Below are positions 1 to 64,000 of a stretch of 64,000 nt of DNA, piece by piece. Location of the stretch: the NCBI GenBank assembly GCA_017795005.1, contig CP051242.1:2906119-2970118 (forward strand), in the 5' to 3' direction. Positions within the stretch are counted from its first letter, which is position 1; the number at the start of each line of letters is the position of its first letter. Source of the stretch: Balneolaceae bacterium. GTDB taxonomy: Bacteria > Bacteroidota > Rhodothermia > Balneolales > Balneolaceae. The translations under genes and the position numbers were made by a program. The notes beneath the pieces were generated by a model. It was not told the DNA's origin. It searched no databases and worked only from the letters and a program-made list of their open reading frames with translations.

Positions 1-1068
1 ATCATATTGCTGTTGATACAAACGGCTGGCCATTAAGGTAAACTCGAGTACATAATTTGTTCCCAACATAGTTTCATTCGTAACTGTATCACCCGCTGTG
101 GTTCCAATTTCAAATGCAGGTAATTTCATACCTGGAGCTAAATAAGTAAGCTCATATCTCATATTCTTATACCAGATAGTCAGCTCTTCTCCTTCTTTCA
201 CATAATCAGACTCATAGTCAGAAAGTAGCGCTCGTGCTTCTTCTACCCTTGCACTGTCAAAATAAATTTTTATAATAGATTGATCTATAGCTTTATGAAT
301 GTCTTTATTTTTGGTTAATGCTCTTACAGAATCCATATAAGCTACAGAAGCTTCTAACCCTTTTTGATCGGCTACAAACTCTTTTCCAAATGTAATTGCT
401 AATCCAAAGGCTAATTCTTCATCAAAAGATTGATTCAGTTTTTTAAACATTTGTGGTTTGTCAATTTTATCCAGTAGATCAACCACACTCTCCAGAGCAA
501 ACTTTGAAGCAAAAGTGCCTTTTTGATTTTGATGAACCTCCCAAAATAAATCTGCCCATTTTTGGAGTTCTCCGGCAATCAATGAATCTTCAACCTGGCC
601 AGCCAAAATAAACCGGTTCGTTCGCTGAAAACCATTATTCACTCTTTCAAATTGCTTCATTGCCCGGGCTTCACGGGAATCAATAACAAAGTTTTGTTCG
701 AAGTCTGGGAATTCCACTTTAACAGATACGGTATCACCTCCGGCCAATAACACTCTGAATGAAGCTAAGTTTACCCCGTTCCTGGCCACCTGCCCGGGAT
801 ATGCTCCTTCTTCTTTTAGTGTAAAACTGCCTTGTATAACACCTGTGCTATCAGATATTCCGAAAAATAGAGTATCAGCTGCCGCTGAAGGATTCGCTCT
901 GCTAAATATGAGAAGTTCGAAGCCGGAGTAATCGCCTGTATTATCGACTGAGTCAGCTACAGTTATTTCTGCCGTAAACTGAGTTGGTAGGATTTCTTTT
1001 TCCTGTTCTGCGGAACAAGCTGTTCCAAATACTACAGCGATAACCGCTGTCCAAATAAATTGTCTCAT
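1..1068 (-). CDS. thioredoxin-like (TlpA/AhpC-type) lipoprotein, 3' end cut off by window
   Basis: The frame is open from an ATG at 1068 to the window edge (356 codons, no stop), so the C-terminus is missing. The N-terminus is a lipoprotein signal with lipobox GTAC and Cys at residue 18. An N-terminal beta-rich region (about 30-125) resembles the DUF4369-like domain that precedes thioredoxin domains in Bacteroidota. A charged helical middle follows, and then APGMKLPAFEIGTTAGD, which looks like the first strand of an AhpC/TSA-type thioredoxin fold. The redox CxxC would lie beyond the edge, so activity cannot be judged. It starts 10 bases after the gatB stop on the same strand, so the two probably share a transcript. 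Family assignment is from pattern only. Confidence 0.7.
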   Translation of the reverse strand, partial: MRQFIWTAVIAVVFGTACSAEQEKEILPTQFTAEITVADSVDNTGDYSGFELLIFSRANPSAAADTLFFGISDSTGVIQGSFTLKEEGAYPGQVARNGVNLASFRVLLAGGDTVSVKVEFPDFEQNFVIDSREARAMKQFERVNNGFQRTNRFILAGQVEDSLIAGELQKWADLFWEVHQNQKGTFASKFALESVVDLLDKIDKPQMFKKLNQSFDEELAFGLAITFGKEFVADQKGLEASVAYMDSVRALTKNKDIHKAIDQSIIKIYFDSARVEEARALLSDYESDYVKEGEELTIWYKNMRYELTYLAPGMKLPAFEIGTTAGDTVTNETMLGTNYVLEFTLMASRLYQQQYD

Positions 1069-1078
1069 ACTTTTTGTT

Positions 1079-2527
1079 TTACCCTTCTAGTTTCTTGGAA
1101 ACCATTTGGGTAACCATTTTAGGATTTGCTTTACCTTTAGAAGCTTTCATTGCCTGTCCTACAAAAAAGCCCATTAATTGTTTTTTTCCTTCTTTATATC
1201 TCTGTACTTCATCCGGATTATTAGCGATGATTTCATCCACCAATTCTTCCAGAAATCCTGTATCAGAAACCTGAAGTAAATTCATTTCTTTCGCCAGATC
1301 TTCAGCTGATTTATCAGAATCAAGCATTTCATTGAAAATGGTCTGCATGGCTGAAGAGTTAACTTTGTCTTCTTCTTTCAGCTTGATGAGTTCTGAGAGT
1401 TTTTGAGGGGTGATTGAAAATTCACCAATCTCTATACTTTGTTCATTTAATACTCTCAAAACTTCACTTAATACAACATTTAACGCTGCTTTTGGATTTC
1501 CAGAGTATTCTGCCACTGATTCGAAATAGTCTGCTAAGTATCTGCTTTCAGTTATTGTAACAGCATCAACCTCGCTCATGCCATACTCTTTCATAAATCG
1601 CTTTTGACGAACATCGGCAAGTTCGGGCAGTTCCGCTTTAATTTCCTCCAGCATTTCTGAAGTCACGATAATTGGTGGTAAATCCGGTTCAGGAAAATAC
1701 CGGTAATCGTGCGCTTCTTCTTTAGAACGCATTGGGCGTGACTGCATTTTTGAAGTATCCCAAAGTCGCGTTTGCTGAACTACTTCTCCTCCACTCTCAA
1801 TCAGTTCAATCTGACGATAAATTTCATACTCAATAGCTTTTTCCACATTTCGGAAAGAGTTCATATTCTTAAGCTCGGTTCTGGTACCGAATTTTTCCTG
1901 ACCTCTTGGACGAACGGATACGTTTGCATCACAACGAAGACTTCCCTCTTCCATATTTCCATCACAAATTTCCAGATACTGAACAATTTGTTTGATTTTG
2001 GTGAGGTAGGCATATGCCTCCTGAGGAGTTCGTAAATCGGGTTCCGAAACAATTTCAATAAGAGGTGTTCCGGCACGGTTTAAATCCACCAAAGTATTAT
2101 ATGGATCCTGATCGTGAATAGACTTCCCGGCATCCTCTTCCATGTGGATTCTGGTTAACCCAATTCGTTTTTCATAGTCTTCCAATTCGATATCCACATA
2201 CCCATCATGACAAATTGGAGTCTCGAACTGCGAAATCTGATACCCTTTCGGTAAATCAGGATAGAAATAATTCTTTCTGGCAAAAATAGATTTTGGTGCA
2301 ATTCCACAATTAGTGGCCAAACCCATTTTAATGATATATCTGACGAGGTTTTCATTTACCACGGGAAGGGTTCCCGGATGTCCCAAACAAAGTGGGGTAA
2401 CCTGTGTGTTTGGTGCCTCTCCATAAATAGCAGCTACTGGTGCAAAAGCTTTACTTTTGGTAAGTAACTGGGCGTGGACTTCAAGACCAATCACGGCCTC
2501 AAAACGTTCGTGCGCAATCGTGCTCAT
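1079..2527 (-). CDS. gatB: aspartyl/glutamyl-tRNA amidotransferase subunit B (GatB)
   Basis: GatB is the amidotransferase subunit of GatCAB. It converts Glu-tRNA(Gln) or Asp-tRNA(Asn) to the amidated forms, using ammonia from GatA, in the cytosol. The 482 residues match the usual length of about 475-480. The family signature GLEVHAQLLTKSKAF is at residues 14-28, the kinase-like core has ARKNYFYPDLPKGYQISQ and MEEDAGKS, and the C-terminal GatB/YqeY helical tail ends in GFFVGQAMKASKGKANP. gatA and gatC are not in the window. The start is the ATG giving MSTIAHERFE. Confidence 0.97.
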   Translation of the reverse strand: MSTIAHERFEAVIGLEVHAQLLTKSKAFAPVAAIYGEAPNTQVTPLCLGHPGTLPVVNENLVRYIIKMGLATNCGIAPKSIFARKNYFYPDLPKGYQISQFETPICHDGYVDIELEDYEKRIGLTRIHMEEDAGKSIHDQDPYNTLVDLNRAGTPLIEIVSEPDLRTPQEAYAYLTKIKQIVQYLEICDGNMEEGSLRCDANVSVRPRGQEKFGTRTELKNMNSFRNVEKAIEYEIYRQIELIESGGEVVQQTRLWDTSKMQSRPMRSKEEAHDYRYFPEPDLPPIIVTSEMLEEIKAELPELADVRQKRFMKEYGMSEVDAVTITESRYLADYFESVAEYSGNPKAALNVVLSEVLRVLNEQSIEIGEFSITPQKLSELIKLKEEDKVNSSAMQTIFNEMLDSDKSAEDLAKEMNLLQVSDTGFLEELVDEIIANNPDEVQRYKEGKKQLMGFFVGQAMKASKGKANPKMVTQMVSKKLEG

Positions 2528-2596
2528 TCTTAATTATTTCTGTCGACTGTTAAAGGGCGTAAAGATATTAAAGTTGAGGGTGAGATATTAGTATAG

Positions 2597-2720
2597 TTTT
2601 GAGTTTTGAGGGATGAGGGTTGAGTTTAAGTAGCTTTGTCATTTCGACCGGAGGGAGAAACCTAAATTATTCCTTTAAAACCACTTTCTGGATTTCTCGC
2701 TTAAGCTCGAAATGACAAAA
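2597..2720. repeat. intergenic inverted repeat with TGAG-rich lead-in
   Basis: The gap between gatB and the methyltransferase (2528-2737) holds a perfect 13-base inverted repeat. TTTGTCATTTCGA lies at 2635-2647 and its complement at 2707-2719. Just inside are imperfect GGGAGAAACC / GGATTTCTCGC arms. A run of GAGTTTTGAGGGATGAG-like words precedes it. The GTCATTTCGA...GAGAAATC pattern resembles a dispersed intergenic repeat I recall from Bacteroidota genomes, but copy number cannot be seen here. Confidence 0.7.
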
Positions 2721-2737
2721 ATCCATAAGCTAAAATT

Positions 2738-3910
2738 TCAGCTAACGTCTTTCTTCAATACCGACACAAACATGCTATCTGCTTTTTGATGGTAGCCCTT
2801 TATCACTTTGTGATTTACTTGTTCCAGTCCCAGATTATTAACCAAGTATTCTACATTGTCTTCGTTTTCTTTTTTGAAGACAGAACAAGTGATATACACA
2901 ACATATCCTTCATCTTTTAAATGAGGAACTGCATTTGAAATAATGGTTCTTTGAAGTGTGGCATAATCGTCAATCTTTGCATCTTCGAAATAAACTAACT
3001 GCTCGGGAGTTCGACCCCAGGTTCCGCTTCCGCTACATGGAACATCGGCAATAATTACATCGAATGGCGAATCAGGAACGGTTTGAGGTTTAGACAAATC
3101 AAGCTGAATACTTTTATAATGCTCTATTCCGGCAGATTCGAACCGATTGTCCAGATTATAAAGAATAGATTTGCGTACGTCTGAAGCCGTCAGCTTGATA
3201 TCCGGATTTATATCATAAGCCATAATAGACTTCCCGCCACTTGCGGCACAACAATCCCATACTTTTACCTCTTTCTGATTTAGGATTTCAGAAAAGAAAA
3301 TCCCAACCCGCTGCGAACTCAAATCTTGTACTACTGCTTCCTTATCAATTGAAAGAACCTGATCTACTTTTGAGTTCGCTTCCAGAGCTACGGTTGATTC
3401 TGAAATTTTAGTGAAAGGAATATGATGTCCCTTTAATTTCAATCGTACAATTTCTTCTTTTCCGGGTCTGATTCTAAGAAAAACATCAGGCTGCACTACA
3501 TAAGAAGCAGCAAATTGAGAAAAATCAATTTCCGGGCTTAACTCATCTTTCCATTGAAAAAGATTTTCAAAAACATGAGTCATATCTGCACCCAAATAGG
3601 TTAATTTTTCTTCCAAAGTTGAAGAAGCCAATTCATTCCATTTTGGTTTATGCACTTCCAGCATCTGGTTTTTACCGGTAGAACATAGAAATCGACCAAT
3701 TAATATCCGCTCCTCCATGGAGTGACTGGAAAAAGCTTTTCCAATTCTGAAATATTGATAACAATAGTCAGAAATCAGGCTCCGGTCACGCGAACCAAAT
3801 TTTTTATATCTGGAAAAGAACTTCTTCAGATATAATGAAAAGGGAGATTTCCCATCATATTCTGAAAGAATGTGGACAGTTGAATTCAGGTACGAATGAA
3901 AGCGGCTCAT
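2738..3910 (-). CDS. RsmB/NOL1-type RNA (cytosine-5) methyltransferase
   Basis: This is an SAM-dependent m5C methyltransferase of the RsmB/RsmF/NSUN family, most likely acting on 16S rRNA in the cytosol. The 390 residues hold an N-terminal helical region, a SAM-binding motif VWDCCAASGGKS (about 217-228), an acidic motif ASDVRKS, the motif IV IADVPCSGSGTW with Cys292, and the motif VI YITCSVFKKEN with Cys342. The two cysteines are the family's catalytic pair. The N-terminal NusB-like domain is not obvious, so the exact target base is open. It is divergent from the T9SS cargo gene at 4006, with a strong palindrome between them. Confidence 0.9.
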   Translation of the reverse strand: MSRFHSYLNSTVHILSEYDGKSPFSLYLKKFFSRYKKFGSRDRSLISDYCYQYFRIGKAFSSHSMEERILIGRFLCSTGKNQMLEVHKPKWNELASSTLEEKLTYLGADMTHVFENLFQWKDELSPEIDFSQFAASYVVQPDVFLRIRPGKEEIVRLKLKGHHIPFTKISESTVALEANSKVDQVLSIDKEAVVQDLSSQRVGIFFSEILNQKEVKVWDCCAASGGKSIMAYDINPDIKLTASDVRKSILYNLDNRFESAGIEHYKSIQLDLSKPQTVPDSPFDVIIADVPCSGSGTWGRTPEQLVYFEDAKIDDYATLQRTIISNAVPHLKDEGYVVYITCSVFKKENEDNVEYLVNNLGLEQVNHKVIKGYHQKADSMFVSVLKKDVS

Positions 3911-3918
3911 ACTCTATG

Positions 3919-3954
3919 ATATAAACTTTAAAAGATAGTTTTTAAAGTTTATAT
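3919..3954. promoter_or_regulatory. perfect 15-bp palindrome between divergent genes
   Basis: ATATAAACTTTAAAA at 3919-3933 and its exact reverse complement at 3940-3954 flank a 6-base loop (GATAGT). It lies between two divergent starts (3910 minus and 4006 plus), 9 bases from the methyltransferase ATG. A simple terminator is therefore unlikely. It could be an operator or a 5' UTR hairpin of the methyltransferase mRNA. Confidence 0.6.
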
Positions 3955-4005
3955 GACTTACTGACTCTGTTTTAGTATGTTCATGTAAACCAAGAGCCTG
4001 CCATT

Positions 4006-5424
4006 ATGAGAAAGCTTTTCATTCTACTCTTCCTTTTTCCATTAAGCCTATCTGCCCAGGAAAAGTATTTCTATGAGTTACGAGGAATGGAAGATTCTTC
4101 AGGAACTACTCATTTATTTTACAGGATTTTTGAAAGCACTAAATCCTCCTGCTCATATATAGATGTACCTTCAACTCCTTATACACTCATTGATAATTCT
4201 ATTTATCAGTTCAATACAGAATCAAAAGAACAGAAAAAAAGATTTGATGCCGGATTGGGAGTAACTGTCGACTGTACACATTGGGGATCAAATATTGAGA
4301 AATATATATTTACATCTTTACATCCTGATTCAGTAATAACTATAAAATCTGGTGGTGGAGGGCTTAGTCTGTACAATTATTTAGAGTTTAGTAAACAAAA
4401 TACTTTTGATTTAGGACTTGGGAACCCAAATGGGTTTTCCATCGATCATACTAATCGAACAATAATTCTCACTACCCCTATTTATGAGCTAATTGTAAAA
4501 CGTAGATCTTGGGAAGAAAAACTAGGGAAATCATTTTCCTTTACTTTAGGTGATTCATTATGGGACTACTCATACTTTCGTAATATTCCAGACTCTCTAC
4601 TTATTGATTTTACGGTAACTGGAGTTAATCCTTTCTCAGAAGGTATCTATGTAGGGATTAAAGATACTAGCATAGTCCTTTCAAAAGATTTCGGGAAAAC
4701 TTTTTCACCTATCGCTAAATCTCCTTTTGATACTTGGGATTTAGGAGAATATCTAAAAATTGAGTCTAGTATTTTCGATAAAGATTCGAGTAGTTTTTAT
4801 ATGGTTTTCAAATCCAACTTCATCAAAACCATATTTTTATTAAAAAAAGAAGCTTCTGAATGGGCAGTAACTGAATTATCTGCTCATTCTGAGGATTTTC
4901 ATTTCTCAATTGAGCCCTCAGTCTCGGGTTCTTATTATTTCTCTGAGAAAGATTCTTTATTTGTTGCAAGTCGATTTGGAGAGGTAACAGATTTCGTGAT
5001 TTCATTAGCTAATCAAATCAAAGGCCTCTACAAAAAGCCAAACTCCAACATTCTGTACGTTCTTACAACTGATGAACTTTTCGAAGTAAACACAGAAACA
5101 AAAGAGATGACTTCTCTAAAAAAACTCCCTGTTTCTGTAGAAGAATTAAAAGAAACTCCCTCCTCTGTAAAACTCTTTCAAAACTACCCAAACCCATTCA
5201 ATCCAACTACAACCATCTCTTTTGAATTAGATAAGCCATCTGAAATCACACTTACTGTTTTTGACGCTTTGGGGAGAACGGTTTCTGTACTTGTGGATGA
5301 ACAGAGGAACTCAGGTTTACATGAAGTTAGCTTTGATGCTTCCCAACTTTCTTCCGGAATTTATTTCTATCGTTTAGAAACAGGCGATTTTGTCCATACA
5401 AAAACTCTCACATTGATTAAGTGA
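4006..5424 (+). CDS. secreted protein with T9SS type-A sorting domain (tandem copy 1)
   Basis: I do not recognise a functional family for the body of this 472-residue protein. It has a signal peptide ending SLSAQ (about residue 17), a beta-rich middle that may be propeller-like (phrases such as VLSKDFGKTFSPI recall sialidase/BNR-type repeats), and an 81-residue T9SS sorting domain from residue 392 to the final Lys. It is probably exported and anchored or released by the T9SS. The next gene starts one base after its stop and is a paralogue: the first 35 residues after the signal and the last 150 are nearly the same, while the middles are not alignable by eye. Confidence 0.85.
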   Translation: MRKLFILLFLFPLSLSAQEKYFYELRGMEDSSGTTHLFYRIFESTKSSCSYIDVPSTPYTLIDNSIYQFNTESKEQKKRFDAGLGVTVDCTHWGSNIEKYIFTSLHPDSVITIKSGGGGLSLYNYLEFSKQNTFDLGLGNPNGFSIDHTNRTIILTTPIYELIVKRRSWEEKLGKSFSFTLGDSLWDYSYFRNIPDSLLIDFTVTGVNPFSEGIYVGIKDTSIVLSKDFGKTFSPIAKSPFDTWDLGEYLKIESSIFDKDSSSFYMVFKSNFIKTIFLLKKEASEWAVTELSAHSEDFHFSIEPSVSGSYYFSEKDSLFVASRFGEVTDFVISLANQIKGLYKKPNSNILYVLTTDELFEVNTETKEMTSLKKLPVSVEELKETPSSVKLFQNYPNPFNPTTTISFELDKPSEITLTVFDALGRTVSVLVDEQRNSGLHEVSFDASQLSSGIYFYRLETGDFVHTKTLTLIK

Positions 5425-5425
5425 T

Positions 5426-6811
5426 ATGAAGTATCTTCTACTTTTTATCATTGCTGTGCCAACAAGTCTATCTGCACAGGAAAAGTATTTCTATGAGTTG
5501 AAAGGGATGGAGGATTCAACAGGGACAACGCATTTGTTTCACAGGATGCATGAAAAAACCAGCTTTCAATGCAGTGAAGAAAATGGTGGGCAATTAATTA
5601 TAAGTACTCATAAAAATGTAAATCACTTCAATACAAAAACAAGTTCAGACTCTGTAAAATTCAGAGATTATTATGGCCCTTGGTGTCTCTCAGGCTTTAT
5701 ATCATTCTCTGGTGTCTATAGTTATGATTTCATCCGAAATGACATATCGAAACCTATACTTATAAAAGGTTTTGGTAATTATGACTGGCAACCACCTTTT
5801 CTAGCAAACTATCAGGATTCCACCCTTGGTTTTCCTTATCCAATTATTATTAAACAAGCCACAAACGAATATTATGGATATCCTGAAGATGTTTTAATTG
5901 CTACCGATTCTATCTATTTACAATTAGAAAGTCACACGATACCTCTTGATCTTAATGCCAGTAATTGGCCCACTTATGGTGAAGATTATGATAAATTCAT
6001 TTCCTTTTTGGATTCAGCCACTTTTGAATTTGAATTAACGAATATCCATCCAAAAGTTGATTCTTTATTCTACGCTACGAAAGGGAATTACTCTTATTTA
6101 AGTGAAAATTATCATTCAGAATTTCGACTTGCCGACTCCTCAAATTTATTTTCAAGTATATACTTTGATGCTGCTGAACACATTCTTTACTCAGTAGTAA
6201 ATAACCAGCTCCTACGTTCTGATGACTATGGAAGGGCTAACTCATGGACAACCATTGATATTCTGGAAAGCATCTCTGATATCCGCCAATTTATTACTGA
6301 CTCTTTTGTAAATGGTCTCATATTCCTTTCAGATTCAAAATCGATTTATAAGTCAATCAATTATGGAGACTCTTTTGAACTCCTTCTTGAACTCGATCAT
6401 ACCATTACAGGTCTCTACAAAAAACCAGATTCAAGTATCTTATATGTCCTTACCACAGATGAACTTTTTGAACTAGATACAGAAACAAAAGAAGTAACCT
6501 TCCTAAAAAAGCTTCCTGTATCAAATGAAGAAACAAAGGAAACTCCTTCCTCTGTAAAATTGCACCAAAACTACCCGAACCCATTCAATCCAACTACAAC
6601 TATTTCTTTTGAATTGGATAAGCCTTCAGAAATCACCCTAACCGTTTTTGACGCCCTTGGAAGAAGGGTTTCAGAACTTTTGGATGGGCAATTTTCGGCG
6701 GGTTATCACCAAATACAGTTTAACGCTGGAAATCTGTCCTCCGGTATGTACATCTATCGGTTGCAAGCTGGAAATAAAGTGTTTACCAAAAAACTAACGT
6801 TAATAAAATAA
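5426..6811 (+). CDS. secreted protein with T9SS type-A sorting domain (tandem copy 2)
   Basis: This is a 461-residue paralogue of the gene just upstream (stop TGA, one base, then ATG), so the pair is surely co-transcribed. The signal peptide again ends SLSAQEKYFYEL. The sorting domain runs from residue 381 to the end (81 residues). The stretch from GLYKKP through VFDALGR is almost identical to copy 1, but the last 45 residues diverge again, as if the conserved block had been homogenised by gene conversion. The function of the middle is unknown; a DDYGRANSWTTI phrase again recalls BNR-type repeats. Confidence 0.85.
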   Translation: MKYLLLFIIAVPTSLSAQEKYFYELKGMEDSTGTTHLFHRMHEKTSFQCSEENGGQLIISTHKNVNHFNTKTSSDSVKFRDYYGPWCLSGFISFSGVYSYDFIRNDISKPILIKGFGNYDWQPPFLANYQDSTLGFPYPIIIKQATNEYYGYPEDVLIATDSIYLQLESHTIPLDLNASNWPTYGEDYDKFISFLDSATFEFELTNIHPKVDSLFYATKGNYSYLSENYHSEFRLADSSNLFSSIYFDAAEHILYSVVNNQLLRSDDYGRANSWTTIDILESISDIRQFITDSFVNGLIFLSDSKSIYKSINYGDSFELLLELDHTITGLYKKPDSSILYVLTTDELFELDTETKEVTFLKKLPVSNEETKETPSSVKLHQNYPNPFNPTTTISFELDKPSEITLTVFDALGRRVSELLDGQFSAGYHQIQFNAGNLSSGMYIYRLQAGNKVFTKKLTLIK

Positions 6812-6821
6812 TAACAAAGGA

Positions 6822-6888
6822 ACAGGGAGAAAGGAGTAAGGTTGTATCAACCACTCACTCTTTCTCCATCTTCCTTGTACCTTACTCC
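6822..6888. repeat. nested intergenic inverted repeat
   Basis: Between copy 2 and the rhodanese gene, GGAGTAAGGT (6833-6842) pairs with ACCTTACTCC (6879-6888). Inside it, GGAGAAAG pairs with CTTTCTCC (6860-6867) and GGTTG/CAACC forms a small inner stem. There is no U-tract on either strand. The arms are built of near-repeated words, like the islands at 12486-12565 and 52202-52258. Confidence 0.6.
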
Positions 6889-6902
6889 AAATCATACCAA
6901 TT

Positions 6903-7313
6903 ATGAAAAATCTTATTCTTTTACTTCTCTTTACCCTTCCAATATCATGCGCTCAGAAAGAATCAACTCCTGAGACTTCATCCCAAACTGAAACTGTAGC
7001 TCAATATGAGGACATTACTGTTTCTGAGTTTAATGCTGAGTATAGTGATACAGATCAAGATGTTGTAATTCTGGATGTTCGTACGGATGGAGAAGTAGCT
7101 GAAGGTATGATTCCAAATGCCATCCAAATTGATTTCATGGGCTCTGACTTTAAAACTAAAGTATCAGAATTAGATACTTCCAAAACCTATGTAGTTTATT
7201 GTCGCTCCGGAGGAAGAAGCTCTGCTGCCTCTAAAATGATGAGTCAGGAACTGGGATTTAAAGACATAAAAAATCTTGAAGGCGGGTACACTGCCTGGTC
7301 CCAGGATCAATAA
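6903..7313 (+). CDS. rhodanese-domain lipoprotein
   Basis: The protein has 136 residues with a lipoprotein-type signal (LPISC, Cys16), a Ser/Thr/Glu-rich linker, and one rhodanese domain (about 35-134). The active-site loop is YCRSGGRS with the persulfide Cys at 100, so it is probably catalytically competent. The domain has the expected VVILDVRTDGEVAEGMIPNA CH2A-type lead. It likely acts in the periplasm in sulfur transfer or thiol redox; the substrate is unknown. It stands alone, with a repeat on the 5' side and the pckA leader on the 3' side. Confidence 0.9.
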   Translation: MKNLILLLLFTLPISCAQKESTPETSSQTETVAQYEDITVSEFNAEYSDTDQDVVILDVRTDGEVAEGMIPNAIQIDFMGSDFKTKVSELDTSKTYVVYCRSGGRSSAASKMMSQELGFKDIKNLEGGYTAWSQDQ

Positions 7314-7610
7314 TTTAAAATTTCTTACATAAAGACTTTTCTCTGAATTTTTCAAATTGCTTTTGGAACCGCTTTTCCAATTCGTATAAGTATTTTTTTT
7401 ACGCTCGCACAAGCTTTAATCAGAAGCAATTTTTCTTAATTTTCCAAATCAAATTGTTAGACTTTTCTTTTTCACATAATCTTCATTTTTAGCATCAATA
7501 TTAAGGTGACTTCAGAATCGTACATAAAAAATAAAAGCGTTTTTCTGCAGTCCCAAAAAAGGTTTAACTCTTAACCAATCTCACTCACTGAGGTTAAAAT
7601 CGATATCAAG
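7314..7610. promoter_or_regulatory. pckA upstream region with two operator-like palindromes
   Basis: This 297-base gap has no gene. TTGGAA-CCGCTT-TTCCAA at 7363-7380 is an 18-base interrupted palindrome. It contains GGAACCGCTTT (7365-7375), which recurs exactly upstream of amt (36674-36684). AAAAGCGTTTT at 7533-7543 resembles the AAGCGCTT boxes of glnA and amt. LacI-family (CcpA cre-like) sites have this look, but the regulator is not identified. If pckA starts at 7656, a TATCTTAA at 7616-7623 could serve as a weak -7 element. Confidence 0.45.
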
Positions 7611-9266
7611 ATGCTTATCTTAAAAGGACCTTATAACCCTATACAAACAGGAGCTATGAAAGCTGACTACGATGTACATCCAAGAAGTAATATTGGCTTG
7701 GATTACTTAGGCCTCGAAAATAACCAAGAGGTATACTGGAACCTGAACCCATCCGAACTCTATGAACATGCTATTCTTCATGGAGAAGCAATTTTAACCA
7801 AAGACCATGCACTTTTGGTTCACACGGGTAAATTTACCGGGCGTTCGCCAAAAGATAAATTCGTTGTAGAGCAGGATTCAATTCAGGATGATATTGACTG
7901 GGGTCCTATCAACCAGCCTACATCAGAAGAAGTATTTGATCGATTATACAATAAGGTAACAGAGTATTTAGCAAATAAACGTCTATTCGTTAAAGATGTA
8001 TTTGCAGGAGCAGATGAAAACAACAGACTTAATGTTCGGGTTGTAAGTGAGGTAGCTTACCACGCTTTATTTGCTCACAATATGTTTATTCGTCCATCGG
8101 ATGAAGAGCTTTCTGTTCATGAACCGGAATTCACTGTTTTAGCAGCTCCCTTCTTCGAAGCTGATCCGGCAATTGATGGAACAAGAACCAGTACCTTTAT
8201 ACTCTGTAATTTTGAGAAAAAAATTATCCTTATTGGTGGCACAATGTATTCCGGTGAGGTTAAGAAAGGAATATTTGCCGTAATGAATTATCTCTTACCT
8301 AAAAAGGGAGTAATGGCAATGCACTGCTCAGCAAATCATGATGAAAATGGTAAAACAGCAGTTTTCTTTGGACTTTCCGGAACCGGTAAAACCACTCTTT
8401 CAGCCGACCCTGATAAAACACTTATTGGTGATGATGAACATGGTTGGAGTGATGATGGTGTTTTCAACTTCGAAGGTGGTTGTTATGCCAAAACCATCAA
8501 CCTTTCTCAGGAAAGCGAACCGATGATTTATGCAACAACAAGAATGCCGGGAACTATTTTGGAGAATGTTGTTCTGGATGACAATCGTGAACCGGATTTT
8601 ACGGATGTTAGTCTTACACAAAATACACGTTGCTCCTATCCTATTCATTTTATCCCTAATGCAAGTGATACCGGAAAAGGAAATCATCCTGAAAACATTA
8701 TCTTCCTGACTTGTGATGCTTTCGGAATTCTGCCTCCAATCTCCCGATTGACTCCCGAGCAGGCCATGTATCATTTCATCAGTGGATACACAGCAAAAGT
8801 TGCAGGAACGGAACGAGGTGTTACCGAACCTGAAGCTACTTTCTCAGCCTGCTTCGGATCTCCTTTTATGCCGTTGCATCCCACTGTGTATGCCGAACTA
8901 CTGGCTGAAAAGATCAGGAAGCATGAAGCTAAAGTCTGGCTGGTTAATACCGGATGGACTGGTGGAGTATATGGTGTGGGTTCACGAATGAAGTTGTCTT
9001 TCACACGTAAGATGCTAAGTCAGGCAATCGATGGTGATCTGGAGGATGTGGAATATGTAAAAGATCCGATTTTCGGTTTCCAGGTTCCCATTCAGGTAGA
9101 AGGAGTTCCTTCAAAACTTCTTATCCCCCGGTATACATGGGAAGACGCTCACGAATATGACAAAAAGGCTAAGCAACTAGCACAAATGTTTGTTAATAAT
9201 TTCGAGCAGTTTAAAGATAATTGCAGTACCGAAATTCTAAGTGCTGCACCAAGAATCCTTTCTTAG
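7611..9266 (+). CDS. pckA: phosphoenolpyruvate carboxykinase (ATP)
   Basis: The enzyme interconverts oxaloacetate + ATP and PEP + ADP + CO2, the entry to gluconeogenesis, in the cytosol. From this ATG it has 551 residues. An internal ATG at 7656 (MKADYDVHPR) is preceded by AGGAG and gives 536, closer to the usual length, and I consider it the more likely start. Motifs are the kinase-1a loop GLSGTGKTTL (about 253-262), kinase-2 LIGDDEHGW, KFTGRSPKDKF, the metal-site region MHCSANHDENG and GWTGGVYGVGSRMKL. A rho-independent terminator follows at once, so it is probably monocistronic. Confidence 0.97.
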   Translation: MLILKGPYNPIQTGAMKADYDVHPRSNIGLDYLGLENNQEVYWNLNPSELYEHAILHGEAILTKDHALLVHTGKFTGRSPKDKFVVEQDSIQDDIDWGPINQPTSEEVFDRLYNKVTEYLANKRLFVKDVFAGADENNRLNVRVVSEVAYHALFAHNMFIRPSDEELSVHEPEFTVLAAPFFEADPAIDGTRTSTFILCNFEKKIILIGGTMYSGEVKKGIFAVMNYLLPKKGVMAMHCSANHDENGKTAVFFGLSGTGKTTLSADPDKTLIGDDEHGWSDDGVFNFEGGCYAKTINLSQESEPMIYATTRMPGTILENVVLDDNREPDFTDVSLTQNTRCSYPIHFIPNASDTGKGNHPENIIFLTCDAFGILPPISRLTPEQAMYHFISGYTAKVAGTERGVTEPEATFSACFGSPFMPLHPTVYAELLAEKIRKHEAKVWLVNTGWTGGVYGVGSRMKLSFTRKMLSQAIDGDLEDVEYVKDPIFGFQVPIQVEGVPSKLLIPRYTWEDAHEYDKKAKQLAQMFVNNFEQFKDNCSTEILSAAPRILS

Positions 9267-9287
9267 TTGATTGGAGTGAGTGAATAA

Positions 9288-9320
9288 AAGCCCGGTTCAG
9301 TAATGAGTCGGGTTTTTTAT
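9288..9320 (+). terminator. rho-independent terminator of pckA
   Basis: AAGCCCG (9288-9294) pairs with CGGGTTT (9309-9315) with one G-U pair, followed by a run of T (9313-9318). It begins 21 bases after the pckA stop. Confidence 0.8.
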
Positions 9321-9323
9321 TAT

Positions 9324-11297
9324 TTATTCCTCAAATCTATTATGATCCCTCACTCTTTCAGAATGAACTAATTGGAGTCTTTCATCGACAATTTTATAAT
9401 GTTGTATTACACCCCACTTATCTTCTGCATCAATACCTATCGCATTAATAATGATTAGATTCTCTTTATTAGATTCTTTTTCTAAAACAGGTGTGGCATA
9501 TAACCCTCCGCTTAAAAAATCAGGATATACTGCTATCAACTTATACTGATTTTCAATTTTCTTCCAAAGTAAAGCCGTTCCGGAATACTCAAATGCTCCA
9601 CCAACTAGAGAAATTACATATCCTCCCTGATACTCTTTCTTATCATAATAGAAGCCTTCCATTCTTTTACCTAATCGGTACCCGTCTTCGGATCTCGGCT
9701 TATGTTTTCTTTGGACTTGTATTAGCTCTGAGATATCATGTCCACCTTTTATTGTTTTAAGAATCCCTCTTTCAGATTTCACCTCTTCAATTTTACCGAG
9801 AATGCCATACTCCTGAAATGGGAATTTATAAATCATTCCGTATCGATCAATTTCATCAGTATCTGATACCCAAATTTCCTTAGTTGAGTATTTTTCGGAT
9901 GATGAATTTCCAATTGAACCATTAATATCAAAGTCTTTAGCACCTGAAATTTGAGAAAATGCCGAAAAACTATAGGCTAAGGAATCTTTAATTACCAGCT
10001 TATGATTCTTAATGATAAGAGAATCTCTAAACCCTGAAATAAGCCAAACTCTGTTTTTTTGACCTTTAGTTAAAACAACTCCTTCTTTTTGATCGAATGA
10101 ATCTAATACTTCACCTTCCTCAGAAAATTTTATTATTAAGGAGTATGGCCTGCTTTTAGGTTCCCCAATTGTTGAGTTTTCCCGTGGTATCAGAAGACCT
10201 GACCTGTACGATGTTCCTTTGAAGAATATATTTTCATCATTGTCTAGTATCCCGGATGAAGTGAATCTAAAACCCAAATCGGTTCCAAGAATTTCTCCAT
10301 TTAATACTTCTCCCTGGGATGAAAGTGTTAAGTAGAAGTAGCCACTTTTTTCAGGCGTAGTAAGTATCCTGTTACCAATTTTTAGTGAGTCACTTAAGAC
10401 TTCTCCAACTAAAAATACCTTTTCATGATTACTAGATAAACTTCGAACCTGAACTTTTCCCTTAGAACTTAATTCATGATACCATATAACTTTTCCTGAA
10501 CTGTCCATTTTTACAACAAAGCCTAATGGATACTCCTCGCCATTTAAGAGAGTTCCATTAATAGTTATAGAATCCGTGAAACTGGCTGCAAGCAGGATTT
10601 CTTTATTTGGAGTTATTTTAAAATCCTGAACTGGAAAATCATTACCCGCCCATTCCAATTCACCTGACCGATTAATTTTTATTAAAAATGACCCTATATA
10701 TCCATTCCCAAATTTGATTTTTTTATCGGAATATTCTTTTCCATCAATCTTAAAAACGTCTCTGTAATCTCCGCTTAAATAGATATTTCCATCTCCATCA
10801 ACATTCATTTTTCGGGCATTCGTACTCGCCGGTCCCCCAAAAAATTTAGTCCATAGTACTTCCCCTGATAGAGATAACTTCACCAGAAAAAGAGAATTAT
10901 CTCCAATATCCTTTTTTTCAAACTTTGAATCTTCGTCAACTGCAAACCCTCTTCCTCCTACTCTACCTGATATAAAAATTCCATGATCTTCATTCGCCTT
11001 GATAAACGAAGGGGTAGCACCATATAAGATTCTTTTCCAAAGGAAATCTCCCGTTTTAGATGTAGCAACAACAAAAGAACTTCCTCTCCTGATTACCTGA
11101 TTATTAAGCCGAACACTCCCATCAGCCCCACCAAGTTTCCCAATGATGAACATTTTATTTTTAGTCTCTTCAAGGCCTGTAATGGAGCTCCCATAACCTC
11201 CTTCTAAGTAGTTGACATTTACTACTTCCATTTCCTGAGCAAGACTGAGGTATGAATAAGCAATAAATAACATAAGGAGCTTAAATTTGATAGGCAT
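9324..11297 (-). CDS. secreted beta-propeller-like protein (SBBP-type repeats)
   Basis: The 657-residue protein has a signal peptide (LLMLFIAYSYLSLAQ) and repeated units of the kind LSLSGEVLWTKFFGG / DGDGNIYLSGDYRD / VKMDSSGKVIWYHEL, which are typical of SBBP (seven-bladed propeller) repeats. The last 110 residues (GGAFEYSGTALLWKK onwards) look like a second, FG-GAP-like domain. There is no T9SS sorting tail, so it is probably periplasmic or exported by another route. Its function is unknown. It starts 67 bases past the prfA stop on the same strand. Confidence 0.75.
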   Translation of the reverse strand: MPIKFKLLMLFIAYSYLSLAQEMEVVNVNYLEGGYGSSITGLEETKNKMFIIGKLGGADGSVRLNNQVIRRGSSFVVATSKTGDFLWKRILYGATPSFIKANEDHGIFISGRVGGRGFAVDEDSKFEKKDIGDNSLFLVKLSLSGEVLWTKFFGGPASTNARKMNVDGDGNIYLSGDYRDVFKIDGKEYSDKKIKFGNGYIGSFLIKINRSGELEWAGNDFPVQDFKITPNKEILLAASFTDSITINGTLLNGEEYPLGFVVKMDSSGKVIWYHELSSKGKVQVRSLSSNHEKVFLVGEVLSDSLKIGNRILTTPEKSGYFYLTLSSQGEVLNGEILGTDLGFRFTSSGILDNDENIFFKGTSYRSGLLIPRENSTIGEPKSRPYSLIIKFSEEGEVLDSFDQKEGVVLTKGQKNRVWLISGFRDSLIIKNHKLVIKDSLAYSFSAFSQISGAKDFDINGSIGNSSSEKYSTKEIWVSDTDEIDRYGMIYKFPFQEYGILGKIEEVKSERGILKTIKGGHDISELIQVQRKHKPRSEDGYRLGKRMEGFYYDKKEYQGGYVISLVGGAFEYSGTALLWKKIENQYKLIAVYPDFLSGGLYATPVLEKESNKENLIIINAIGIDAEDKWGVIQHYKIVDERLQLVHSERVRDHNRFEE

Positions 11298-11363
11298 CTT
11301 ATAACTTTAATAGTTGGTCAGACAAGTAACAAAATAAGATGCACATTTTAAATTAATAGATAG

Positions 11364-12443
11364 TTATCCTTCCGCGAGTTCCTGCATTTTTTCGAGATTA
11401 TCCTGAACTCTTAATGCTTTAATTACATCTCCAATCTCTCCCTTCATAATCGCATCCAAATTATAGAGCGTTAAGTTAATTCTATGGTCGGTACATCTAC
11501 CTTGCGGGAAATTGTAGGTCCTTATTTTTGCTGAACGATCGCCGGTAGAAACCTGACTCTTTCGTTCGGCTGCTCTCTCCTTTTGCTTTTGCTCCAGCTC
11601 AATATCATACATTTTAGCCCGGAGCATGGTCATTGCCTTTTCTTTATTCTGATGCTGTGAACGCTCCTCCTGGCACTCAACTACAATACCCGTAGGTTCA
11701 TGAGTGATTCGAATGGCTGAATCGGTTTTATTCACGTGCTGACCACCAGCTCCACTGGCTCTGAAAGTATCAATACGTAAATCACTTGTATTGATATGAA
11801 TATCTACATCCTCAACTTCAGGCAAAACTGCTACCGTAGAAGCGGAAGTATGAACACGACCCTGACTTTCTGTAGCAGGAACTCTTTGCACCCGATGCAC
11901 ACCAGATTCATATTTCATTTTCCCAAAAACCTCATCTCCTTCCAGAGAAAAAACAATTTCCTTATATCCACCCTTTTCTGATTCATTGATACTCATCAGG
12001 CTTAACTTCCATCCTTCATTAGATGCATAACGGTTGTACATATCAAATAAATCCCCTGCAAAAATAGCGGCTTCATCTCCTCCTGTTCCCGCCCGGATTT
12101 CAACAATGGCATTCTTCGAATCTTCCGGATCTTTAGGAACTAATTTAATCTTAATTTCCTCTTCCAGCTCCTCCAGATCTATTACAATCTCTTTATTTTC
12201 ATCCCGGGCCATTTCGGTTATTTCCGGATCTTCGTTAGCTTCTATAAGTTCTTTATTTCCATCCAACCTGTTTTTTAGATCCGCCCATTTATCATAGTCT
12301 TCTACAAGTTCTTCAAGTTCGCTCCTTTCTTTAGTAAGCTGGGTATACTTATCCGGATCGTCGAATACGGAAGGATCACTCATTGCAGTATTTACTTCCT
12401 GAAAACGGGATTTTATCTGTTTTAACTTTTCTTCGATATCCAT
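11364..12443 (-). CDS. prfA: peptide chain release factor 1
   Basis: RF1 recognises UAA/UAG and triggers peptidyl-tRNA hydrolysis in the ribosome. The length of 359 is standard. The GAGGQHVNK motif has its GGQ at about 233-235, and the tripeptide anticodon region RVPATESQGR carries PAT, which marks RF1 and not RF2. It is divergent from purK across a 136-base gap that holds an inverted repeat. Confidence 0.98.
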   Translation of the reverse strand: MDIEEKLKQIKSRFQEVNTAMSDPSVFDDPDKYTQLTKERSELEELVEDYDKWADLKNRLDGNKELIEANEDPEITEMARDENKEIVIDLEELEEEIKIKLVPKDPEDSKNAIVEIRAGTGGDEAAIFAGDLFDMYNRYASNEGWKLSLMSINESEKGGYKEIVFSLEGDEVFGKMKYESGVHRVQRVPATESQGRVHTSASTVAVLPEVEDVDIHINTSDLRIDTFRASGAGGQHVNKTDSAIRITHEPTGIVVECQEERSQHQNKEKAMTMLRAKMYDIELEQKQKERAAERKSQVSTGDRSAKIRTYNFPQGRCTDHRINLTLYNLDAIMKGEIGDVIKALRVQDNLEKMQELAEG

Positions 12444-12485
12444 GAGTTACTTAGTACTGAATCTTTGAATCAATTAAACCTTAAA

Positions 12486-12565
12486 TTAAGAATATAAAAT
12501 TAGGAATAAGGATTTTTTTCCGAATTCTATCCTTATTCGTAATTCCTAATTTCATATTCGTATTT
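12486..12565. repeat. AT-rich interrupted inverted repeat between prfA and purK
   Basis: The left arm AATATAAAATTAGGAATAAG (with GAT following) is answered by ATCCTTATTCGTAATTCC and TAATTTCATATT on the right. The right arm carries about seven extra bases, a near-tandem ATTCGTA word. The centre is GATTTTTTTCCGAATTC. Word-like repeated arms of this type recur elsewhere in the window. Confidence 0.6.
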
Positions 12566-12579
12566 TAGAAAGAAAATCA

Positions 12580-13740
12580 ATGTCGCGAACTTCTCTCCCA
12601 GCAAATACTAAAATTGGCTTTCTCGGTGCCGGACAACTTGCAAGAATGAGTGCACTACAGGCATTTCGTTTTGGAATTCAGGTTGCTGTTTTCTCTGACC
12701 GTCCGGAAGATGAACCGGTTCAGTTTATGACCCCTTTCTCATACTCCGGATCTTTTGAATCTGTAGAAGACATGGTCGCATTTGCTAAAACTTGTGATGT
12801 TGTTACTCTCGAAAATGAATTCATAGCCTCTGACATACTAAAACAGGTACAAGAACAAAGTGGAACGCCCATATTCCCATCCCCGGAGAGTTTTGCTTTG
12901 ATTGAAAATAAACTAATTGAAAAGCAAACTTTTGAAGCCGCAGGTATACCTGTTACTCCTTATAAACTAGTCCGCACTGAGCAGGATATGGTTGAATTTG
13001 GAGACGAATTTGGATGGCCTTTTATGCTCAAATCATCAAAAGGTGGATATGATGGCTATGGAAATGCGATTGCTAAAGATTTAGAAACAGCCAAACAGGG
13101 TTTTGAAAAGTTAGGGGGATTAGCCGGTCATGACATCCTCGCTGAAGCTTTTGTACCATTTACCAAAGAACTAGCTGTACAGGTAGCTCGTAATGAAACG
13201 GGAACTGTTGTATATCCTTGTTGTGAAACGGTTCAGGAAAACCATATCAATGTAGCGGTAGTTTCTCCTGCCCCAATAGAAGAAAAGTTTCAGAAAAGAG
13301 CTCAGGAATTAGCCATTCGGGCAATGGAAGCAATCGATGGAAAGGGAATTTTTGCCTTTGAGTTTTTCCTTACTGAAAACGGAGAAGTATTATTAAACGA
13401 ATCGGCTCCCCGTCCTCATAACTCCGGGCATTATACTATTGAAGGCTGTATTGCATCACAATTTGAAAATCATGTTCGATCGGTACTTGGATTACCATTG
13501 GGTTCCGCTAAAATGAATAAACCGGTTGCTGTGATGATCAATCTTTTGGGAACGCATAACAGACCTGCTCAAACTGATTACATTTCTGAAGGACTGGCAG
13601 CTGAAAACGGACATCTTCATGTATATGGAAAAGTTCAGAGTAAAATAGGACGTAAAATGGCGCACTATACTCTCTTGGGCGAAAATCTCGAAGAAACCTT
13701 CCAAAAAGCGAAATCTCTTACTAAAGATATTGAGATTTAA
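12580..13740 (+). CDS. purK: 5-(carboxyamino)imidazole ribonucleotide synthase
   Basis: PurK carboxylates AIR to N5-CAIR with ATP and bicarbonate in de novo purine synthesis. The protein has 386 residues with an ATP-grasp fold: N-terminal IGFLGAGQLARM (about 12-23), the ATP-binding MLKSSKGGYDGYGNAIAK, and the metal-binding FAFEFFLTENGEVLLNESAPRPHNSGH. Its usual partner purE is on the same strand but 5.5 kb downstream, with three unrelated genes in between. Confidence 0.97.
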   Translation: MSRTSLPANTKIGFLGAGQLARMSALQAFRFGIQVAVFSDRPEDEPVQFMTPFSYSGSFESVEDMVAFAKTCDVVTLENEFIASDILKQVQEQSGTPIFPSPESFALIENKLIEKQTFEAAGIPVTPYKLVRTEQDMVEFGDEFGWPFMLKSSKGGYDGYGNAIAKDLETAKQGFEKLGGLAGHDILAEAFVPFTKELAVQVARNETGTVVYPCCETVQENHINVAVVSPAPIEEKFQKRAQELAIRAMEAIDGKGIFAFEFFLTENGEVLLNESAPRPHNSGHYTIEGCIASQFENHVRSVLGLPLGSAKMNKPVAVMINLLGTHNRPAQTDYISEGLAAENGHLHVYGKVQSKIGRKMAHYTLLGENLEETFQKAKSLTKDIEI

Positions 13741-13789
13741 TTTTGCTTAGATTTCTGATTATTATTTATTTGAGCCAATAAATAGTCAC

Positions 13790-15052
13790 ATGAAACACAC
13801 CCGGATATATTGCCTTCTTTCCATTCTGGTTTTCTCTAACCTCTCTTGTGATCCTTTTCTTGGAGCATTCTGTTCTGGAGAAGATGAAGTTACCGTGAAT
13901 AAAATATTTGTTAAAGAATTCATCACTGATCAAGATTTCAAAAATATATCCCTTTTAAGAAATTCAACATACGGATCAGATAATGATTTTAATGTATTGG
14001 GTATACCCGCTTTCGAATATACCTTAGATGGTAAATATATTGTTTTAGATGAAGGAGTTCTTAATTACGGATCAGATACAAGCTTATTTAATCAGAGCTT
14101 AAATTTAAATACACAATTTTCGGATACGGGTTTTGATTTCCTTGATGACTACGATAACAAAAGAGGTACCTATCTTTCAAAAGATACTTACTTCATGCAA
14201 AGTTCTGTTCCTGATAAATCAGATTCTATCTTTATTGAGGTAGATTTGGCCTTTGAGTATTCAACTCCATCATCAATTGACACTATCTTTTTCACTCAAC
14301 ACGAATTCGTGAATTCAAAGACCTATAAAGTTAATAGCATCCGAGACATCGCTTATGCAATTGACGGGAGTCCCATATTGTTGATTGATAACTTTACGGT
14401 AACTTTCGAAACTGATAACGGAAATTTTAATAGCAATTGGAATATTACTGGTTCTTATTTATTAAAAACTAACTTTGAAAATAAAATTGATACACTTGTT
14501 AGTACTATCTACTCCTCGGGCAATCAGAATAAACAACTAAAATTTACTTCTACTAAAGCCGGATTACTGGTTGGTCTTGATAACGATGTATATTTACTAG
14601 ATCAAGACAAAAAATTGAATTATTTATTTTCTAATGAATTAAATGAGCGCCTTCCAAATCAATCAAATCTTAATGGTACTGCGGTATTTGGAAATTCCAG
14701 TAACCAATATTATAACTTTGAAACAGGAAAGCTTATTGATCTTAATTCACGTTTCCATGGCACGAACAGTATTATATATGGGTATCCTTCTAATAATCAT
14801 TTAATAGCTCTGAGACTTAGTGGAAATTCGAGTAGTAATAAAAACCAAGAGAAAATTTTCATTTACGATACTAATTCAGAGTCTTTAGTAGATTCAATCA
14901 CATTTGATGATTTATCAGAATTCGATATAGTAGATGATTATGATTTTATTGAAGGGACATATGCAAAATTAGCATACCCGGTTTTCACCCCTGACGACCG
15001 ATTAATTTTTATGTATGTGTATGAAGAAAAAACCACTAAGTGCGCTGAATAA
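13790..15052 (+). CDS. hypothetical lipoprotein
   Basis: The 420-residue protein has a lipoprotein signal (FSNLSC, Cys20). The rest is Asn/Ser/Asp-rich and beta-rich with no motif I recognise. The C-terminal half has short GLDNDVYLLDQD- and FIYDTNSESLVDS-like strands that could be propeller blades. The stretch is visibly AT-richer than purK. It is the first of three genes separating purK from purE. Confidence 0.75.
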   Translation: MKHTRIYCLLSILVFSNLSCDPFLGAFCSGEDEVTVNKIFVKEFITDQDFKNISLLRNSTYGSDNDFNVLGIPAFEYTLDGKYIVLDEGVLNYGSDTSLFNQSLNLNTQFSDTGFDFLDDYDNKRGTYLSKDTYFMQSSVPDKSDSIFIEVDLAFEYSTPSSIDTIFFTQHEFVNSKTYKVNSIRDIAYAIDGSPILLIDNFTVTFETDNGNFNSNWNITGSYLLKTNFENKIDTLVSTIYSSGNQNKQLKFTSTKAGLLVGLDNDVYLLDQDKKLNYLFSNELNERLPNQSNLNGTAVFGNSSNQYYNFETGKLIDLNSRFHGTNSIIYGYPSNNHLIALRLSGNSSSNKNQEKIFIYDTNSESLVDSITFDDLSEFDIVDDYDFIEGTYAKLAYPVFTPDDRLIFMYVYEEKTTKCAE

Positions 15053-15074
15053 TTTTTGGATATTTAATCTTCTT

Positions 15075-15114
15075 CCACTTATCCACTTATCCACTTATCC
15101 ACTTATCCACTTAT
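15075..15114 (+). repeat. five perfect tandem copies of CCACTTAT
   Basis: The 8-base unit CCACTTAT occurs five times end to end, with a partial sixth (CCA). It starts 22 bases after the lipoprotein stop and ends 47 bases before the next ATG. Units this short could change number by slippage. They lie between genes, so any effect would be on the transcript leader. Confidence 0.9.
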
Positions 15115-15140
15115 CCATTAATCTTTTTAGACTCCAAGAA

Positions 15141-15180
15141 ATCTTATTCATAACCTCCCTGATGAAAAAAATTTTCTTCT
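15141..15180 (+). promoter_or_regulatory. translation-start leader duplicated at 16361
   Basis: ATCTTATTCATAACCTCCCT then GATGAAAAAA precedes and includes the hydrolase ATG. An almost identical leader (ATCTTATTCATATCCTCCTT then AATGAAAAAA) is at 16361-16390, with the ATG at the same offset of 21 bases. This fixes the start of both genes. The CCTCC core is not a Shine-Dalgarno sequence; it is the same sense as the 16S 3' end. Confidence 0.65.
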
Positions 15181-16295
15181 TGATCCTTATAATGAGTTTT
15201 TATTCTCATGATTCATTCGCTCAGTTGTCAAAGGAGACTGAACAAAAAATAGATCGGCTTTTCTCTGAATTTGATGAAACAAGTCCAGGATATTCGATCG
15301 GAATTGTTATTAACAATCAACTCGTTTTTTCCAAAGGTTATGGTATGGCTAATTTTGAATCTAATCAGCCAAATAACTCAGAAACAGCTTTCAACCTTGC
15401 ATCTGTATCTAAACAATTCACAGGTGCGTGTCTTGCTCTGCTAATTCTTGATGGAAAGATTGACCTCGATGATCCTGTTTCCAAATTCATTCCTGAAATA
15501 GAAAAATATGAGGAAGAAATCTTAGTAAAACATCTTATTTACAACACAAGTGGCTTAACTGATTACTATCATCTCCCGCGCAAAAATGGGTTGCCATGGA
15601 GTCCGTTCCACTATTTTACAATTGATGAAGCAATTGAAACAAGTCTTACTGAAAATGAACTTGGTTTTACTCCAGGCTCTGAATGGGCATATGTAAATGT
15701 AAACTTTATGCTCATTGCTAAAATTATTGAAGAGATTAGTGGACTAAGTCTTTCTGAGTTTGCTGATCAAAAGCTTTTTTCAAAGCTTAAAATGAATCAA
15801 ACTATTGTTCATAGTGATATAACTCAAATTATTCCGAACAAAGCTCTTGGTTATAATTATCGAACTAATGAAAATGTAGCTGGTTATTTACGATATGGAA
15901 TTAAGGTCAGTAGTAAAGGCAATCTCATTCAACAACACCGAAACTCACCTCATTACGGAGGAAGTGGGGTTTACTCTTCAGTGAATGATTTAGCACTTTG
16001 GTCTATCGATCTTATTCAGAAAAAAACCTTTCCAAAAGAATTTTATGAAATAATGCTTAATACCCCTTCTTTTGATCACGATAGAAATAACCAGGCATTT
16101 GGACTTTATTTTTCGAATTATAAAGATCGGAAAAAAATTTCATGGGACGGCGGAGACTGGGGCTTTAGCACCGAATTAGCTCATTTTCCTGATCAAAAGA
16201 TTTCCATTATTTGCCTTTCAAACATTGGGTCTGGCAGATCTTTTGAAAAAGTAAATCAAATCGCTGATTTATTGATTGAAGCCAATAAACTTTAG
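15162..16295 (+). CDS. serine hydrolase, beta-lactamase class C / PBP4* family
   Basis: From the ATG at 15162 the protein has 377 residues and begins with a clean signal peptide (FFLILIMSFYSHDSFAQ). Longer readings to 15015 overlap the previous gene and run through the CCACTTAT repeat, so I reject them. The active site is SVSK (Ser81, Lys84) and the second motif is YVN in SEWAYVNVNFML. A late GGDWGFSTEL takes the place of the KTG/HxG motif. These are periplasmic D-Ala-D-Ala peptidase or esterase-like enzymes; the substrate is unknown. Confidence 0.9.
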   Translation: MKKIFFLILIMSFYSHDSFAQLSKETEQKIDRLFSEFDETSPGYSIGIVINNQLVFSKGYGMANFESNQPNNSETAFNLASVSKQFTGACLALLILDGKIDLDDPVSKFIPEIEKYEEEILVKHLIYNTSGLTDYYHLPRKNGLPWSPFHYFTIDEAIETSLTENELGFTPGSEWAYVNVNFMLIAKIIEEISGLSLSEFADQKLFSKLKMNQTIVHSDITQIIPNKALGYNYRTNENVAGYLRYGIKVSSKGNLIQQHRNSPHYGGSGVYSSVNDLALWSIDLIQKKTFPKEFYEIMLNTPSFDHDRNNQAFGLYFSNYKDRKKISWDGGDWGFSTELAHFPDQKISIICLSNIGSGRSFEKVNQIADLLIEANKL

Positions 16296-16360
16296 ATGAG
16301 ATAAAGATTATTTAAAGAGCAGGACATTTTCAATTAAAACATCCTACTAATTATATTTTA

Positions 16361-16400
16361 ATCTTATTCATATCCTCCTTAATGAAAAAATTTTTAGGTT
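16361..16400 (+). promoter_or_regulatory. second copy of the duplicated leader
   Basis: This leader matches 15141-15180 at about 30 of the first 34 positions and places the ATG at 16382 at the same offset. See the entry at 15141. Confidence 0.65.
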
Positions 16401-19213
16401 TATTGGTTGTAATTCTTTTTATGGTTTTTACACCCGTCCGGGCTCAGATTATTTCTGAGAATGGAAATCTAATGGGTGAGTTCATTAATTATGAACAAAA
16501 TCTTATGCCTGATGAAGACTCTGAAGGATTTGTTGTTCCCGATACAACTCAGCTTAACCAATGGAAGCGAATGATGGATTTGTTTGTTGCAGAATCCTAC
16601 TCCCTTGCTGAAGATAGTTTAACCACCCATTTCTCCAATTATGAAATGGTTTTACTTACTGACACTTCCTTTATGAACAGAGAATATTATTTAATCAGAG
16701 AGAAAAGTCCCGTTACCCTTGGATGGGGCTTGTTTGTCTCAGACCCGGATTATCAACGGGATGTACTTATTGCAGTTCCGCATCCAATTTTTGATTCATA
16801 TACTCCGCAAGAAGGGGTAAATCTGTTTCGATATTTGGGAGGAAGGCTATTAGTAATGGCTGGCACTCATCGTTGCGCAAATGATGAAGCCGTAATAAGT
16901 GATGGTACCACTACAGTCTGTAATGATACTGATACCTCCGAAGACTACAAGGTTTCTGATATGGCGCATAATGATAGCACCGCTTTCCAGATTGCGCACG
17001 AGTCAATGAAAGAGCTTTCAGACAATGTATATGCGATTAACCTTCATGGGCATGCCCGGTCAAGCTGTGAAGATGTGTTCCTTTCCAATGGAAGAAGCGA
17101 TGATCCAAAACCATCACTCCAAACGGTTAGAGACAGTCTTATTTCAAATGGCGTTGATGCCGCCATGACCGGAGATGGTTCTGCATGTACGCTTGCAGGT
17201 ACTACAAATGTTCAGGGAAGATATATAAATGGATCCACTAACCCTGCAGATGATCAACCCGTTAGTAATACCGGATTCTTTTTCCATGTAGAGCAGACGA
17301 AAAATATCCGGATATCTTTGGAAGGACATATTTCTCTTATTGAATCATTTGGCGATTTAATCACCCGAAGTTCGTCCAATGTTACTTTTCCTGATTACCC
17401 TTCCCTTACCATAAATGAAATTCACTTTAATCCGGATGCAAATAATGGAGATGCAAATAATAACGGAAGTGTGGGAAGTGTTTCAGATGAGTTTTTGGAA
17501 ATTATTAATACAGCGAATACTACTATTTCATTAGATAGTTGGATAATCGCAGACAACTCTTCTGATCGACATGTGGTGGAGTCAGGTACTAATATTTTAC
17601 CCGGTCAAGCTTTACTACTTTTTGGACAGGCCTCCTTTTCAGGGGTATTCGGAGGTGCAACAGTTCAGGCGGCTTCGACAAATACTTTGAGCCTGAATAA
17701 CTCTGGAGACAAACTCTTCATAAAAACACCCGCAAATGATATTATTACTTACCTGGAATATCCGGGTGATGAAAGTGGCGTTTCTATTACTTTAAATCCT
17801 GATATTACGGGTGATAGTCTGGTTTCTCATTCCTCAGCAGATACGGATGACAATTCTCTTTTCTCACCGGGCACAAAAATAAACGGGGATCCATTTCTTC
17901 CATTTATTACTGTTGAAGGGGATGCAGGATGGAGAATGATGTCCAGTCCAACTGCAAAAATGCCTATTTCTGATCTAAAAACATTCAGTCCCATTCAGGG
18001 TTTTAATGATGGACATGTAAAAAATTTCTATACCAATTATAACGGTAGTTCATGGGTCGCTCCTGGTTCTCTTAATGACAGTCTTCAGAATGGGAATGGA
18101 TTTATTTTTTATTTCTATGACAATTTAAGTGCAGAAAGTAATGAGCTCCCTATCCAGCTTAGAGCTACGGGGACTGTACCAACTTCGGATGTAACTATTG
18201 ATCTTCATACTTCAGGTGACAAATGGAATCTCATTGGAAACCCTTTTGATTCTGCCATAGACTTTTCTGAAATAGTAGTTAATGGCGGAGAACTAGTAAG
18301 TAATGTGGGGTATGTATATGACCCATCAATTAGTAATTATATCACCACTACCTCTATCGGGGACTCCGTTTCAGCATGGCAAGGGATATTCATTAAAGAT
18401 TCGACTGCCTCTAGTATAACTATTCCAACTTCTTCAAAAATTGATAATGCTGACTTTTACAAACCTCAAATTAACTCGTCAAGCTATATCGTTCTTGAAT
18501 TATATGATTCTGAAAGTAATGTCGGAGATCAATTGGTTCTAACTTTTTCTGAAAATGGCTCAATTAATTGGGATAAAATGGATCTGATTGATCTACCTTC
18601 CCTCTCTTCAGAGTTTGTAAGTATTGCAGGGAAAGGCCAACTAGACAATAACCCAGTTCTTCAAAGTCAGTTTTCACTTCCAAAAAAACTTACCGATAAA
18701 CTTTCTATTCCCCTGATTATTGGGAAAAGTACAGCATCCGATGAATTAATTATGTCGGTAACTAAGAAAGTTAATCTTCCAGAGCATATTAGCCTTTCAA
18801 TAGAAGGTATAAATAACCAGCCTTCAGTCTCTATTCTTTCTCCCACCTTTTCAAGTTATACGGTAAAACCTTCGGACTTTAATAATTCGTTATTCTTATC
18901 GGTAGAATATTCTATTTCTAATAACAAAGAAAATGAATACTTGCTACCAAGTAGCTTCAGAGTCCATCAAAACTATCCTAATCCGTTTAATCCGTCTACC
19001 AATATAGCCTACGAACTTCCGGGAGACTCCGATATTATTTTTGAAGTATTTTCAATAAATGGATCACTGATTTTTAATACATCGATTAGTAAACAAAGTG
19101 CTGGTGTTCACTCTTTTACCTTTGATGCAGAAAATCTGAGTTCCGGTATGTATTTGTATAAAATTTCTTCAAGATTTGGTTCTAAGTCTGGTAAAATGAT
19201 TTTGCTCAAATAG
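16382..19213 (+). CDS. T9SS cargo protein: possible metallohydrolase domain + lamin-tail domain
   Basis: The 943 residues run in order as follows: a signal peptide (to VRAQ); a globular domain (about 90-335) with AGTHRCAND, INLHGHARSSCED and FFFHVEQTKN, whose spaced His/Glu look like a zinc-hydrolase site although I cannot name the family; a lamin-tail domain (about 343-480) starting LTINEIHFNPDANNG with EFLEIINT and SWIIAD; a beta-sandwich region; and an 81-residue T9SS sorting domain from 863. Lamin-tail domains occur in many secreted nucleases and phosphatases. It is probably surface-exposed or released. Confidence 0.8.
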   Translation: MKKFLGLLVVILFMVFTPVRAQIISENGNLMGEFINYEQNLMPDEDSEGFVVPDTTQLNQWKRMMDLFVAESYSLAEDSLTTHFSNYEMVLLTDTSFMNREYYLIREKSPVTLGWGLFVSDPDYQRDVLIAVPHPIFDSYTPQEGVNLFRYLGGRLLVMAGTHRCANDEAVISDGTTTVCNDTDTSEDYKVSDMAHNDSTAFQIAHESMKELSDNVYAINLHGHARSSCEDVFLSNGRSDDPKPSLQTVRDSLISNGVDAAMTGDGSACTLAGTTNVQGRYINGSTNPADDQPVSNTGFFFHVEQTKNIRISLEGHISLIESFGDLITRSSSNVTFPDYPSLTINEIHFNPDANNGDANNNGSVGSVSDEFLEIINTANTTISLDSWIIADNSSDRHVVESGTNILPGQALLLFGQASFSGVFGGATVQAASTNTLSLNNSGDKLFIKTPANDIITYLEYPGDESGVSITLNPDITGDSLVSHSSADTDDNSLFSPGTKINGDPFLPFITVEGDAGWRMMSSPTAKMPISDLKTFSPIQGFNDGHVKNFYTNYNGSSWVAPGSLNDSLQNGNGFIFYFYDNLSAESNELPIQLRATGTVPTSDVTIDLHTSGDKWNLIGNPFDSAIDFSEIVVNGGELVSNVGYVYDPSISNYITTTSIGDSVSAWQGIFIKDSTASSITIPTSSKIDNADFYKPQINSSSYIVLELYDSESNVGDQLVLTFSENGSINWDKMDLIDLPSLSSEFVSIAGKGQLDNNPVLQSQFSLPKKLTDKLSIPLIIGKSTASDELIMSVTKKVNLPEHISLSIEGINNQPSVSILSPTFSSYTVKPSDFNNSLFLSVEYSISNNKENEYLLPSSFRVHQNYPNPFNPSTNIAYELPGDSDIIFEVFSINGSLIFNTSISKQSAGVHSFTFDAENLSSGMYLYKISSRFGSKSGKMILLK

Positions 19214-19254
19214 ATTTTGTACCTTTAGCCAACTTTTAATCTAAAGTATCATTC

Positions 19255-19743
19255 ATGAGTAAGTCTCCAATTGTTGGCGTGGTAATGGGCAGTGATAGCG
19301 ACTGGCCTACCATGAAACAAGCAGCTGAAATCCTTGAACAATTTGGTATCCCATTTGAAAAGCGGGTTGTCTCGGCTCATCGTACCCCGGACGATATGGC
19401 TGAATATGGCAAAGAAGCTCGTGACAGAGGAATAAAAATTATAATAGCAGGTGCCGGTGGAGCTGCTCATCTTCCGGGTATGCTAGCCAGTCACACAACC
19501 TTACCGGTTATTGGAGTTCCTATTCAAACTTCTGCTCTTGGAGGTGTAGACAGTTTATATTCTATCGTACAAATGCCAAACGGAATTCCGGTTGCGACAG
19601 TAGCCATTGGAAAAGCTCAAAATGCCGGGCTATTAGCTTTAAGAATGCTGGGGATGGGAGACAAAGGCATTGCCATACAATTAAAAGAATATCATGTTGG
19701 AATGGCTGCTGAATCCCGTAAAAAAACGGAGAACCTGAATTGA
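19255..19743 (+). CDS. purE: 5-(carboxyamino)imidazole ribonucleotide mutase
   Basis: Class I PurE converts N5-CAIR to CAIR, the step after PurK. The length of 162 is typical. Signatures are [24 protein letters not shown] with the catalytic His, [15 protein letters not shown], and [23 protein letters not shown] 40 bases upstream of the ATG resembles the -7 element of Bacteroidota promoters. Its last four bases (TTGA) overlap the TTG start of the next gene, so the two are probably translationally coupled. Confidence 0.98.
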
Positions 19744-20267
19744 GCTTAAGACTGTTTAAATTTTTCTATCCGTTAATTTTTTTATTAACCGCTCTACCAG
19801 TTAATCCTTCTTTTGCTCAAGAGAGTGTTCAGGACTCTACATTAAAACCACTTGAATACTTTGAGCATCTTATTGGAGGCGTTTGGGAAGCAGACAGAAC
19901 CCGACAAACCTTTGAATGGGGGATTGGACAAAAATCTGTGGTTTCAAAGTTATACTTCACGAATGCAGATTCTTTAAAACTTGTTGGAGAGATAACCTGG
20001 TTTTGGCATCCGGGAGAAGAAAAGATCAGAGGGTACGGTACTTCCATTGAAATGGCTATGGATTTCTTTGATTATACCACTGTTTTTGAAACTCCCTATA
20101 AAATGGTGAATACTTTTATAGGGTATGGGGGACATATAAACGGACAGCCTCAATTGGAAACATTGGAGTTTATTGAAGAGGATAAATACCGCTGGACTTA
20201 TTTTAACAGAGAGGGAAATGAATTTGCTCCAGCCTACAGTATTACATTCGTCAGAAAAAACGAATAA
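19740..20267 (+). CDS. hypothetical exported protein
   Basis: The 175-residue protein begins at TTG 19740, within the purE stop (TTGA overlap). The TTG is supported because a signal peptide begins at once ([23 protein letters not shown]) and no other start lies upstream of it. The body ([10 protein letters not shown]... [16 protein letters not shown]) resembles lipocalin-like or DUF1579-type small secreted domains, but I do not recognise it with confidence. Coupling to purE suggests co-expression, not a purine role. Confidence 0.75.
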
Positions 20268-20287
20268 AAAAGCCTTTTAAGAAATAA

Positions 20288-20318
20288 TTGGCTATACCAT
20301 TTAATTAACGTACTTTTG
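20288..20318 (+). promoter_or_regulatory. Bacteroidota-type promoter of the RRM gene
   Basis: TTG at 20288-20290, a 20-base spacer, then TACTTTTG at 20311-20318, a full match to the TAnnTTTG -7 element. This leaves a leader of roughly 95 bases before the ATG at 20421, including a T-rich stretch just upstream of the start. Confidence 0.6.
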
Positions 20319-20420
20319 GACTGGATTGGTAACGATGAACAGACTAAAGACTCACTTTTTCGACCTATAGCTCTGGGTTCTTATTCTCTCCGATATTTTT
20401 TTTAACCAGATTAATAAGAC

Positions 20421-20720
20421 ATGAACATTTATGTAGGTAACCTTAGCTATGGGGTTAACGACGATAATTTACGAGAAGTTTTTGAGGCTTACGGCGAAGT
20501 AAGTTCTGCAAAAGTAATCACAGACAAATATTCCGGCCGTTCAAAAGGTTTCGGATTTGTTGAAATGGACAATGATGCTGAAGCTAATGCTGCAATCGAG
20601 CAATTAGATGGTGCAGAAATTGATGGCCGTGCAGTTAAAGTTAACGAAGCTCGTCCACGTGAAGAAAGACCGAGAAGAAATAACTTCCGTGGTGGTGGAG
20701 GCGGTGGAAACCGTTATTAA
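20421..20720 (+). CDS. RRM-domain RNA-binding protein with Gly-rich tail
   Basis: The 99-residue protein has one RNA recognition motif: RNP2 IYVGNL (3-8) and RNP1 KGFGFVEM (42-49), then an Arg-rich segment (PREERPRRNN) and a GGGGGG tail. Such small RRM proteins in Bacteroidota and cyanobacteria bind single-stranded RNA and several are cold-induced. The long T-rich leader would fit that, but this is inference. A strong promoter and terminator bracket it, so it is monocistronic. Confidence 0.95.
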   Translation: MNIYVGNLSYGVNDDNLREVFEAYGEVSSAKVITDKYSGRSKGFGFVEMDNDAEANAAIEQLDGAEIDGRAVKVNEARPREERPRRNNFRGGGGGGNRY

Positions 20721-20741
20721 TCCATAAGGATTTTTCATTTT

Positions 20742-20772
20742 AAAGCCTTTCAGATACTGGAAGGCTTTTTTT
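20742..20772 (+). terminator. rho-independent terminator of the RRM gene
   Basis: AAAGCCTT (20742-20749) pairs with AAGGCTTT (20761-20768), followed by continuous T to 20772. Confidence 0.85.
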
Positions 20773-20873
20773 ATACCTCAATTTTCAAGTAACATTTTTA
20801 GAATACATCAGTAAGAGACTTTTGTACCAACTTTATAGTATTAATGATGAATTTAAATATAAGGGCTCAAAAT

Positions 20874-21194
20874 ATGGTAATGACTACAACCAATAACCTA
20901 GAAAGCAGAGAAGTAAAAAAGTATTTAGGGGTAGTAACCGGTGAAGCAATTCTTGGAGCAAATATCTTTAAGGATATTTTTGCTGGTATTCGTGACATAG
21001 TAGGTGGTCGTTCTGCTTCCTATGAAAGAGAACTTCAGGAAGCACGCAGAATTGCTTTTTCAGAACTAGAAGAAAAAGCGAACAGAGTAGGAGCAAATGC
21101 GATTATAGGAATTGATATCGACTATGAAACTATTGGAGCGAATGGAAGCATGTTAATGGTTTCCGTAAGTGGAACAGCTGTTTTTACAGAATAA
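20874..21194 (+). CDS. YbjQ/UPF0145 family protein
   Basis: From the ATG at 20874 the protein has 106 residues, the normal length of the family (a start at 20844 adds ten residues with no match). It has the typical [22 protein letters not shown] opening, a central [19 protein letters not shown] and the end [17 protein letters not shown]. The family is described as a putative heavy-metal-binding, pentamer-forming domain; its cellular role is unknown. Confidence 0.9.
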
Positions 21195-21195
21195 A

Positions 21196-21229
21196 TAAAA
21201 ACCCCGCACACCTGGCGATGTGCGGGGTT
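21196..21229 (-). terminator. terminator between convergent genes
   Basis: AACCCCGCACA (21200-21210) and TGTGCGGGGTT (21219-21229) form an 11-bp perfect stem. Read on the minus strand it is followed by TTTTTATTTATT, so it best serves the minus-strand gene at 21234. On the plus strand there is no U-tract. Confidence 0.9.
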
Positions 21230-21233
21230 ACTC

Positions 21234-21800
21234 CTACCCTCTCCTCTGTCTTTGTCCTCTCTCGTTTTCTAATCCCTCTATCATTGTGTCTCTGAATCGG
21301 TACATTAGTTTCCGATGCTCTCTCTCATTTATAATTCGGCCCCTTCTGTTTCCTATCAGTTCAGTATTTTCGAATCTGTTCTTGATTCGTATTTGCTTTT
21401 CCAATTTATTGATCAGAAGTTGCTGCTCATATCTTGACACTTTTCTGCCGTTTTGTTTCGAATAAACACCACCCTTTCGACCTCGGTAGTATTCATTTCC
21501 ACTTCTTTTGGAATATTTATTTCCATAGTAGGAAATTTCATTTAGCTTCTGCCGGGTATCCCATATTTCAGCTTCCATAGTTCGGAGTATTTTAGCCTTA
21601 TTTTTTCTTGCTGACCAACGATCGCCCGTCATTAACGCATAAGAAAATGTATCAGACTGCCGATCAAATTTTTGAATCTCTCTAAGTTCACTTTTATACT
21701 CTCCTGCCGGATAGCTCGTTTTGTGAACACGGTTTCGCTGAGCTTGAGAATTAGCTGATATAAATAGTGTGATGAATGTAATTATTATTAGTCGTTTCAT
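21234..21800 (-). CDS. small basic exported protein, unknown function
   Basis: The 188-residue protein has a signal peptide (LIIITFITLFISANSQAQ). The mature part is rich in Arg, Lys, Tyr and Asn, with coiled-coil-like stretches (QQLLINKLEKQIRIKNRFEN) and ends GQRQRRG. It has no recognisable domain. High basicity could mean binding to nucleic acid, polysaccharide or the cell surface. It is divergent from the ECF sigma gene, 151 bases away. Confidence 0.7.
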   Translation of the reverse strand: MKRLIIITFITLFISANSQAQRNRVHKTSYPAGEYKSELREIQKFDRQSDTFSYALMTGDRWSARKNKAKILRTMEAEIWDTRQKLNEISYYGNKYSKRSGNEYYRGRKGGVYSKQNGRKVSRYEQQLLINKLEKQIRIKNRFENTELIGNRRGRIINEREHRKLMYRFRDTMIEGLENERGQRQRRG

Positions 21801-21951
21801 AGTTCCTCCTTTTTGTGAACTCGTTGACTAATTAACGAAGAAAAGTGCTCTTACTTTCTCACATCTTGATGTTAGCAGGGGGTAAATAAAAAATTCGGGT
21901 TCGTGTAACATTCTTTAGGTATTCTGCATCAAAGGAGTAAAACTGAACATA

Positions 21952-22488
21952 TTGATATCACAAACGGAAGAAATACAGCTCATAAAAAATGCTTTGAAAG
22001 GAAATCAAAACGCATTTAATCAGCTATATAACCATCATGTTGATCAACTATTCCGCTTTTTACATCAATTCAGTAAGAATAGACAAGAAGTACAAGACTG
22101 GACCCAACGTGCATTTATAAAAGCATTTTCCAAGCTTAATTCATTTAAGCTGGAGTCCCGGTTTAAAACCTGGCTTTTTACAATCGGACTTAATGAAATG
22201 CGATCAGACAGAAGGTCCGGACCTGAGTTTATTGAGTTTCCTGAAACCTTCAGTGAATCTGAATTTACTCAACCTGATGCAGAAGAAGCTGAGTTTGATA
22301 ATTGGATTATTGCTAAAGATGCTATTCGAACTCTAACTCCTGATAAAAGGATGATCCTCCTTCTTCATGTTGCTGAGGGTTATAGTCATCAGGAAATTGG
22401 AGAGATACTTTCCATCCAGGAAGGCACCTCCAGAATAATTTTACACCGTGCAAAAAAAGAACTTAGACAAAAGGTTAATCATGGATAA
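21952..22488 (+). CDS. ECF-type RNA polymerase sigma factor
   Basis: The 178-residue protein has sigma region 2 (QLYNHHVDQLFRFLHQF ... VQDWTQRAFIKAFSKL) and region 4 (LTPDKRMILLLHVAEGYSHQEIGEIL ... RAKKEL). The only reasonable start is TTG 21952, with AAGGAG 14 bases upstream. Upstream, GTAAC at 21904-21908 with GTATTC at 21919 could be an ECF-type autoregulated promoter. It overlaps the anti-sigma gene by 8 bases. Confidence 0.92.
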   Translation: MISQTEEIQLIKNALKGNQNAFNQLYNHHVDQLFRFLHQFSKNRQEVQDWTQRAFIKAFSKLNSFKLESRFKTWLFTIGLNEMRSDRRSGPEFIEFPETFSESEFTQPDAEEAEFDNWIIAKDAIRTLTPDKRMILLLHVAEGYSHQEIGEILSIQEGTSRIILHRAKKELRQKVNHG

Positions 22489-22987
22489 TTCATTTTACAA
22501 TCCCTCCGACCATCCCTCGTCTTTTGAAAAGAAGGCCATGTGGAATAATATTTCAAGTTCACTTGAACATAAAAAGGAACCTAAAATTATAAATTTGCAC
22601 TGGCGTAGTTTCTGGATTGGAAATGCAGCAGCTGTTATTGTGGCATTTGCATTAATCGGGGTATTCAGCATGTCAAACGAATTTTGGGATTCATCATCCA
22701 GACAAAATAACTCCGATGAACAAGTCTATGAAACGCTTAACACCGCGACTGATAAGCTTCGGGAACTTCCTCCATTATTAATTGATCAGGCTTCAGAGCC
22801 CAATAAATCTTCACTGGAATCAACTGCTTTAGCTATCGAAGAAATAGATCGGCTGATTGATGAAATAAAAGAAGACATGCTCATTAATGGAGAAACCCCG
22901 GTAAAGAGAAATAACCTGAAACGACTATATGCTACCAAACTGGATTTTTACAAAGAACTTTTACTAAACGAGGACACCCAATCATGA
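22481..22987 (+). CDS. membrane-anchored anti-sigma factor (putative)
   Basis: The start at 22481 gives 168 residues and an 8-base overlap with the sigma gene. Upstream starts only add residues that lie deep inside the sigma frame. The N-terminal 40 residues are cytosolic (EKKAMWNNISSSLEHKKE), one membrane helix follows (about 45-64, WIGNAAAVIVAFALIGVFSM), and the C-terminal part is a periplasmic helical segment. Topology and gene order say anti-sigma; no zinc HxxxCxxC motif is present. Its stop overlaps the next ATG (ATGA). Confidence 0.8.
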   Translation: MDNSFYNPSDHPSSFEKKAMWNNISSSLEHKKEPKIINLHWRSFWIGNAAAVIVAFALIGVFSMSNEFWDSSSRQNNSDEQVYETLNTATDKLRELPPLLIDQASEPNKSSLESTALAIEEIDRLIDEIKEDMLINGETPVKRNNLKRLYATKLDFYKELLLNEDTQS

Positions 22988-24405
22988 AACGTCAATTTAT
23001 TACCCTACTAACAGTTAGTCTCTTTTCACTTAACATCTTTTCGCAAACTGTTCACGATAAAAAACTAGCTTCACTTTCTGAGTTACCCAAATTGTTTAAC
23101 AACTCAAAGAGTAATTCTAAAAAAGGCACCTTCAATCTTAATGGAGTCAGAAACCTATCTATAATGATTGATGCCGGAATGGAGATTACTCTTACCGGTT
23201 CTAACACTGAATCCCTTTCTTATGAATATGAGTTTGATGGAAATGAAGAAGCTTATAATCATTTCTTCGAGAATTTTGATCCTGAACTTAGCAACAATGG
23301 AGGAGAAGCAAGACTGGTTATTGATTTCCCTAAACAATCCCGCAAACGTGTAAATCACAGAATTAAAACTCATTCCATTCAGATGTCTTTACCGGAAGAT
23401 GTAGTAGTAGAGCTGCAAACCCGATATTCGAAAGTAAAGGCTTCTGACTTCATACAAGGAATTTCAATCAGAAACAGAAGCGGACAAGTTAGTATTGAAA
23501 ACTCTAAGCAAGTGGTATCCGTTAATAATGAGTATGGCGATGTAGTATTGATAGGAATAGAAGGCGAAATTATGGTATCCAACCGTTCTGCAAATGTAGA
23601 TGTAAGAGATATTTCCGGAAATGTGAGCATGAGTACAGAATATTCAAAAATGAATATCTCTAAAATTGAAGGAACAGTAGACATATCGAATAGAAGTGGT
23701 ACCTTAAATGCCTTCGACATAACTGGAGATATGCGTTTATCAGGTGCCTATATGAAATATGAACTCACTAATATTCAGGGAGATATTATGATGAGTAATA
23801 AAAGTGGGAATGTCATTTTGGATGGCTCACATTCATTTTCGATGAGTGGAGAATACACCCATGTTGAAGCTTCTAATATCAGCGGAGTAAAGGGAGTTGA
23901 AATTTCAGGTAAATCAGCAACTATTTCCTTGAAAAATATTTTAGAGGATACCTTCATTGATGGACAATACTTGAAAATAAATCTTCAGAAAGTTGGCGGT
24001 CAGGCCCGGATAAACAATAAATCAGCTGAAATCAGGATTGATGATTTAGGAGAAGATTTAACCATTGAGGGAGAATATATGCCGGTTACGGTTAAGAATT
24101 TCAAAGGAGCTAATATCCAGATTGTAAACAGATCGAATGATATTACTGTAGACGCTTTAAACGACCTGAGATATGTAATGATTGAATCTGAGTATGGTGA
24201 TGTAATCCTCAACCTCAAAAAGAAATATTCAGGCTCTGTTGATGTTGAAACGCGATATGGAACTTTTGATTCTTCGCTATCCATTAACTCCCAACAAATA
24301 TCTAAATCTGACAATGAACTGGTTATTTCAGGCGAGGTAGGAAATGGAGACAGCAAAATGATTATTAAAACCCGTAATGCTGATGTAAAAGTAAATCAGA
24401 ATTAA
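22984..24405 (+). CDS. DUF4097-type beta-helical exported repeat protein
   Basis: The 473-residue protein has a signal peptide (TLLTVSLFSLNIFSQ) and many repeats of about 20-25 residues, such as VSIENSKQVVSVNNEYGDV, VDVRDISGNVSMSTEYS and VILDGSHSFSMSGEYTHV. These alternate S-N-R/K-S-G and E-Y turns, giving a right-handed beta-helix look of the DUF4097/adhesin type. The ATGA overlap with the anti-sigma gene implies translational coupling. It is probably the periplasmic or surface output, or the sensor partner, of the sigma system. Confidence 0.85.
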   Translation: MKRQFITLLTVSLFSLNIFSQTVHDKKLASLSELPKLFNNSKSNSKKGTFNLNGVRNLSIMIDAGMEITLTGSNTESLSYEYEFDGNEEAYNHFFENFDPELSNNGGEARLVIDFPKQSRKRVNHRIKTHSIQMSLPEDVVVELQTRYSKVKASDFIQGISIRNRSGQVSIENSKQVVSVNNEYGDVVLIGIEGEIMVSNRSANVDVRDISGNVSMSTEYSKMNISKIEGTVDISNRSGTLNAFDITGDMRLSGAYMKYELTNIQGDIMMSNKSGNVILDGSHSFSMSGEYTHVEASNISGVKGVEISGKSATISLKNILEDTFIDGQYLKINLQKVGGQARINNKSAEIRIDDLGEDLTIEGEYMPVTVKNFKGANIQIVNRSNDITVDALNDLRYVMIESEYGDVILNLKKKYSGSVDVETRYGTFDSSLSINSQQISKSDNELVISGEVGNGDSKMIIKTRNADVKVNQN

Positions 24406-24412
24406 CTTTTAT

Positions 24413-25627
24413 TTATTCATGCCTGATTGCATCAATTGGATCTAGTTGCGATGCTCTCCAGGCCGGATAGGTTCCGAATATAATCCCGATAAGCATAGCA
24501 ATAATCAAAATGACCAGTACCGTACTATAACCAACTGCTGCATGAAAAGTAACTCCTGTAATGGAATTAACAATGGGTACGAAGGTGAATATACCAACAA
24601 TTCCAAGAACCCATCCTGCAATACAACCTACAAAAGAAATAGTCACTGATTCGGCCATAAATTGAAGTACAATATCCTTCTTTTTAGCTCCAGTGGCTTT
24701 TCGTATTCCAATCTCCTTTGTTCTCTCAGTTACTGAAATAAGAAGAACATTCATTACTCCAATACCTCCAACTAATACTGAAATACCTGTAATTGCGCCC
24801 ATTATCAATTTGAAAAGAAGTATGCCCCTTGAAAATTGTTCTACTCTGGCCTTATTTGAAACTAAACTAAACGCTTCATTTCCTGCTGTATAAGTTTCAT
24901 CCAGCCAAACTTTAATCTCTTTTTCCAATTCAGGGATCTCTTCTGCTTGTGTAACTTTTAATGAAAAGCGAGGATAATTATCCGTCATTTCCATAAGTGT
25001 GGTTACCGGCACATAAATTCTTGAATCATCAAACTCTTTCTTACTTAGGATTCCAACTACTTCAAACTCCTGATTTTTTAGTTCAACCGAACTCCCAATC
25101 ATTGTATTGGGAGTTCCTGAAGAAAGATGATCTGCAATCTGATACGTTAATACTGCAATTTCTTTTTTCTCAATTACATCTTCCCGTGATATATATCTAC
25201 CATCGAAAAGCGAATCCAGAGCAAATTCTAATCCAAATTCCAGATTTCCCTGAATGTACACGGCACGTGTTGAGTCCTGATATTGGACCTGACCCGTTTC
25301 GGTAACAACAAATTCAATTAACGCTTTATTCGAATATCTCTCTCTCAGATATTCACTTTGCTCAAATGTGAACTTAGGAGGGTTATCTACACTTACTCTG
25401 ATTCCATCAATTAATTTCGATTGCTGAGTAGAGATATTCAGAATATTCAGGGAAGTTGTGTTTCGGAGTTGTTCTCTGCCAGTTTGTTCAAGTCCGTCAC
25501 CTAAAGCAAGTATTCCTACCATAGCTGCAACACCAATTATAATCCCAAGAGTCGAAAGAAAAGTATGAAGTGGATTTGCTCTTATATTTTGCAGAGCAAT
25601 AACTATAGATTTAAGAAAATAGCCCAT
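24413..25627 (-). CDS. MacB-like ABC transporter permease (FtsX family)
   Basis: The 404-residue protein has an N-terminal helix (about 18-40, NPLHTFLSTLGIIIGVAAMVG), a periplasmic MacB_PCD domain (about 45-270), and three C-terminal helices with the FtsX signature GIGVMNVLLISVTERTKEIGIRK. MacB-type permeases work with an ATPase and a periplasmic adaptor in efflux or lipoprotein traffic. Neither partner is adjacent, so they must be elsewhere. It converges on the DUF4097 gene with only 7 bases between. Confidence 0.9.
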   Translation of the reverse strand: MGYFLKSIVIALQNIRANPLHTFLSTLGIIIGVAAMVGILALGDGLEQTGREQLRNTTSLNILNISTQQSKLIDGIRVSVDNPPKFTFEQSEYLRERYSNKALIEFVVTETGQVQYQDSTRAVYIQGNLEFGLEFALDSLFDGRYISREDVIEKKEIAVLTYQIADHLSSGTPNTMIGSSVELKNQEFEVVGILSKKEFDDSRIYVPVTTLMEMTDNYPRFSLKVTQAEEIPELEKEIKVWLDETYTAGNEAFSLVSNKARVEQFSRGILLFKLIMGAITGISVLVGGIGVMNVLLISVTERTKEIGIRKATGAKKKDIVLQFMAESVTISFVGCIAGWVLGIVGIFTFVPIVNSITGVTFHAAVGYSTVLVILIIAMLIGIIFGTYPAWRASQLDPIDAIRHE

Positions 25628-25684
25628 AATTTATTTTTTGAAAATTCTGGGCAGATTACGAAACCGTAAGAATGGGGTTACAGT

Positions 25685-26128
25685 CTAATTGACAATAATT
25701 TGATGAGTAGCATTATTTTCGGAAACACTGAATTTAGCATCTTCCCAAGAAGCAGGCCCAAACTTTCCCCGGGCATCATTTGAAAAACCATAATCTTCTT
25801 TAGGTATACCAAGAAAGTTAGTATCCAGTTTTCCATTAGTATTCTTATCGTGATATACCGCTATGGCATATTCGCCAAAGGGTAAATCAGGAACCTTCCA
25901 CTCTACTTCAGAATCGCTAACAGGAATAACTACTGCATATACAGGTTCTTTTGTATAAGCATCTTTTGAATCAAACATGGCAATTCTTAACTCCCCTTCT
26001 GCTTTACTGAATCCGTGTACTTTTAGAGTAAATGATGTCACATTATCATTTATATACTCAGGAAGTTCCTGAGCCTTTGTTTCAACTAACAGAAACATCA
26101 CCGATAAAAATATAAAACTGAATTTCAT
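25685..26128 (-). CDS. DUF2141 domain exported protein
   Basis: The 147-residue protein has a signal peptide (FIFLSVMFLLVETKAQ) and a single DUF2141 domain: FTLKVHGFSKAEGELRIAMF, a central LPFGEYAIAVYHDKNTNGKLD and the conserved PKEDYGFSNDARG. The family is periplasmic and small; its function is not known. It lies upstream of the permease on the same strand, with 57 bases between. Confidence 0.9.
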   Translation of the reverse strand: MKFSFIFLSVMFLLVETKAQELPEYINDNVTSFTLKVHGFSKAEGELRIAMFDSKDAYTKEPVYAVVIPVSDSEVEWKVPDLPFGEYAIAVYHDKNTNGKLDTNFLGIPKEDYGFSNDARGKFGPASWEDAKFSVSENNATHQIIVN

Positions 26129-26234
26129 AAGTACTTTTAACTGATAAACCGAAACTCTTACCCTCTATTTGATAAAAAGTTTCTTCAAATTGTCGAAAGA
26201 ACTAACGTTTAGAAGTGTAAAATAATTCTTTTTA

Positions 26235-26573
26235 TTAACCCAGTTTTGCTCCTTTTGTAATTTTCTTTTCCGGAACTGCAAGTACTACATGACCATCATT
26301 ATCATAGAAGCCCGTAACCAAACATTCTGAGATAAACGGCCCGATTTGTTTCGGTGGAAAGTTCACCACCCCAACTATTTGCATCCCCACCAATTCTTCT
26401 TTTTTATAATGATGAGTAATTTGAGCTGAAGATTTTCGTATTCCTATTTCCTCTCCAAAATCGATTTTCAGTTTATAAGCAGGTTTCCTGGCTTCAGGAA
26501 AATCAAATACTTCTAAAATTGTGCCTACCCTTAACTCAACTTGTTCGAATTCATTCCAGCTTATTTCTTTCAT
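26235..26573 (-). CDS. csaA: CsaA-type tRNA-binding domain protein
   Basis: From the ATG at 26573 it has 112 residues and matches the usual CsaA length (about 110). It has VELRVGTILEVFDFPEARKP, IGIRKSSAQITHHY and MQIVGVVNFPPKQIGPFISE, all hallmarks of the EMAP-II-like OB fold. A start at 26624 would put the glnA terminator inside the coding sequence, so I reject it. CsaA is described as a dimeric chaperone or tRNA-binding protein. Confidence 0.93.
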   Translation of the reverse strand: MKEISWNEFEQVELRVGTILEVFDFPEARKPAYKLKIDFGEEIGIRKSSAQITHHYKKEELVGMQIVGVVNFPPKQIGPFISECLVTGFYDNDGHVVLAVPEKKITKGAKLG

Positions 26574-26582
26574 TTTCTTTGA

Positions 26583-26620
26583 ACAATAAAAAACCCCGCC
26601 TTCTTTTGAAAGCGGGGTTT
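26583..26620 (-). terminator. rho-independent terminator of glnA
   Basis: AAACCCCGC (26591-26599) and GCGGGGTTT (26612-26620) form a 9-bp stem. On the minus strand it is followed by TTTTTTATT. It lies 28 bases past the glnA stop and just before the csaA start. Confidence 0.9.
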
Positions 26621-26648
26621 GCAATACTTCGATGAGAAGTAAGAGAAC

Positions 26649-27662
26649 TTACCCTGTTACAGTCTTAACTGTTTTTATAATTCTCGCTGCAACCTTATAT
26701 GGATCTGCATTTGAAGCAGGACGTCTGTCTTCGAGATATCCGCTCCATCCATGAGTTACTGTATACACAGGAATACGAATAGAAGCACCACGGTCAGAAA
26801 CTCCATAAGAGAACTGATCGATAGCAGCTGTTTCGTGAGCACCAGTTAAACGCTCTTCGTTATGGGCACCATAAACAGCTATATGTTCGTCTACCACATC
26901 ACGGAAAGCTTCACACACTTTCTCAATTTTCTCTTGAGAACCAGCAGTTCTGATAAACTCATTTGAGAAGTTTGCATGCATACCGGAACCGTTCCAATCA
27001 GTTTGTCCAAGTGGCTTTGGATGGTATTCAATGTAAACACCATATTTTTCGGAAAGTCTTTCCATCAGGTAACGAGCAACCCAGATTTGGTCACCGGCTG
27101 ATTGTGCACCTTTTGCGAAAATCTGCCATTCCCACTGACCAGCAGCAACTTCTCCGTTTGTTCCTTCAACATTCAAACCTGCTTCAAGACAGATATCTAA
27201 ATGCTCATCTTTAAAAGCTCGACCGTAAGCATTCTGTCCACCAACACCACAGTAGTATGGGCCTTGTGGACCTGGGTATCCGTTAACAGGGAAACCAAGT
27301 GGCAACCTTGTTTCCAAATCCATTAAAAAATATTCCTGCTCAAATCCGAACCAGAAATCATCATCCTGATCGTCAATAGTTGCTCTACCGTTACTCTCAT
27401 GAGGGGTTCCATCAGCATTCAAAACTTCGGTCATTACCAGATATCCATTTTTTACTTCCGGATCTGGATAAATTGCAACCGGCTTAAGTAAGCAATCTGA
27501 GCTACCTCCTTCTGCTTGTTCAGTAGAACTTCCATCAAAAGACCACTCCGGGCAATCCTCTAATTTTCCTGAAAAATCTGAAACAATTTTAGTTTTACTT
27601 CTTAGGCTTTGAGTAGGTTTGTATCCGTCAAGCCAAATGTATTCTAGTTTAGACTTCGGCAT
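26649..27662 (-). CDS. glnA: glutamine synthetase, type II (GSII)
   Basis: The enzyme makes glutamine from glutamate, ammonia and ATP in the cytosol. From the ATG at 27662 (MPKSKLEYIWLDGYKP) it has 337 residues, the short eukaryote-like GSII class. A longer reading from 27737 adds 25 residues with no match and would cover the promoter. Motifs are EDCPEWSFDGSSTEQAEG, DFWFGFEQEYFL, GTNGEVAAGQWEWQI, GSGMHANFSN, HETAAIDQFSYGVSDRGASIRIP and EDRRPASNADPY. An AAGCGCTT palindrome upstream is shared with amt. Confidence 0.97.
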   Translation of the reverse strand: MPKSKLEYIWLDGYKPTQSLRSKTKIVSDFSGKLEDCPEWSFDGSSTEQAEGGSSDCLLKPVAIYPDPEVKNGYLVMTEVLNADGTPHESNGRATIDDQDDDFWFGFEQEYFLMDLETRLPLGFPVNGYPGPQGPYYCGVGGQNAYGRAFKDEHLDICLEAGLNVEGTNGEVAAGQWEWQIFAKGAQSAGDQIWVARYLMERLSEKYGVYIEYHPKPLGQTDWNGSGMHANFSNEFIRTAGSQEKIEKVCEAFRDVVDEHIAVYGAHNEERLTGAHETAAIDQFSYGVSDRGASIRIPVYTVTHGWSGYLEDRRPASNADPYKVAARIIKTVKTVTG

Positions 27663-27705
27663 GTTATTTAGTTTGGTTGTTAGGTTTACTAAAAAAATTT
27701 GAGTG

Positions 27706-27737
27706 ATAATATAAAGCACTTTTTTATTAACACTCAA
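27706..27737 (-). promoter_or_regulatory. predicted glnA promoter
   Basis: On the minus strand, TTG (27737-27735), a 21-base spacer and TATATTAT (27713-27706) approximate the TTG...TAnnTTTG pattern. This puts transcription about 35-40 bases before the ATG at 27662. Confidence 0.4.
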
Positions 27738-27779
27738 TTAAATAAGATTAAAAATTATCCACATTTAAAATTTGTAGGC

Positions 27780-27791
27780 AAAAAAGCGCTT
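27780..27791. promoter_or_regulatory. AAGCGCTT operator-like palindrome upstream of glnA
   Basis: Reading the plus strand, AAAAAAGCGCTT occupies 27780-27791; the perfect 8-base palindrome is 27784-27791. The same 12-mer occurs upstream of amt (36703-36714). Here it lies 70 bases upstream of the predicted -7 element, and 71 bases at amt. Confidence 0.5.
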
Positions 27792-27896
27792 ACACTTTAA
27801 AAAATTTTTTCCGCTTAGCTAATAATTCATCCTCACTTAATAAAATTAAGTTCTTTTTTTGTCAGACTTAGCATTTTCAGGGGAACTCAAATGCCT

Positions 27897-27904
27897 TATC
27901 TTTG
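27897..27904 (+). promoter_or_regulatory. -7 element of the menA operon promoter
   Basis: TATCTTTG is a perfect TAnnTTTG. No good TTG lies 19-20 bases upstream, so the -33 is weak. It sits over the longest possible menA start (27902), which argues for the downstream TTG start at 27947. Confidence 0.45.
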
Positions 27905-27946
27905 TTCTGGATTTATCCACATACTTGCACAAAAAAACTTTCGGAT

Positions 27947-28834
27947 TTGTCTCAAAATAAATTCAAAATCTGGGTAGAAGCAGCTCGCCCAAAAACACTT
28001 GCTGCCGCGTTTACTCCGGTACTTGTGGGAGCATCAATTGCATGGAATGATCAGTTACTTTCTTTTGATGCCACAATGATCGCTTTACTGTGTGCTTTCC
28101 TAATACAAATCGGGACAAATTTTGCTAACGACTATTATGATTTTATTAAAGGAGCAGATACAGAAGAACGGATAGGTTTTCAAAGAGCAACCGCTTCAGG
28201 TCTTATTTCTCCAAAATCAATGTTAAATGCGACTATTATCAGTATGTCGCTGGCTTTCTTATTTGGATTGTATCTGGTGTGGATTGGAGGATGGATTGTT
28301 TTAGTTATAGGATTACTCTCTTTATTGTTTGGAGTCCTTTATACAGGCGGACCTTTTCCATTAGGATATAATGGTCTTGGTGATGTTTTTGTTTTTATTT
28401 TTTTTGGGATTGTTGCCGTCATGACCACCTACTATGTTAATGCTCTGGAATGGTCTGAGGCAACATTTTGGGCTTCATTGGCAATTGGAGCTTTGTGCAC
28501 CAATATTTTAGTGATAAATAACTTGCGAGATGTGGAGCAGGATGCAAAGGCTGGAAAGAAAACCCTTGGTGTACTAATTGGTGAAAGAGCATTGAAATGG
28601 GAATATACTATCATGCTTGCAATTGCTTATGCTATCCCTCCTCACTTCTATTTCAGATTAGAATATGAAATATGGGTTTTCCTCCCTTTTGTTTTACTTC
28701 CTATTGCAATTTTGCAAACAAATAAAGTTTGGACTGAAACTGATAAGAAAAAATTAAACGGACTTCTGGAACGTACTGCTCGATTCATGGCTCTTTTTGG
28801 AATTCTTTTTGCAGTTGGAATCATACTAAACTGA
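27947..28834 (+). CDS. menA: 1,4-dihydroxy-2-naphthoate polyprenyltransferase
   Basis: MenA prenylates 1,4-dihydroxy-2-naphthoate in the membrane to give demethylmenaquinone. The chosen TTG at 27947 gives 295 residues beginning MSQNKFKIWVEAARPKTL, the usual start of the family. A reading from 27902 would begin inside a -7 element. Motifs are the UbiA site NFANDYYDF and a second aspartate motif NNLRDVEQDAKAGKKTLGV, with about eight membrane helices. Its TGA overlaps the menC ATG (TGATG). Confidence 0.93.
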   Translation: MSQNKFKIWVEAARPKTLAAAFTPVLVGASIAWNDQLLSFDATMIALLCAFLIQIGTNFANDYYDFIKGADTEERIGFQRATASGLISPKSMLNATIISMSLAFLFGLYLVWIGGWIVLVIGLLSLLFGVLYTGGPFPLGYNGLGDVFVFIFFGIVAVMTTYYVNALEWSEATFWASLAIGALCTNILVINNLRDVEQDAKAGKKTLGVLIGERALKWEYTIMLAIAYAIPPHFYFRLEYEIWVFLPFVLLPIAILQTNKVWTETDKKKLNGLLERTARFMALFGILFAVGIILN

Positions 28835-29901
28835 TGCTGAGGTTTTTCAAATATAGCTTCCCATTTGCTAAGCCATTTATTACATCTAAAGGTATATTTA
28901 ATAACAGAGAAGGAATTATACTTCTCTTTGAGAAAGATCAAATCCAGGCTTTTGGAGAAGTCGCACCTCTACCGGGATTTTCCACAGAATCACTTGAACA
29001 GATTGAATCTGTACTTACTCAGAATAAGGAATATCTGAAGGAAGCTTTTTCAGCAGGTGATGCAAAGCAGATTATTAATGTTCTTGATCAGATTCATCAG
29101 TTCCCGTCATTAAGCTTTGGTTTGGATACTTTATGGCATGATTTAATGTCAAAGAAGGTAAATCAATCACTATCCGAATACCTTTTTGATTTAAAAGAAG
29201 GCTCAGTTGTTTGTAATTCTGCAGTTGGAATTCAATCTGAAAAAGAAATTGTTTCTCTTATAGATAGAAAGAAAAAAGAAGGATTTAATACCTTTAAACT
29301 TAAAGTTGGGAAAGATATTAATACTGAAAAATCTGTTCTTGAATTCATCAGAAAAACATATCCAAATATTAAGTTAAGGGTTGATGCAAATCAGGCCTGG
29401 GATAAAGAAATAGCAGCCAAGTATCTCAATTCATTAGAATACCTGGATATCGAATATTGTGAACAGCCTGTATTAGCATCAAACATAGAAGACTTAATGT
29501 GGGTTAAGAATCGTACTACAATAAAAATTGCAGCAGATGAATCTCTTGGGAACAAAAGTAGAGCAAAAGCACTAATAGAGCAGAATTATTGTGATCTAAT
29601 TATTTTAAAACCTGCTTTATTGGGACTTTTTGATAACATTTCCGTAACAAAAGAGCTCGCCGAAACTCATAATATAGAAGTTGTATTTACTACAAGTTTG
29701 GACGGGATCATTGGAAGGATAACTTCGGCAATTTTAGCATCCGGGTTAGGTACTAAAAAGTATGCTCATGGATTGGCGACTGGTTCTTTACTTAATGAGC
29801 AGGGAACAGATAAAGAATTAATTACGAATGGCTCCTATCAAATCCCAAAGACAGCGGGTATTGGAACACCCATAGATTTAACTTTTTTAAAAGAAGTATA
29901 A
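28834..29901 (+). CDS. menC: o-succinylbenzoate synthase
   Basis: MenC dehydrates SHCHC to o-succinylbenzoate. It is an enolase-superfamily enzyme of 355 residues: TFKLKVGKD with the catalytic KxK lysines, metal ligands in LRVDANQAWD, EYCEQP and IAADESLG, and the late LKPALLG. It overlaps menA by one base and its TAA is followed directly by the menE start, so the three genes are one operon. Confidence 0.92.
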   Translation: MLRFFKYSFPFAKPFITSKGIFNNREGIILLFEKDQIQAFGEVAPLPGFSTESLEQIESVLTQNKEYLKEAFSAGDAKQIINVLDQIHQFPSLSFGLDTLWHDLMSKKVNQSLSEYLFDLKEGSVVCNSAVGIQSEKEIVSLIDRKKKEGFNTFKLKVGKDINTEKSVLEFIRKTYPNIKLRVDANQAWDKEIAAKYLNSLEYLDIEYCEQPVLASNIEDLMWVKNRTTIKIAADESLGNKSRAKALIEQNYCDLIILKPALLGLFDNISVTKELAETHNIEVVFTTSLDGIIGRITSAILASGLGTKKYAHGLATGSLLNEQGTDKELITNGSYQIPKTAGIGTPIDLTFLKEV

Positions 29902-31386
29902 TTGTTTAAATCGCGCTTACATATTTTTGAGTTTAAAAAATCAGATCCTGAGTTGGTTTTTCTGACTTCCCAACATGGGATGTTTACTTACAGTGACCTA
30001 GACCGTTTCACCGCTTTTTTTCAGGATATTGTAGAACAAAAGTCTGATTCGAATAAGTGGCCTGTAGCTTTTCTTTCAGAATCATCTGATATGTTGGTTT
30101 TTTCGATTGCAGCGTGTTGGAAGCTTGGAATTCCTTTCATTCCATTAAATCCAAAGTTGCCTCAGAAGGAACTGGAAGCACAAATTCTTGAGCTTAGTCC
30201 AAGTTTGATCTTTTGTGATTCAAAAAATAAAAGAAGACTTCAGGGCGATGATGTGATTCTGATGGATGAAAACTTTTTTCTGAATGCATTCACCTTCGAT
30301 ATCAGAGAAATGAAGTTGCCTGATGAAGGCAAAATTAAAGACTCAAGTATTTTTGGGTATTTCTTCACTTCTGGTACTTCCTCTAAACCAAAGATCGTCC
30401 CTCTGAAAAGGAAACAAATCTTTGCTGCTGCAAAATCTTCCGCCAAAAATTTTAAACCTGACTTAAATCATTTTTGGTTACTCTGTCTTCCATTAAATCA
30501 TATTGGTGGAATCTCCATAATCCTTAGGTCGCTTATTTACCGAACTGCCATCTATCGTATGGATGTGTTTCATGAAGAGATGATAAAAGAGTTTTTGGGT
30601 GAAAACACCAGGTTTCAGGCCGCTTCTTTAGTACCTACAATGCTTAAGAGGTTACTTAACGACCCTTTATTTAAAACACACCGCAATTTTAAAGCTATCC
30701 TTTTAGGAGGAGGTCCTACTACTGCACCTCTTCTTAAAAAAGCGGTAGAAAGAGGCATTCCTGTAGTCTCTTCTTATGGAATGACGGAAACATGTGCACA
30801 GATTGCAGCAAACCCTACTCTCGCACCATCCGGAGCTTACATTCCAATGAAAAGTGTAGGGAAACCATTTCCACCGAACGAGCTTCAGATTCGTGATGAT
30901 AATAGAAAAGTACTTGGAAGAAATCAATCCGGTACTATTTGGCTAAAAGGTCCACAAGTTTTTGATGGGTATTATCATAAAGAAGACAATAAGAACCGCT
31001 TTGATAATAAAGGCTGGTTTAATACCGGAGATTATGGGCACAAAAATACCTTTGATATGGTATTTATCGAATCCCGAAGGACGGACCTCATTATAACGGG
31101 TGGTGAGAATGTGAATCCTGTAGAAGTAGAGCAAGCCATTGAAAAATTACCTCACATTAAAGAAGCAGTGGTAGTTGGTGTACCTGATGAAGAATGGGGG
31201 CAAAAAGTTACCGCCTTTATAACCTTATCAAATGGGAAAACCCCAAATCTTGAGGAAGTAAGGGATCAGCTTAAAAACGATTTGGTTGACTTCAAGCTAC
31301 CAAAAGAATTGAAAATTATTGATGAAATTCCACGAACTGCTACTGGAAAGGTTAAAAGAACTGAGATTCTCAAAACTTTAGGATAA
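29902..31386 (+). CDS. menE: o-succinylbenzoate-CoA ligase
   Basis: This AMP-forming acyl-CoA synthetase activates o-succinylbenzoate. The 494 residues include the AMP loop FTSGTSSKPKIVPL, SYGMTETCAQ, WFNTGDYG, TDLIITGGENVNPVEVE and the C-terminal RTATGKVKR with the catalytic Lys. The start is TTG directly after the menC stop. menF, menD, menH and menB are not in the window. MenE and MenC in sequence make the assignment secure over other acyl-CoA ligases. Confidence 0.93.
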   Translation: MFKSRLHIFEFKKSDPELVFLTSQHGMFTYSDLDRFTAFFQDIVEQKSDSNKWPVAFLSESSDMLVFSIAACWKLGIPFIPLNPKLPQKELEAQILELSPSLIFCDSKNKRRLQGDDVILMDENFFLNAFTFDIREMKLPDEGKIKDSSIFGYFFTSGTSSKPKIVPLKRKQIFAAAKSSAKNFKPDLNHFWLLCLPLNHIGGISIILRSLIYRTAIYRMDVFHEEMIKEFLGENTRFQAASLVPTMLKRLLNDPLFKTHRNFKAILLGGGPTTAPLLKKAVERGIPVVSSYGMTETCAQIAANPTLAPSGAYIPMKSVGKPFPPNELQIRDDNRKVLGRNQSGTIWLKGPQVFDGYYHKEDNKNRFDNKGWFNTGDYGHKNTFDMVFIESRRTDLIITGGENVNPVEVEQAIEKLPHIKEAVVVGVPDEEWGQKVTAFITLSNGKTPNLEEVRDQLKNDLVDFKLPKELKIIDEIPRTATGKVKRTEILKTLG

Positions 31387-31447
31387 AGCTAATTAATCTT
31401 CTCTTAATTCTGAGGCTTTCTTAACTTCCCAAGAAAAGCTACAAACA

Positions 31448-32674
31448 TTGAATTTAAACCCGGTAATTCTGTCTATTCCCATTTTCTTTGCATTGATGAG
31501 CATAGAATTGGTATATGAAGCCATCACCAAAAAACGGACATACCGATTAAATGATGCCATTACCAATATTAACCTTGGAACTCTTAATCAAATCACCGGC
31601 ATCTTCTCAAAAATTATAAATATTGGGATATATACTGTTATTTTTGAGCTTTTTGCCTTTACAACCCTTCCTGCAAATTGGCTTACCTTTATAATTCTCT
31701 TTCTACTATATGATTTATGTTTTTATTGGTCGCATCGACTTGCTCACCAGGTAAGTTTATTTTGGGGTGGACATGTTGTTCATCATCAAAGTGAAGACTT
31801 TAACCTGACTGTTGCTCTTCGTCAGAGTTCCACTGCTTTCATCTGGAGTTTTCCGTTTTATATCCCATTAGCATTGATCGGATTTGATCCACTCCAATTT
31901 GTAACGGTAGGAGCATTTAATCTTCTGTATCAATTCTGGATTCATACCGAACATGTAAAAAAAATAGGATGGCTGGAACATATTCTTAATACCCCATCTC
32001 ATCACAGGGTTCACCATGGACGTGATCCAAAATATATAGACAAAAATTATGCTGGGGTCTTCATTATTTGGGATAAGATGTTCGGAACGTTTAAAGAGGA
32101 AGAAGAACGGCCAACTTATGGAATCACAAAACCTGTAAATAGCTGGAATCCTGTATATGCAAACTTCGCTCATTATATAGATCTCTTTCACTACGTTAAG
32201 CAGTCCAAATCGTGGAGCGACACTAAAAATATGTTGTTTAAGCAACCGGGCTGGCTACCGGAATACCTAGGCGGGGTTCAAACTCCAAAGGAGGTTAGCG
32301 GCGAATTCCAAAAGTATAACGCCGACATTTCTTTCATCTGGGCAAAGGTATATATCTTTATTCAGTTTATAGTGATGTTGTTGGTCGTTTCCTATTTCCT
32401 TTTTAACAATGCAGAATTTGACGGTATTACTAAGGGACTTTTTGTAGCCTGGATTGTTTATTCTGCAGTTATGTTTGGTAGCCTCTTCGAGACCAGAAAT
32501 AAGAAAATCATTGGACTGGAAATATTCAGGCTATTGACCATTCCTGCAGGTGTCACAGGATTAATTATACTTGGTTATGGTTTACCTGAATGGCTGATTA
32601 TTCTATCCGGAATCTTCAGTTTATTAAACCTTGTATTTGTAGTGTGGATTTTTAGGAAGATGTTTTCGGACTAG
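31448..32674 (+). CDS. fatty acid hydroxylase / sterol desaturase superfamily membrane protein
   Basis: The 408-residue protein carries the eight-histidine di-iron signature of the superfamily: HRLAH, HVVHH and HRVHHG, between membrane helices. The C-terminal third adds three to four more helices, a layout like alkylglycerol monooxygenase-type members. The substrate is unknown; a lipid or isoprenoid is likely. The start is TTG, 61 bases after menE on the same strand, so it may be co-transcribed with the menaquinone genes. Confidence 0.88.
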   Translation: MNLNPVILSIPIFFALMSIELVYEAITKKRTYRLNDAITNINLGTLNQITGIFSKIINIGIYTVIFELFAFTTLPANWLTFIILFLLYDLCFYWSHRLAHQVSLFWGGHVVHHQSEDFNLTVALRQSSTAFIWSFPFYIPLALIGFDPLQFVTVGAFNLLYQFWIHTEHVKKIGWLEHILNTPSHHRVHHGRDPKYIDKNYAGVFIIWDKMFGTFKEEEERPTYGITKPVNSWNPVYANFAHYIDLFHYVKQSKSWSDTKNMLFKQPGWLPEYLGGVQTPKEVSGEFQKYNADISFIWAKVYIFIQFIVMLLVVSYFLFNNAEFDGITKGLFVAWIVYSAVMFGSLFETRNKKIIGLEIFRLLTIPAGVTGLIILGYGLPEWLIILSGIFSLLNLVFVVWIFRKMFSD

Positions 32675-32734
32675 TTTAGTTTTTGTAATTAAAATTATTT
32701 ACTTATACGCACCTTATTAACTAAACGAGTTGTT

Positions 32735-35248
32735 TTGCCTACTCAATTCTCTGAAATCCCTTTTATTCAACTTCTAATAAAACGAAATAGTAAGTTTCTA
32801 AGTAATCTAGAAGTAGTATTTAATATTGTATCCAATCATCTAGCTACAAGAATTCCTGCTGTTTTTCCAGCCTATACACTGCACGACATTGAACATTCTA
32901 TAAGAATTCTTAAGCATATTGAAAATCTTATTGAGAATATTGATGTGCTAAATGAATTCGAAATTACCTTAATAATTTATTCTGCTTTTCTACATGATAT
33001 TGGGATGGGCCCTGACAAAGAAATAATAAATAATCTAAAATCTGGAGAACTCACTTTCTCAAATATTAAATACGAAGCACTGCTAAATAAATTTAATGGC
33101 GATGAAGAAGAAGCATTGCGGTATTTAATAAGAAACTATCATTCGGACATTTCTTCGATTCTAATAAAGAAATATTACTCGGAGTATCTCACCTTCCCTG
33201 AAATGTCGAATGTAGATTTTATAGATGAACTCACCAGTATTTGTATAGGGCATACTCGAGATTTCTCTTGGATTAGAAGTGAATTAAGTTCTGAAGATCT
33301 AAAAGGAGATTATTCATTTAATCTACAATACATACTTTCTTTACTTCGAATTGGAGATATTCTTGATATAGATGGGAAACGGACACCTACTATTCTTTTT
33401 AAACTCATTCAGCCAACTGGTTTTAGTGAACAGGAATGGCAAAAGCATTATTCTATTACAAATGTTCAAAAAGTACGCCTAGACAGACAAACAGATGAAA
33501 AAGCTGTCTATTTGCACGGCGAATGTAGTAGTGTTGAAATCCATAGAAAACTATTAAGCTATATTGAATACATAAATAAAGAAATTGATCATGCACTAAG
33601 TTTATCTCGTGATTTTCAAGAAAAGCATCGTTTTTATATAAGAAGTAGAGTAGAAAATAAAATTACCCCAAAAGGTTATACACTTTCTTCACTAAAGCTT
33701 GAAATCGATTTCCAAGCCATTACAAATCTTTTGATGGGAGAAAAAATTTATGGTGAGAGAAAGCTAGGATTAAGAGAAATTATTCAAAATTCAATAGACG
33801 CATGTAATGTGCGAAAAGAAATCGAAGCAGAAAATAAAAATCTTGAGGATGAACAATATCAAGGCAAAATAAAACTGGTAATTGACTCTCAATCAAATAT
33901 GGTTTCAATCATTGATAATGGCATTGGTATGACTGATTATATGATTAGGAATTATTTTTTAAGTGTAGGTAAATCTTATTACAAATCTGATGATTTTTTA
34001 CTTCAAGATCTTAATTATGCGCCAATCGGAAACTTTGGAATTGGGTTTCTAGCATGTTTTATGCTATCGAATAATGCAAGAATATTCACTAGAAATATTA
34101 CTAGTAAAAAAGCTTATAAAATTGACATAAAAAAAAACAGCGAATATGTCTCTTACACTGAAGTTGATGAGAACAAATTTATAGGAACAAGAATTGAAAT
34201 TGACTATGATAGCTTTATGGAATGTTTTGAGAGCATCGATAACCTAAAAACATTTATAAAAAGATATTTTATTTTTGATTTAATTGACTTTGAAATAATT
34301 AATAAGGCGCAGAAAAAAATTGAGAAAATAAACACAACATTGAGTGAATTCCGAGATGAAGGTATCTTAATTGACCTTAGTCCTTACTTGAATAATATTG
34401 ATGGACTAGCTCGAATTAAGTCAATACCAAACCTAATTAACAATATTTCTTCACTTACTAACTTTTTGAAAATACACCGAGAAGATGCTTATATAATCGC
34501 CAACAACAAAGTAATAAAAGCTACAGATGATTATCCATTAAGTAGGTTGATTGCTAATGGGAAGATAGTCTATTTAGAATTAGGTCTTTATGATTTTTAT
34601 GATAATGATGATTTAGAAAAATTATATGAAGTGATTGATGACATTGAAGAAGCAACTGAAAGAAAAGAGCCAACTGATTTTGGTTTCGTATTTTTAGACC
34701 GCAATTACCATCAATATTTCAACACCAAAAGTACATTCTGGTTTTATCGCCCTTTTCAAGACTATAATATTCATCCATTTATGGATTTCGGTTTTGACCC
34801 AACAAATTTTATAACCGATAGTTTTCCAAATTATAAGTGTCGATTTATTTCAGTAGATGAAATGAAGATTTATTCAAGTAATGATTCAGACTATACTATA
34901 CCATATGATGAAACCCCATTTGAATTGAATTTTTCTTGGGGAGAAAGTAAAATTCATTTTTTCCTTAGAAATGTATTAGTTGAAAAATTTAAATCCAGTC
35001 GGATCATTCGACCAGATTTATTCAACTTTAGTGAAATCAGAATAAATGCTTTTAATGAAAATCTAATACCTAATATATCGAGAACAGAATTTGACTATTC
35101 AACTTCTAAGGATTTAAGTTGGGCAATTGGTTATGCAATACATCAAGGACTAATTGATACTCAAATCCTATCTGCTAAACAAAATGAACTACTTAAGAAA
35201 TTTTGTAATGCCTTTTATGCACCAAATCAATTTATCAAGTATCTATAA
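32735..35248 (+). CDS. HD-phosphohydrolase + Hsp90-type GHKL ATPase fusion protein
   Basis: The 837-residue protein has two parts. An N-terminal HD domain (about 30-300) has YTLHDIEHS (His50, His54), FLHDIGMG (His87-Asp88), His136, GHTRD and RIGDILDID (Asp208). A GHKL/HATPase domain (about 325-520) follows, with N-box [16 protein letters not shown] (394-399) and GNFGIGF (432-438), closest in style to Hsp90. The C-terminal 300 residues are unrecognised. The start is TTG, the only sensible choice because the next Met is residue 91. The gene is visibly AT-richer than its neighbours and its stop overlaps the purB stop by 6 bases. It is probably an accessory gene; an antiphage or stress role is only inferred. 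Confidence 0.85.
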
Positions 35249-36535
35249 TCCAACCCTTTCAAAAATAACATCTACATTTCTGGTATGATGGTTTAAATCA
35301 AAGGCATCATCAATCTCATCCTGTGTAAGCTTTGAAGATATATACTCATCTCCTTCTATAAGGGGTTTAAATGGAATCTGATTTTCCCAGGATTGCATTG
35401 CCAAAGGTTGAACGGCGTCATAAGCCTCTTCCCTAACAATCCCTTTTTCAATCAATTTATTAAGTACCCTTTGAGAGAATACCAAACCATGAGTTTTCCA
35501 GATGTTTGACTCCATGTTATTTTCAAACACCACAAGGTTTTCCATTACATTTGCAAACCGGTTCAACATATAATCAAGAAGAATAGTAGCATCGGGAAGA
35601 ATAATTCTTTCAGCGGAAGAATGAGATATATCCCTCTCATGCCATAGCGGAATATTTTCAAAAGCAGTGACCATATATCCTCTTAATACTCGAGCACAAC
35701 CGGAAATATTTTCAGAACTGATTGGGTTTCTCTTATGAGGCATGGATGAAGATCCTTTCTGTCCTTTTCTAAATGCTTCTTCAGCTTCCCGAACTTCACT
35801 TCGCTGAAGATGTCGAATTTCTACAGCCATCTTCTCAAGCGTTGACCCAATCAATGCCAGAGTAGATACATAGCTTGCATGTCGATCCCGCTGTAATGTT
35901 TGGGTAGAAATTGGCGCTGGTGTTAATCCCAATTTTTCACATGTATATTCTTCCACTTCAGGAGGAATATTAGCAAAAGTCCCAACAGAGCCGGATAGTT
36001 TTCCAAATTCAACATCCGCAGCTGCTTTTTTAAAACGCTCCAGATTCCTATTCATTTCTGCATACCAGAGTGCACATTTTAATCCAAAGGTCGTAGGCTC
36101 GGCATGGATACCGTGCGTGCGCCCCATCATTACAGTGTATTTGTGCTTTTTTGCTTTTTCTTTTAACACAGAAATGATTCTTTCTAAATCAACCAAAAGT
36201 AATTTATTGGCTTGTTTCAGACGAACTCCCCATGCAGTATCTACTACATCTGTAGATGTTAATCCGTAATGAATCCATTTTTTTTCTTCACCTAAGGTTT
36301 CTGAAACAGCTCTTGTAAAAGCCACTACATCATGCCTTGTCTTTTCTTCAATCTCTTTAATTCTGGCTAAATCAAAAGAGGCATTATCGTATAACTTATC
36401 TACATCCTCCATTGGTATAGTACCGAGTTTAGCCCATGCCCAGCAAGCAGCTAGCTCAACTTCAAGCCATGCCTGGAATTGATTTTGTTCCGTCCAAATA
36501 TTGGACATTTCTTGTCTAGCATATCTTGAAATCAT
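35243..36535 (-). CDS. purB: adenylosuccinate lyase
   Basis: PurB cleaves SAICAR and adenylosuccinate, releasing fumarate in purine synthesis. From the ATG at 36535 ([14 protein letters not shown]) it has 430 residues, the usual length. The longer reading to 36571 adds 12 residues with no match. Signatures are the fumarase/lyase loop [15 protein letters not shown], the [11 protein letters not shown] catalytic region and [12 protein letters not shown]. It converges on, and overlaps by 6 bases, the HD/ATPase gene. Confidence 0.97.
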
Positions 36536-36844
36536 AGTTGTCTTTTTCTTGAAGTGAGTTAGTTCGCGCACAAAGATAAGACATATGAGAACATGTATTT
36601 CATAAAAAGCTTTTACACAACCCCCTTATACAGGTCATTTAAAAGCATTTGCAAAAAAAATTGAGCTTTTCAGGGAACCGCTTTCAATTCCCAACTTTAT
36701 TTAAAAAAGCGCTTTTACTATAATTATTTATGATAAAAGTTAAATAAATGTAAATTTTTTTATTTGAAGTTATTGTTCACCTAATTATGTTAGAGCCGTG
36801 TGGAATTCACTCACTACACTCATCACTAACTAACCATGTAAAAA
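36536..36844. promoter_or_regulatory. divergent purB/amt control region
   Basis: This 309-base region has no gene. It holds GGGAA-CCGCTTTCAA-TTCCC (36673-36692), an inverted repeat containing the pckA-shared GGAACCGCTTT at 36674-36684, and the 12-mer AAAAAAGCGCTT (36703-36714) shared with glnA, whose symmetric extension runs to 36716. The predicted amt promoter follows. Two operator-like boxes upstream of the -33 suggest activation, or dual control of amt. Nothing strong was seen for the purB promoter. Confidence 0.5.
36763..36793 (+). promoter_or_regulatory. predicted amt promoter (TTTG-N19-TAnnTTTG type)
   Basis: TTTG (36763-36766), exactly 19 bases, then TATGTTAG (36786-36793), one mismatch from TAnnTTTG. 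The predicted transcript would start near 36800, about 45 bases before the ATG. Confidence 0.55.
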
Positions 36845-38146
36845 ATGAAGTTTCTAAAAAAACTAATTTTAACAGTATTAGCTCTCTTAGCCGCACATTC
36901 AGTTCAGGCTCAGGATCTAACAGCTGACATTGTACAGGATAATCTTAATTATGTATGGACTATAATTGCTGCTTGTCTTGTCTTCTTTATGCAAGCCGGT
37001 TTTGCACTAGTTGAAACCGGATTTACACGAGCTAAAAATGCTATCAACATCATCATGAAAAATGTTATGGATGTTGGAGCAGGAAGTTTAGCTTTCTTCC
37101 TGGTAGGATTTGGTATTATGTTCGGTACTTCAGCTGGTGGCTGGATCGGTACCGATGGCTTCCTTCTTATGGAAATCGGAGACTACTCTGTTGAATGGTC
37201 TTACACTTTCTTTTTCTTCCAGGCTGTGTTTGCTGCAACTGCCGCTACCATTGTTTCCGGAGCTGTTGCAGAACGTACTGCTTTTAATGCTTATTTGATC
37301 TTTTCAATCCTCATTACAGCTTTCATTTATCCTGTTTTCGGCTCATGGGCATGGGGTAGCTTATTTAATGGAAGTGGCTGGTTAGAAGGACTCGGATTTA
37401 TTGACTTTGCCGGTTCTACTGTTGTTCACTCTGTTGGGGGCTGGGCTGCTCTTGCTGGTGCCATTGTTGTAGGACCACGTGTTGGCAAATATATTGATGG
37501 AAAACCTCAGGTAATTAAAGGTCACAGTTTACCTTTAGCAGCACTTGGTGTATTTATTCTTTGGTTAGGTTGGTTTGGTTTTAATGCCGGCTCAACTACT
37601 ACAGGCGATACTTCAATTGCTTTAATTGCACTAAACACCTTTTTAGCAGCTGGTGCAGGTGCTACTGCTGCAATGGTTATTTCCTGGATTTCAGGTGGTA
37701 AGCCTGATGGTGCTGTTACACTTAATGGTGTACTTGCCGGTCTTGTTGGTATTACAGCAGGCTGTGCAAACCTTACTCCTGGATTTGCAATTCTTGCAGG
37801 TGGTATTTCAGGTATTATTGTTCACTACTCTATGATTCTTCTAGATAAAAAAGTAGATGACGCTGTTGGTGCAGTATCAGTTCATGGTGTTTGTGGAGCA
37901 TGGGGAACATTAGCTGCCGGACTTTTCAATACTGGTGACATGTTTAACATGAGCATTATCGGTGTTCAACTAATTGGAATCGCTGCTGCATTCCTATGGA
38001 CGTTCCCTGTTAGTTACCTTGTTTTCAAAGGAATTGATATGGTACTTCCACTTCGCGTTAACGGTCACCTTGAAGAGATGGGGCTTGACCTTCACGAGCA
38101 TGACGCCGAAGCTTATCCGGAATTCGAGCCTAAAGTAATTGCTTAA
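36845..38146 (+). CDS. amt: ammonium transporter (Amt/Mep/Rh)
   Basis: The 433-residue inner-membrane channel for ammonium has a cleavable signal (LLAAHSVQAQ) and about eleven helices. The twin pore histidines lie in STVVHSVGGWAA and VSVHGVCGAWGTLAAG. Near the start is FFMQAGFALVETGFTRAKN. No GlnK/PII gene follows, although PII-amt pairs are common. A porin-like gene follows instead. Nitrogen control is suggested by the box shared with glnA. Confidence 0.97.
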   Translation: MKFLKKLILTVLALLAAHSVQAQDLTADIVQDNLNYVWTIIAACLVFFMQAGFALVETGFTRAKNAINIIMKNVMDVGAGSLAFFLVGFGIMFGTSAGGWIGTDGFLLMEIGDYSVEWSYTFFFFQAVFAATAATIVSGAVAERTAFNAYLIFSILITAFIYPVFGSWAWGSLFNGSGWLEGLGFIDFAGSTVVHSVGGWAALAGAIVVGPRVGKYIDGKPQVIKGHSLPLAALGVFILWLGWFGFNAGSTTTGDTSIALIALNTFLAAGAGATAAMVISWISGGKPDGAVTLNGVLAGLVGITAGCANLTPGFAILAGGISGIIVHYSMILLDKKVDDAVGAVSVHGVCGAWGTLAAGLFNTGDMFNMSIIGVQLIGIAAAFLWTFPVSYLVFKGIDMVLPLRVNGHLEEMGLDLHEHDAEAYPEFEPKVIA

Positions 38147-38184
38147 TTCTTTAGCTCAACCAAACTATCATCAAATTCTGATTA

Positions 38185-38209
38185 CCGGGGAGAAGTGATT
38201 TCTCTCCGG
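38185..38209 (+). promoter_or_regulatory. hairpin between amt and porin-like gene
   Basis: CCGGGGAGAA (38185-38194) pairs with TTCTCTCCGG (38200-38209) with one G-U pair and a 5-base loop. There is no U-tract. It could be a transcript-stabilising or processing site giving different levels of the two genes, not a terminator. Confidence 0.55.
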
Positions 38210-38288
38210 GCACAGAATCTCTCTCACACAAACGACTGTACTAAATTTTAGAACAGCCTAACACTCACTCAACTAAGGATTAAATACA

Positions 38289-38948
38289 ATGAAAACGTTT
38301 AATAAAATATCTTCTTTATTTGTACTTGCAGCAGTACTTATGCTTACTGCAAGTGAAGCAACCAAAGCCCAGGATGTGGAAGTAAGTACCGGGGTAGACC
38401 TCTACAGTACGTATGTATTTCGTGGTGTAGCTTATGACGGACCATCATGGCAACCAGCCGTAGAAGTTTCTTCCGGTAGTTTCGCTATTGGCGCATGGGG
38501 TTCTCAGGGTTATACAGGATTCCAGGAAATGGATCTTTATGCAGGATACAGCTTTGACTTTGGATTATATCTTGGAGTAACTGATTACTACTATCCAGGA
38601 AGTCAATATCTAGATGGTGATAGCCATGCTTTTGAAATTAATGCTGGTTTTGAGCAAGATGCTTTTTCTGTAGCAGGTAATTTCATTGTAAACGAAGCCA
38701 CTAATGCTGGATCAGCAGGTGGAGACATGTACTTTGAGCTAGGATATTCTCTTGACCAGGCCGATATATTTGTTGGCGCCGGAGATGGATGGCATTCCAC
38801 TACTGGTGATTTCGCACTTGTTAATATCGGAATCGGTACCAGCAAAGATATCGTAATTACAGATACTTTTACGGTACCTGTTAGTGGTGCGGTTGTGTTT
38901 AACCCTGATTCAGAACAATTTTTTGTTCTTGTGGGATTATCATTTTAA
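38289..38948 (+). CDS. porin-like outer-membrane beta-barrel (Gcw_chp/TorF type)
   Basis: The 219-residue protein has a signal peptide (LAAVLMLTASEATKAQ) and alternating amphipathic strands. It opens VEVSTGVDLYSTYVFRGVAYDG, which is characteristic of the Gcw_chp/TorF putative porins, and ends with an aromatic FFVLVGLSF strand suited to BAM insertion. Genes of this family often sit near amt, so it may pass small nitrogen compounds across the outer membrane. It is followed by a terminator. Confidence 0.8.
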   Translation: MKTFNKISSLFVLAAVLMLTASEATKAQDVEVSTGVDLYSTYVFRGVAYDGPSWQPAVEVSSGSFAIGAWGSQGYTGFQEMDLYAGYSFDFGLYLGVTDYYYPGSQYLDGDSHAFEINAGFEQDAFSVAGNFIVNEATNAGSAGGDMYFELGYSLDQADIFVGAGDGWHSTTGDFALVNIGIGTSKDIVITDTFTVPVSGAVVFNPDSEQFFVLVGLSF

Positions 38949-38992
38949 GGAAATTTCCATGTAGAATCGTTTGATCTACTTTTAACTGACTC

Positions 38993-39027
38993 AAAGAGAG
39001 TATCCTGAAAGGTGCTCTCTTTTTTAT
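38993..39027 (+). terminator. rho-independent terminator of the amt/porin operon
   Basis: AAAGAGAG (38993-39000) pairs with CTCTCTTT (39015-39022), with the T run continuing to 39025. It ends against the stop of the convergent M48 gene (39028). Confidence 0.85.
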
Positions 39028-40515
39028 TTATTGAACAGGAATCTTTAGTACTGTACCTCTCTGAATAATATCATCAAGTTGTACCTGATTAATAATTGCA
39101 ACATCCAAAGGCTCTATATTCATTGGAAGAACAGATGGAAGTAATTCTGAGAAAACAGCTGTTCTTTCTGCTCTAACCAAATCTAACTTTACCGGTTGTA
39201 CATTAAGAATATCAGGATCATTTAGCTCCTGAAAACCATTTGCAACGCTTTTAAATTTATCCTCATACTCAGTAAACTGAGAAGTTGTTGTATAGCTTAA
39301 AAATTGATAGATATTCCCATCATAATCCACTGCTGTCAAATCGATTGTTAATGAAGTACCATCTTCTGTTTGAGCGGTTGCTTCTGCGTTATAACCAGGA
39401 TAACCGTTTACATTCATTACCTCCTGTTCAACAGTAGTTATTCCCTCCTGATCAAGAAAAGCTTTTACTGCAGATTCAGGAGTTTCGCTTCCAGAACTGA
39501 TTGAAAACTGTACGATTGCGTCCTGAGCTTCATTCACCAGAATAACCGCAGTTGGTTGATTATAAACTTCGAAACCGTTCGGAACTGAAAATCTGAAGGC
39601 TAAGTCGGGGTGATAAAACACTCCATCTTTTTCAAAGCCTTCCCTTGGGTTTTCACCATACATTAATCCATCGATCATCTCCAGAAACTTCTCTTTATTA
39701 ACTATTGATTGCTCATATCCTTTTTCTTCCCATTCAGCAGCTAATCTTGGAATATTTTCTTCCCTCTCGCCCGGATCAGGATGTGAGGATAAATGTGAGG
39801 GAATATTATATCCTGCTTTTTCTGAAATACGTTTTAAAGAAGTAAAGAATTCTCCTCCTTCCGCAGCTTCATACCCTTCCATTGCAGAATACTCTACCCC
39901 TAATCGATCTGACTCACGCTCATCATCTCTGCTGTAACTTAAAAACAATAACTGGGCGGTTTGACTGCTAAGCTGTAAAATACTTCCTCCATCTAAACCA
40001 AAAGATTGTCCTAACACCGCACCTCCGATAATTGCGAGTTGCCCAAATTGTTGCTCCGCAGCTCTTTGAGAAGCGTGACGTGCTGCTACATGACCAATTT
40101 CATGACCCAGTACAACCATGAGCTGTGCTTCGTTATCTAAATGCCCCAATAATCCCCTTGTTACATATACATAACCTCCAGGCAAAGCAAAAGCATTTAC
40201 AACCGGACTATTTAAAACTCTGAAAGTAAATTCCGTACCGCGATATTCTGAGGGAGTATCTTCTCTGTTAAAGTGACTGACTTCCAATAACTCCTGCCCA
40301 AGTTGGTTTACATACTCAGCAAGTTCCTCATCGTCATATAACCCATACTGAGCAATAATTTCACTATCTGCTTCTTTACCTATTTGTTTTTCTTGTTCCC
40401 ACGAATATCCGTAAACACGTTTATTGCCAGAGACCGGACTTACCTGAAGTGATACACATGCAGCGTTTAAAATTATTGCTGCAATTAAGAGATAGATGGA
40501 TTTTGTGAGTTTCAT
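39028..40515 (-). CDS. M48-family metallopeptidase lipoprotein
   Basis: The 495-residue protein has a lipoprotein signal (LNAAC, Cys20) and an M48 domain with the zinc site HEIGH (138-142), the third ligand in RDDERESDRLG, and AFALPGGYVYVTRG. The C-terminal half has a PsbP/DUF-like sandwich and ends IIQRGTVLKIPVQ, a LysM-like tail seen in this type. It is probably a periplasmic BepA/LoiP-like protease in outer-membrane protein quality control. Confidence 0.92.
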   Translation of the reverse strand: MKLTKSIYLLIAAIILNAACVSLQVSPVSGNKRVYGYSWEQEKQIGKEADSEIIAQYGLYDDEELAEYVNQLGQELLEVSHFNREDTPSEYRGTEFTFRVLNSPVVNAFALPGGYVYVTRGLLGHLDNEAQLMVVLGHEIGHVAARHASQRAAEQQFGQLAIIGGAVLGQSFGLDGGSILQLSSQTAQLLFLSYSRDDERESDRLGVEYSAMEGYEAAEGGEFFTSLKRISEKAGYNIPSHLSSHPDPGEREENIPRLAAEWEEKGYEQSIVNKEKFLEMIDGLMYGENPREGFEKDGVFYHPDLAFRFSVPNGFEVYNQPTAVILVNEAQDAIVQFSISSGSETPESAVKAFLDQEGITTVEQEVMNVNGYPGYNAEATAQTEDGTSLTIDLTAVDYDGNIYQFLSYTTTSQFTEYEDKFKSVANGFQELNDPDILNVQPVKLDLVRAERTAVFSELLPSVLPMNIEPLDVAIINQVQLDDIIQRGTVLKIPVQ

Positions 40516-40588
40516 ACTATTTTATTGGGAATTAAAAACTAATTATATAAATCAAATTCCTAGCTTAACGGTTCCAAAAGCTAATACT

Positions 40589-41611
40589 TCATGCTAAAAT
40601 ATTCACTTCCGGTGTTAAACGGATTTCAAACTGTTGATACACTGAGTTCATTATTTGATTGGCGAGATTCCAAATTTCCTTTCCTGACGCTTTTCCATGA
40701 TTCACTAATACCAATGCTTGTTTATCATGCACTCCTGCATCTCCTTCTCTCTTACCTTTCCACCCTGCGTGTTCAATCAGCCAACCCGCCGGAACTTTTA
40801 CTTGACGTTCTGAAACCGGATAACTTGGAAGGTTTGGATATTTTACTTTGAGTTCATCAAACTGAAAGACTGAGATAACCGGATTCTTGAAGAAACTACC
40901 CGTATTCCCAATTTCTTCAGGATCCGGAAGTTTACTTTGTCGCACTTCGATAACTACTTCACTTATATCTTTGATAGTGGGGCTAACAATCTTTTTTTCT
41001 TCCAGTTTTTCCTTAAGACTTGAGTAACTGAAATTTAATTCCGGTTTTTTTAAAAGTCTTAGTGTTACAGAAGTGATAATAACTTTTCCTTTTAACTCTC
41101 TTTTGAAGATACTGTCGCGATACCCAAAAGCACACTCTTCTTTGCTAAATATCTTGAGCTTTTCTTCTTCAATATCAAAAGCCTCTAAACTTACGAATAC
41201 ATCCTTCAGTTCTACCCCATAGGCTCCGATATTTTGAATTGGAGCAGCTCCAACTGTTCCCGGAATCAGAGATAAGTTTTCAATTCCGCCGTAGCCCTTT
41301 TCAACACAATTTAACACGAGTCGATGCCAGTTTTCGCCTGCTCCACATTTCAGGAGAATTTTATTTTCGTCCTCTGATATTACATCAATTCCTTTGATTC
41401 GGTTTAAAATAATTAAACCCTCATAGTCTTCAACAAACAGAACGTTACTCCCTCCACCCAGGACTAAAAAAGGAGTGTCTTTTTCTCTTGAAAACTTCAG
41501 TGCTTTACTTAACTCTTCCAGCGACTGAATCTCTGCAAAGAATTTTGATGATGCAGAAACACCCATTGTGGTATAGGGCGACAAATTCACATTCTCTTGA
41601 ATAGAGATCAT
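40589..41611 (-). CDS. murB: UDP-N-acetylenolpyruvoylglucosamine reductase
   Basis: MurB reduces UDP-GlcNAc-enolpyruvate to UDP-MurNAc with NADPH and FAD. The 340 residues match the E. coli-like type I (longer) form. Motifs are FLVLGGGSNVLF, IENLSLIPGTVGAAPIQNIGAYG, the catalytic Ser in EIGNTGSFFKNPV, and PAGWLIEHAGWKG. Its ATG overlaps the last base of the gldE stop (TAATG), so the genes are coupled. Confidence 0.97.
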   Translation of the reverse strand: MISIQENVNLSPYTTMGVSASSKFFAEIQSLEELSKALKFSREKDTPFLVLGGGSNVLFVEDYEGLIILNRIKGIDVISEDENKILLKCGAGENWHRLVLNCVEKGYGGIENLSLIPGTVGAAPIQNIGAYGVELKDVFVSLEAFDIEEEKLKIFSKEECAFGYRDSIFKRELKGKVIITSVTLRLLKKPELNFSYSSLKEKLEEKKIVSPTIKDISEVVIEVRQSKLPDPEEIGNTGSFFKNPVISVFQFDELKVKYPNLPSYPVSERQVKVPAGWLIEHAGWKGKREGDAGVHDKQALVLVNHGKASGKEIWNLANQIMNSVYQQFEIRLTPEVNILA

Positions 41612-42999
41612 TATTCTGCCTCTTTCTCAGATACAGATTCTATCAGCCCGTCTACTTTTACTCTTACTTTTTTAATTCGATTATTCTGGACGGAATGAAC
41701 GGTGAGTTCCAGATTCTTGAATTGCACTCTTACTCCAACGGTTGGAAGACTTTCTGTTAAGTGATAAATAAGTCCGCCCAGTGTCTCATATTCATCGTCC
41801 TCAGTAGTTAACGTACATTCAAGGATATCTTCCATGTCATCGAGGTCGATTTGTGCATCGAAGATATAAATCCCGCTTTTAAAACGAGTGTATAAACTCA
41901 ACTCCTCTCCTTCATCATCTACAATATCGCCCACAATTTCTTCAAGGATATCATCCATCGTTACCAGACCTTCTGTCCCTCCATATTCATCCACCACGAT
42001 TGCCATGTGCGTTTTCTCCTTTTGAAAATCACGAAGAAGATCGTCCAGTTTTTTTGTAGCAGGGATAAAAAGTGCTTTCCTGGATATCGTTTTCCAGTTC
42101 AATGATGGGTCTTCGTCATCTATATTCAGGTAAGGAAGTACATCCTTAGCGTAAATTACACCTATAATAGTATCGAGGTCATTTTCATATAGCGGCATTC
42201 TGGAACAACTTTGATCTTTAATTAAACCAAGAACGTCTTTAAGAGAATCTGTGATAGAGACACCAACCACATTTACTCTCGATGTCATAATCTCACGTAC
42301 TGTGATTGTGCCGAACTCGATTACATTTTCAATAATCTCCCGCTCGTCTTCCTTAATTGAACCTTCTTTCTCGCTCACTTCAGCCATCGTTTTAATGTCA
42401 TCTGTAGTCATTTTATTAGTTGGCTTTGGGAGATAACGTTCCAGGCTAATTGCACTTTCTGCCAATACTTTAGCAATGGGTTTAAGTAAAATAAAAAGCA
42501 CATAAATAAATCCACTTACTCTCCTGGAAACCTGAAGCGGATTATTTATCGATATAATTTTTGGAGTTATTTCACTTAGAATTAAAATCATGAAGGTTAA
42601 AACAACAACCTCTATCGCATATACTAAAACTTCTGAAAGAGAGATGATAGTAAGCAAACTTCCGGTTATAACAGCAGCCATAACTGAAGCCAGAATATTC
42701 GTAAAGGTATTCCCTATCAAAATAGTAGCTAACAAACGACGTGGTTTATCCAGCATTAATAAAATTCTGTCGTCAGCTGTATGTGGATTTTCATCTTGTT
42801 TTAAGTCCTCAAGACGATTACTTAAAGAAAAGAAGGCCACTTCTGAACCAGAGAATACAGCGGAAAAAATGAGTCCCAGAATCATAATGATGAGCTGAAT
42901 TCCAATAACAAAGAAATCCAGTTCTCCTGATGTAGATACCAGACCAACATAGGCGGTAGTTTGTTCGATTATAAAATCAGGTTCGCTAATAGATCCCAA
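41611..42999 (-). CDS. gldE: CNNM/CorC-family membrane protein, GldE-like
   Basis: The 462-residue protein has an N-terminal DUF21/CNNM domain with four helices (including IQLIIMILGLIFSAVFSGSEVAFFSL), a CBS pair (MTSRVNVVGVSITDSLKDV ... MAIVVDEYGGTEGLVTMDDILEEIVGDI) and a C-terminal CorC_HlyC domain. Placement directly after ssb is the conserved setting of gldE in Bacteroidota, where it is tied to gliding/T9SS lipoproteins. The symbol rests on this context. Confidence 0.85.
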   Translation of the reverse strand: MGSISEPDFIIEQTTAYVGLVSTSGELDFFVIGIQLIIMILGLIFSAVFSGSEVAFFSLSNRLEDLKQDENPHTADDRILLMLDKPRRLLATILIGNTFTNILASVMAAVITGSLLTIISLSEVLVYAIEVVVLTFMILILSEITPKIISINNPLQVSRRVSGFIYVLFILLKPIAKVLAESAISLERYLPKPTNKMTTDDIKTMAEVSEKEGSIKEDEREIIENVIEFGTITVREIMTSRVNVVGVSITDSLKDVLGLIKDQSCSRMPLYENDLDTIIGVIYAKDVLPYLNIDDEDPSLNWKTISRKALFIPATKKLDDLLRDFQKEKTHMAIVVDEYGGTEGLVTMDDILEEIVGDIVDDEGEELSLYTRFKSGIYIFDAQIDLDDMEDILECTLTTEDDEYETLGGLIYHLTESLPTVGVRVQFKNLELTVHSVQNNRIKKVRVKVDGLIESVSEKEAE

Positions 43000-43051
43000 G
43001 GTTCGTTTTCTGAAGTTGGTTGAATTTACAGAGGTGTTATCAAGCTACAAA

Positions 43052-43088
43052 ATAAAAAAAGCGATGAGAACATAGTTCTCACCGCTTT
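43052..43088 (-). terminator. terminator between ssb and gldE
   Basis: AAAGCGATGAGAAC (43058-43071) and GTTCTCACCGCTTT (43075-43088) pair over 14 bases with one mismatch and a 3-base loop. The U-tract is on the minus strand (TTTTTTT). It lies 21 bases past the ssb stop, so ssb is at least partly separated from gldE. Confidence 0.85.
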
Positions 43089-43108
43089 GAAATATAACTA
43101 TTTAATGG

Positions 43109-43573
43109 TTAGAACGGTAAATCGTCGTCCATATCATCAAAATTACTTCCCAGCTCAACATTGCTGGACATTGGTTTATTTTGGGTATTTGAATTTCCTC
43201 CCTGAGTAGGAGTTCCTCCACCTTTATTTCCACCACCACTTCCTTTGCTATCAAGCATGGTCATTTGAAGAGCCTTCACTTCAGTAGTGTAGCGTTTCTG
43301 ACCTTGATTGTCTTCCCACTGCCGGGTTTGAAGCGGGCCTTCGATATATACCAAAGAGCCTTTGTTCAGATATTGCTGACAGATTTCAGCGAGTCTGCCC
43401 CAGGCAACTACTCTGTGCCATTCGGTTTTTTCCTGATATTCTCCATTGCCATCTTTATATCGCTCGCTTGTAGCAATATTAAGTGTTGCAACTGCTGTGT
43501 TTGATTGTGTGTAGCGAACTTCCGGGTCCTGACCCAGACGTCCAATTAGCATTACTTTATTTAGTGAACTCAT
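43109..43573 (-). CDS. ssb: single-stranded DNA-binding protein
   Basis: The 154-residue protein has an OB fold opening [18 protein letters not shown], with [14 protein letters not shown] and [15 protein letters not shown], followed by a Gly/Asn/Gln-rich linker and the acidic tip DDDLPF, which binds repair and replication partners. The length is normal. It stands directly upstream of gldE, as in other Bacteroidota. Confidence 0.97.
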
Positions 43574-43709
43574 TACGTATCCTGCTGTCTAATTAGTGTT
43601 TGTTTTGCAAGGTAAGACTATCCTCAACATAAATCCTTACAAAAAAAATTTTAGACTACATTTCATTAAGTATTACTTAATGATTTTTTTTAGAGAGTTA
43701 CTCATCTCC

Positions 43710-44789
43710 CTAACCGAACCTTTTTCTGACAGATTTTAACGTGATAGAATGTTTTTCTGTGCCCTGAGTTCCAAGTAGAAATGCATAAGGCTTATACTCT
43801 TCTATATTTTCGAAAAAGATTTTAAGCATACCTAGTGTTGGTATCACTAAAAACATGCCCGGAAGGTTCCAAATCAATCCACCTGCAATTAAAGAAAAAA
43901 TAATTACCAATGGATTTATGCGAACATAAGAACCCGTAATATTGGGAGTGAGAATATTATTTTCGATGAATTGAATGATAAAAAATTGTATTACAACAGC
44001 TCCAGCTACAGCTGGTGATTGAACCCCCAAAACAAATATGGCTACTATTCCATATCCAAGTACTGTACCCAGATAAGGAATGAGATTAAAAATTGCAGCT
44101 ATGAGCCCAAATAATAACGGGTATTCAACTCCAATTATATAAAAGCCTGCTGAATTTAATCCGATAAGAATTACACAAACTACAAATAACCCTTTCAAAT
44201 ATTTAGGAACCACATCTGCTGCTTTATTGATGATATCTTGGGCTGTATCCTGATTTTCATCCTTAACCATCATGTAAATAAAATCACGGAATTTATCCCT
44301 GTAAAAAAGAAGTAGAAATGTATAAACCGGAATCAGTGCGAGTGCGATTATTGTATTTTTTCCGGCTTCAATAATTGATCCAAAATAATCTCCGGTTAAG
44401 CCCGCAGTAGTAATAATATTATTCTGTTGCTCGACCGAAATTCCTATGACTGCTGATATCCATCCCTGAAGGGATTTTAAATTACGGGTTAGTTGTTCCC
44501 TTAATTCCGGCAGGTCATTACTAAAACTCCCAAACAGTTGAACTCCAAGAAGGATCGCTCCTAATATGACGGCCATAAAACTTAGAATGACTATAAAATT
44601 GGTTGCAATTCTTGGCAAGCCTTTAGTCTCGAACCAACGCGCGAGTGGGTAAAGCAGGTAGGCCAGAAAAATACTAAAGAAAAGAGGTACTAATAATTGC
44701 TTTGTAATACTCAGAACTGTTACTACAGCAAAAATGAGCATTATTCTGATCAGATAGCGAACTGCAATTGGGTAATCTTTGGTATACAT
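43710..44789 (-). CDS. AI-2E family (PerM/YdiK-type) membrane permease
   Basis: The 359-residue protein has about eight helices: the N-terminal LLVPLFFSIFLAYLLYPLARW, a soluble helical segment, and the typical C-terminal block IPYLGTVLGYGIVAIFVL ... VLTPN-like NNILTPNITGSYVRINPLVIIFSLIAGG. The family is associated with export of small molecules and ion/proton antiport; the AI-2 link is for a subset. It precedes ssb on the same strand, 136 bases away. Confidence 0.9.
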   Translation of the reverse strand: MYTKDYPIAVRYLIRIMLIFAVVTVLSITKQLLVPLFFSIFLAYLLYPLARWFETKGLPRIATNFIVILSFMAVILGAILLGVQLFGSFSNDLPELREQLTRNLKSLQGWISAVIGISVEQQNNIITTAGLTGDYFGSIIEAGKNTIIALALIPVYTFLLLFYRDKFRDFIYMMVKDENQDTAQDIINKAADVVPKYLKGLFVVCVILIGLNSAGFYIIGVEYPLLFGLIAAIFNLIPYLGTVLGYGIVAIFVLGVQSPAVAGAVVIQFFIIQFIENNILTPNITGSYVRINPLVIIFSLIAGGLIWNLPGMFLVIPTLGMLKIFFENIEEYKPYAFLLGTQGTEKHSITLKSVRKRFG

Positions 44790-44859
44790 ATATTGGCTTT
44801 GTTCAATACTTATTGTATCAAATTCTTAGTTGCTAAACCGTTAATTGTTTCAATTTTGA

Positions 44860-46788
44860 TCAACTATCTTCTTTTTTTACCATTACTATCTGCTGTTGAT
44901 CAGCAAATCTTACTTTATCAAAAAACTCTTTTAATTCGGGATACTTGTCAGAGGATATTTCCTTCTCTTTTACCGAAAAGTAGCGCTTATAAAGAATCTC
45001 CTGATTTTCAGTAATTATAAATGAAGCTCTGAATTCACCGAAAGGATATACATATTCGATATCTTTAGGAGCTGATTCTATTTCATAATCAAAAGGAGTC
45101 TGAATTAGAATAGAATCTTCTTCTGCAAAAGTATAAGGAAGAGATACTGGCTGTTTTCGTTTGTCATCATCAGATATTGAAAACCTCCATCTGTTTAGCT
45201 TATTTACTGGGATAAAAAATCTTTTATTGGAAGTTCTGGTATAATTATCGAGTTTCGCAATGAAGCTGTAAGATGCATTACCATCCAGATTTAATACTTT
45301 GCTAAAGTCGTACTCTTCCACTTTTATTTGGTCTACATCAAGTGAGTTTTCCAGCCACTCAAGGCGCTCTTTTTCAGAAACTGGAAGTATATCGTACAGT
45401 AAATCATCCTGCAGAAGCCCTTTACTGGTCACCTCTGCATGCAAATTGGTATTTCCTTCGCTATCAATACTTAATCTCCAGTAACGATCACTTTTATTAT
45501 CATTAAAATTCATCTCAGGTGTTTTAATAACTTCACCACCTTCGGGAGTTATTAAAAGAGCAAATTTTCCTGCATTACCGGCTCCAATATGATTGGGGGG
45601 TAAATACTTACTCGTACACTCAAGCCAAATTACGTCTCCATTTTCGAGAGTCACTCTAAGGATGACGTGATTAAACTGATTACTTGGGAATTCGACTTCC
45701 ATTCCTGGTTGTCTAACTCCATTATAAATAAGTACTGATTCGGCTTTTATGCCCGCATAGTCTAATACCGCATGCATATAATTTGTTAGTGCTTTGCAGT
45801 CTCCATAACTGTTATTGAAGACATATTCTGCAGAAAAAGGTTTCCATCCCCCAATACCCAACTGAATACTTACATATCTTGCTTTATCCTGGAGGTAATT
45901 AAATAAAACACGAACCTTTTCCTCTTCTGAAGTAATACCCTGAATAAGTACATCCACTTCTCTCTTCGCCGCTTCAGGAAGTATTCGGGTATCTTTTCCA
46001 AGCTCATAATACCAAAGACCGAAATCACTCCAATTGGAAGCATTTCCAATTGAATTCTCCATTTTAAATTCTACAGGAGCAACTAACACATGTGGTAATA
46101 TTTCGGATGAGCTATATCCTAACATTTCACTTTCCACAGGCATAAGCATATTAATATCCCAGGTATATTTCTTGTAAGTATCTAAATTAGATTCTACAGG
46201 TCCTTCATCCAGGTTCTTATTGTAATATCTTACACCATTTCCAGTACGATCAATGAGTGTAAACGAAGCTGACTCTACGCTTTGTCCAAATTGCTGCGGT
46301 CTCCAATCCGGTAAATTCAGGAGACCTGAATAGGTTTGTTGATATTCAAATTCAATTGTATAAGGGAAAGAACTATATGGAAGCTCTAACATTTTTAGCC
46401 TAACATCTGAATAAAAAGTAGAACCCCAGGAAGTACTATAATCACCGGCATCATCGAGTGAAAATGAACGAATATATCGTCCATCTTTATCAAAGATATT
46501 AGCTTTGAGATAGTCAACAGTTTTGAAATCCCCATAATCAAGTACGATAGTTGCAAGATCTTTATCCTCTTTGTCATAGATTGTCATTGCTTCTTTTACA
46601 ACATAAACTGCTTTAGATGGGTTATACACTTCCAATGTTGTTTCACTTGCCCGTATTGTTGAATTGGCTCCAAGTTCAAGAAGTATATTTCTTTCAGAGT
46701 AATCAACATCTCCTAAATAAATTGCACTATTTGTACTTGAACAAGTAATAAGTAGTAAAGAGACTGATAATAAAAATAGATATCGCAT
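44860..46788 (-). CDS. DUF3857 + transglutaminase-like lipoprotein with intact Cys/His
   Basis: The 642-residue protein has a lipoprotein signal (LLITC, Cys16), a DUF3857 beta domain (about 55-230), a transglutaminase-like domain (about 265-420) and a C-terminal beta domain. The catalytic Cys (SYGDCKALTNYM) and His (NQFNHVILRV) are present; the third residue is Glu in WLECTSK. This could be an active papain-like peptidase or transglutaminase, in contrast to its two paralogues in the window. It is 2 bases after the adjacent paralogue, so the two share an operon. Confidence 0.88.
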   Translation of the reverse strand: MRYLFLLSVSLLLITCSSTNSAIYLGDVDYSERNILLELGANSTIRASETTLEVYNPSKAVYVVKEAMTIYDKEDKDLATIVLDYGDFKTVDYLKANIFDKDGRYIRSFSLDDAGDYSTSWGSTFYSDVRLKMLELPYSSFPYTIEFEYQQTYSGLLNLPDWRPQQFGQSVESASFTLIDRTGNGVRYYNKNLDEGPVESNLDTYKKYTWDINMLMPVESEMLGYSSSEILPHVLVAPVEFKMENSIGNASNWSDFGLWYYELGKDTRILPEAAKREVDVLIQGITSEEEKVRVLFNYLQDKARYVSIQLGIGGWKPFSAEYVFNNSYGDCKALTNYMHAVLDYAGIKAESVLIYNGVRQPGMEVEFPSNQFNHVILRVTLENGDVIWLECTSKYLPPNHIGAGNAGKFALLITPEGGEVIKTPEMNFNDNKSDRYWRLSIDSEGNTNLHAEVTSKGLLQDDLLYDILPVSEKERLEWLENSLDVDQIKVEEYDFSKVLNLDGNASYSFIAKLDNYTRTSNKRFFIPVNKLNRWRFSISDDDKRKQPVSLPYTFAEEDSILIQTPFDYEIESAPKDIEYVYPFGEFRASFIITENQEILYKRYFSVKEKEISSDKYPELKEFFDKVRFADQQQIVMVKKEDS

Positions 46789-46790
46789 AA

Positions 46791-48755
46791 TTACCCACCT
46801 TTCTTAATAACAATTTGTTCAGAAACAGAATCTACCACCTTTTGATACAATTCTTTTAACACACCATATTCGTTAGGATTAAACCTTTCTTTAGTGATTC
46901 TTAACCTATAATTAAGAGTAAGTTTGTTTCCATCTTGCTGAATAATTCTTCTGAATTCTCCCGCTCTTCTTGGCAATCTGTGAAGTACCGATTGTGGAAT
47001 CTCATCAAAAGTCCATCCTTCTGGAATAGTTAAATTCAGAATTACCATTTCATCGAATGTATAGCTGTAGTCAACCGGGAAAGTTCTATCATCCAACTTA
47101 AACGGATTACTTTCAAAATACTCTGTAATCATTGGGTTGAAGTAATGGATATCAGTATCCTGCTTATTGATTCTGAAATATGCCTTGTAATCAAAAGATT
47201 CATCCAGTTTGTCATTGGTAATTTGTACACTATCTACTTCAAGCCCCTCTTCAATATCGAACTCGAGTTCTTTAAATGAGTTATTCAAATCCGTAAAGTC
47301 TAAATCATCCCTAAGCTGGTATGCATAATAGCCGAAGTTTTTTGCCTCCATAGTTCCACTAAACCCGGCCGAATCTAACTCAATTTCAATGGACTTAATC
47401 ACATTATGGTTTACATTATTTTTAAGAGACACCCATTGAACTGTATCAGCCTTTACTAATAACCCCTCACCATTTAGTGCTGAAATTGGCAGCAGGTTAT
47501 ATGGCCTTCGTTGATTTTTTGCGTCTAGCAAAAATGTTTGGTCATCTATTTTAACATAGGCAATAGTATGATTAAACTGATTCAAAATTGGGTAATCTTT
47601 TATTATTTCCCCATGTTCTCTGGTACTTAAAACCAATGGATATGCATCTAAACCTGCTTCTCTAAGCATTTGTACCAGCAGTAAATTTATTTCCGCCCCA
47701 TCACCGGTTCCTTCATCAAAAATGTCATCTAATTCTTCGAACGCATAAATACCATAAGTTTCATCCCATTCCATTACTCCCGAAAGATGATTATAGATAT
47801 TTATCATTTTATCAAGACCTGATTCACTGCCTTCGATTGCAGTGGAAACTTCAGAAATTAATCTCGAACTGCTGGTTAATCTCTCTCCAAAATCTACATC
47901 ATTAACCAGGAAATCTACTTGATCTGCCCATGACTCTATATAATGCTCTGCTTCTCTGCCAGGCATTTGAATTCTTGAAAGTTGAAACTCAGTGTGTGCC
48001 AGATAATCGATACTGGCTTTCATAAAGAGCTCTTCTTTGATGGCTGGAACATCTTTCATTGCCATAACATATTCGATGCCTCTGTAATCGAGATTTGAAG
48101 TATTAGTCCCATATCCAAATCTAACACGATCGGTATACCTGTTTTGCTCATACACATAATATTCCTGGTATCCTTTTTTAAATGTGAGGTAATAAAACCA
48201 CTCCGGAATTTTAGCGGTGTACTGACTCCAGATCACAGGGATAGAACTTTGGAAATACCAATCTGGAAAACTAAATGGATCTTCTGTTGTTAATTCATAG
48301 CTGAATTCTATAACACTTCCTTTCCGAGCACCAGGAATGGTAAATTTTACAGCAGATTGATTATCGGAAAGCTTCTCCGTAAACCGATCTCTTCTTCCAA
48401 CCGATTCTTTCTCTACCTTCCCATTCTCAGTTAAAGTATAGGATTCTGCTTTGATATCACTTAACTCCTGCTCTATTCCACTAGTCCTGTAATTTAGCTG
48501 GACATCCGCATAATCAAGTCCCTCATCTGTTAGGATTTTCACCCTCCTGTGTCGTTTAAAACTAACCCTAAAACTTCCCGAGTAATAATCCACTACTGTT
48601 TCACCTACATCAAACAAGACTACAGCTTCAGCAGTGGAATCTTTTTCATAAACCTCCATCTCAAGCTGTTGTTGAGGGATATCACCGAATTCAAGTGATT
48701 GAGCAGACGCATTAAAAGAAATGAATACAAATAAAATTATTAGAGCAAACTTCAT
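46791..48755 (-). CDS. DUF3857 + degenerate transglutaminase-like exported protein (Cys lost)
   Basis: The 654-residue protein has a signal peptide (IILFVFISFNASAQ) and the same three-part layout as its neighbour. The catalytic Cys position reads GTGDGAEINLLL (no Cys), while His is kept in NQFNHTIAYVKI and the Asp in FLLDAKN. It is therefore probably a non-catalytic binding or scaffold protein. It lies immediately upstream of the intact paralogue. Confidence 0.88.
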   Translation of the reverse strand: MKFALIILFVFISFNASAQSLEFGDIPQQQLEMEVYEKDSTAEAVVLFDVGETVVDYYSGSFRVSFKRHRRVKILTDEGLDYADVQLNYRTSGIEQELSDIKAESYTLTENGKVEKESVGRRDRFTEKLSDNQSAVKFTIPGARKGSVIEFSYELTTEDPFSFPDWYFQSSIPVIWSQYTAKIPEWFYYLTFKKGYQEYYVYEQNRYTDRVRFGYGTNTSNLDYRGIEYVMAMKDVPAIKEELFMKASIDYLAHTEFQLSRIQMPGREAEHYIESWADQVDFLVNDVDFGERLTSSSRLISEVSTAIEGSESGLDKMINIYNHLSGVMEWDETYGIYAFEELDDIFDEGTGDGAEINLLLVQMLREAGLDAYPLVLSTREHGEIIKDYPILNQFNHTIAYVKIDDQTFLLDAKNQRRPYNLLPISALNGEGLLVKADTVQWVSLKNNVNHNVIKSIEIELDSAGFSGTMEAKNFGYYAYQLRDDLDFTDLNNSFKELEFDIEEGLEVDSVQITNDKLDESFDYKAYFRINKQDTDIHYFNPMITEYFESNPFKLDDRTFPVDYSYTFDEMVILNLTIPEGWTFDEIPQSVLHRLPRRAGEFRRIIQQDGNKLTLNYRLRITKERFNPNEYGVLKELYQKVVDSVSEQIVIKKGG

Positions 48756-48962
48756 ATTAAATCTGAAAGTTGAATTTGCGCTTAAAATAATCGTGCCTTC
48801 TATAAATCAAAAAAAAGAAATCAAAAACTTAGAGAAAAACCGGGAACTTTTTTGCGAGCCTGAAATTAGATGCTTTCAAATCTTAACTGTAACAGATGTT
48901 AGGTTAAGCCACTCTTAATAGCATATAGTTAAACTTAGAATTCTAAATTTTTGAGCAGTTTT

Positions 48963-50543
48963 ATGAATTCGACTACTCTCTTAGACCAACAAATTTCATC
49001 AAGTTTAGATAGTTATCAGGGAACATGGGGAAAAGCACAAGCAGCCCACTTAACCCGGCGAACTCACTTCGGAAATAAGATAAGCGACCTTAACCGCCTA
49101 AGAGCTTCTGGATCTGCAGTTAACGCAGTAAATACTATAGTTGATGAAGCCGCTTCAGCTATTCTTCCGGATGATCCATCCTGGTACAATTCGGGAAATT
49201 CAGGTGACATCCTTGATATGTACGATATCCAGTTTCGATGGATGGACAGAATGTATAATGGAGGTTTGATGGAAAGAATGATGCTCTTCTGGAGTAATCA
49301 TTTCGCTGTTTCATACCAGAATATGAATGATTTACCCGGTAAGGCTCCAAATAGCTATGCAAGTCACATGTATAAATACATGAAACTTATTCAGCAAAAA
49401 GGGTTTGGTGATTTCAAAGAGTTGATCAGAGATATGAGTAAAAACTCAGCAATGGTCTATTATCTGAATAACTATAATAATAGTGCCGGACAAGCCAATG
49501 AAGACTTTGCAAGAGAACTTCTGGAATTGTTTGCACTCGGCCCGAAAGATAAGAACGGTACTGACAATTACACTGAAAATGACGTAGCTGAAGTAGCAAG
49601 AGCAGTTACAGGATGGCGGGTGAATAATACTACCCTTTCCGGTTATTTTGATTCAGAGCGACATGACGCCGGTTCTAAAACAATTTTAGGTCAAACTGAT
49701 ACTTTTGATCTCGATGGGGTTGTTGATTTAATATTTGATCAAAAACCAAATGAGGTTGCATGGTTTATTTGCAATAAACTGTACGTGTTTTTTGTGAGTG
49801 CTGAACCAAATAATTCCGCAATTCAGCAACTCGCAGATTATTGTATCAGTGTAAATTTCAATATCGCCGATGTATTAAAAAATCTACTAAGCAGTGCCCA
49901 CTTTTATGAAGAGCGATTTATGGGGGCACGAATTAAAAGTCCCATTGAAGTATTCATAAGTTTCCTCCGTCAGCTCGAAATTACTCCTAATTCCGAAATC
50001 AAAGAGTTTATCAGAGTTCAAATGCAGGGATTAAACGAAGAGCTGCTTCGTCCCGAAACGGTATTTGGATGGTCGGGGTATAACCCTCCAGATTCGGATG
50101 GTACTCCCGGTCATTATACCTGGTTAAATACAAATCTTATGCCTTCACGTTGGGATAATTTAACCGATATGATTTATGGATACGATGGAGCTGGAAGTCA
50201 ATATGATCCAATTCGGATCGCAGAAAAAGTTTCAGACCCTTCAAATCCATTTAGTTTGGCAGAAGACATTGCTGAACACATGATTTCCCTACCATTAGAT
50301 CAGGTTGGAATTCGTGAAGTTGAAGAAGATTTTGCTGGTAACCCTGATCTTGCTCCTGATGTTTCCAATTTTCCGGATTACAAGATAAATCTGGCAAAAA
50401 TACTCCTTGGGAATACTCCCTGGTATGAATGGACAGCTAACACTGATTCAGACGACAATCTATACTATCAGGAAACATTTGCCGAAAATTTACGGCAATA
50501 CATTTCCTACCTCATTCAGCTGCCAGCATATCAACTTATTTAA
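48963..50543 (+). CDS. DUF1800 family protein
   Basis: From the ATG at 48963 the protein has 526 residues (a TTG at 48951 adds four). It is a typical DUF1800 protein: AHLTRRTHFGNKISDLNRL near the start, MYNGGLMERMMLFWSNHFAVS, ANEDFARELLELFALGP, VARAVTGWRVNN, and the late FGWSGYNPPDSDGTPGHY. No signal peptide is visible. The next gene is DUF1501, the constant partner of this family. Their joint role is unknown; some members are tied to extracellular polymers. Confidence 0.9.
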   Translation: MNSTTLLDQQISSSLDSYQGTWGKAQAAHLTRRTHFGNKISDLNRLRASGSAVNAVNTIVDEAASAILPDDPSWYNSGNSGDILDMYDIQFRWMDRMYNGGLMERMMLFWSNHFAVSYQNMNDLPGKAPNSYASHMYKYMKLIQQKGFGDFKELIRDMSKNSAMVYYLNNYNNSAGQANEDFARELLELFALGPKDKNGTDNYTENDVAEVARAVTGWRVNNTTLSGYFDSERHDAGSKTILGQTDTFDLDGVVDLIFDQKPNEVAWFICNKLYVFFVSAEPNNSAIQQLADYCISVNFNIADVLKNLLSSAHFYEERFMGARIKSPIEVFISFLRQLEITPNSEIKEFIRVQMQGLNEELLRPETVFGWSGYNPPDSDGTPGHYTWLNTNLMPSRWDNLTDMIYGYDGAGSQYDPIRIAEKVSDPSNPFSLAEDIAEHMISLPLDQVGIREVEEDFAGNPDLAPDVSNFPDYKINLAKILLGNTPWYEWTANTDSDDNLYYQETFAENLRQYISYLIQLPAYQLI

Positions 50544-50554
50544 GGGAGAACATC

Positions 50555-52195
50555 ATGTGTAATCATCATAATCATAAAAAAGAAAATCTGAATCACAATC
50601 GTCATGGAAGTAGCCTGGAACATGGTCAGGCTCATGAACATGATCATCAGAACTGGACCCGAAAAAGTTTCTTAAGCACTCTTGGAATTGGAGCATTAGG
50701 TTCTGGCTTCATGCTTAGTGGGCTTTCTGTAAATGCTATGGCAAGGACTAAATTTCTGAATCGTCTTATTGGAGCTGACAATGACAGAGTACTCATATTG
50801 ATTCAGCTTGGTGGTGGAAATGACGGCTTAAATACTATCGTGCCAGTAGAGAATGATGTCTATTATCAAAAACGCCCTACTATCGCAATTAGTAAAGAAG
50901 ATTCTATTTTGTTGAGCGATGATATTGGTATGCACCCTGCAATGGGTTCGCTTGAACCGCTGTGGGGAAATGGAAATATGTCGGTAATTCATAATGTAGG
51001 GTATGATAACCCAAACCGTTCTCATGCCAGAGCTACAGATATATGGACGTCTGCCAGTGACGAAAATGTAAACCTTGGAACAGGATGGGCAGGACGTTTT
51101 CTGGTTGAGGACAATCCTGATTTTATTGCAAATCCACCCGAGTTTCCTTTAGGAGTTAGAATTGGTGGATCAGCAAACTTATTTCAAAGTGAGTTTGGTA
51201 ATCTGGGTGTGACTTTTGGTGGTGCTTCTCAGTTTGCACAATTCCTTGAACAAGGTGGTTTTTACAGTGAAGAAAATGTTCCTGAAAACGAGTTTGGTCG
51301 GTCACTCTCTTTTGCCCGAAAAATTGCCAATTCTTCTTTCAAATATTTAGAAGCAATTCAAAGTGCGGCAGATTCGTCTGTCAATTTAGGAGAATATCCC
51401 AACTCAGGACTTTCAAGAAGTCTTTCTGTTGTAGCACGGTTGATTCGGGGAGGACTAAAAACTAAAGTATTTTTGGTTTCTAAAGGGGGCTTTGATACTC
51501 ATAATAATCAAGGAAGCACAGAAGGCGGACATGCAAACCTTCTAGCCGATATCGCTGATTCTGTAAATGCATTTTATGCAGATCTTGAACAGGATGGCCA
51601 ACAGGAAAGAGCCTTGACGATGACCTTTTCTGAGTTTGGAAGAACATTGGACGAAAACTCATCGATGGGAACAGACCATGGTTCATCAGCACCTGTTATG
51701 TTATTCGGACCTGTAAATGGTGGACTTTACGGTGATCATGCAAATCTAACGGATTTAGATAATTCAGGAGATCCTGTTTTCAGCACCGATTACAGATCTA
51801 TTTACACTTCCATTTTAAATAACTGGTTCGGATTGGAAGTTTCGGATACTGAAACGGTACTCCAGGGTGAATTTCAGGATTTAGGCTTTGTAGATCCTCT
51901 TCCGGTTGGTTCTGAAATTGGAGGTAAACCTCAAAAATTTACGCTTCATCAAAATTATCCCAACCCTTTTAATCCCAGTACGAATATTTCGTTTGTACTT
52001 CCTGCTACCGGATCAGTTTCCCTCAAAGTATATGATGTAAAAGGAAGATTGATTCAAACAATTACAAACAGAACATTACCTGCCGGTGAACACACTTTTA
52101 ATTTTGATGCTTCGGCTTTTCCAAGCGGAGTATATCTCTATCAACTGGAAACACCTTCCGGAAGCGAAACCAAGAAAATGACATTAATTAAATAA
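50555..52195 (+). CDS. DUF1501 protein with His-rich N-terminus and T9SS sorting domain
   Basis: The 546-residue protein has a cytoplasmic-side leader with nine His in the first 31 residues. A Tat-like signal follows (WTRKSFLSTLGIGALGSGFM, single Arg), then a DUF1501 alkaline phosphatase/sulfatase-like fold (VLILIQLGGGNDGLNTIVP, FSEFGRTLDEN, MGTDHGSSAPVMLFG), and an 81-residue T9SS domain from 466. The gene is 11 bases after DUF1800. A metal-bound enzyme folded before export would explain the Tat-like signal; this is inference. Confidence 0.9.
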   Translation: MCNHHNHKKENLNHNRHGSSLEHGQAHEHDHQNWTRKSFLSTLGIGALGSGFMLSGLSVNAMARTKFLNRLIGADNDRVLILIQLGGGNDGLNTIVPVENDVYYQKRPTIAISKEDSILLSDDIGMHPAMGSLEPLWGNGNMSVIHNVGYDNPNRSHARATDIWTSASDENVNLGTGWAGRFLVEDNPDFIANPPEFPLGVRIGGSANLFQSEFGNLGVTFGGASQFAQFLEQGGFYSEENVPENEFGRSLSFARKIANSSFKYLEAIQSAADSSVNLGEYPNSGLSRSLSVVARLIRGGLKTKVFLVSKGGFDTHNNQGSTEGGHANLLADIADSVNAFYADLEQDGQQERALTMTFSEFGRTLDENSSMGTDHGSSAPVMLFGPVNGGLYGDHANLTDLDNSGDPVFSTDYRSIYTSILNNWFGLEVSDTETVLQGEFQDLGFVDPLPVGSEIGGKPQKFTLHQNYPNPFNPSTNISFVLPATGSVSLKVYDVKGRLIQTITNRTLPAGEHTFNFDASAFPSGVYLYQLETPSGSETKKMTLIK

Positions 52196-52201
52196 ATAAG
52201 C

Positions 52202-52258
52202 ATTCAGCATTCAGCATGCAGCTCTCAGCTTTTGAATTATTCCAAAAGCTGAGAGCTG
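52202..52258. repeat. intergenic hairpin with 16-bp perfect arms
   Basis: CAGCTCTCAGCTTTTG (52219-52234) and its exact complement (52243-52258) flank an 8-base loop. The left side is preceded by a word repeat, CATTCAGCATTCAGCAT. There is no U-tract, so it is not a standard terminator. It belongs to the same word-like type as 6822-6888 and 12486-12565. Confidence 0.75.
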
Positions 52259-52286
52259 AACACTGATAGCTTTAACACTATAAAAC

Positions 52287-53324
52287 ATGAATAAAAAGCT
52301 ACAAACCATTGCCCTTATCGTATCCCTGTTAAGCTTATTTGCATTATCAGGGTGTTCTGTTGTAGAAGGGTTAAACGGAAATGATGAAGAAACCTCAGAA
52401 ACCCTTCACCCGGTATTGTTAAATGGGAAATGGGGTTATATCAATAGCTCCGGTAATATGGTAATTGAGTCTGATTTTGATGAAGCCAGAGCATTTTCAG
52501 ATGGGTATGCAGCTGTACGCATTGGAACCAACTGGGGATATGTTTCTGAAGAAAGTAAAAACTTAGCGATTCCGGTTTCCTTCAGTGTAGCGGGAGATTT
52601 CTCAGGAGAACTAGCCCCAGCCCAACTTCCCGGACAATCATACGGGTTTATTAATAAAAGTGGTGATTTTGTTATTGAACCTGAATTTGATTTCGCCGGA
52701 GCTTTTTCTGAAGGCTTGGCTGCTGTAAGAAGTGATGGCCTTTGGGGCTACGTTTCGATTGATGGTACTATCTCGATTTCACTTTCTTTTAGCGATGCTC
52801 AACCATTTTCAGAGGATGTAGCTGCAGTTGAAACCTTTGAGGGATGGGTGTACATCGACAAATCAGGTGCTGAACAAATAAACCCTAATTTTCAGATCAC
52901 AGCAGCCGGAGAGTTTTCCGATGGACTCGCTCCTATTCAAACTACAGAAGGCTGGGGATACATTGATAAAACCGGAAATCCTGTAATCACTCCTAATTTT
53001 GAAGAGGCTGGAATTTTTTCTCAGGGCTTGGCCTGGGTTCGTGATGACGATTACATAGGTTTCATCAATAAATCCGGGGATTTGGATATTCCTTATCAAT
53101 TTGCGGAAGTAAAATCATTCTCTGAAAACATGAGTGCCGTTCGGGTAAGTGGCGATTGGTTTTTTATCAACCGAAGCTCTGGTCTCATTGTAATCAAAGA
53201 TGGTTTTTTTGATGCAGAAAGCTTTAATGATGGCATTGCCAGAGTTCAAATCGGCGATGATGAAAACCCACGATTCGGATATGTTGATAAATCCGGTGAA
53301 TATGTTTGGTATCCAACTAGATAA
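52287..53324 (+). CDS. WG-repeat lipoprotein (first of pair)
   Basis: The 345-residue protein has a lipoprotein signal (FALSGC, Cys23) followed by nine WG-type repeats of about 32 residues, each with a core such as KWGYINSSG, SYGFINKSG, GWGYIDKTG or RFGYVDKSG, then a F-x-E-A-x-x-F-S-x-G-L-A-A-V segment. The family is thought to be a membrane-anchored binding scaffold with no known ligand. The next gene is a paralogue starting 10 bases later. Confidence 0.9.
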   Translation: MNKKLQTIALIVSLLSLFALSGCSVVEGLNGNDEETSETLHPVLLNGKWGYINSSGNMVIESDFDEARAFSDGYAAVRIGTNWGYVSEESKNLAIPVSFSVAGDFSGELAPAQLPGQSYGFINKSGDFVIEPEFDFAGAFSEGLAAVRSDGLWGYVSIDGTISISLSFSDAQPFSEDVAAVETFEGWVYIDKSGAEQINPNFQITAAGEFSDGLAPIQTTEGWGYIDKTGNPVITPNFEEAGIFSQGLAWVRDDDYIGFINKSGDLDIPYQFAEVKSFSENMSAVRVSGDWFFINRSSGLIVIKDGFFDAESFNDGIARVQIGDDENPRFGYVDKSGEYVWYPTR

Positions 53325-53334
53325 CTACAGAATT

Positions 53335-54387
53335 ATGAAACGCTCGCTTATACTTCTTTCTTTTATACTTTTTGTTTCTCTCTCATCTTGTGATGTTGTA
53401 AACGACATAACCGGAAATGGAGATGAAAATGAAACCGTAAAACTTTATCCCGTCCTTGTAAACGGAGAATGGGGTTATATTAATGCTCAGGGAGCAATCG
53501 TTATTGAGCCGGAATTACAAAATGCCTACGAGTTTTCTGATGGCTTAGCTCGTGTTAGGGAAAGCTGGGGATGGAAATACATAGACAAAAGTGGGGAATT
53601 TGTAATTGAAGAGGATTTTCAGGAGATAAGAAGTTTTTCAAATGGTAAAGCTGCTGTTCGTCTTGATGGTCGTTGGGGATACATCAATAAAAAAGGGAAT
53701 TTTATTGTAAACCCCAGATTCAGAGAAGCTCATCCCTATTCGGATGGCCGTGCTTTTGTTCGTAGTATTGATTACTCGGAATATCTATATATAGATGAAA
53801 ATGGCAACGAGATTGAATCAGTAAATATGCCTGATGATTTAGACCGAATTGATGAGAATCAGTTTGCTGATGGCAGAGCATTAGTTCGGGATGACGATTT
53901 ATTTGGGTATATCGATCGCTCGGGTAATACTATTGTAGACCTTAAATATTCTGAAGCTCTTCCCTTTTCAAACAGACTTGCTGCCGTAAGAGTGAGTGAT
54001 CGGTGGGGATTTATAGATTCTAATGGAGAGGTTGAAATTTCCCCTCAGTTTATAAGCGCTGGTAAATTTGGAAACGGATTGGCTCCTGCACGAAAAAATA
54101 GCAATCAATTTGGCTTTATTAATAAAAACGGAGATTTCGTCATCCCTGAACAATTTGAACAGGTTCGCCCTTTTAACGAAGAACGAGCTCCAGTATTTAT
54201 AAATGGGAAATGGACCTTTATCGATACGGATGGGAATCAAATCACAGATCCGAAATTTGATGAAGTAGAGCCCTTTTATAATGGGCTCGCCAGAGTCACA
54301 ATATATATTACTGTGGAAGAAGAGATAGAAGAACAATATGGATACATCAATAAATCCGGGGATTATATATGGTTTCCCACTAACTAG
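53335..54387 (+). CDS. WG-repeat lipoprotein (second of pair)
   Basis: From the ATG at 53335 it has 350 residues with a lipoprotein signal (SLSSC, Cys19) and nine WG-type repeats (EWGYINAQG, RWGYINKKG, LFGYIDRSG and others). A longer reading to 53200 lies inside the previous gene in another frame and lacks a signal, so I reject it. It has the same design as the first copy with clearly different sequence, so this is an older duplication. Confidence 0.9.
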   Translation: MKRSLILLSFILFVSLSSCDVVNDITGNGDENETVKLYPVLVNGEWGYINAQGAIVIEPELQNAYEFSDGLARVRESWGWKYIDKSGEFVIEEDFQEIRSFSNGKAAVRLDGRWGYINKKGNFIVNPRFREAHPYSDGRAFVRSIDYSEYLYIDENGNEIESVNMPDDLDRIDENQFADGRALVRDDDLFGYIDRSGNTIVDLKYSEALPFSNRLAAVRVSDRWGFIDSNGEVEISPQFISAGKFGNGLAPARKNSNQFGFINKNGDFVIPEQFEQVRPFNEERAPVFINGKWTFIDTDGNQITDPKFDEVEPFYNGLARVTIYITVEEEIEEQYGYINKSGDYIWFPTN

Positions 54388-54432
54388 TTTCGCTTAGACA
54401 TGGTTGACTGACCAAAAATAATACGTAGGTGG

Positions 54433-54465
54433 AAAGAGGCGTTGTTCAGCGCCTCTTTTTTTATT
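54433..54465 (+). terminator. terminator after WG-repeat pair
   Basis: AAAGAGGCG (54433-54441) and CGCCTCTTT (54450-54458) form a 9-bp stem followed by a T run and ATTAT. It sits between convergent genes. Confidence 0.85.
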
Positions 54466-54487
54466 ATAAAGTCAATACAGTGCTTTA

Positions 54488-55609
54488 CTACTTTCCATTT
54501 AAAGGAATGCGCCCTGTAAGCTGCCAGCTTACGCCCCTGTAATAATTGTAATAACCGTAATTCGGGTAATCCAATTTTATATAGGAGTAGTCTAAGCTCA
54601 AATAGTGTAAATCAATGCCAAAACCCAGCGCCTTATAAGAAAGCCAATCTTCAGCTTTTGCCGCTTTTTCTCTCCCTAACCTAACAGAGAATGTTTCTAA
54701 AAATTTAATCTCCAATCCAGTATGTAGCCAGACCTGTTCACTAAGTGAATACGATTGCATTCTTTGACTATCAAACCATTCGAATGTACCCCAAGAAGTA
54801 AAAAGGGATGTTAATGCTGGTTCAGGTTCATTAGTTTGTGAATCAACCCTGCCCGTCATTTTTGATGCATTCACGATCATTAACAGCTGTATAAATTCTT
54901 TCCCTTTTAATCGATGATCAGAGACAAACGTAATTCCTCCTCCTGCTCTTAGTCTGCTTGGTAATGGCTCTTTTTTGATTTGAGAATAATACTCCTGTGC
55001 ACTCCCAAGATTAGTAATTGAAAAACCGGTATGAGGAGTAACGCTTCCCAGAGCGTTGGTATAAGACTTTCCTCTATATATTAACCCCGCATTAAATGTA
55101 AAAAACTTGAGATCGTCTACTGGTTGGAATATAAAAATTGACCCTGCCCCTCCCTTAACATGTACAAAATTTACTCCCACCCCTGTACTAAGGTTCTCAC
55201 TAAAAGTATAACTGTAAGAAGCATTCCAAAAATGTTCGTCAGAATTAAATCTTCCTATCAGTTTTGGACCTCCAGCTCTGTTTAAAGGATTTCCCCACCG
55301 ATATCTGAGATAGGAAAAACTTACTCCCGATTTTTTAATTTTATAGCTTGTGTCAATAAATAATCTGTCATAATTCTCTCCAGGATTTTGCCAGTCAAAA
55401 GAGAATGAAGCTATATCCAATATCCCAACCCCTGCAGGATTTATATGAAAATCTCCATAGCTTTCATCCAGAGAAACAACGGCATTTCCCAGCGTCGCAC
55501 TCTTATAATTTGGATTGGAAATTGAAATCGGAATACTTGATAAGCCTAATTGAGCATTTGCTGAACTAAAAAATAAAAATACGCCACATACCGTAAAAGC
55601 TATTCTCAT
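54488..55609 (-). CDS. PorV/PorQ-like outer-membrane beta-barrel
   Basis: The 373-residue protein has a signal peptide (FLFFSSANAQ). After it come a conserved-type opening SATLGNAVVSLDESYGDFHINPAGVG, seen in PorV/UPF0164 barrels, and alternating strands ending KLDYPNYGYYNYYRGVSWQLTGRIPL. In the T9SS, PorV carries cargo to the attachment complex and PorQ is a partner; which role applies here is open. Its last 100 residues resemble the partial protein at 62998-64000. Confidence 0.75.
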   Translation of the reverse strand: MRIAFTVCGVFLFFSSANAQLGLSSIPISISNPNYKSATLGNAVVSLDESYGDFHINPAGVGILDIASFSFDWQNPGENYDRLFIDTSYKIKKSGVSFSYLRYRWGNPLNRAGGPKLIGRFNSDEHFWNASYSYTFSENLSTGVGVNFVHVKGGAGSIFIFQPVDDLKFFTFNAGLIYRGKSYTNALGSVTPHTGFSITNLGSAQEYYSQIKKEPLPSRLRAGGGITFVSDHRLKGKEFIQLLMIVNASKMTGRVDSQTNEPEPALTSLFTSWGTFEWFDSQRMQSYSLSEQVWLHTGLEIKFLETFSVRLGREKAAKAEDWLSYKALGFGIDLHYLSLDYSYIKLDYPNYGYYNYYRGVSWQLTGRIPLNGK

Positions 55610-55696
55610 GACTCTTATTTTGTTAAAAGACGGTAGCTGTTTGGGCGTATATTCTCCTGTTTTTCTTAGAAGTTAGCATTTATTGGTATAAATCAT

Positions 55697-55724
55697 AACA
55701 CAAACTTGTCTCCTTCTTTGTGTT
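55697..55724. promoter_or_regulatory. 8-bp inverted repeat upstream of the DinB-like gene
   Basis: AACACAAA (55697-55704) and TTTGTGTT (55717-55724) lie in the divergent gap between the PorV-like and DinB-like genes. They could be a transcription-factor site; nothing else supports it. Confidence 0.35.
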
Positions 55725-55769
55725 CAATTTGTTACTAAAGTACATATCAAATTAATCAATCAGGGAACA

Positions 55770-56357
55770 ATGAAGAAAACATCCTTACTTTTTGCACTTA
55801 GCTTTTTAATAGTTTCTGCTTTTGCTCAAACTACAGAAGCAGACAAAGAATTTGCTATCAAATATTTAATGGCAACGCATCAGAATATTGTAGATGTAGC
55901 TACAAATTTATCTGATAAAGCATGGAATTATACTCCTGAAGCTGGAGGTTGGTCTGCGGCAAACTGTGTAGAACATATCTTAATTACTGAAGAAACATTT
56001 ACCGGCATGGCAATGGGAACAGTCGCACAGTCTGAACCATCTAAAGAAGATTTATCAGGCGCTGACGGAATGTTAATTGGGATGATGGCAAACCGTGGAA
56101 CTAAGGTCACAACTGCTCCTCAGTTCGAACCTTCTGGTCGTTGGGATACCAAAGAAGAAATGCTTACTGCTCTGGAAGAATCCAGAAATAAATTAATTGA
56201 ATTCATTAAGAACTCTGATTCGGATCTCAGAATGTATAAAGCGGAACTTCCCTTCGGACAAGTTGATATGGTTCAACTGATGCTGGTTATTTCTGCGCAT
56301 AGCCAGCGACATACTTTTCAGATGAATGAAGCACTTGGAGAGTATCAGGCTATGTAA
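55770..56357 (+). CDS. exported DinB-superfamily protein
   Basis: The 195-residue protein has a signal peptide (LLFALSFLIVSAFAQ) before a DinB/YfiT-like four-helix domain. The three metal-binding histidines are present: His69 (NCVEHILITEE), His177 and His181 (SAHSQRHTFQMNEAL). Most DinB-like enzymes are cytosolic thiol-related; export makes this one unusual. Its partner thiol is unknown. It ends in a terminator shared with the convergent gene. Confidence 0.88.
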   Translation: MKKTSLLFALSFLIVSAFAQTTEADKEFAIKYLMATHQNIVDVATNLSDKAWNYTPEAGGWSAANCVEHILITEETFTGMAMGTVAQSEPSKEDLSGADGMLIGMMANRGTKVTTAPQFEPSGRWDTKEEMLTALEESRNKLIEFIKNSDSDLRMYKAELPFGQVDMVQLMLVISAHSQRHTFQMNEALGEYQAM

Positions 56358-56381
56358 GAGTTTCTCTTACTTTGTAGATTA

Positions 56382-56417
56382 AAAGCTCAGGATTTCATTC
56401 TGAGCTTTCTTTTTTTA
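56382..56417. terminator. bidirectional terminator overlapping the convergent stop
   Basis: AAAGCTCAG (56382-56390) pairs with CTGAGCTTT (56400-56408), followed on the plus strand by CTTTTTTTTAG. The right arm lies inside the last codons of the minus-strand gene, whose stop is at 56395-56397. Confidence 0.8.
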
Positions 56418-58356
56418 GCACAACAGTCGTGTTTTGGGTATCAACAATACTTTGAAACATAGCTTTGAGCTGAGCATATTCTGAAGGATAGTAAAGCATA
56501 TTGGTAATAGATAACTGTGCTGCAAGCTGAATTTTCCCATAACCTGAATTTGAAATAAATCTGTAAAAACCTACCTGTTCAGGAGATCGAATCATTGCAT
56601 TTTGCGGAAGTTCTTCTACTACATACCCTTCAGGAATATCGACCTCAACAGCAATGGTATACTTATAAGGATATCTGAATTCGACTGGCAATTCCCGTTC
56701 TTCTCTTTTGAAAGGATTTTCGTTCCGCTTTAGAAATAAAAAAGGATTTAGGTATATAAAATCTCCTTGTTTTCTTACTTCAGAGCCAGGATTCAAAGTG
56801 AATTTCAAATCATATTGTACTTCTTTAGATAAAGAATCCAGATTTAGAAATGCTGCCGAATCAATAGAGACATCCTGGTAATCTTCCATAAAATCTTTCC
56901 AATACTCCTCCGGAGTTTGATCCTCTAAATCACTTCTATAATCCTGGGCAAATACACCTCTGGAACTACCACTCATAGTTCCGTGAACCAAAGAGGAATC
57001 AGAGAGTGATAAGTTTAAACTTATCCGTTCAAAGGTATCTTCCAATGGATATGTAAATATCCATCCGTGACTGTGATCGTCTCTTATAACAAATGCATTT
57101 ACGTATAAAGTACTTGTATGAGGCGAAGTGTAACTTCTTTTTCCTGAGCTTGCATCCAGCATAATTGCACTTTCATCAATCTCTACTACTGCTACCATCA
57201 TATTGAACTGTTGTGCCAATGGGTTTCCATCCACAACTTTTCCATTTTCCCGGGTACTTATTAACGCCGGACTTGCCTTAATGCCGGCATGTTTGAGCAT
57301 TTCTACAAGCATCATATTCAAATCTGCTGTACTACCTTCTTTTTCATCAAAGGCGTCTCTGATTCCCCTATCTGTAAGAACGGCCAGGTCTCCATCCCAC
57401 TCATAATTAAAGACGATGTAATTATAAATTTTTTCAATCTTCTCGAGTGGATCTTCTATTCCTTCTATAAGTTCATCAACTTTATCTTTCATTGAACCTT
57501 TAAGTCTTTGTCCACCAAAATCTTCATGATTATTCAAAAGCTTGGCAATGTCTGACCATGAGTCCAATGGACTTAAAACTGAAACATACTGATCACCTAA
57601 GTACTGGGTAATCACTTCTGTGATATAATCTTCACGATTAATCAGATAAGGAAGGTCTTCTACCGGGTATAAATTCTCTTTTGCTAGGTGATATCTTGTG
57701 GATTGACTCCCATAATATCCGCCTTGGTTAACTTCATTTATTGCCAGTGAGTCATTGTTCCCTTTCAATACAACTCGAAATTGCATCCGGTGTGGAATGG
57801 TGTACATAATTTCACTCCACATTACTGGTATATAATCGTGAAACCTCCAGTTAGGAACCTGAAAATATTGTCCCATTCTTTTTGTGAAGGTATAATCAAT
57901 AATGGATCCTTTTTTGACATTTGGTACTGCATAAGAAACCACATCCACCCCTTCACTCTGATTTGTAGAGAAAATGGCATTCTCTCCCATTTCAGATATC
58001 TGAATTTCTCCATTATCTAAAATATTATAAGAAGCAGCTTCAATATCAGAAACCTTCTGATCAATGCTTTTGAAAAGAGGAATTCTAACGTTCGAATATT
58101 CTATGCCCTCATCATTTAATACTTTAATTCTTCGGTGCCTTGTAAAATAAATATGCATACTCATATCAAACCTTACCTCACCATAGTCGAACAGAACCAC
58201 AGCTGGCATAGTTGAATCATATTTAGAATTGTAGGCTGAAAAATCTTCTATGCCAACTTCACCAATCTTCTTGGGTTGTGCCTGTAGCAAAAAACAAACT
58301 GTAAAACTTAACAGAAGAGTTATAAACAGTTTCAGAAATAGTGATGAAGTTTGCAT
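56395..58356 (-). CDS. DUF3857 + degenerate transglutaminase-like exported protein (Cys and His lost)
   Basis: The 653-residue protein has a signal peptide ([14 protein letters not shown]) and the DUF3857/transglutaminase-like/C-terminal beta layout of the two proteins at 44860-48755. Both catalytic positions are gone: [11 protein letters not shown] in place of the Cys loop and [12 protein letters not shown] in place of the His strand. Only the Asp (IMLDAS) is kept. It is likely a binding or structural protein. It lies upstream of nothing related; pgk begins just after it on the same strand. Confidence 0.88.
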
Positions 58357-58367
58357 AAAATTGTTTG

Positions 58368-59561
58368 TTACTTATCTGTTAATGAAGTTACACCCGGTAA
58401 CTCTTTCCCTTCCAGATATTCAAGACTCGCTCCACCGCCTGTAGATACATGTGAAACCTGATCGCTCAACCCGGCATTTTTTATAGCAGAAGCTGAATCA
58501 CCACCACCAATAATTGTAGTAGCTCCATACCCGGTAGCTTCAACAAGTGCCTGAGCAACTGCATTGGTACCTTCCGCAAAACTAGGCATTTCAAAAACAC
58601 CCATTGGACCATTCCAAACTACTGTTTTTGCAGCCTTAATGGTATTCCCAAATGCAATGGCAGATTGTGGTCCTATATCAAGTGCTTCCCAGTCATCTTT
58701 GATGTTATCTTCATCCACTACCTCCTGATTTGCATCGTTACTGAAGTCATCTGCAATCACAAAGTCAAAAGGAAGCAAGAGATTTACCCCCTTCTCTTTT
58801 GCTTTTTCCATGAGTTCTTTTGCAGTCGGAATCATTTCTTCTTGTAATAGTGATTTCCCAACAGACTTACCATTCGCTACCAAAAAGGTATAGGCCATAC
58901 CTCCACCAATAATGATAGTATCTACTTTATTAAGTAATGCTTCGATCACTGGAATTTTATCTGAAACTTTAGCTCCTCCAAGAATAGCCACAAACGGTCG
59001 AACAGGATCATTAACACTATCGCTCAGATACTTAATTTCTTTTTCCAGCAAATATCCGGATGCCGCTGGTTGAAGGTATTTCGTAACCCCTGCTACAGAT
59101 GCATGTGCCCGATGGCTACTACCGAAGGCATCATTAACAAATACGTCAGCGTGACTGGCTAACCTTCCGGCGAAGATTTCATCATTTTCAGTTTCTTCTT
59201 TATGAAACCGAACGTTTTCGAGTACTACTATTTCACCAAAATCTGCTCCTTCAATTACTGAAGTAGCTTTCTCCCCAACACAATCTTCTGCAAAGTGAAC
59301 TTTAGTGTCTACTAAACCGGCTAAATGTTCTGCAACAGGTTTTAAAGAAAATTCCGAATCAGGTTCACCTTTTGGTCGACCTAAATGACTGGTTAAAATC
59401 AACAAGCCTCCTTCTTCAATTACATGATTAATCGAAGGAAGTGCCTGTATTACCCTGTTATCGTCTGTTATTTCACCATTAATTATTGGCACGTTAAAAT
59501 CTACGCGCATAAGTACTTTTTTTCCTTTAACATCGATATCGTTGAGAGTAAGTTTTGCCAT
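58368..59561 (-). CDS. pgk: phosphoglycerate kinase
   Basis: PGK interconverts 1,3-bisphosphoglycerate + ADP and 3-phosphoglycerate + ATP in the cytosol. From the ATG at 59561 ([20 protein letters not shown]) it has 397 residues, the standard length. The reading to 59612 adds 17 residues of no match. Signatures are [42 protein letters not shown] and [10 protein letters not shown]. No gap gene is nearby. Confidence 0.98.
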
Positions 59562-59723
59562 TTTTTTGTAAGGATTATGTTTTAAATCGGTCTTATTTGT
59601 CTGAAGGTACAATCTTTATAACTTGATGTATAGTTTTGTAGCCCAGTCTTTTGATGCTTTTTTATGCATTTTTTTGCACATTAAAAAGGCTTACCAATAT
59701 TAACTTATTTAAGGCATGGTATT

Positions 59724-62700
59724 ATGAAGTTTTTGATACTGTTATGCTCAATGAGCTTTTTAGGTGGTGCAGCTTTTGCACAAAGTTTAAATGTAGTCAG
59801 CACCTATCCCGCCGACGGTGCTTTCGGAGTAGATACTGATTCAGTGGTTATTACCTTTGATCAGAAGTTTGATCCTGGTTTTTTTGCTGGTGACAGCAGC
59901 GGTGCAGGTGTGTTTTTCTTCCTCTCTCCTGAGGATTCAGTAGTATACACTAATTTTGCGCTTAGTGAAGATAGTTTATCTATCACCTACTATATTGAGC
60001 TTTCAGAGAACACCGATTACACCGGGTTCATTGTAGAAGCTGTAAGCAAAAATGGTTTCTATCTCGAAGATCCTGTGATTTTTCGTTTTACAACCGCCTC
60101 TTCTGCAGGACAGTTTACTGTAGAAGGCAGCCTTCCGGAACCTATGCTGGAAAAAATTCTAACAGATCACACGTATGAAGATATCATTGTAACACTTAAC
60201 TCCAATCCAATAGATTTCGGCTCAGAAGATGATGACTGTGTTGATGAAGAATGTGAAGATGATGGATTAGAAACCCTTTATGTTACTTTTGTTAATAAAG
60301 AAACCGGTGAATTCAGTATTTCCGGTGTACGTGAAGGAACATATTACCCAATCGCATTCAATTTCTTTGGGGAAGGTTTAGATGATGACGAAGAAGGAGA
60401 ATTCTTCGTCCCTGAACTTTATTTCTATGATCCCAATGACGACTTTTTTCCTGATTCTATCTCAGTGAATTCTACTTCAGCGCCAAGTGACACCCTTTCA
60501 GGGATAGATTTAAGAGCTTTTGAAATTATTCCGATTACATTTTCGCAAGCAGTAGAGCGTGCAGAAACTATTTTATCAGAACTTCCAAACAGTCCTGTTC
60601 TCGTTGGGGGTGCTACCTTTTATGGTTCCCTTTCATTTATTGATGAAGAGGAGGAACATGAGGATAGCACCGCATTCAAGCCTGTAAAAATGAAAGGAAT
60701 GTCTGCACTTGCCCGACCTTCAATATTTGCAGAAGCTGATGATCATGGATCAGAAGATGAGTTTATTGACATTCTTACCGATCCATCTGGGTTTCAACTC
60801 CAGTGGACTTTATATGGATACGATTCTGTTAAAGATTCCGCCTTTTCAATACTTGTATCTCCTTTCTTTAGTGAGTTTGCGGGATATATTGGTGAAGAAG
60901 AGGCTGAACTTCCTGATACGGTAAGTTTTTCAGATATAGAACCACTTCCTGTTACCTATATCGATAGTGATTCTGCAGCCACTATTATCGAAGAAAACGG
61001 AGGATGGGAGTTTCGGGAATATTTCGGTGATGAAGAATTTGGTGGATGGAATTTACAGCTCCAGGCACTTAATAACTTTTGGGATGTTCGTGAAGATTCA
61101 CTTATAGAAAATTTGCCTGTAATGTGGTCAGGATATTACGATGGTTTTATCTATGATCCTTTTACAAATGAATATGAAGAAGGATATCTGGTTGTCTATC
61201 TGGATATGGAAACAGGCGAAGTCTTATATACTGATTCTTTTATAGGTGGTTTTGGTGAGGAATCTCTTATCACACTTTCAGAGGCAGTTGAACTGGCTCA
61301 ACCATTTGTAGAGGAAATGGACAATGATCCGGTTATAATCGGTGGTGGTACTATTTGGGCATCTGCCGGTCTGTTTGAAGATGATTTTAGTGATCCGGAA
61401 CCAAGCGGATCAAATGTAAAATTCTCAGAGTCGATTAATAGATTGATTGCTGAACATGACGATCATGATGGACATGATGACGACGATGACTTATCATTCC
61501 CATTTTTAAGCGAGCCTAACGGACTCCAAATTCAATGGGATGTGTATGGATACGACTCAGTTAAAGATTCCGCTTTCATTCTTACAGTTTCCGAATTTGC
61601 TGTTGAGTTTGGAGGCTATATTGGAGAAGAAGATGCTGAGTTGCCAGATTCTGTAAGCTTCTCAGATATACAACCACTCCCTGAATTCTTCCTTGATAGT
61701 GATTCAGTTGCTATGCTTGTTGAATATAATGGGGGCTTTGAATTCAGAAGTTTATTTAGCGGAGAATATAGTTTCTGGGAAATGGAACTGGAAGCGGTAG
61801 ATAATTTCTGGGAACTAAATGAAGACACTCTCATTATAGATCCTCCTGTAACCTGGAGAGCAGAGTATTATGGATTCGGTTTTGATCCATTTACAAATGA
61901 ATTTATTGAGGGCTATTTTGTGATGTACATCAGTTTTGAGAATGGAGAGATCATCTACTCAGACTCTGAGATTCATGGCGAATCATTTACTTCTCATATC
62001 ACTTTTAATGAAGCAGTTTCTATCGCTGATTCGGTAATAAACGATTTCCCAAATGAAGTTGATATCATGGGTGGATTAACACATTACACAAATGTTGAAA
62101 TCCTTTTCAAAGGAGCCAAAAGTAAAGTTCCTGAATCCGTTAAATCAAAAGTTGTGAGTGCAATGGATGATCATGGTCCAACACCAGCTGGTACAGTTCA
62201 ACCTGATGGACACGCATTTAGTTGGCAGGTTTTTGTATATGACAGTGATGTAGATACAGTATATATCATTAATGTTACTGAGTTCGATGCTTATGTTGAT
62301 GGAGCAATGGGAAGTGATGATGTTGAGGAAGAAGTTGTATTCAGTGATATGATGCCTTTACCATTCACTCATATCGATAGCGATTCTGCAGCCGCTTTAA
62401 TAGATGCTGAGGGTGCTTTAGCATTCAGAACAGCAATGCAGGAATCAGAACTTGACTGGTATTGGGAATCAGATCTACAGTTAATGCATCAATATTGGGA
62501 TTTCCCTCCAAATCCAACTTCTACTGCTCCAATTACCTGGAGAGCTGAATATTATGCCTGGGCTTTTGATGAAGAAACGGAGGAATTTCATGAAGATTCG
62601 CTAACCGTATTCCTTGATGCTGAAACAGGAGACGTTCTTTACTCAACTGTAATTGTTTCAAATGATGAAGAACCTGGCACTCCGGATAGATTTAGTCTGG

Positions 62701-62948
62701 CTCAAAATTATCCGAATCCATTTAACCCATCAACTAATATCCCATTCGAGTTAAGGGAAGCTTCCAGAGTCGAGATAAGTGTCTACTCTATTCTTGGTCA
62801 AAAAGTAGCTACGATTGTAAATGAGTTGTATCCCGCAGGATCACACCTCATAAATTGGAATGCCAGTGACCTTGCTAGTGGAGTTTATATTTACCGAATG
62901 GAAGCCGGTGGATTTACACAAACACGAAAATTTGTTCTCCTTAAGTAA
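59724..62948 (+). CDS. 1074-residue acidic repeat protein with Big_5-like domain and T9SS tail
   Basis: It has a signal peptide (LGGAAFAQ), a Big_5 Ig-like domain (about 20-128, YPADGAFGVDTDSVVITFDQ), and an acidic linker. Three long repeats of about 245 residues follow (starting near 270, 515 and 758), each with an EAVELA helix, a QWDVYGYDSVKDSAF-like strand, SDIQPLPEFFLDSDSVA and a closing YLDMETGEVLY-like PepSY-type hairpin. The 81-residue T9SS domain starts at 994. Asp/Glu/His clusters such as AEHDDHDGHDDDDD suggest metal binding. It is an exported surface protein of unknown function. Confidence 0.85.
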   Translation: MKFLILLCSMSFLGGAAFAQSLNVVSTYPADGAFGVDTDSVVITFDQKFDPGFFAGDSSGAGVFFFLSPEDSVVYTNFALSEDSLSITYYIELSENTDYTGFIVEAVSKNGFYLEDPVIFRFTTASSAGQFTVEGSLPEPMLEKILTDHTYEDIIVTLNSNPIDFGSEDDDCVDEECEDDGLETLYVTFVNKETGEFSISGVREGTYYPIAFNFFGEGLDDDEEGEFFVPELYFYDPNDDFFPDSISVNSTSAPSDTLSGIDLRAFEIIPITFSQAVERAETILSELPNSPVLVGGATFYGSLSFIDEEEEHEDSTAFKPVKMKGMSALARPSIFAEADDHGSEDEFIDILTDPSGFQLQWTLYGYDSVKDSAFSILVSPFFSEFAGYIGEEEAELPDTVSFSDIEPLPVTYIDSDSAATIIEENGGWEFREYFGDEEFGGWNLQLQALNNFWDVREDSLIENLPVMWSGYYDGFIYDPFTNEYEEGYLVVYLDMETGEVLYTDSFIGGFGEESLITLSEAVELAQPFVEEMDNDPVIIGGGTIWASAGLFEDDFSDPEPSGSNVKFSESINRLIAEHDDHDGHDDDDDLSFPFLSEPNGLQIQWDVYGYDSVKDSAFILTVSEFAVEFGGYIGEEDAELPDSVSFSDIQPLPEFFLDSDSVAMLVEYNGGFEFRSLFSGEYSFWEMELEAVDNFWELNEDTLIIDPPVTWRAEYYGFGFDPFTNEFIEGYFVMYISFENGEIIYSDSEIHGESFTSHITFNEAVSIADSVINDFPNEVDIMGGLTHYTNVEILFKGAKSKVPESVKSKVVSAMDDHGPTPAGTVQPDGHAFSWQVFVYDSDVDTVYIINVTEFDAYVDGAMGSDDVEEEVVFSDMMPLPFTHIDSDSAAALIDAEGALAFRTAMQESELDWYWESDLQLMHQYWDFPPNPTSTAPITWRAEYYAWAFDEETEEFHEDSLTVFLDAETGDVLYSTVIVSNDEEPGTPDRFSLAQNYPNPFNPSTNIPFELREASRVEISVYSILGQKVATIVNELYPAGSHLINWNASDLASGVYIYRMEAGGFTQTRKFVLLK

Positions 62949-62965
62949 ATCTATATAACCTTAAT

Positions 62966-62999
62966 AAAAAGCCTCATAGTTATATGAGGCTTTTTTTTT
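62966..62999. terminator. bidirectional terminator between convergent genes
   Basis: AAAAAGCCTCATA (62966-62978) and TATGAGGC (62983-62990) plus T's form a 13-bp stem counting A-T pairs, with a 4-base loop. T runs lie on both strands. The minus-strand gene's stop (62998) lies in the T tract. Confidence 0.9.
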
Positions 63000-64000
63000 A
63001 TTTGGAAACTATTCTGCCTACTAAATCCAAAGGTATATTCACAGAAAATTGATAAAATTCCGTTCCTCTAAGCGGGTTTCCCCTTTCTGGAACATCCATT
63101 TTAGCATAGTCGAACGAAAAATATTTGTAATGGAATCCTAAGCCAAACGTATCATATACCCGCGCTCCATTATTGGGATGTTCATAATAGTACCCGTATC
63201 TAAAACTAAAAAGACCCAATAAGATAACTTCCAAACCCCTGTGTGTTCTAAACTGGTCTTTGGGCTTCAATTCTATATACTCCTGACCATTAAACCGGTA
63301 AAATGAATCCCAGGAATTAAAAAGTGCTTCCCAAGGTCCTAAAGCTACATAAGAGGTATCAGAAACCCCTTCCGTATCCGTAATCTTTAGTTCTTTCCGT
63401 GCCATTACTTTACTTAAAGATGCATATATCCCAAAAGAGAAAGCTGGATTCCCTCTAAATTGTTCTTCGCTTTCAAGCCTGATACCAAAGCCACCTCGCA
63501 TAATTATGGGCATAGGGTCTTCCGGTCCAGAAGCAGTATAACTTATTGGGTAACCAAAGTCTGTAAGTGACCAACCAACAGAAGGTGTTATCAATAAATC
63601 TTGATACTGATAGGTATAATCTGCGTAGAGCCCGACATCAAAAGTAACCTGATTTGCAGAGTATACTCTATCTCCATTAATAACTGTTCTAGATGCAAGA
63701 CCAGATTTAATAAAGTTGGCTCCTAATCCTACATAAATATTTTTATTGAGTGAAAATGAACCTGATAAGGTATGAGCATATTCATAAGAATTAAAAGTAT
63801 TAATAAGTACGTTATTTTCATCAAAACGACTCTGCTTACCCAAATTCAGATAGGTGAATTGGTATCCCAAGGTAAAATCATCGAATCCAACTATTACATT
63901 AGGATTTTTGAGGTATAAATCATCGACATTAAAATTTGGAAGCCAAGGAGTAACAAAAAATCCATTGCCTGAATTAAAATAAAATGGAGAAGATATTTTA
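62998..64000 (-). CDS. PorV-like outer-membrane beta-barrel, 5' end cut off by window
   Basis: The frame is open from the stop at 62998 to the window edge; codons continue past 63870, giving the upstream residues NSGNGFFVTPWLPNFNVDD. The start and signal peptide are therefore outside. The visible part has beta strands with aromatic girdles (YVGLGANF, FDVGLYADYTYQY) and ends FSFDYAKMDVPERG ... FYQFSVNIPL, matching the end of the PorV-like protein at 54488-55609. It is likely the same family. Confidence 0.7.
   Translation of the reverse strand, partial: KISSPFYFNSGNGFFVTPWLPNFNVDDLYLKNPNVIVGFDDFTLGYQFTYLNLGKQSRFDENNVLINTFNSYEYAHTLSGSFSLNKNIYVGLGANFIKSGLASRTVINGDRVYSANQVTFDVGLYADYTYQYQDLLITPSVGWSLTDFGYPISYTASGPEDPMPIIMRGGFGIRLESEEQFRGNPAFSFGIYASLSKVMARKELKITDTEGVSDTSYVALGPWEALFNSWDSFYRFNGQEYIELKPKDQFRTHRGLEVILLGLFSFRYGYYYEHPNNGARVYDTFGLGFHYKYFSFDYAKMDVPERGNPLRGTEFYQFSVNIPLDLVGRIVSK

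Follow-up and report, generated by a model that had tools for sequence, protein, structure and literature searches.

Shared box upstream of glnA and amt

The window analyzed here is a 64,000-nucleotide stretch of the 3.75-Mb, single-contig genome of a member of the Balneolales, an order of salt-loving bacteria. Pfam assigns two of its genes to a glutamine synthetase (glnA) and an Amt ammonium transporter (amt), in agreement with the role in ammonium assimilation that the first-pass annotation had given to both (Table 1). The common 12-mer that the annotation had described before these genes, AAAAAAGCGCTT, is present at both places, reads on the plus strand in each case, and contains the palindrome AAGCGCTT. 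A gene for a Gcw_chp family protein of unknown function (PF09694; 38289-38948) lies downstream of amt.

Bacteroidota-type promoters have a TTG or TTTG element followed by a TAnnTTTG-like element, and predicted elements of this kind follow the box at both genes. The distance from the box to the predicted -7 element is 70 bp at glnA and 71 bp at amt, bearing out the matched promoter spacing noted earlier. Degenerate further copies of the palindrome accompany both boxes. AAGYRCTT forms of the second glnA box are found in L013-L016 and L021, and two relatives (L045 and L046) have amt upstreams with two perfect AAGCGCTT boxes 31 bp apart, a distance of three turns.

The genome has rpoN. A simple pattern scan for the sigma-54 -24/-12 motif (TGGCAY-N-TTGC) found none in the glnA and amt upstreams, except at one distant amt (L067), which is consistent with the earlier placement of these promoters outside the NtrC paradigm.

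Table 1. Genes, boxes, and predicted promoter elements at the two loci (window coordinates)
Feature	Position	Strand	Remarks
glnA, ~337-aa glutamine synthetase	26649..27662	-	Pfam PF00120/PF03951; start 27662
glnA predicted -7, TATATTAT (TATATTTG in relatives)	27706..27713	-	70 bp past box in 7/9 genomes
Degenerate second box AAGTGCTT, between glnA -33 and -7	27714..27721	-	
glnA predicted -33 region, TTGAGTG	27731..27737	-	TTG[AG]G 46 bp past box in 7/9 genomes
12-mer AAAAAAGCGCTT, glnA upstream	27780..27791		Plus-strand reading
AAGCGCTT palindrome core, glnA upstream box	27784..27791	.	Kept in 12/16 glnA orthologues
Degenerate copy AACCGCTT	36676..36683	.	31 bp upstream of amt box
12-mer AAAAAAGCGCTT, amt upstream	36703..36714		Plus-strand reading
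AAGCGCTT palindrome, amt upstream box	36707..36714	.	Kept in 23/30 amt orthologues, five families
amt predicted -33, TTTG	36763..36766	+	48 bp past box
amt predicted -7, TATGTTAG	36786..36793	+	71 bp past box
amt, ammonium transporter	36845..38146	+	Pfam PF00909; start 36845

Conservation of the box in Balneolales

Two copies of AAGCGCTT occur in the 64-kb window against an expected mean of 0.79, and at least two were present in 21 of 100 shuffles; by itself, this count is unremarkable and not significant. Across the whole genome, AAGCGCTT occurs 66 times and its reversed control 33 times, AAAGCGCTT occurs 52 times versus 19 for the control, and AAAAAAGCGCTT gives 12 hits at 10 sites versus 0. 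The 10-mer AAAGCGCTTT has 672 sites across 58 genomes, compared to 214 for its control, and lies above the control in 54 of them.

For each glnA, amt, gltB, and gdhA orthologue, we took 400 bp of upstream sequence and counted every one of the 256 palindromic 8-mers; the comparison extended to as many as 57 further Balneolales genomes. In all four sets, AAGCGCTT is the top palindrome, present upstream of 12 of 16 glnA, 23 of 30 amt, 21 of 30 gltB, and 9 of 30 gdhA genes, and the runner-up palindromes reach 6, 8, 4, and 4, respectively. The first-pass annotation had named gltB among further places to look for the box; gltB carries it, gdhA is marked as well, and none of 30 P-II gene upstreams contains it. 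The background is about 2% per 400-bp upstream, LacI gene upstreams taken as a control have the box in 1 of 75 cases, and shuffled upstreams give maxima of 1-2, never more than 2, versus the 9-23 observed.

At amt, the box is retained in families whose Amt is only about 48% identical to that of the window, and at gdhA, it is found among close relatives. It was not found upstream of 4 of the 16 glnA, 7 of the 30 amt (two of these being truncated upstreams), and 21 of the 30 gdhA orthologues. In one genome (G006), the glnA upstream is without a box, and the amt orthologue (G006:C8:39286-40119) seems broken, with two fragments, a gap, and an internal TGA. Because the genomes are related and not independent, binomial tails overstate significance, and we claim no formal P value. 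The significance of the box rests on its conservation at glnA and amt relative to the background and not on the window count. Judged by this comparison of upstream sequences, AAGCGCTT at these genes is a genuine cis-element.

Spacing between the box and predicted promoter elements

The glnA box lies exactly 70 bp from the predicted -7 element in seven genomes (L013-L018 and L024), the intervening sequence having diverged, and 46 bp from the -33 element in seven genomes; the exceptions are L021 and L022, with a distance of 109 instead of 70. At amt, the distances are 47-49 bp to -33 and 70-72 bp to -7 (six genomes). The gltB box is 113-115 bp from -33 in eleven genomes, a spacing (114) that is out of helical phase with those of glnA and amt. 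At gdhA, 4 bp separate the box from ATTG in nine genomes. The gdhA promoter (L195-L210) is a fixed module, AAGCGCTT-N4-ATTG...CGAC[CT][AT]TT, conserved in nine genomes, and it sits at varying distances from the start codon, between about -78 and about -151.

A second palindrome, CTWA-N5-TWAG, occurs upstream of gltB (L165-L178) in 13 of 30 genomes, against a shuffle mean of 1.5 and maximum of 4. It also overlaps the amt -7 element (CTAATTATGTTAG, window 36780-36793) in five close relatives and is perhaps the site of another regulator.

Two-operator looping at glnA was considered and is not favored. The second site is degenerate, the two sites are 70 bp apart, which is not a whole number of turns, and the candidate LacI protein described below is without an obvious tetramerization tail, all of which speaks against loop repression. 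A generic -33/-7 scan at all sites returned too few matches to split activating from repressing sites.

Occurrence of the box at carbon and energy genes

We read 60 of the 66 AAGCGCTT sites in the source genome. By a mechanical ORF call, 24 are intergenic and 36 are within ORFs, many of the latter probably by chance. The intergenic sites include those at nitrogen genes (glnA, amt, gltB with its class-II amidotransferase domain, and gdhA) and others at nqrA, fructose-1,6-bisphosphatase (fbp), thiolase, acyl-CoA dehydrogenase, and PfkB sugar kinase genes, GH43 and TonB/Sus-type loci (xylan/starch), a POT transporter, and a threonine-synthase-like enzyme. In five genomes from other genera (G018, G023, G028, G032, and G034), the 10-mer AAAGCGCTTT precedes gapA, sucD, 2-oxoacid dehydrogenase E1 and E2, pyruvate phosphate dikinase (ppdK), lactate/malate dehydrogenase (mdh), a hisC-like aminotransferase, an acyl-CoA ligase, and a second amt (amt2), and its gap to the gene is often equal in several of them. 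We excluded an E1 dehydrogenase site of the source genome (C1:1955231), which probably falls within a coding frame; E1 sites in four other genomes stand. The flanks of the box are TGTAAGCGCTTACA-like at sugar loci and often A/T tracts at gdhA and amt, and the gltB sites include TGTAAGCGCTTTCA, a flank of the sugar type.

The sites are not confined to nitrogen genes, and the box marks a putative central carbon and nitrogen regulon. Of the nitrogen-control operator proposed in the first-pass annotation, what survives is a shared operator-like site at a conserved distance from the promoter, and what does not is its dedication to nitrogen. Many copies with no nitrogen link, the outcome that the annotation itself had named as counting against its reading, are largely what we observed, since most promoter copies are at carbon and energy genes and none are at P-II genes.

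A candidate LacI-family regulator

The palindrome has the features of a LacI/GalR operator, being symmetric around a central CG with an exact fit to the AAnCGnTT core. The box consensus is about AAAGCGCTTTTCNA, and AAGCGCTT fits the CcpA cre consensus WTGNAANCGNWNNCWW. In group A Streptococcus, CcpA binds sites sharing this core in vivo, TTGAAAGCGCTTTATT among them (PMC8359418).

Four LacI genes in the source genome score above the Pfam cut-off. One of these (C1:1972148-1973158) is order-wide, with 53-77% identity across relatives. With few exceptions, the matches to it carry the names Balneolaceae, Balneolales, or Balneolia, which places the source genome in that group; outside the order, identity falls to 42-45% in Rhodothermales. 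No other LacI was found in the small genomes G003, G022, and G031, the last of which retains the amt box. The 336-aa product has a LacI helix-turn-helix domain (PF00356) and a periplasmic-binding-protein-like effector domain (PF13377), both over cut-off, and a helix region, KKxTIYxVAxxAxVAISTVSRV, in which VAISTVSRV is near the VSMATVSRV of CcpA. Against equivalog models, it scores 178 bits for CcpA (TIGR01481; cut-off 442), 190 for PurR (501), 77.8 for Cra/FruR (385), and 227 for RbsR (382), and it does not qualify as an orthologue of CcpA, PurR, or Cra by the NCBIfam cut-offs.

A LacI gene is present in 56 of the 58 genomes and wherever the site is enriched. G015 (97% complete), the only near-complete genome without a LacI gene, is alone among the 58 in having no AAAGCGCTTT; this genome is also without amt, P-II, and the glnA type of the window. 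G004 (86% complete), the other genome without LacI, has 3 copies of AAAGCGCTTT versus 2 of the control. The correlation between LacI count and site number across genomes (rho 0.35; control 0.27) is too weak, and we rejected copy number as proof. Autoregulation is common in the LacI family (PMC4052901). No box was found before the candidate's own gene, and we dropped autoregulation as supporting evidence.

Proposed explanation and alternatives

It is fairly likely that AAGCGCTT is a LacI/GalR operator core whose likeliest binder in Balneolales is the C1:1972148-1973158 protein, a putative CcpA/Cra-like global carbon and nitrogen regulator. Since such a regulator would also sit at sugar and energy genes, it probably couples the uptake of nitrogen to the supply of carbon. 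We put forward more tentatively, as something a little short of an even bet, that this single LacI protein, rather than NtrC, NtcA, or GlnR, is the main controller of amt, glnA, gltB, gdhA, and central carbon genes, such that carbon status would directly set nitrogen assimilation via one operator.

In the proposed mechanism, a dimer of the order-wide LacI protein would bind the box. At the nitrogen genes, the box precedes -33, either at some distance or directly (114 bp at gltB, 48 at amt, 46 at glnA, and 4 at gdhA), a position compatible with activation; for AraQ and CcpA, activation is known from sites that precede -35 (PMC6882875). Boxes at the GH43, TonB, fbp, thiolase, and acyl-CoA dehydrogenase genes are instead 19-50 bp from the start codon, a place at which a bound protein would obstruct transcription. 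On account of these positions, we suggest that when carbon is plentiful, the protein bound upstream of -33 might activate ammonium-assimilation promoters, and bound near the start codon, it might repress the sugar-use, fbp, thiolase, and acyl-CoA dehydrogenase genes, limiting alternative carbon use. This assignment of signs is a guess from geometry. Local LacI paralogues probably share the core at sugar loci.

A dedicated, non-LacI nitrogen regulator could bind AAGCGCTT at glnA, amt, gltB, and gdhA, with the carbon-gene copies arising by chance or belonging to local LacI repressors. The best conserved sites are indeed those of the nitrogen genes, and the sugar-locus flanks differ from the A/T tracts frequent at gdhA and amt. 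The sugar-type flank among the gltB sites blurs this distinction, however, and the box also marks central carbon genes with consistent gaps across genera, P-II genes are without it, and the LacI-less G015 is without AAAGCGCTTT. We consider such a regulator unlikely.

It is rather improbable that the nitrogen-gene sites are bound by another widespread LacI paralogue, encoded near C1:1777500 and about 11 kb from a starch-type TonB site (C1:1766850), or by several paralogues together. This paralogue is conserved in many relatives and also has a CcpA-like helix region, and LacI pairs that cross-bind are known, as for AraQ and MalR1 (PMC6882875), but the small genomes G003, G022, and G031 do not have it; they retain only the candidate LacI, and G031 has the amt box. 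Chance resemblance between two AT-rich promoters sharing a 12-mer, with which the ordinary window count (2 versus 0.79) would agree, is already refuted by the genome comparison, in which the box is conserved across five families in largely unalignable upstreams, the controls are near zero, and the shuffle maxima stay at 1-2 versus 9-23.

Comparison with known systems

Known global regulators of the LacI family are CcpA, Cra/FruR, PurR, GluR, GapR, and PckR (PMC4052901) and AraQ (PMC6882875). In a large survey of LacI regulons, Bacteroides was the sole representative of the wider group (PMC4052901), and our search of the open-access literature turned up no work on how nitrogen assimilation is transcriptionally controlled, or on such a regulon, in Balneolota. 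With a conserved operator and a named candidate protein, the question can now be tested. If the candidate LacI protein does act as proposed, this would be a further independent takeover of global regulation by the LacI family, with ammonium assimilation as a core target and not a side branch.

The NtrC, NtcA, and GlnR/TnrA systems resemble the proposed one in their joint control of glnA, amt, and gltB. The Balneolales box differs from the GTAN8TAC site of NtcA, and we take it not to be GlnR/TnrA-like. Unlike in these systems, carbon genes in Balneolales have the same box, and no -24/-12 motif was seen by simple scan.

PurR of Gammaproteobacteria likewise belongs to the LacI family and, as a global regulator, extends to nitrogen assimilation (PMC4052901), but the candidate scores 190 bits against 501, and the sites listed have no purine-gene pattern. 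Cra/FruR, GapR, PckR, GluR, and AraQ offer parallels as lineage-specific LacI regulators recruited for central metabolism (PMC4052901, PMC6882875); they belong to other lineages, and the Balneolales targets are glnA, amt, gltB, and gdhA. The CcpA/cre system of Firmicutes shares with the proposed system its operator core, a LacI-type protein with a similar helix region, and a global carbon regulon in which sites lie both upstream of and close to the promoter. The candidate differs from CcpA in sequence, being about 31% identical to it and scoring 178 bits against a cut-off of 442, and the putative Balneolales regulon differs in having ammonium-assimilation genes as core, conserved targets.
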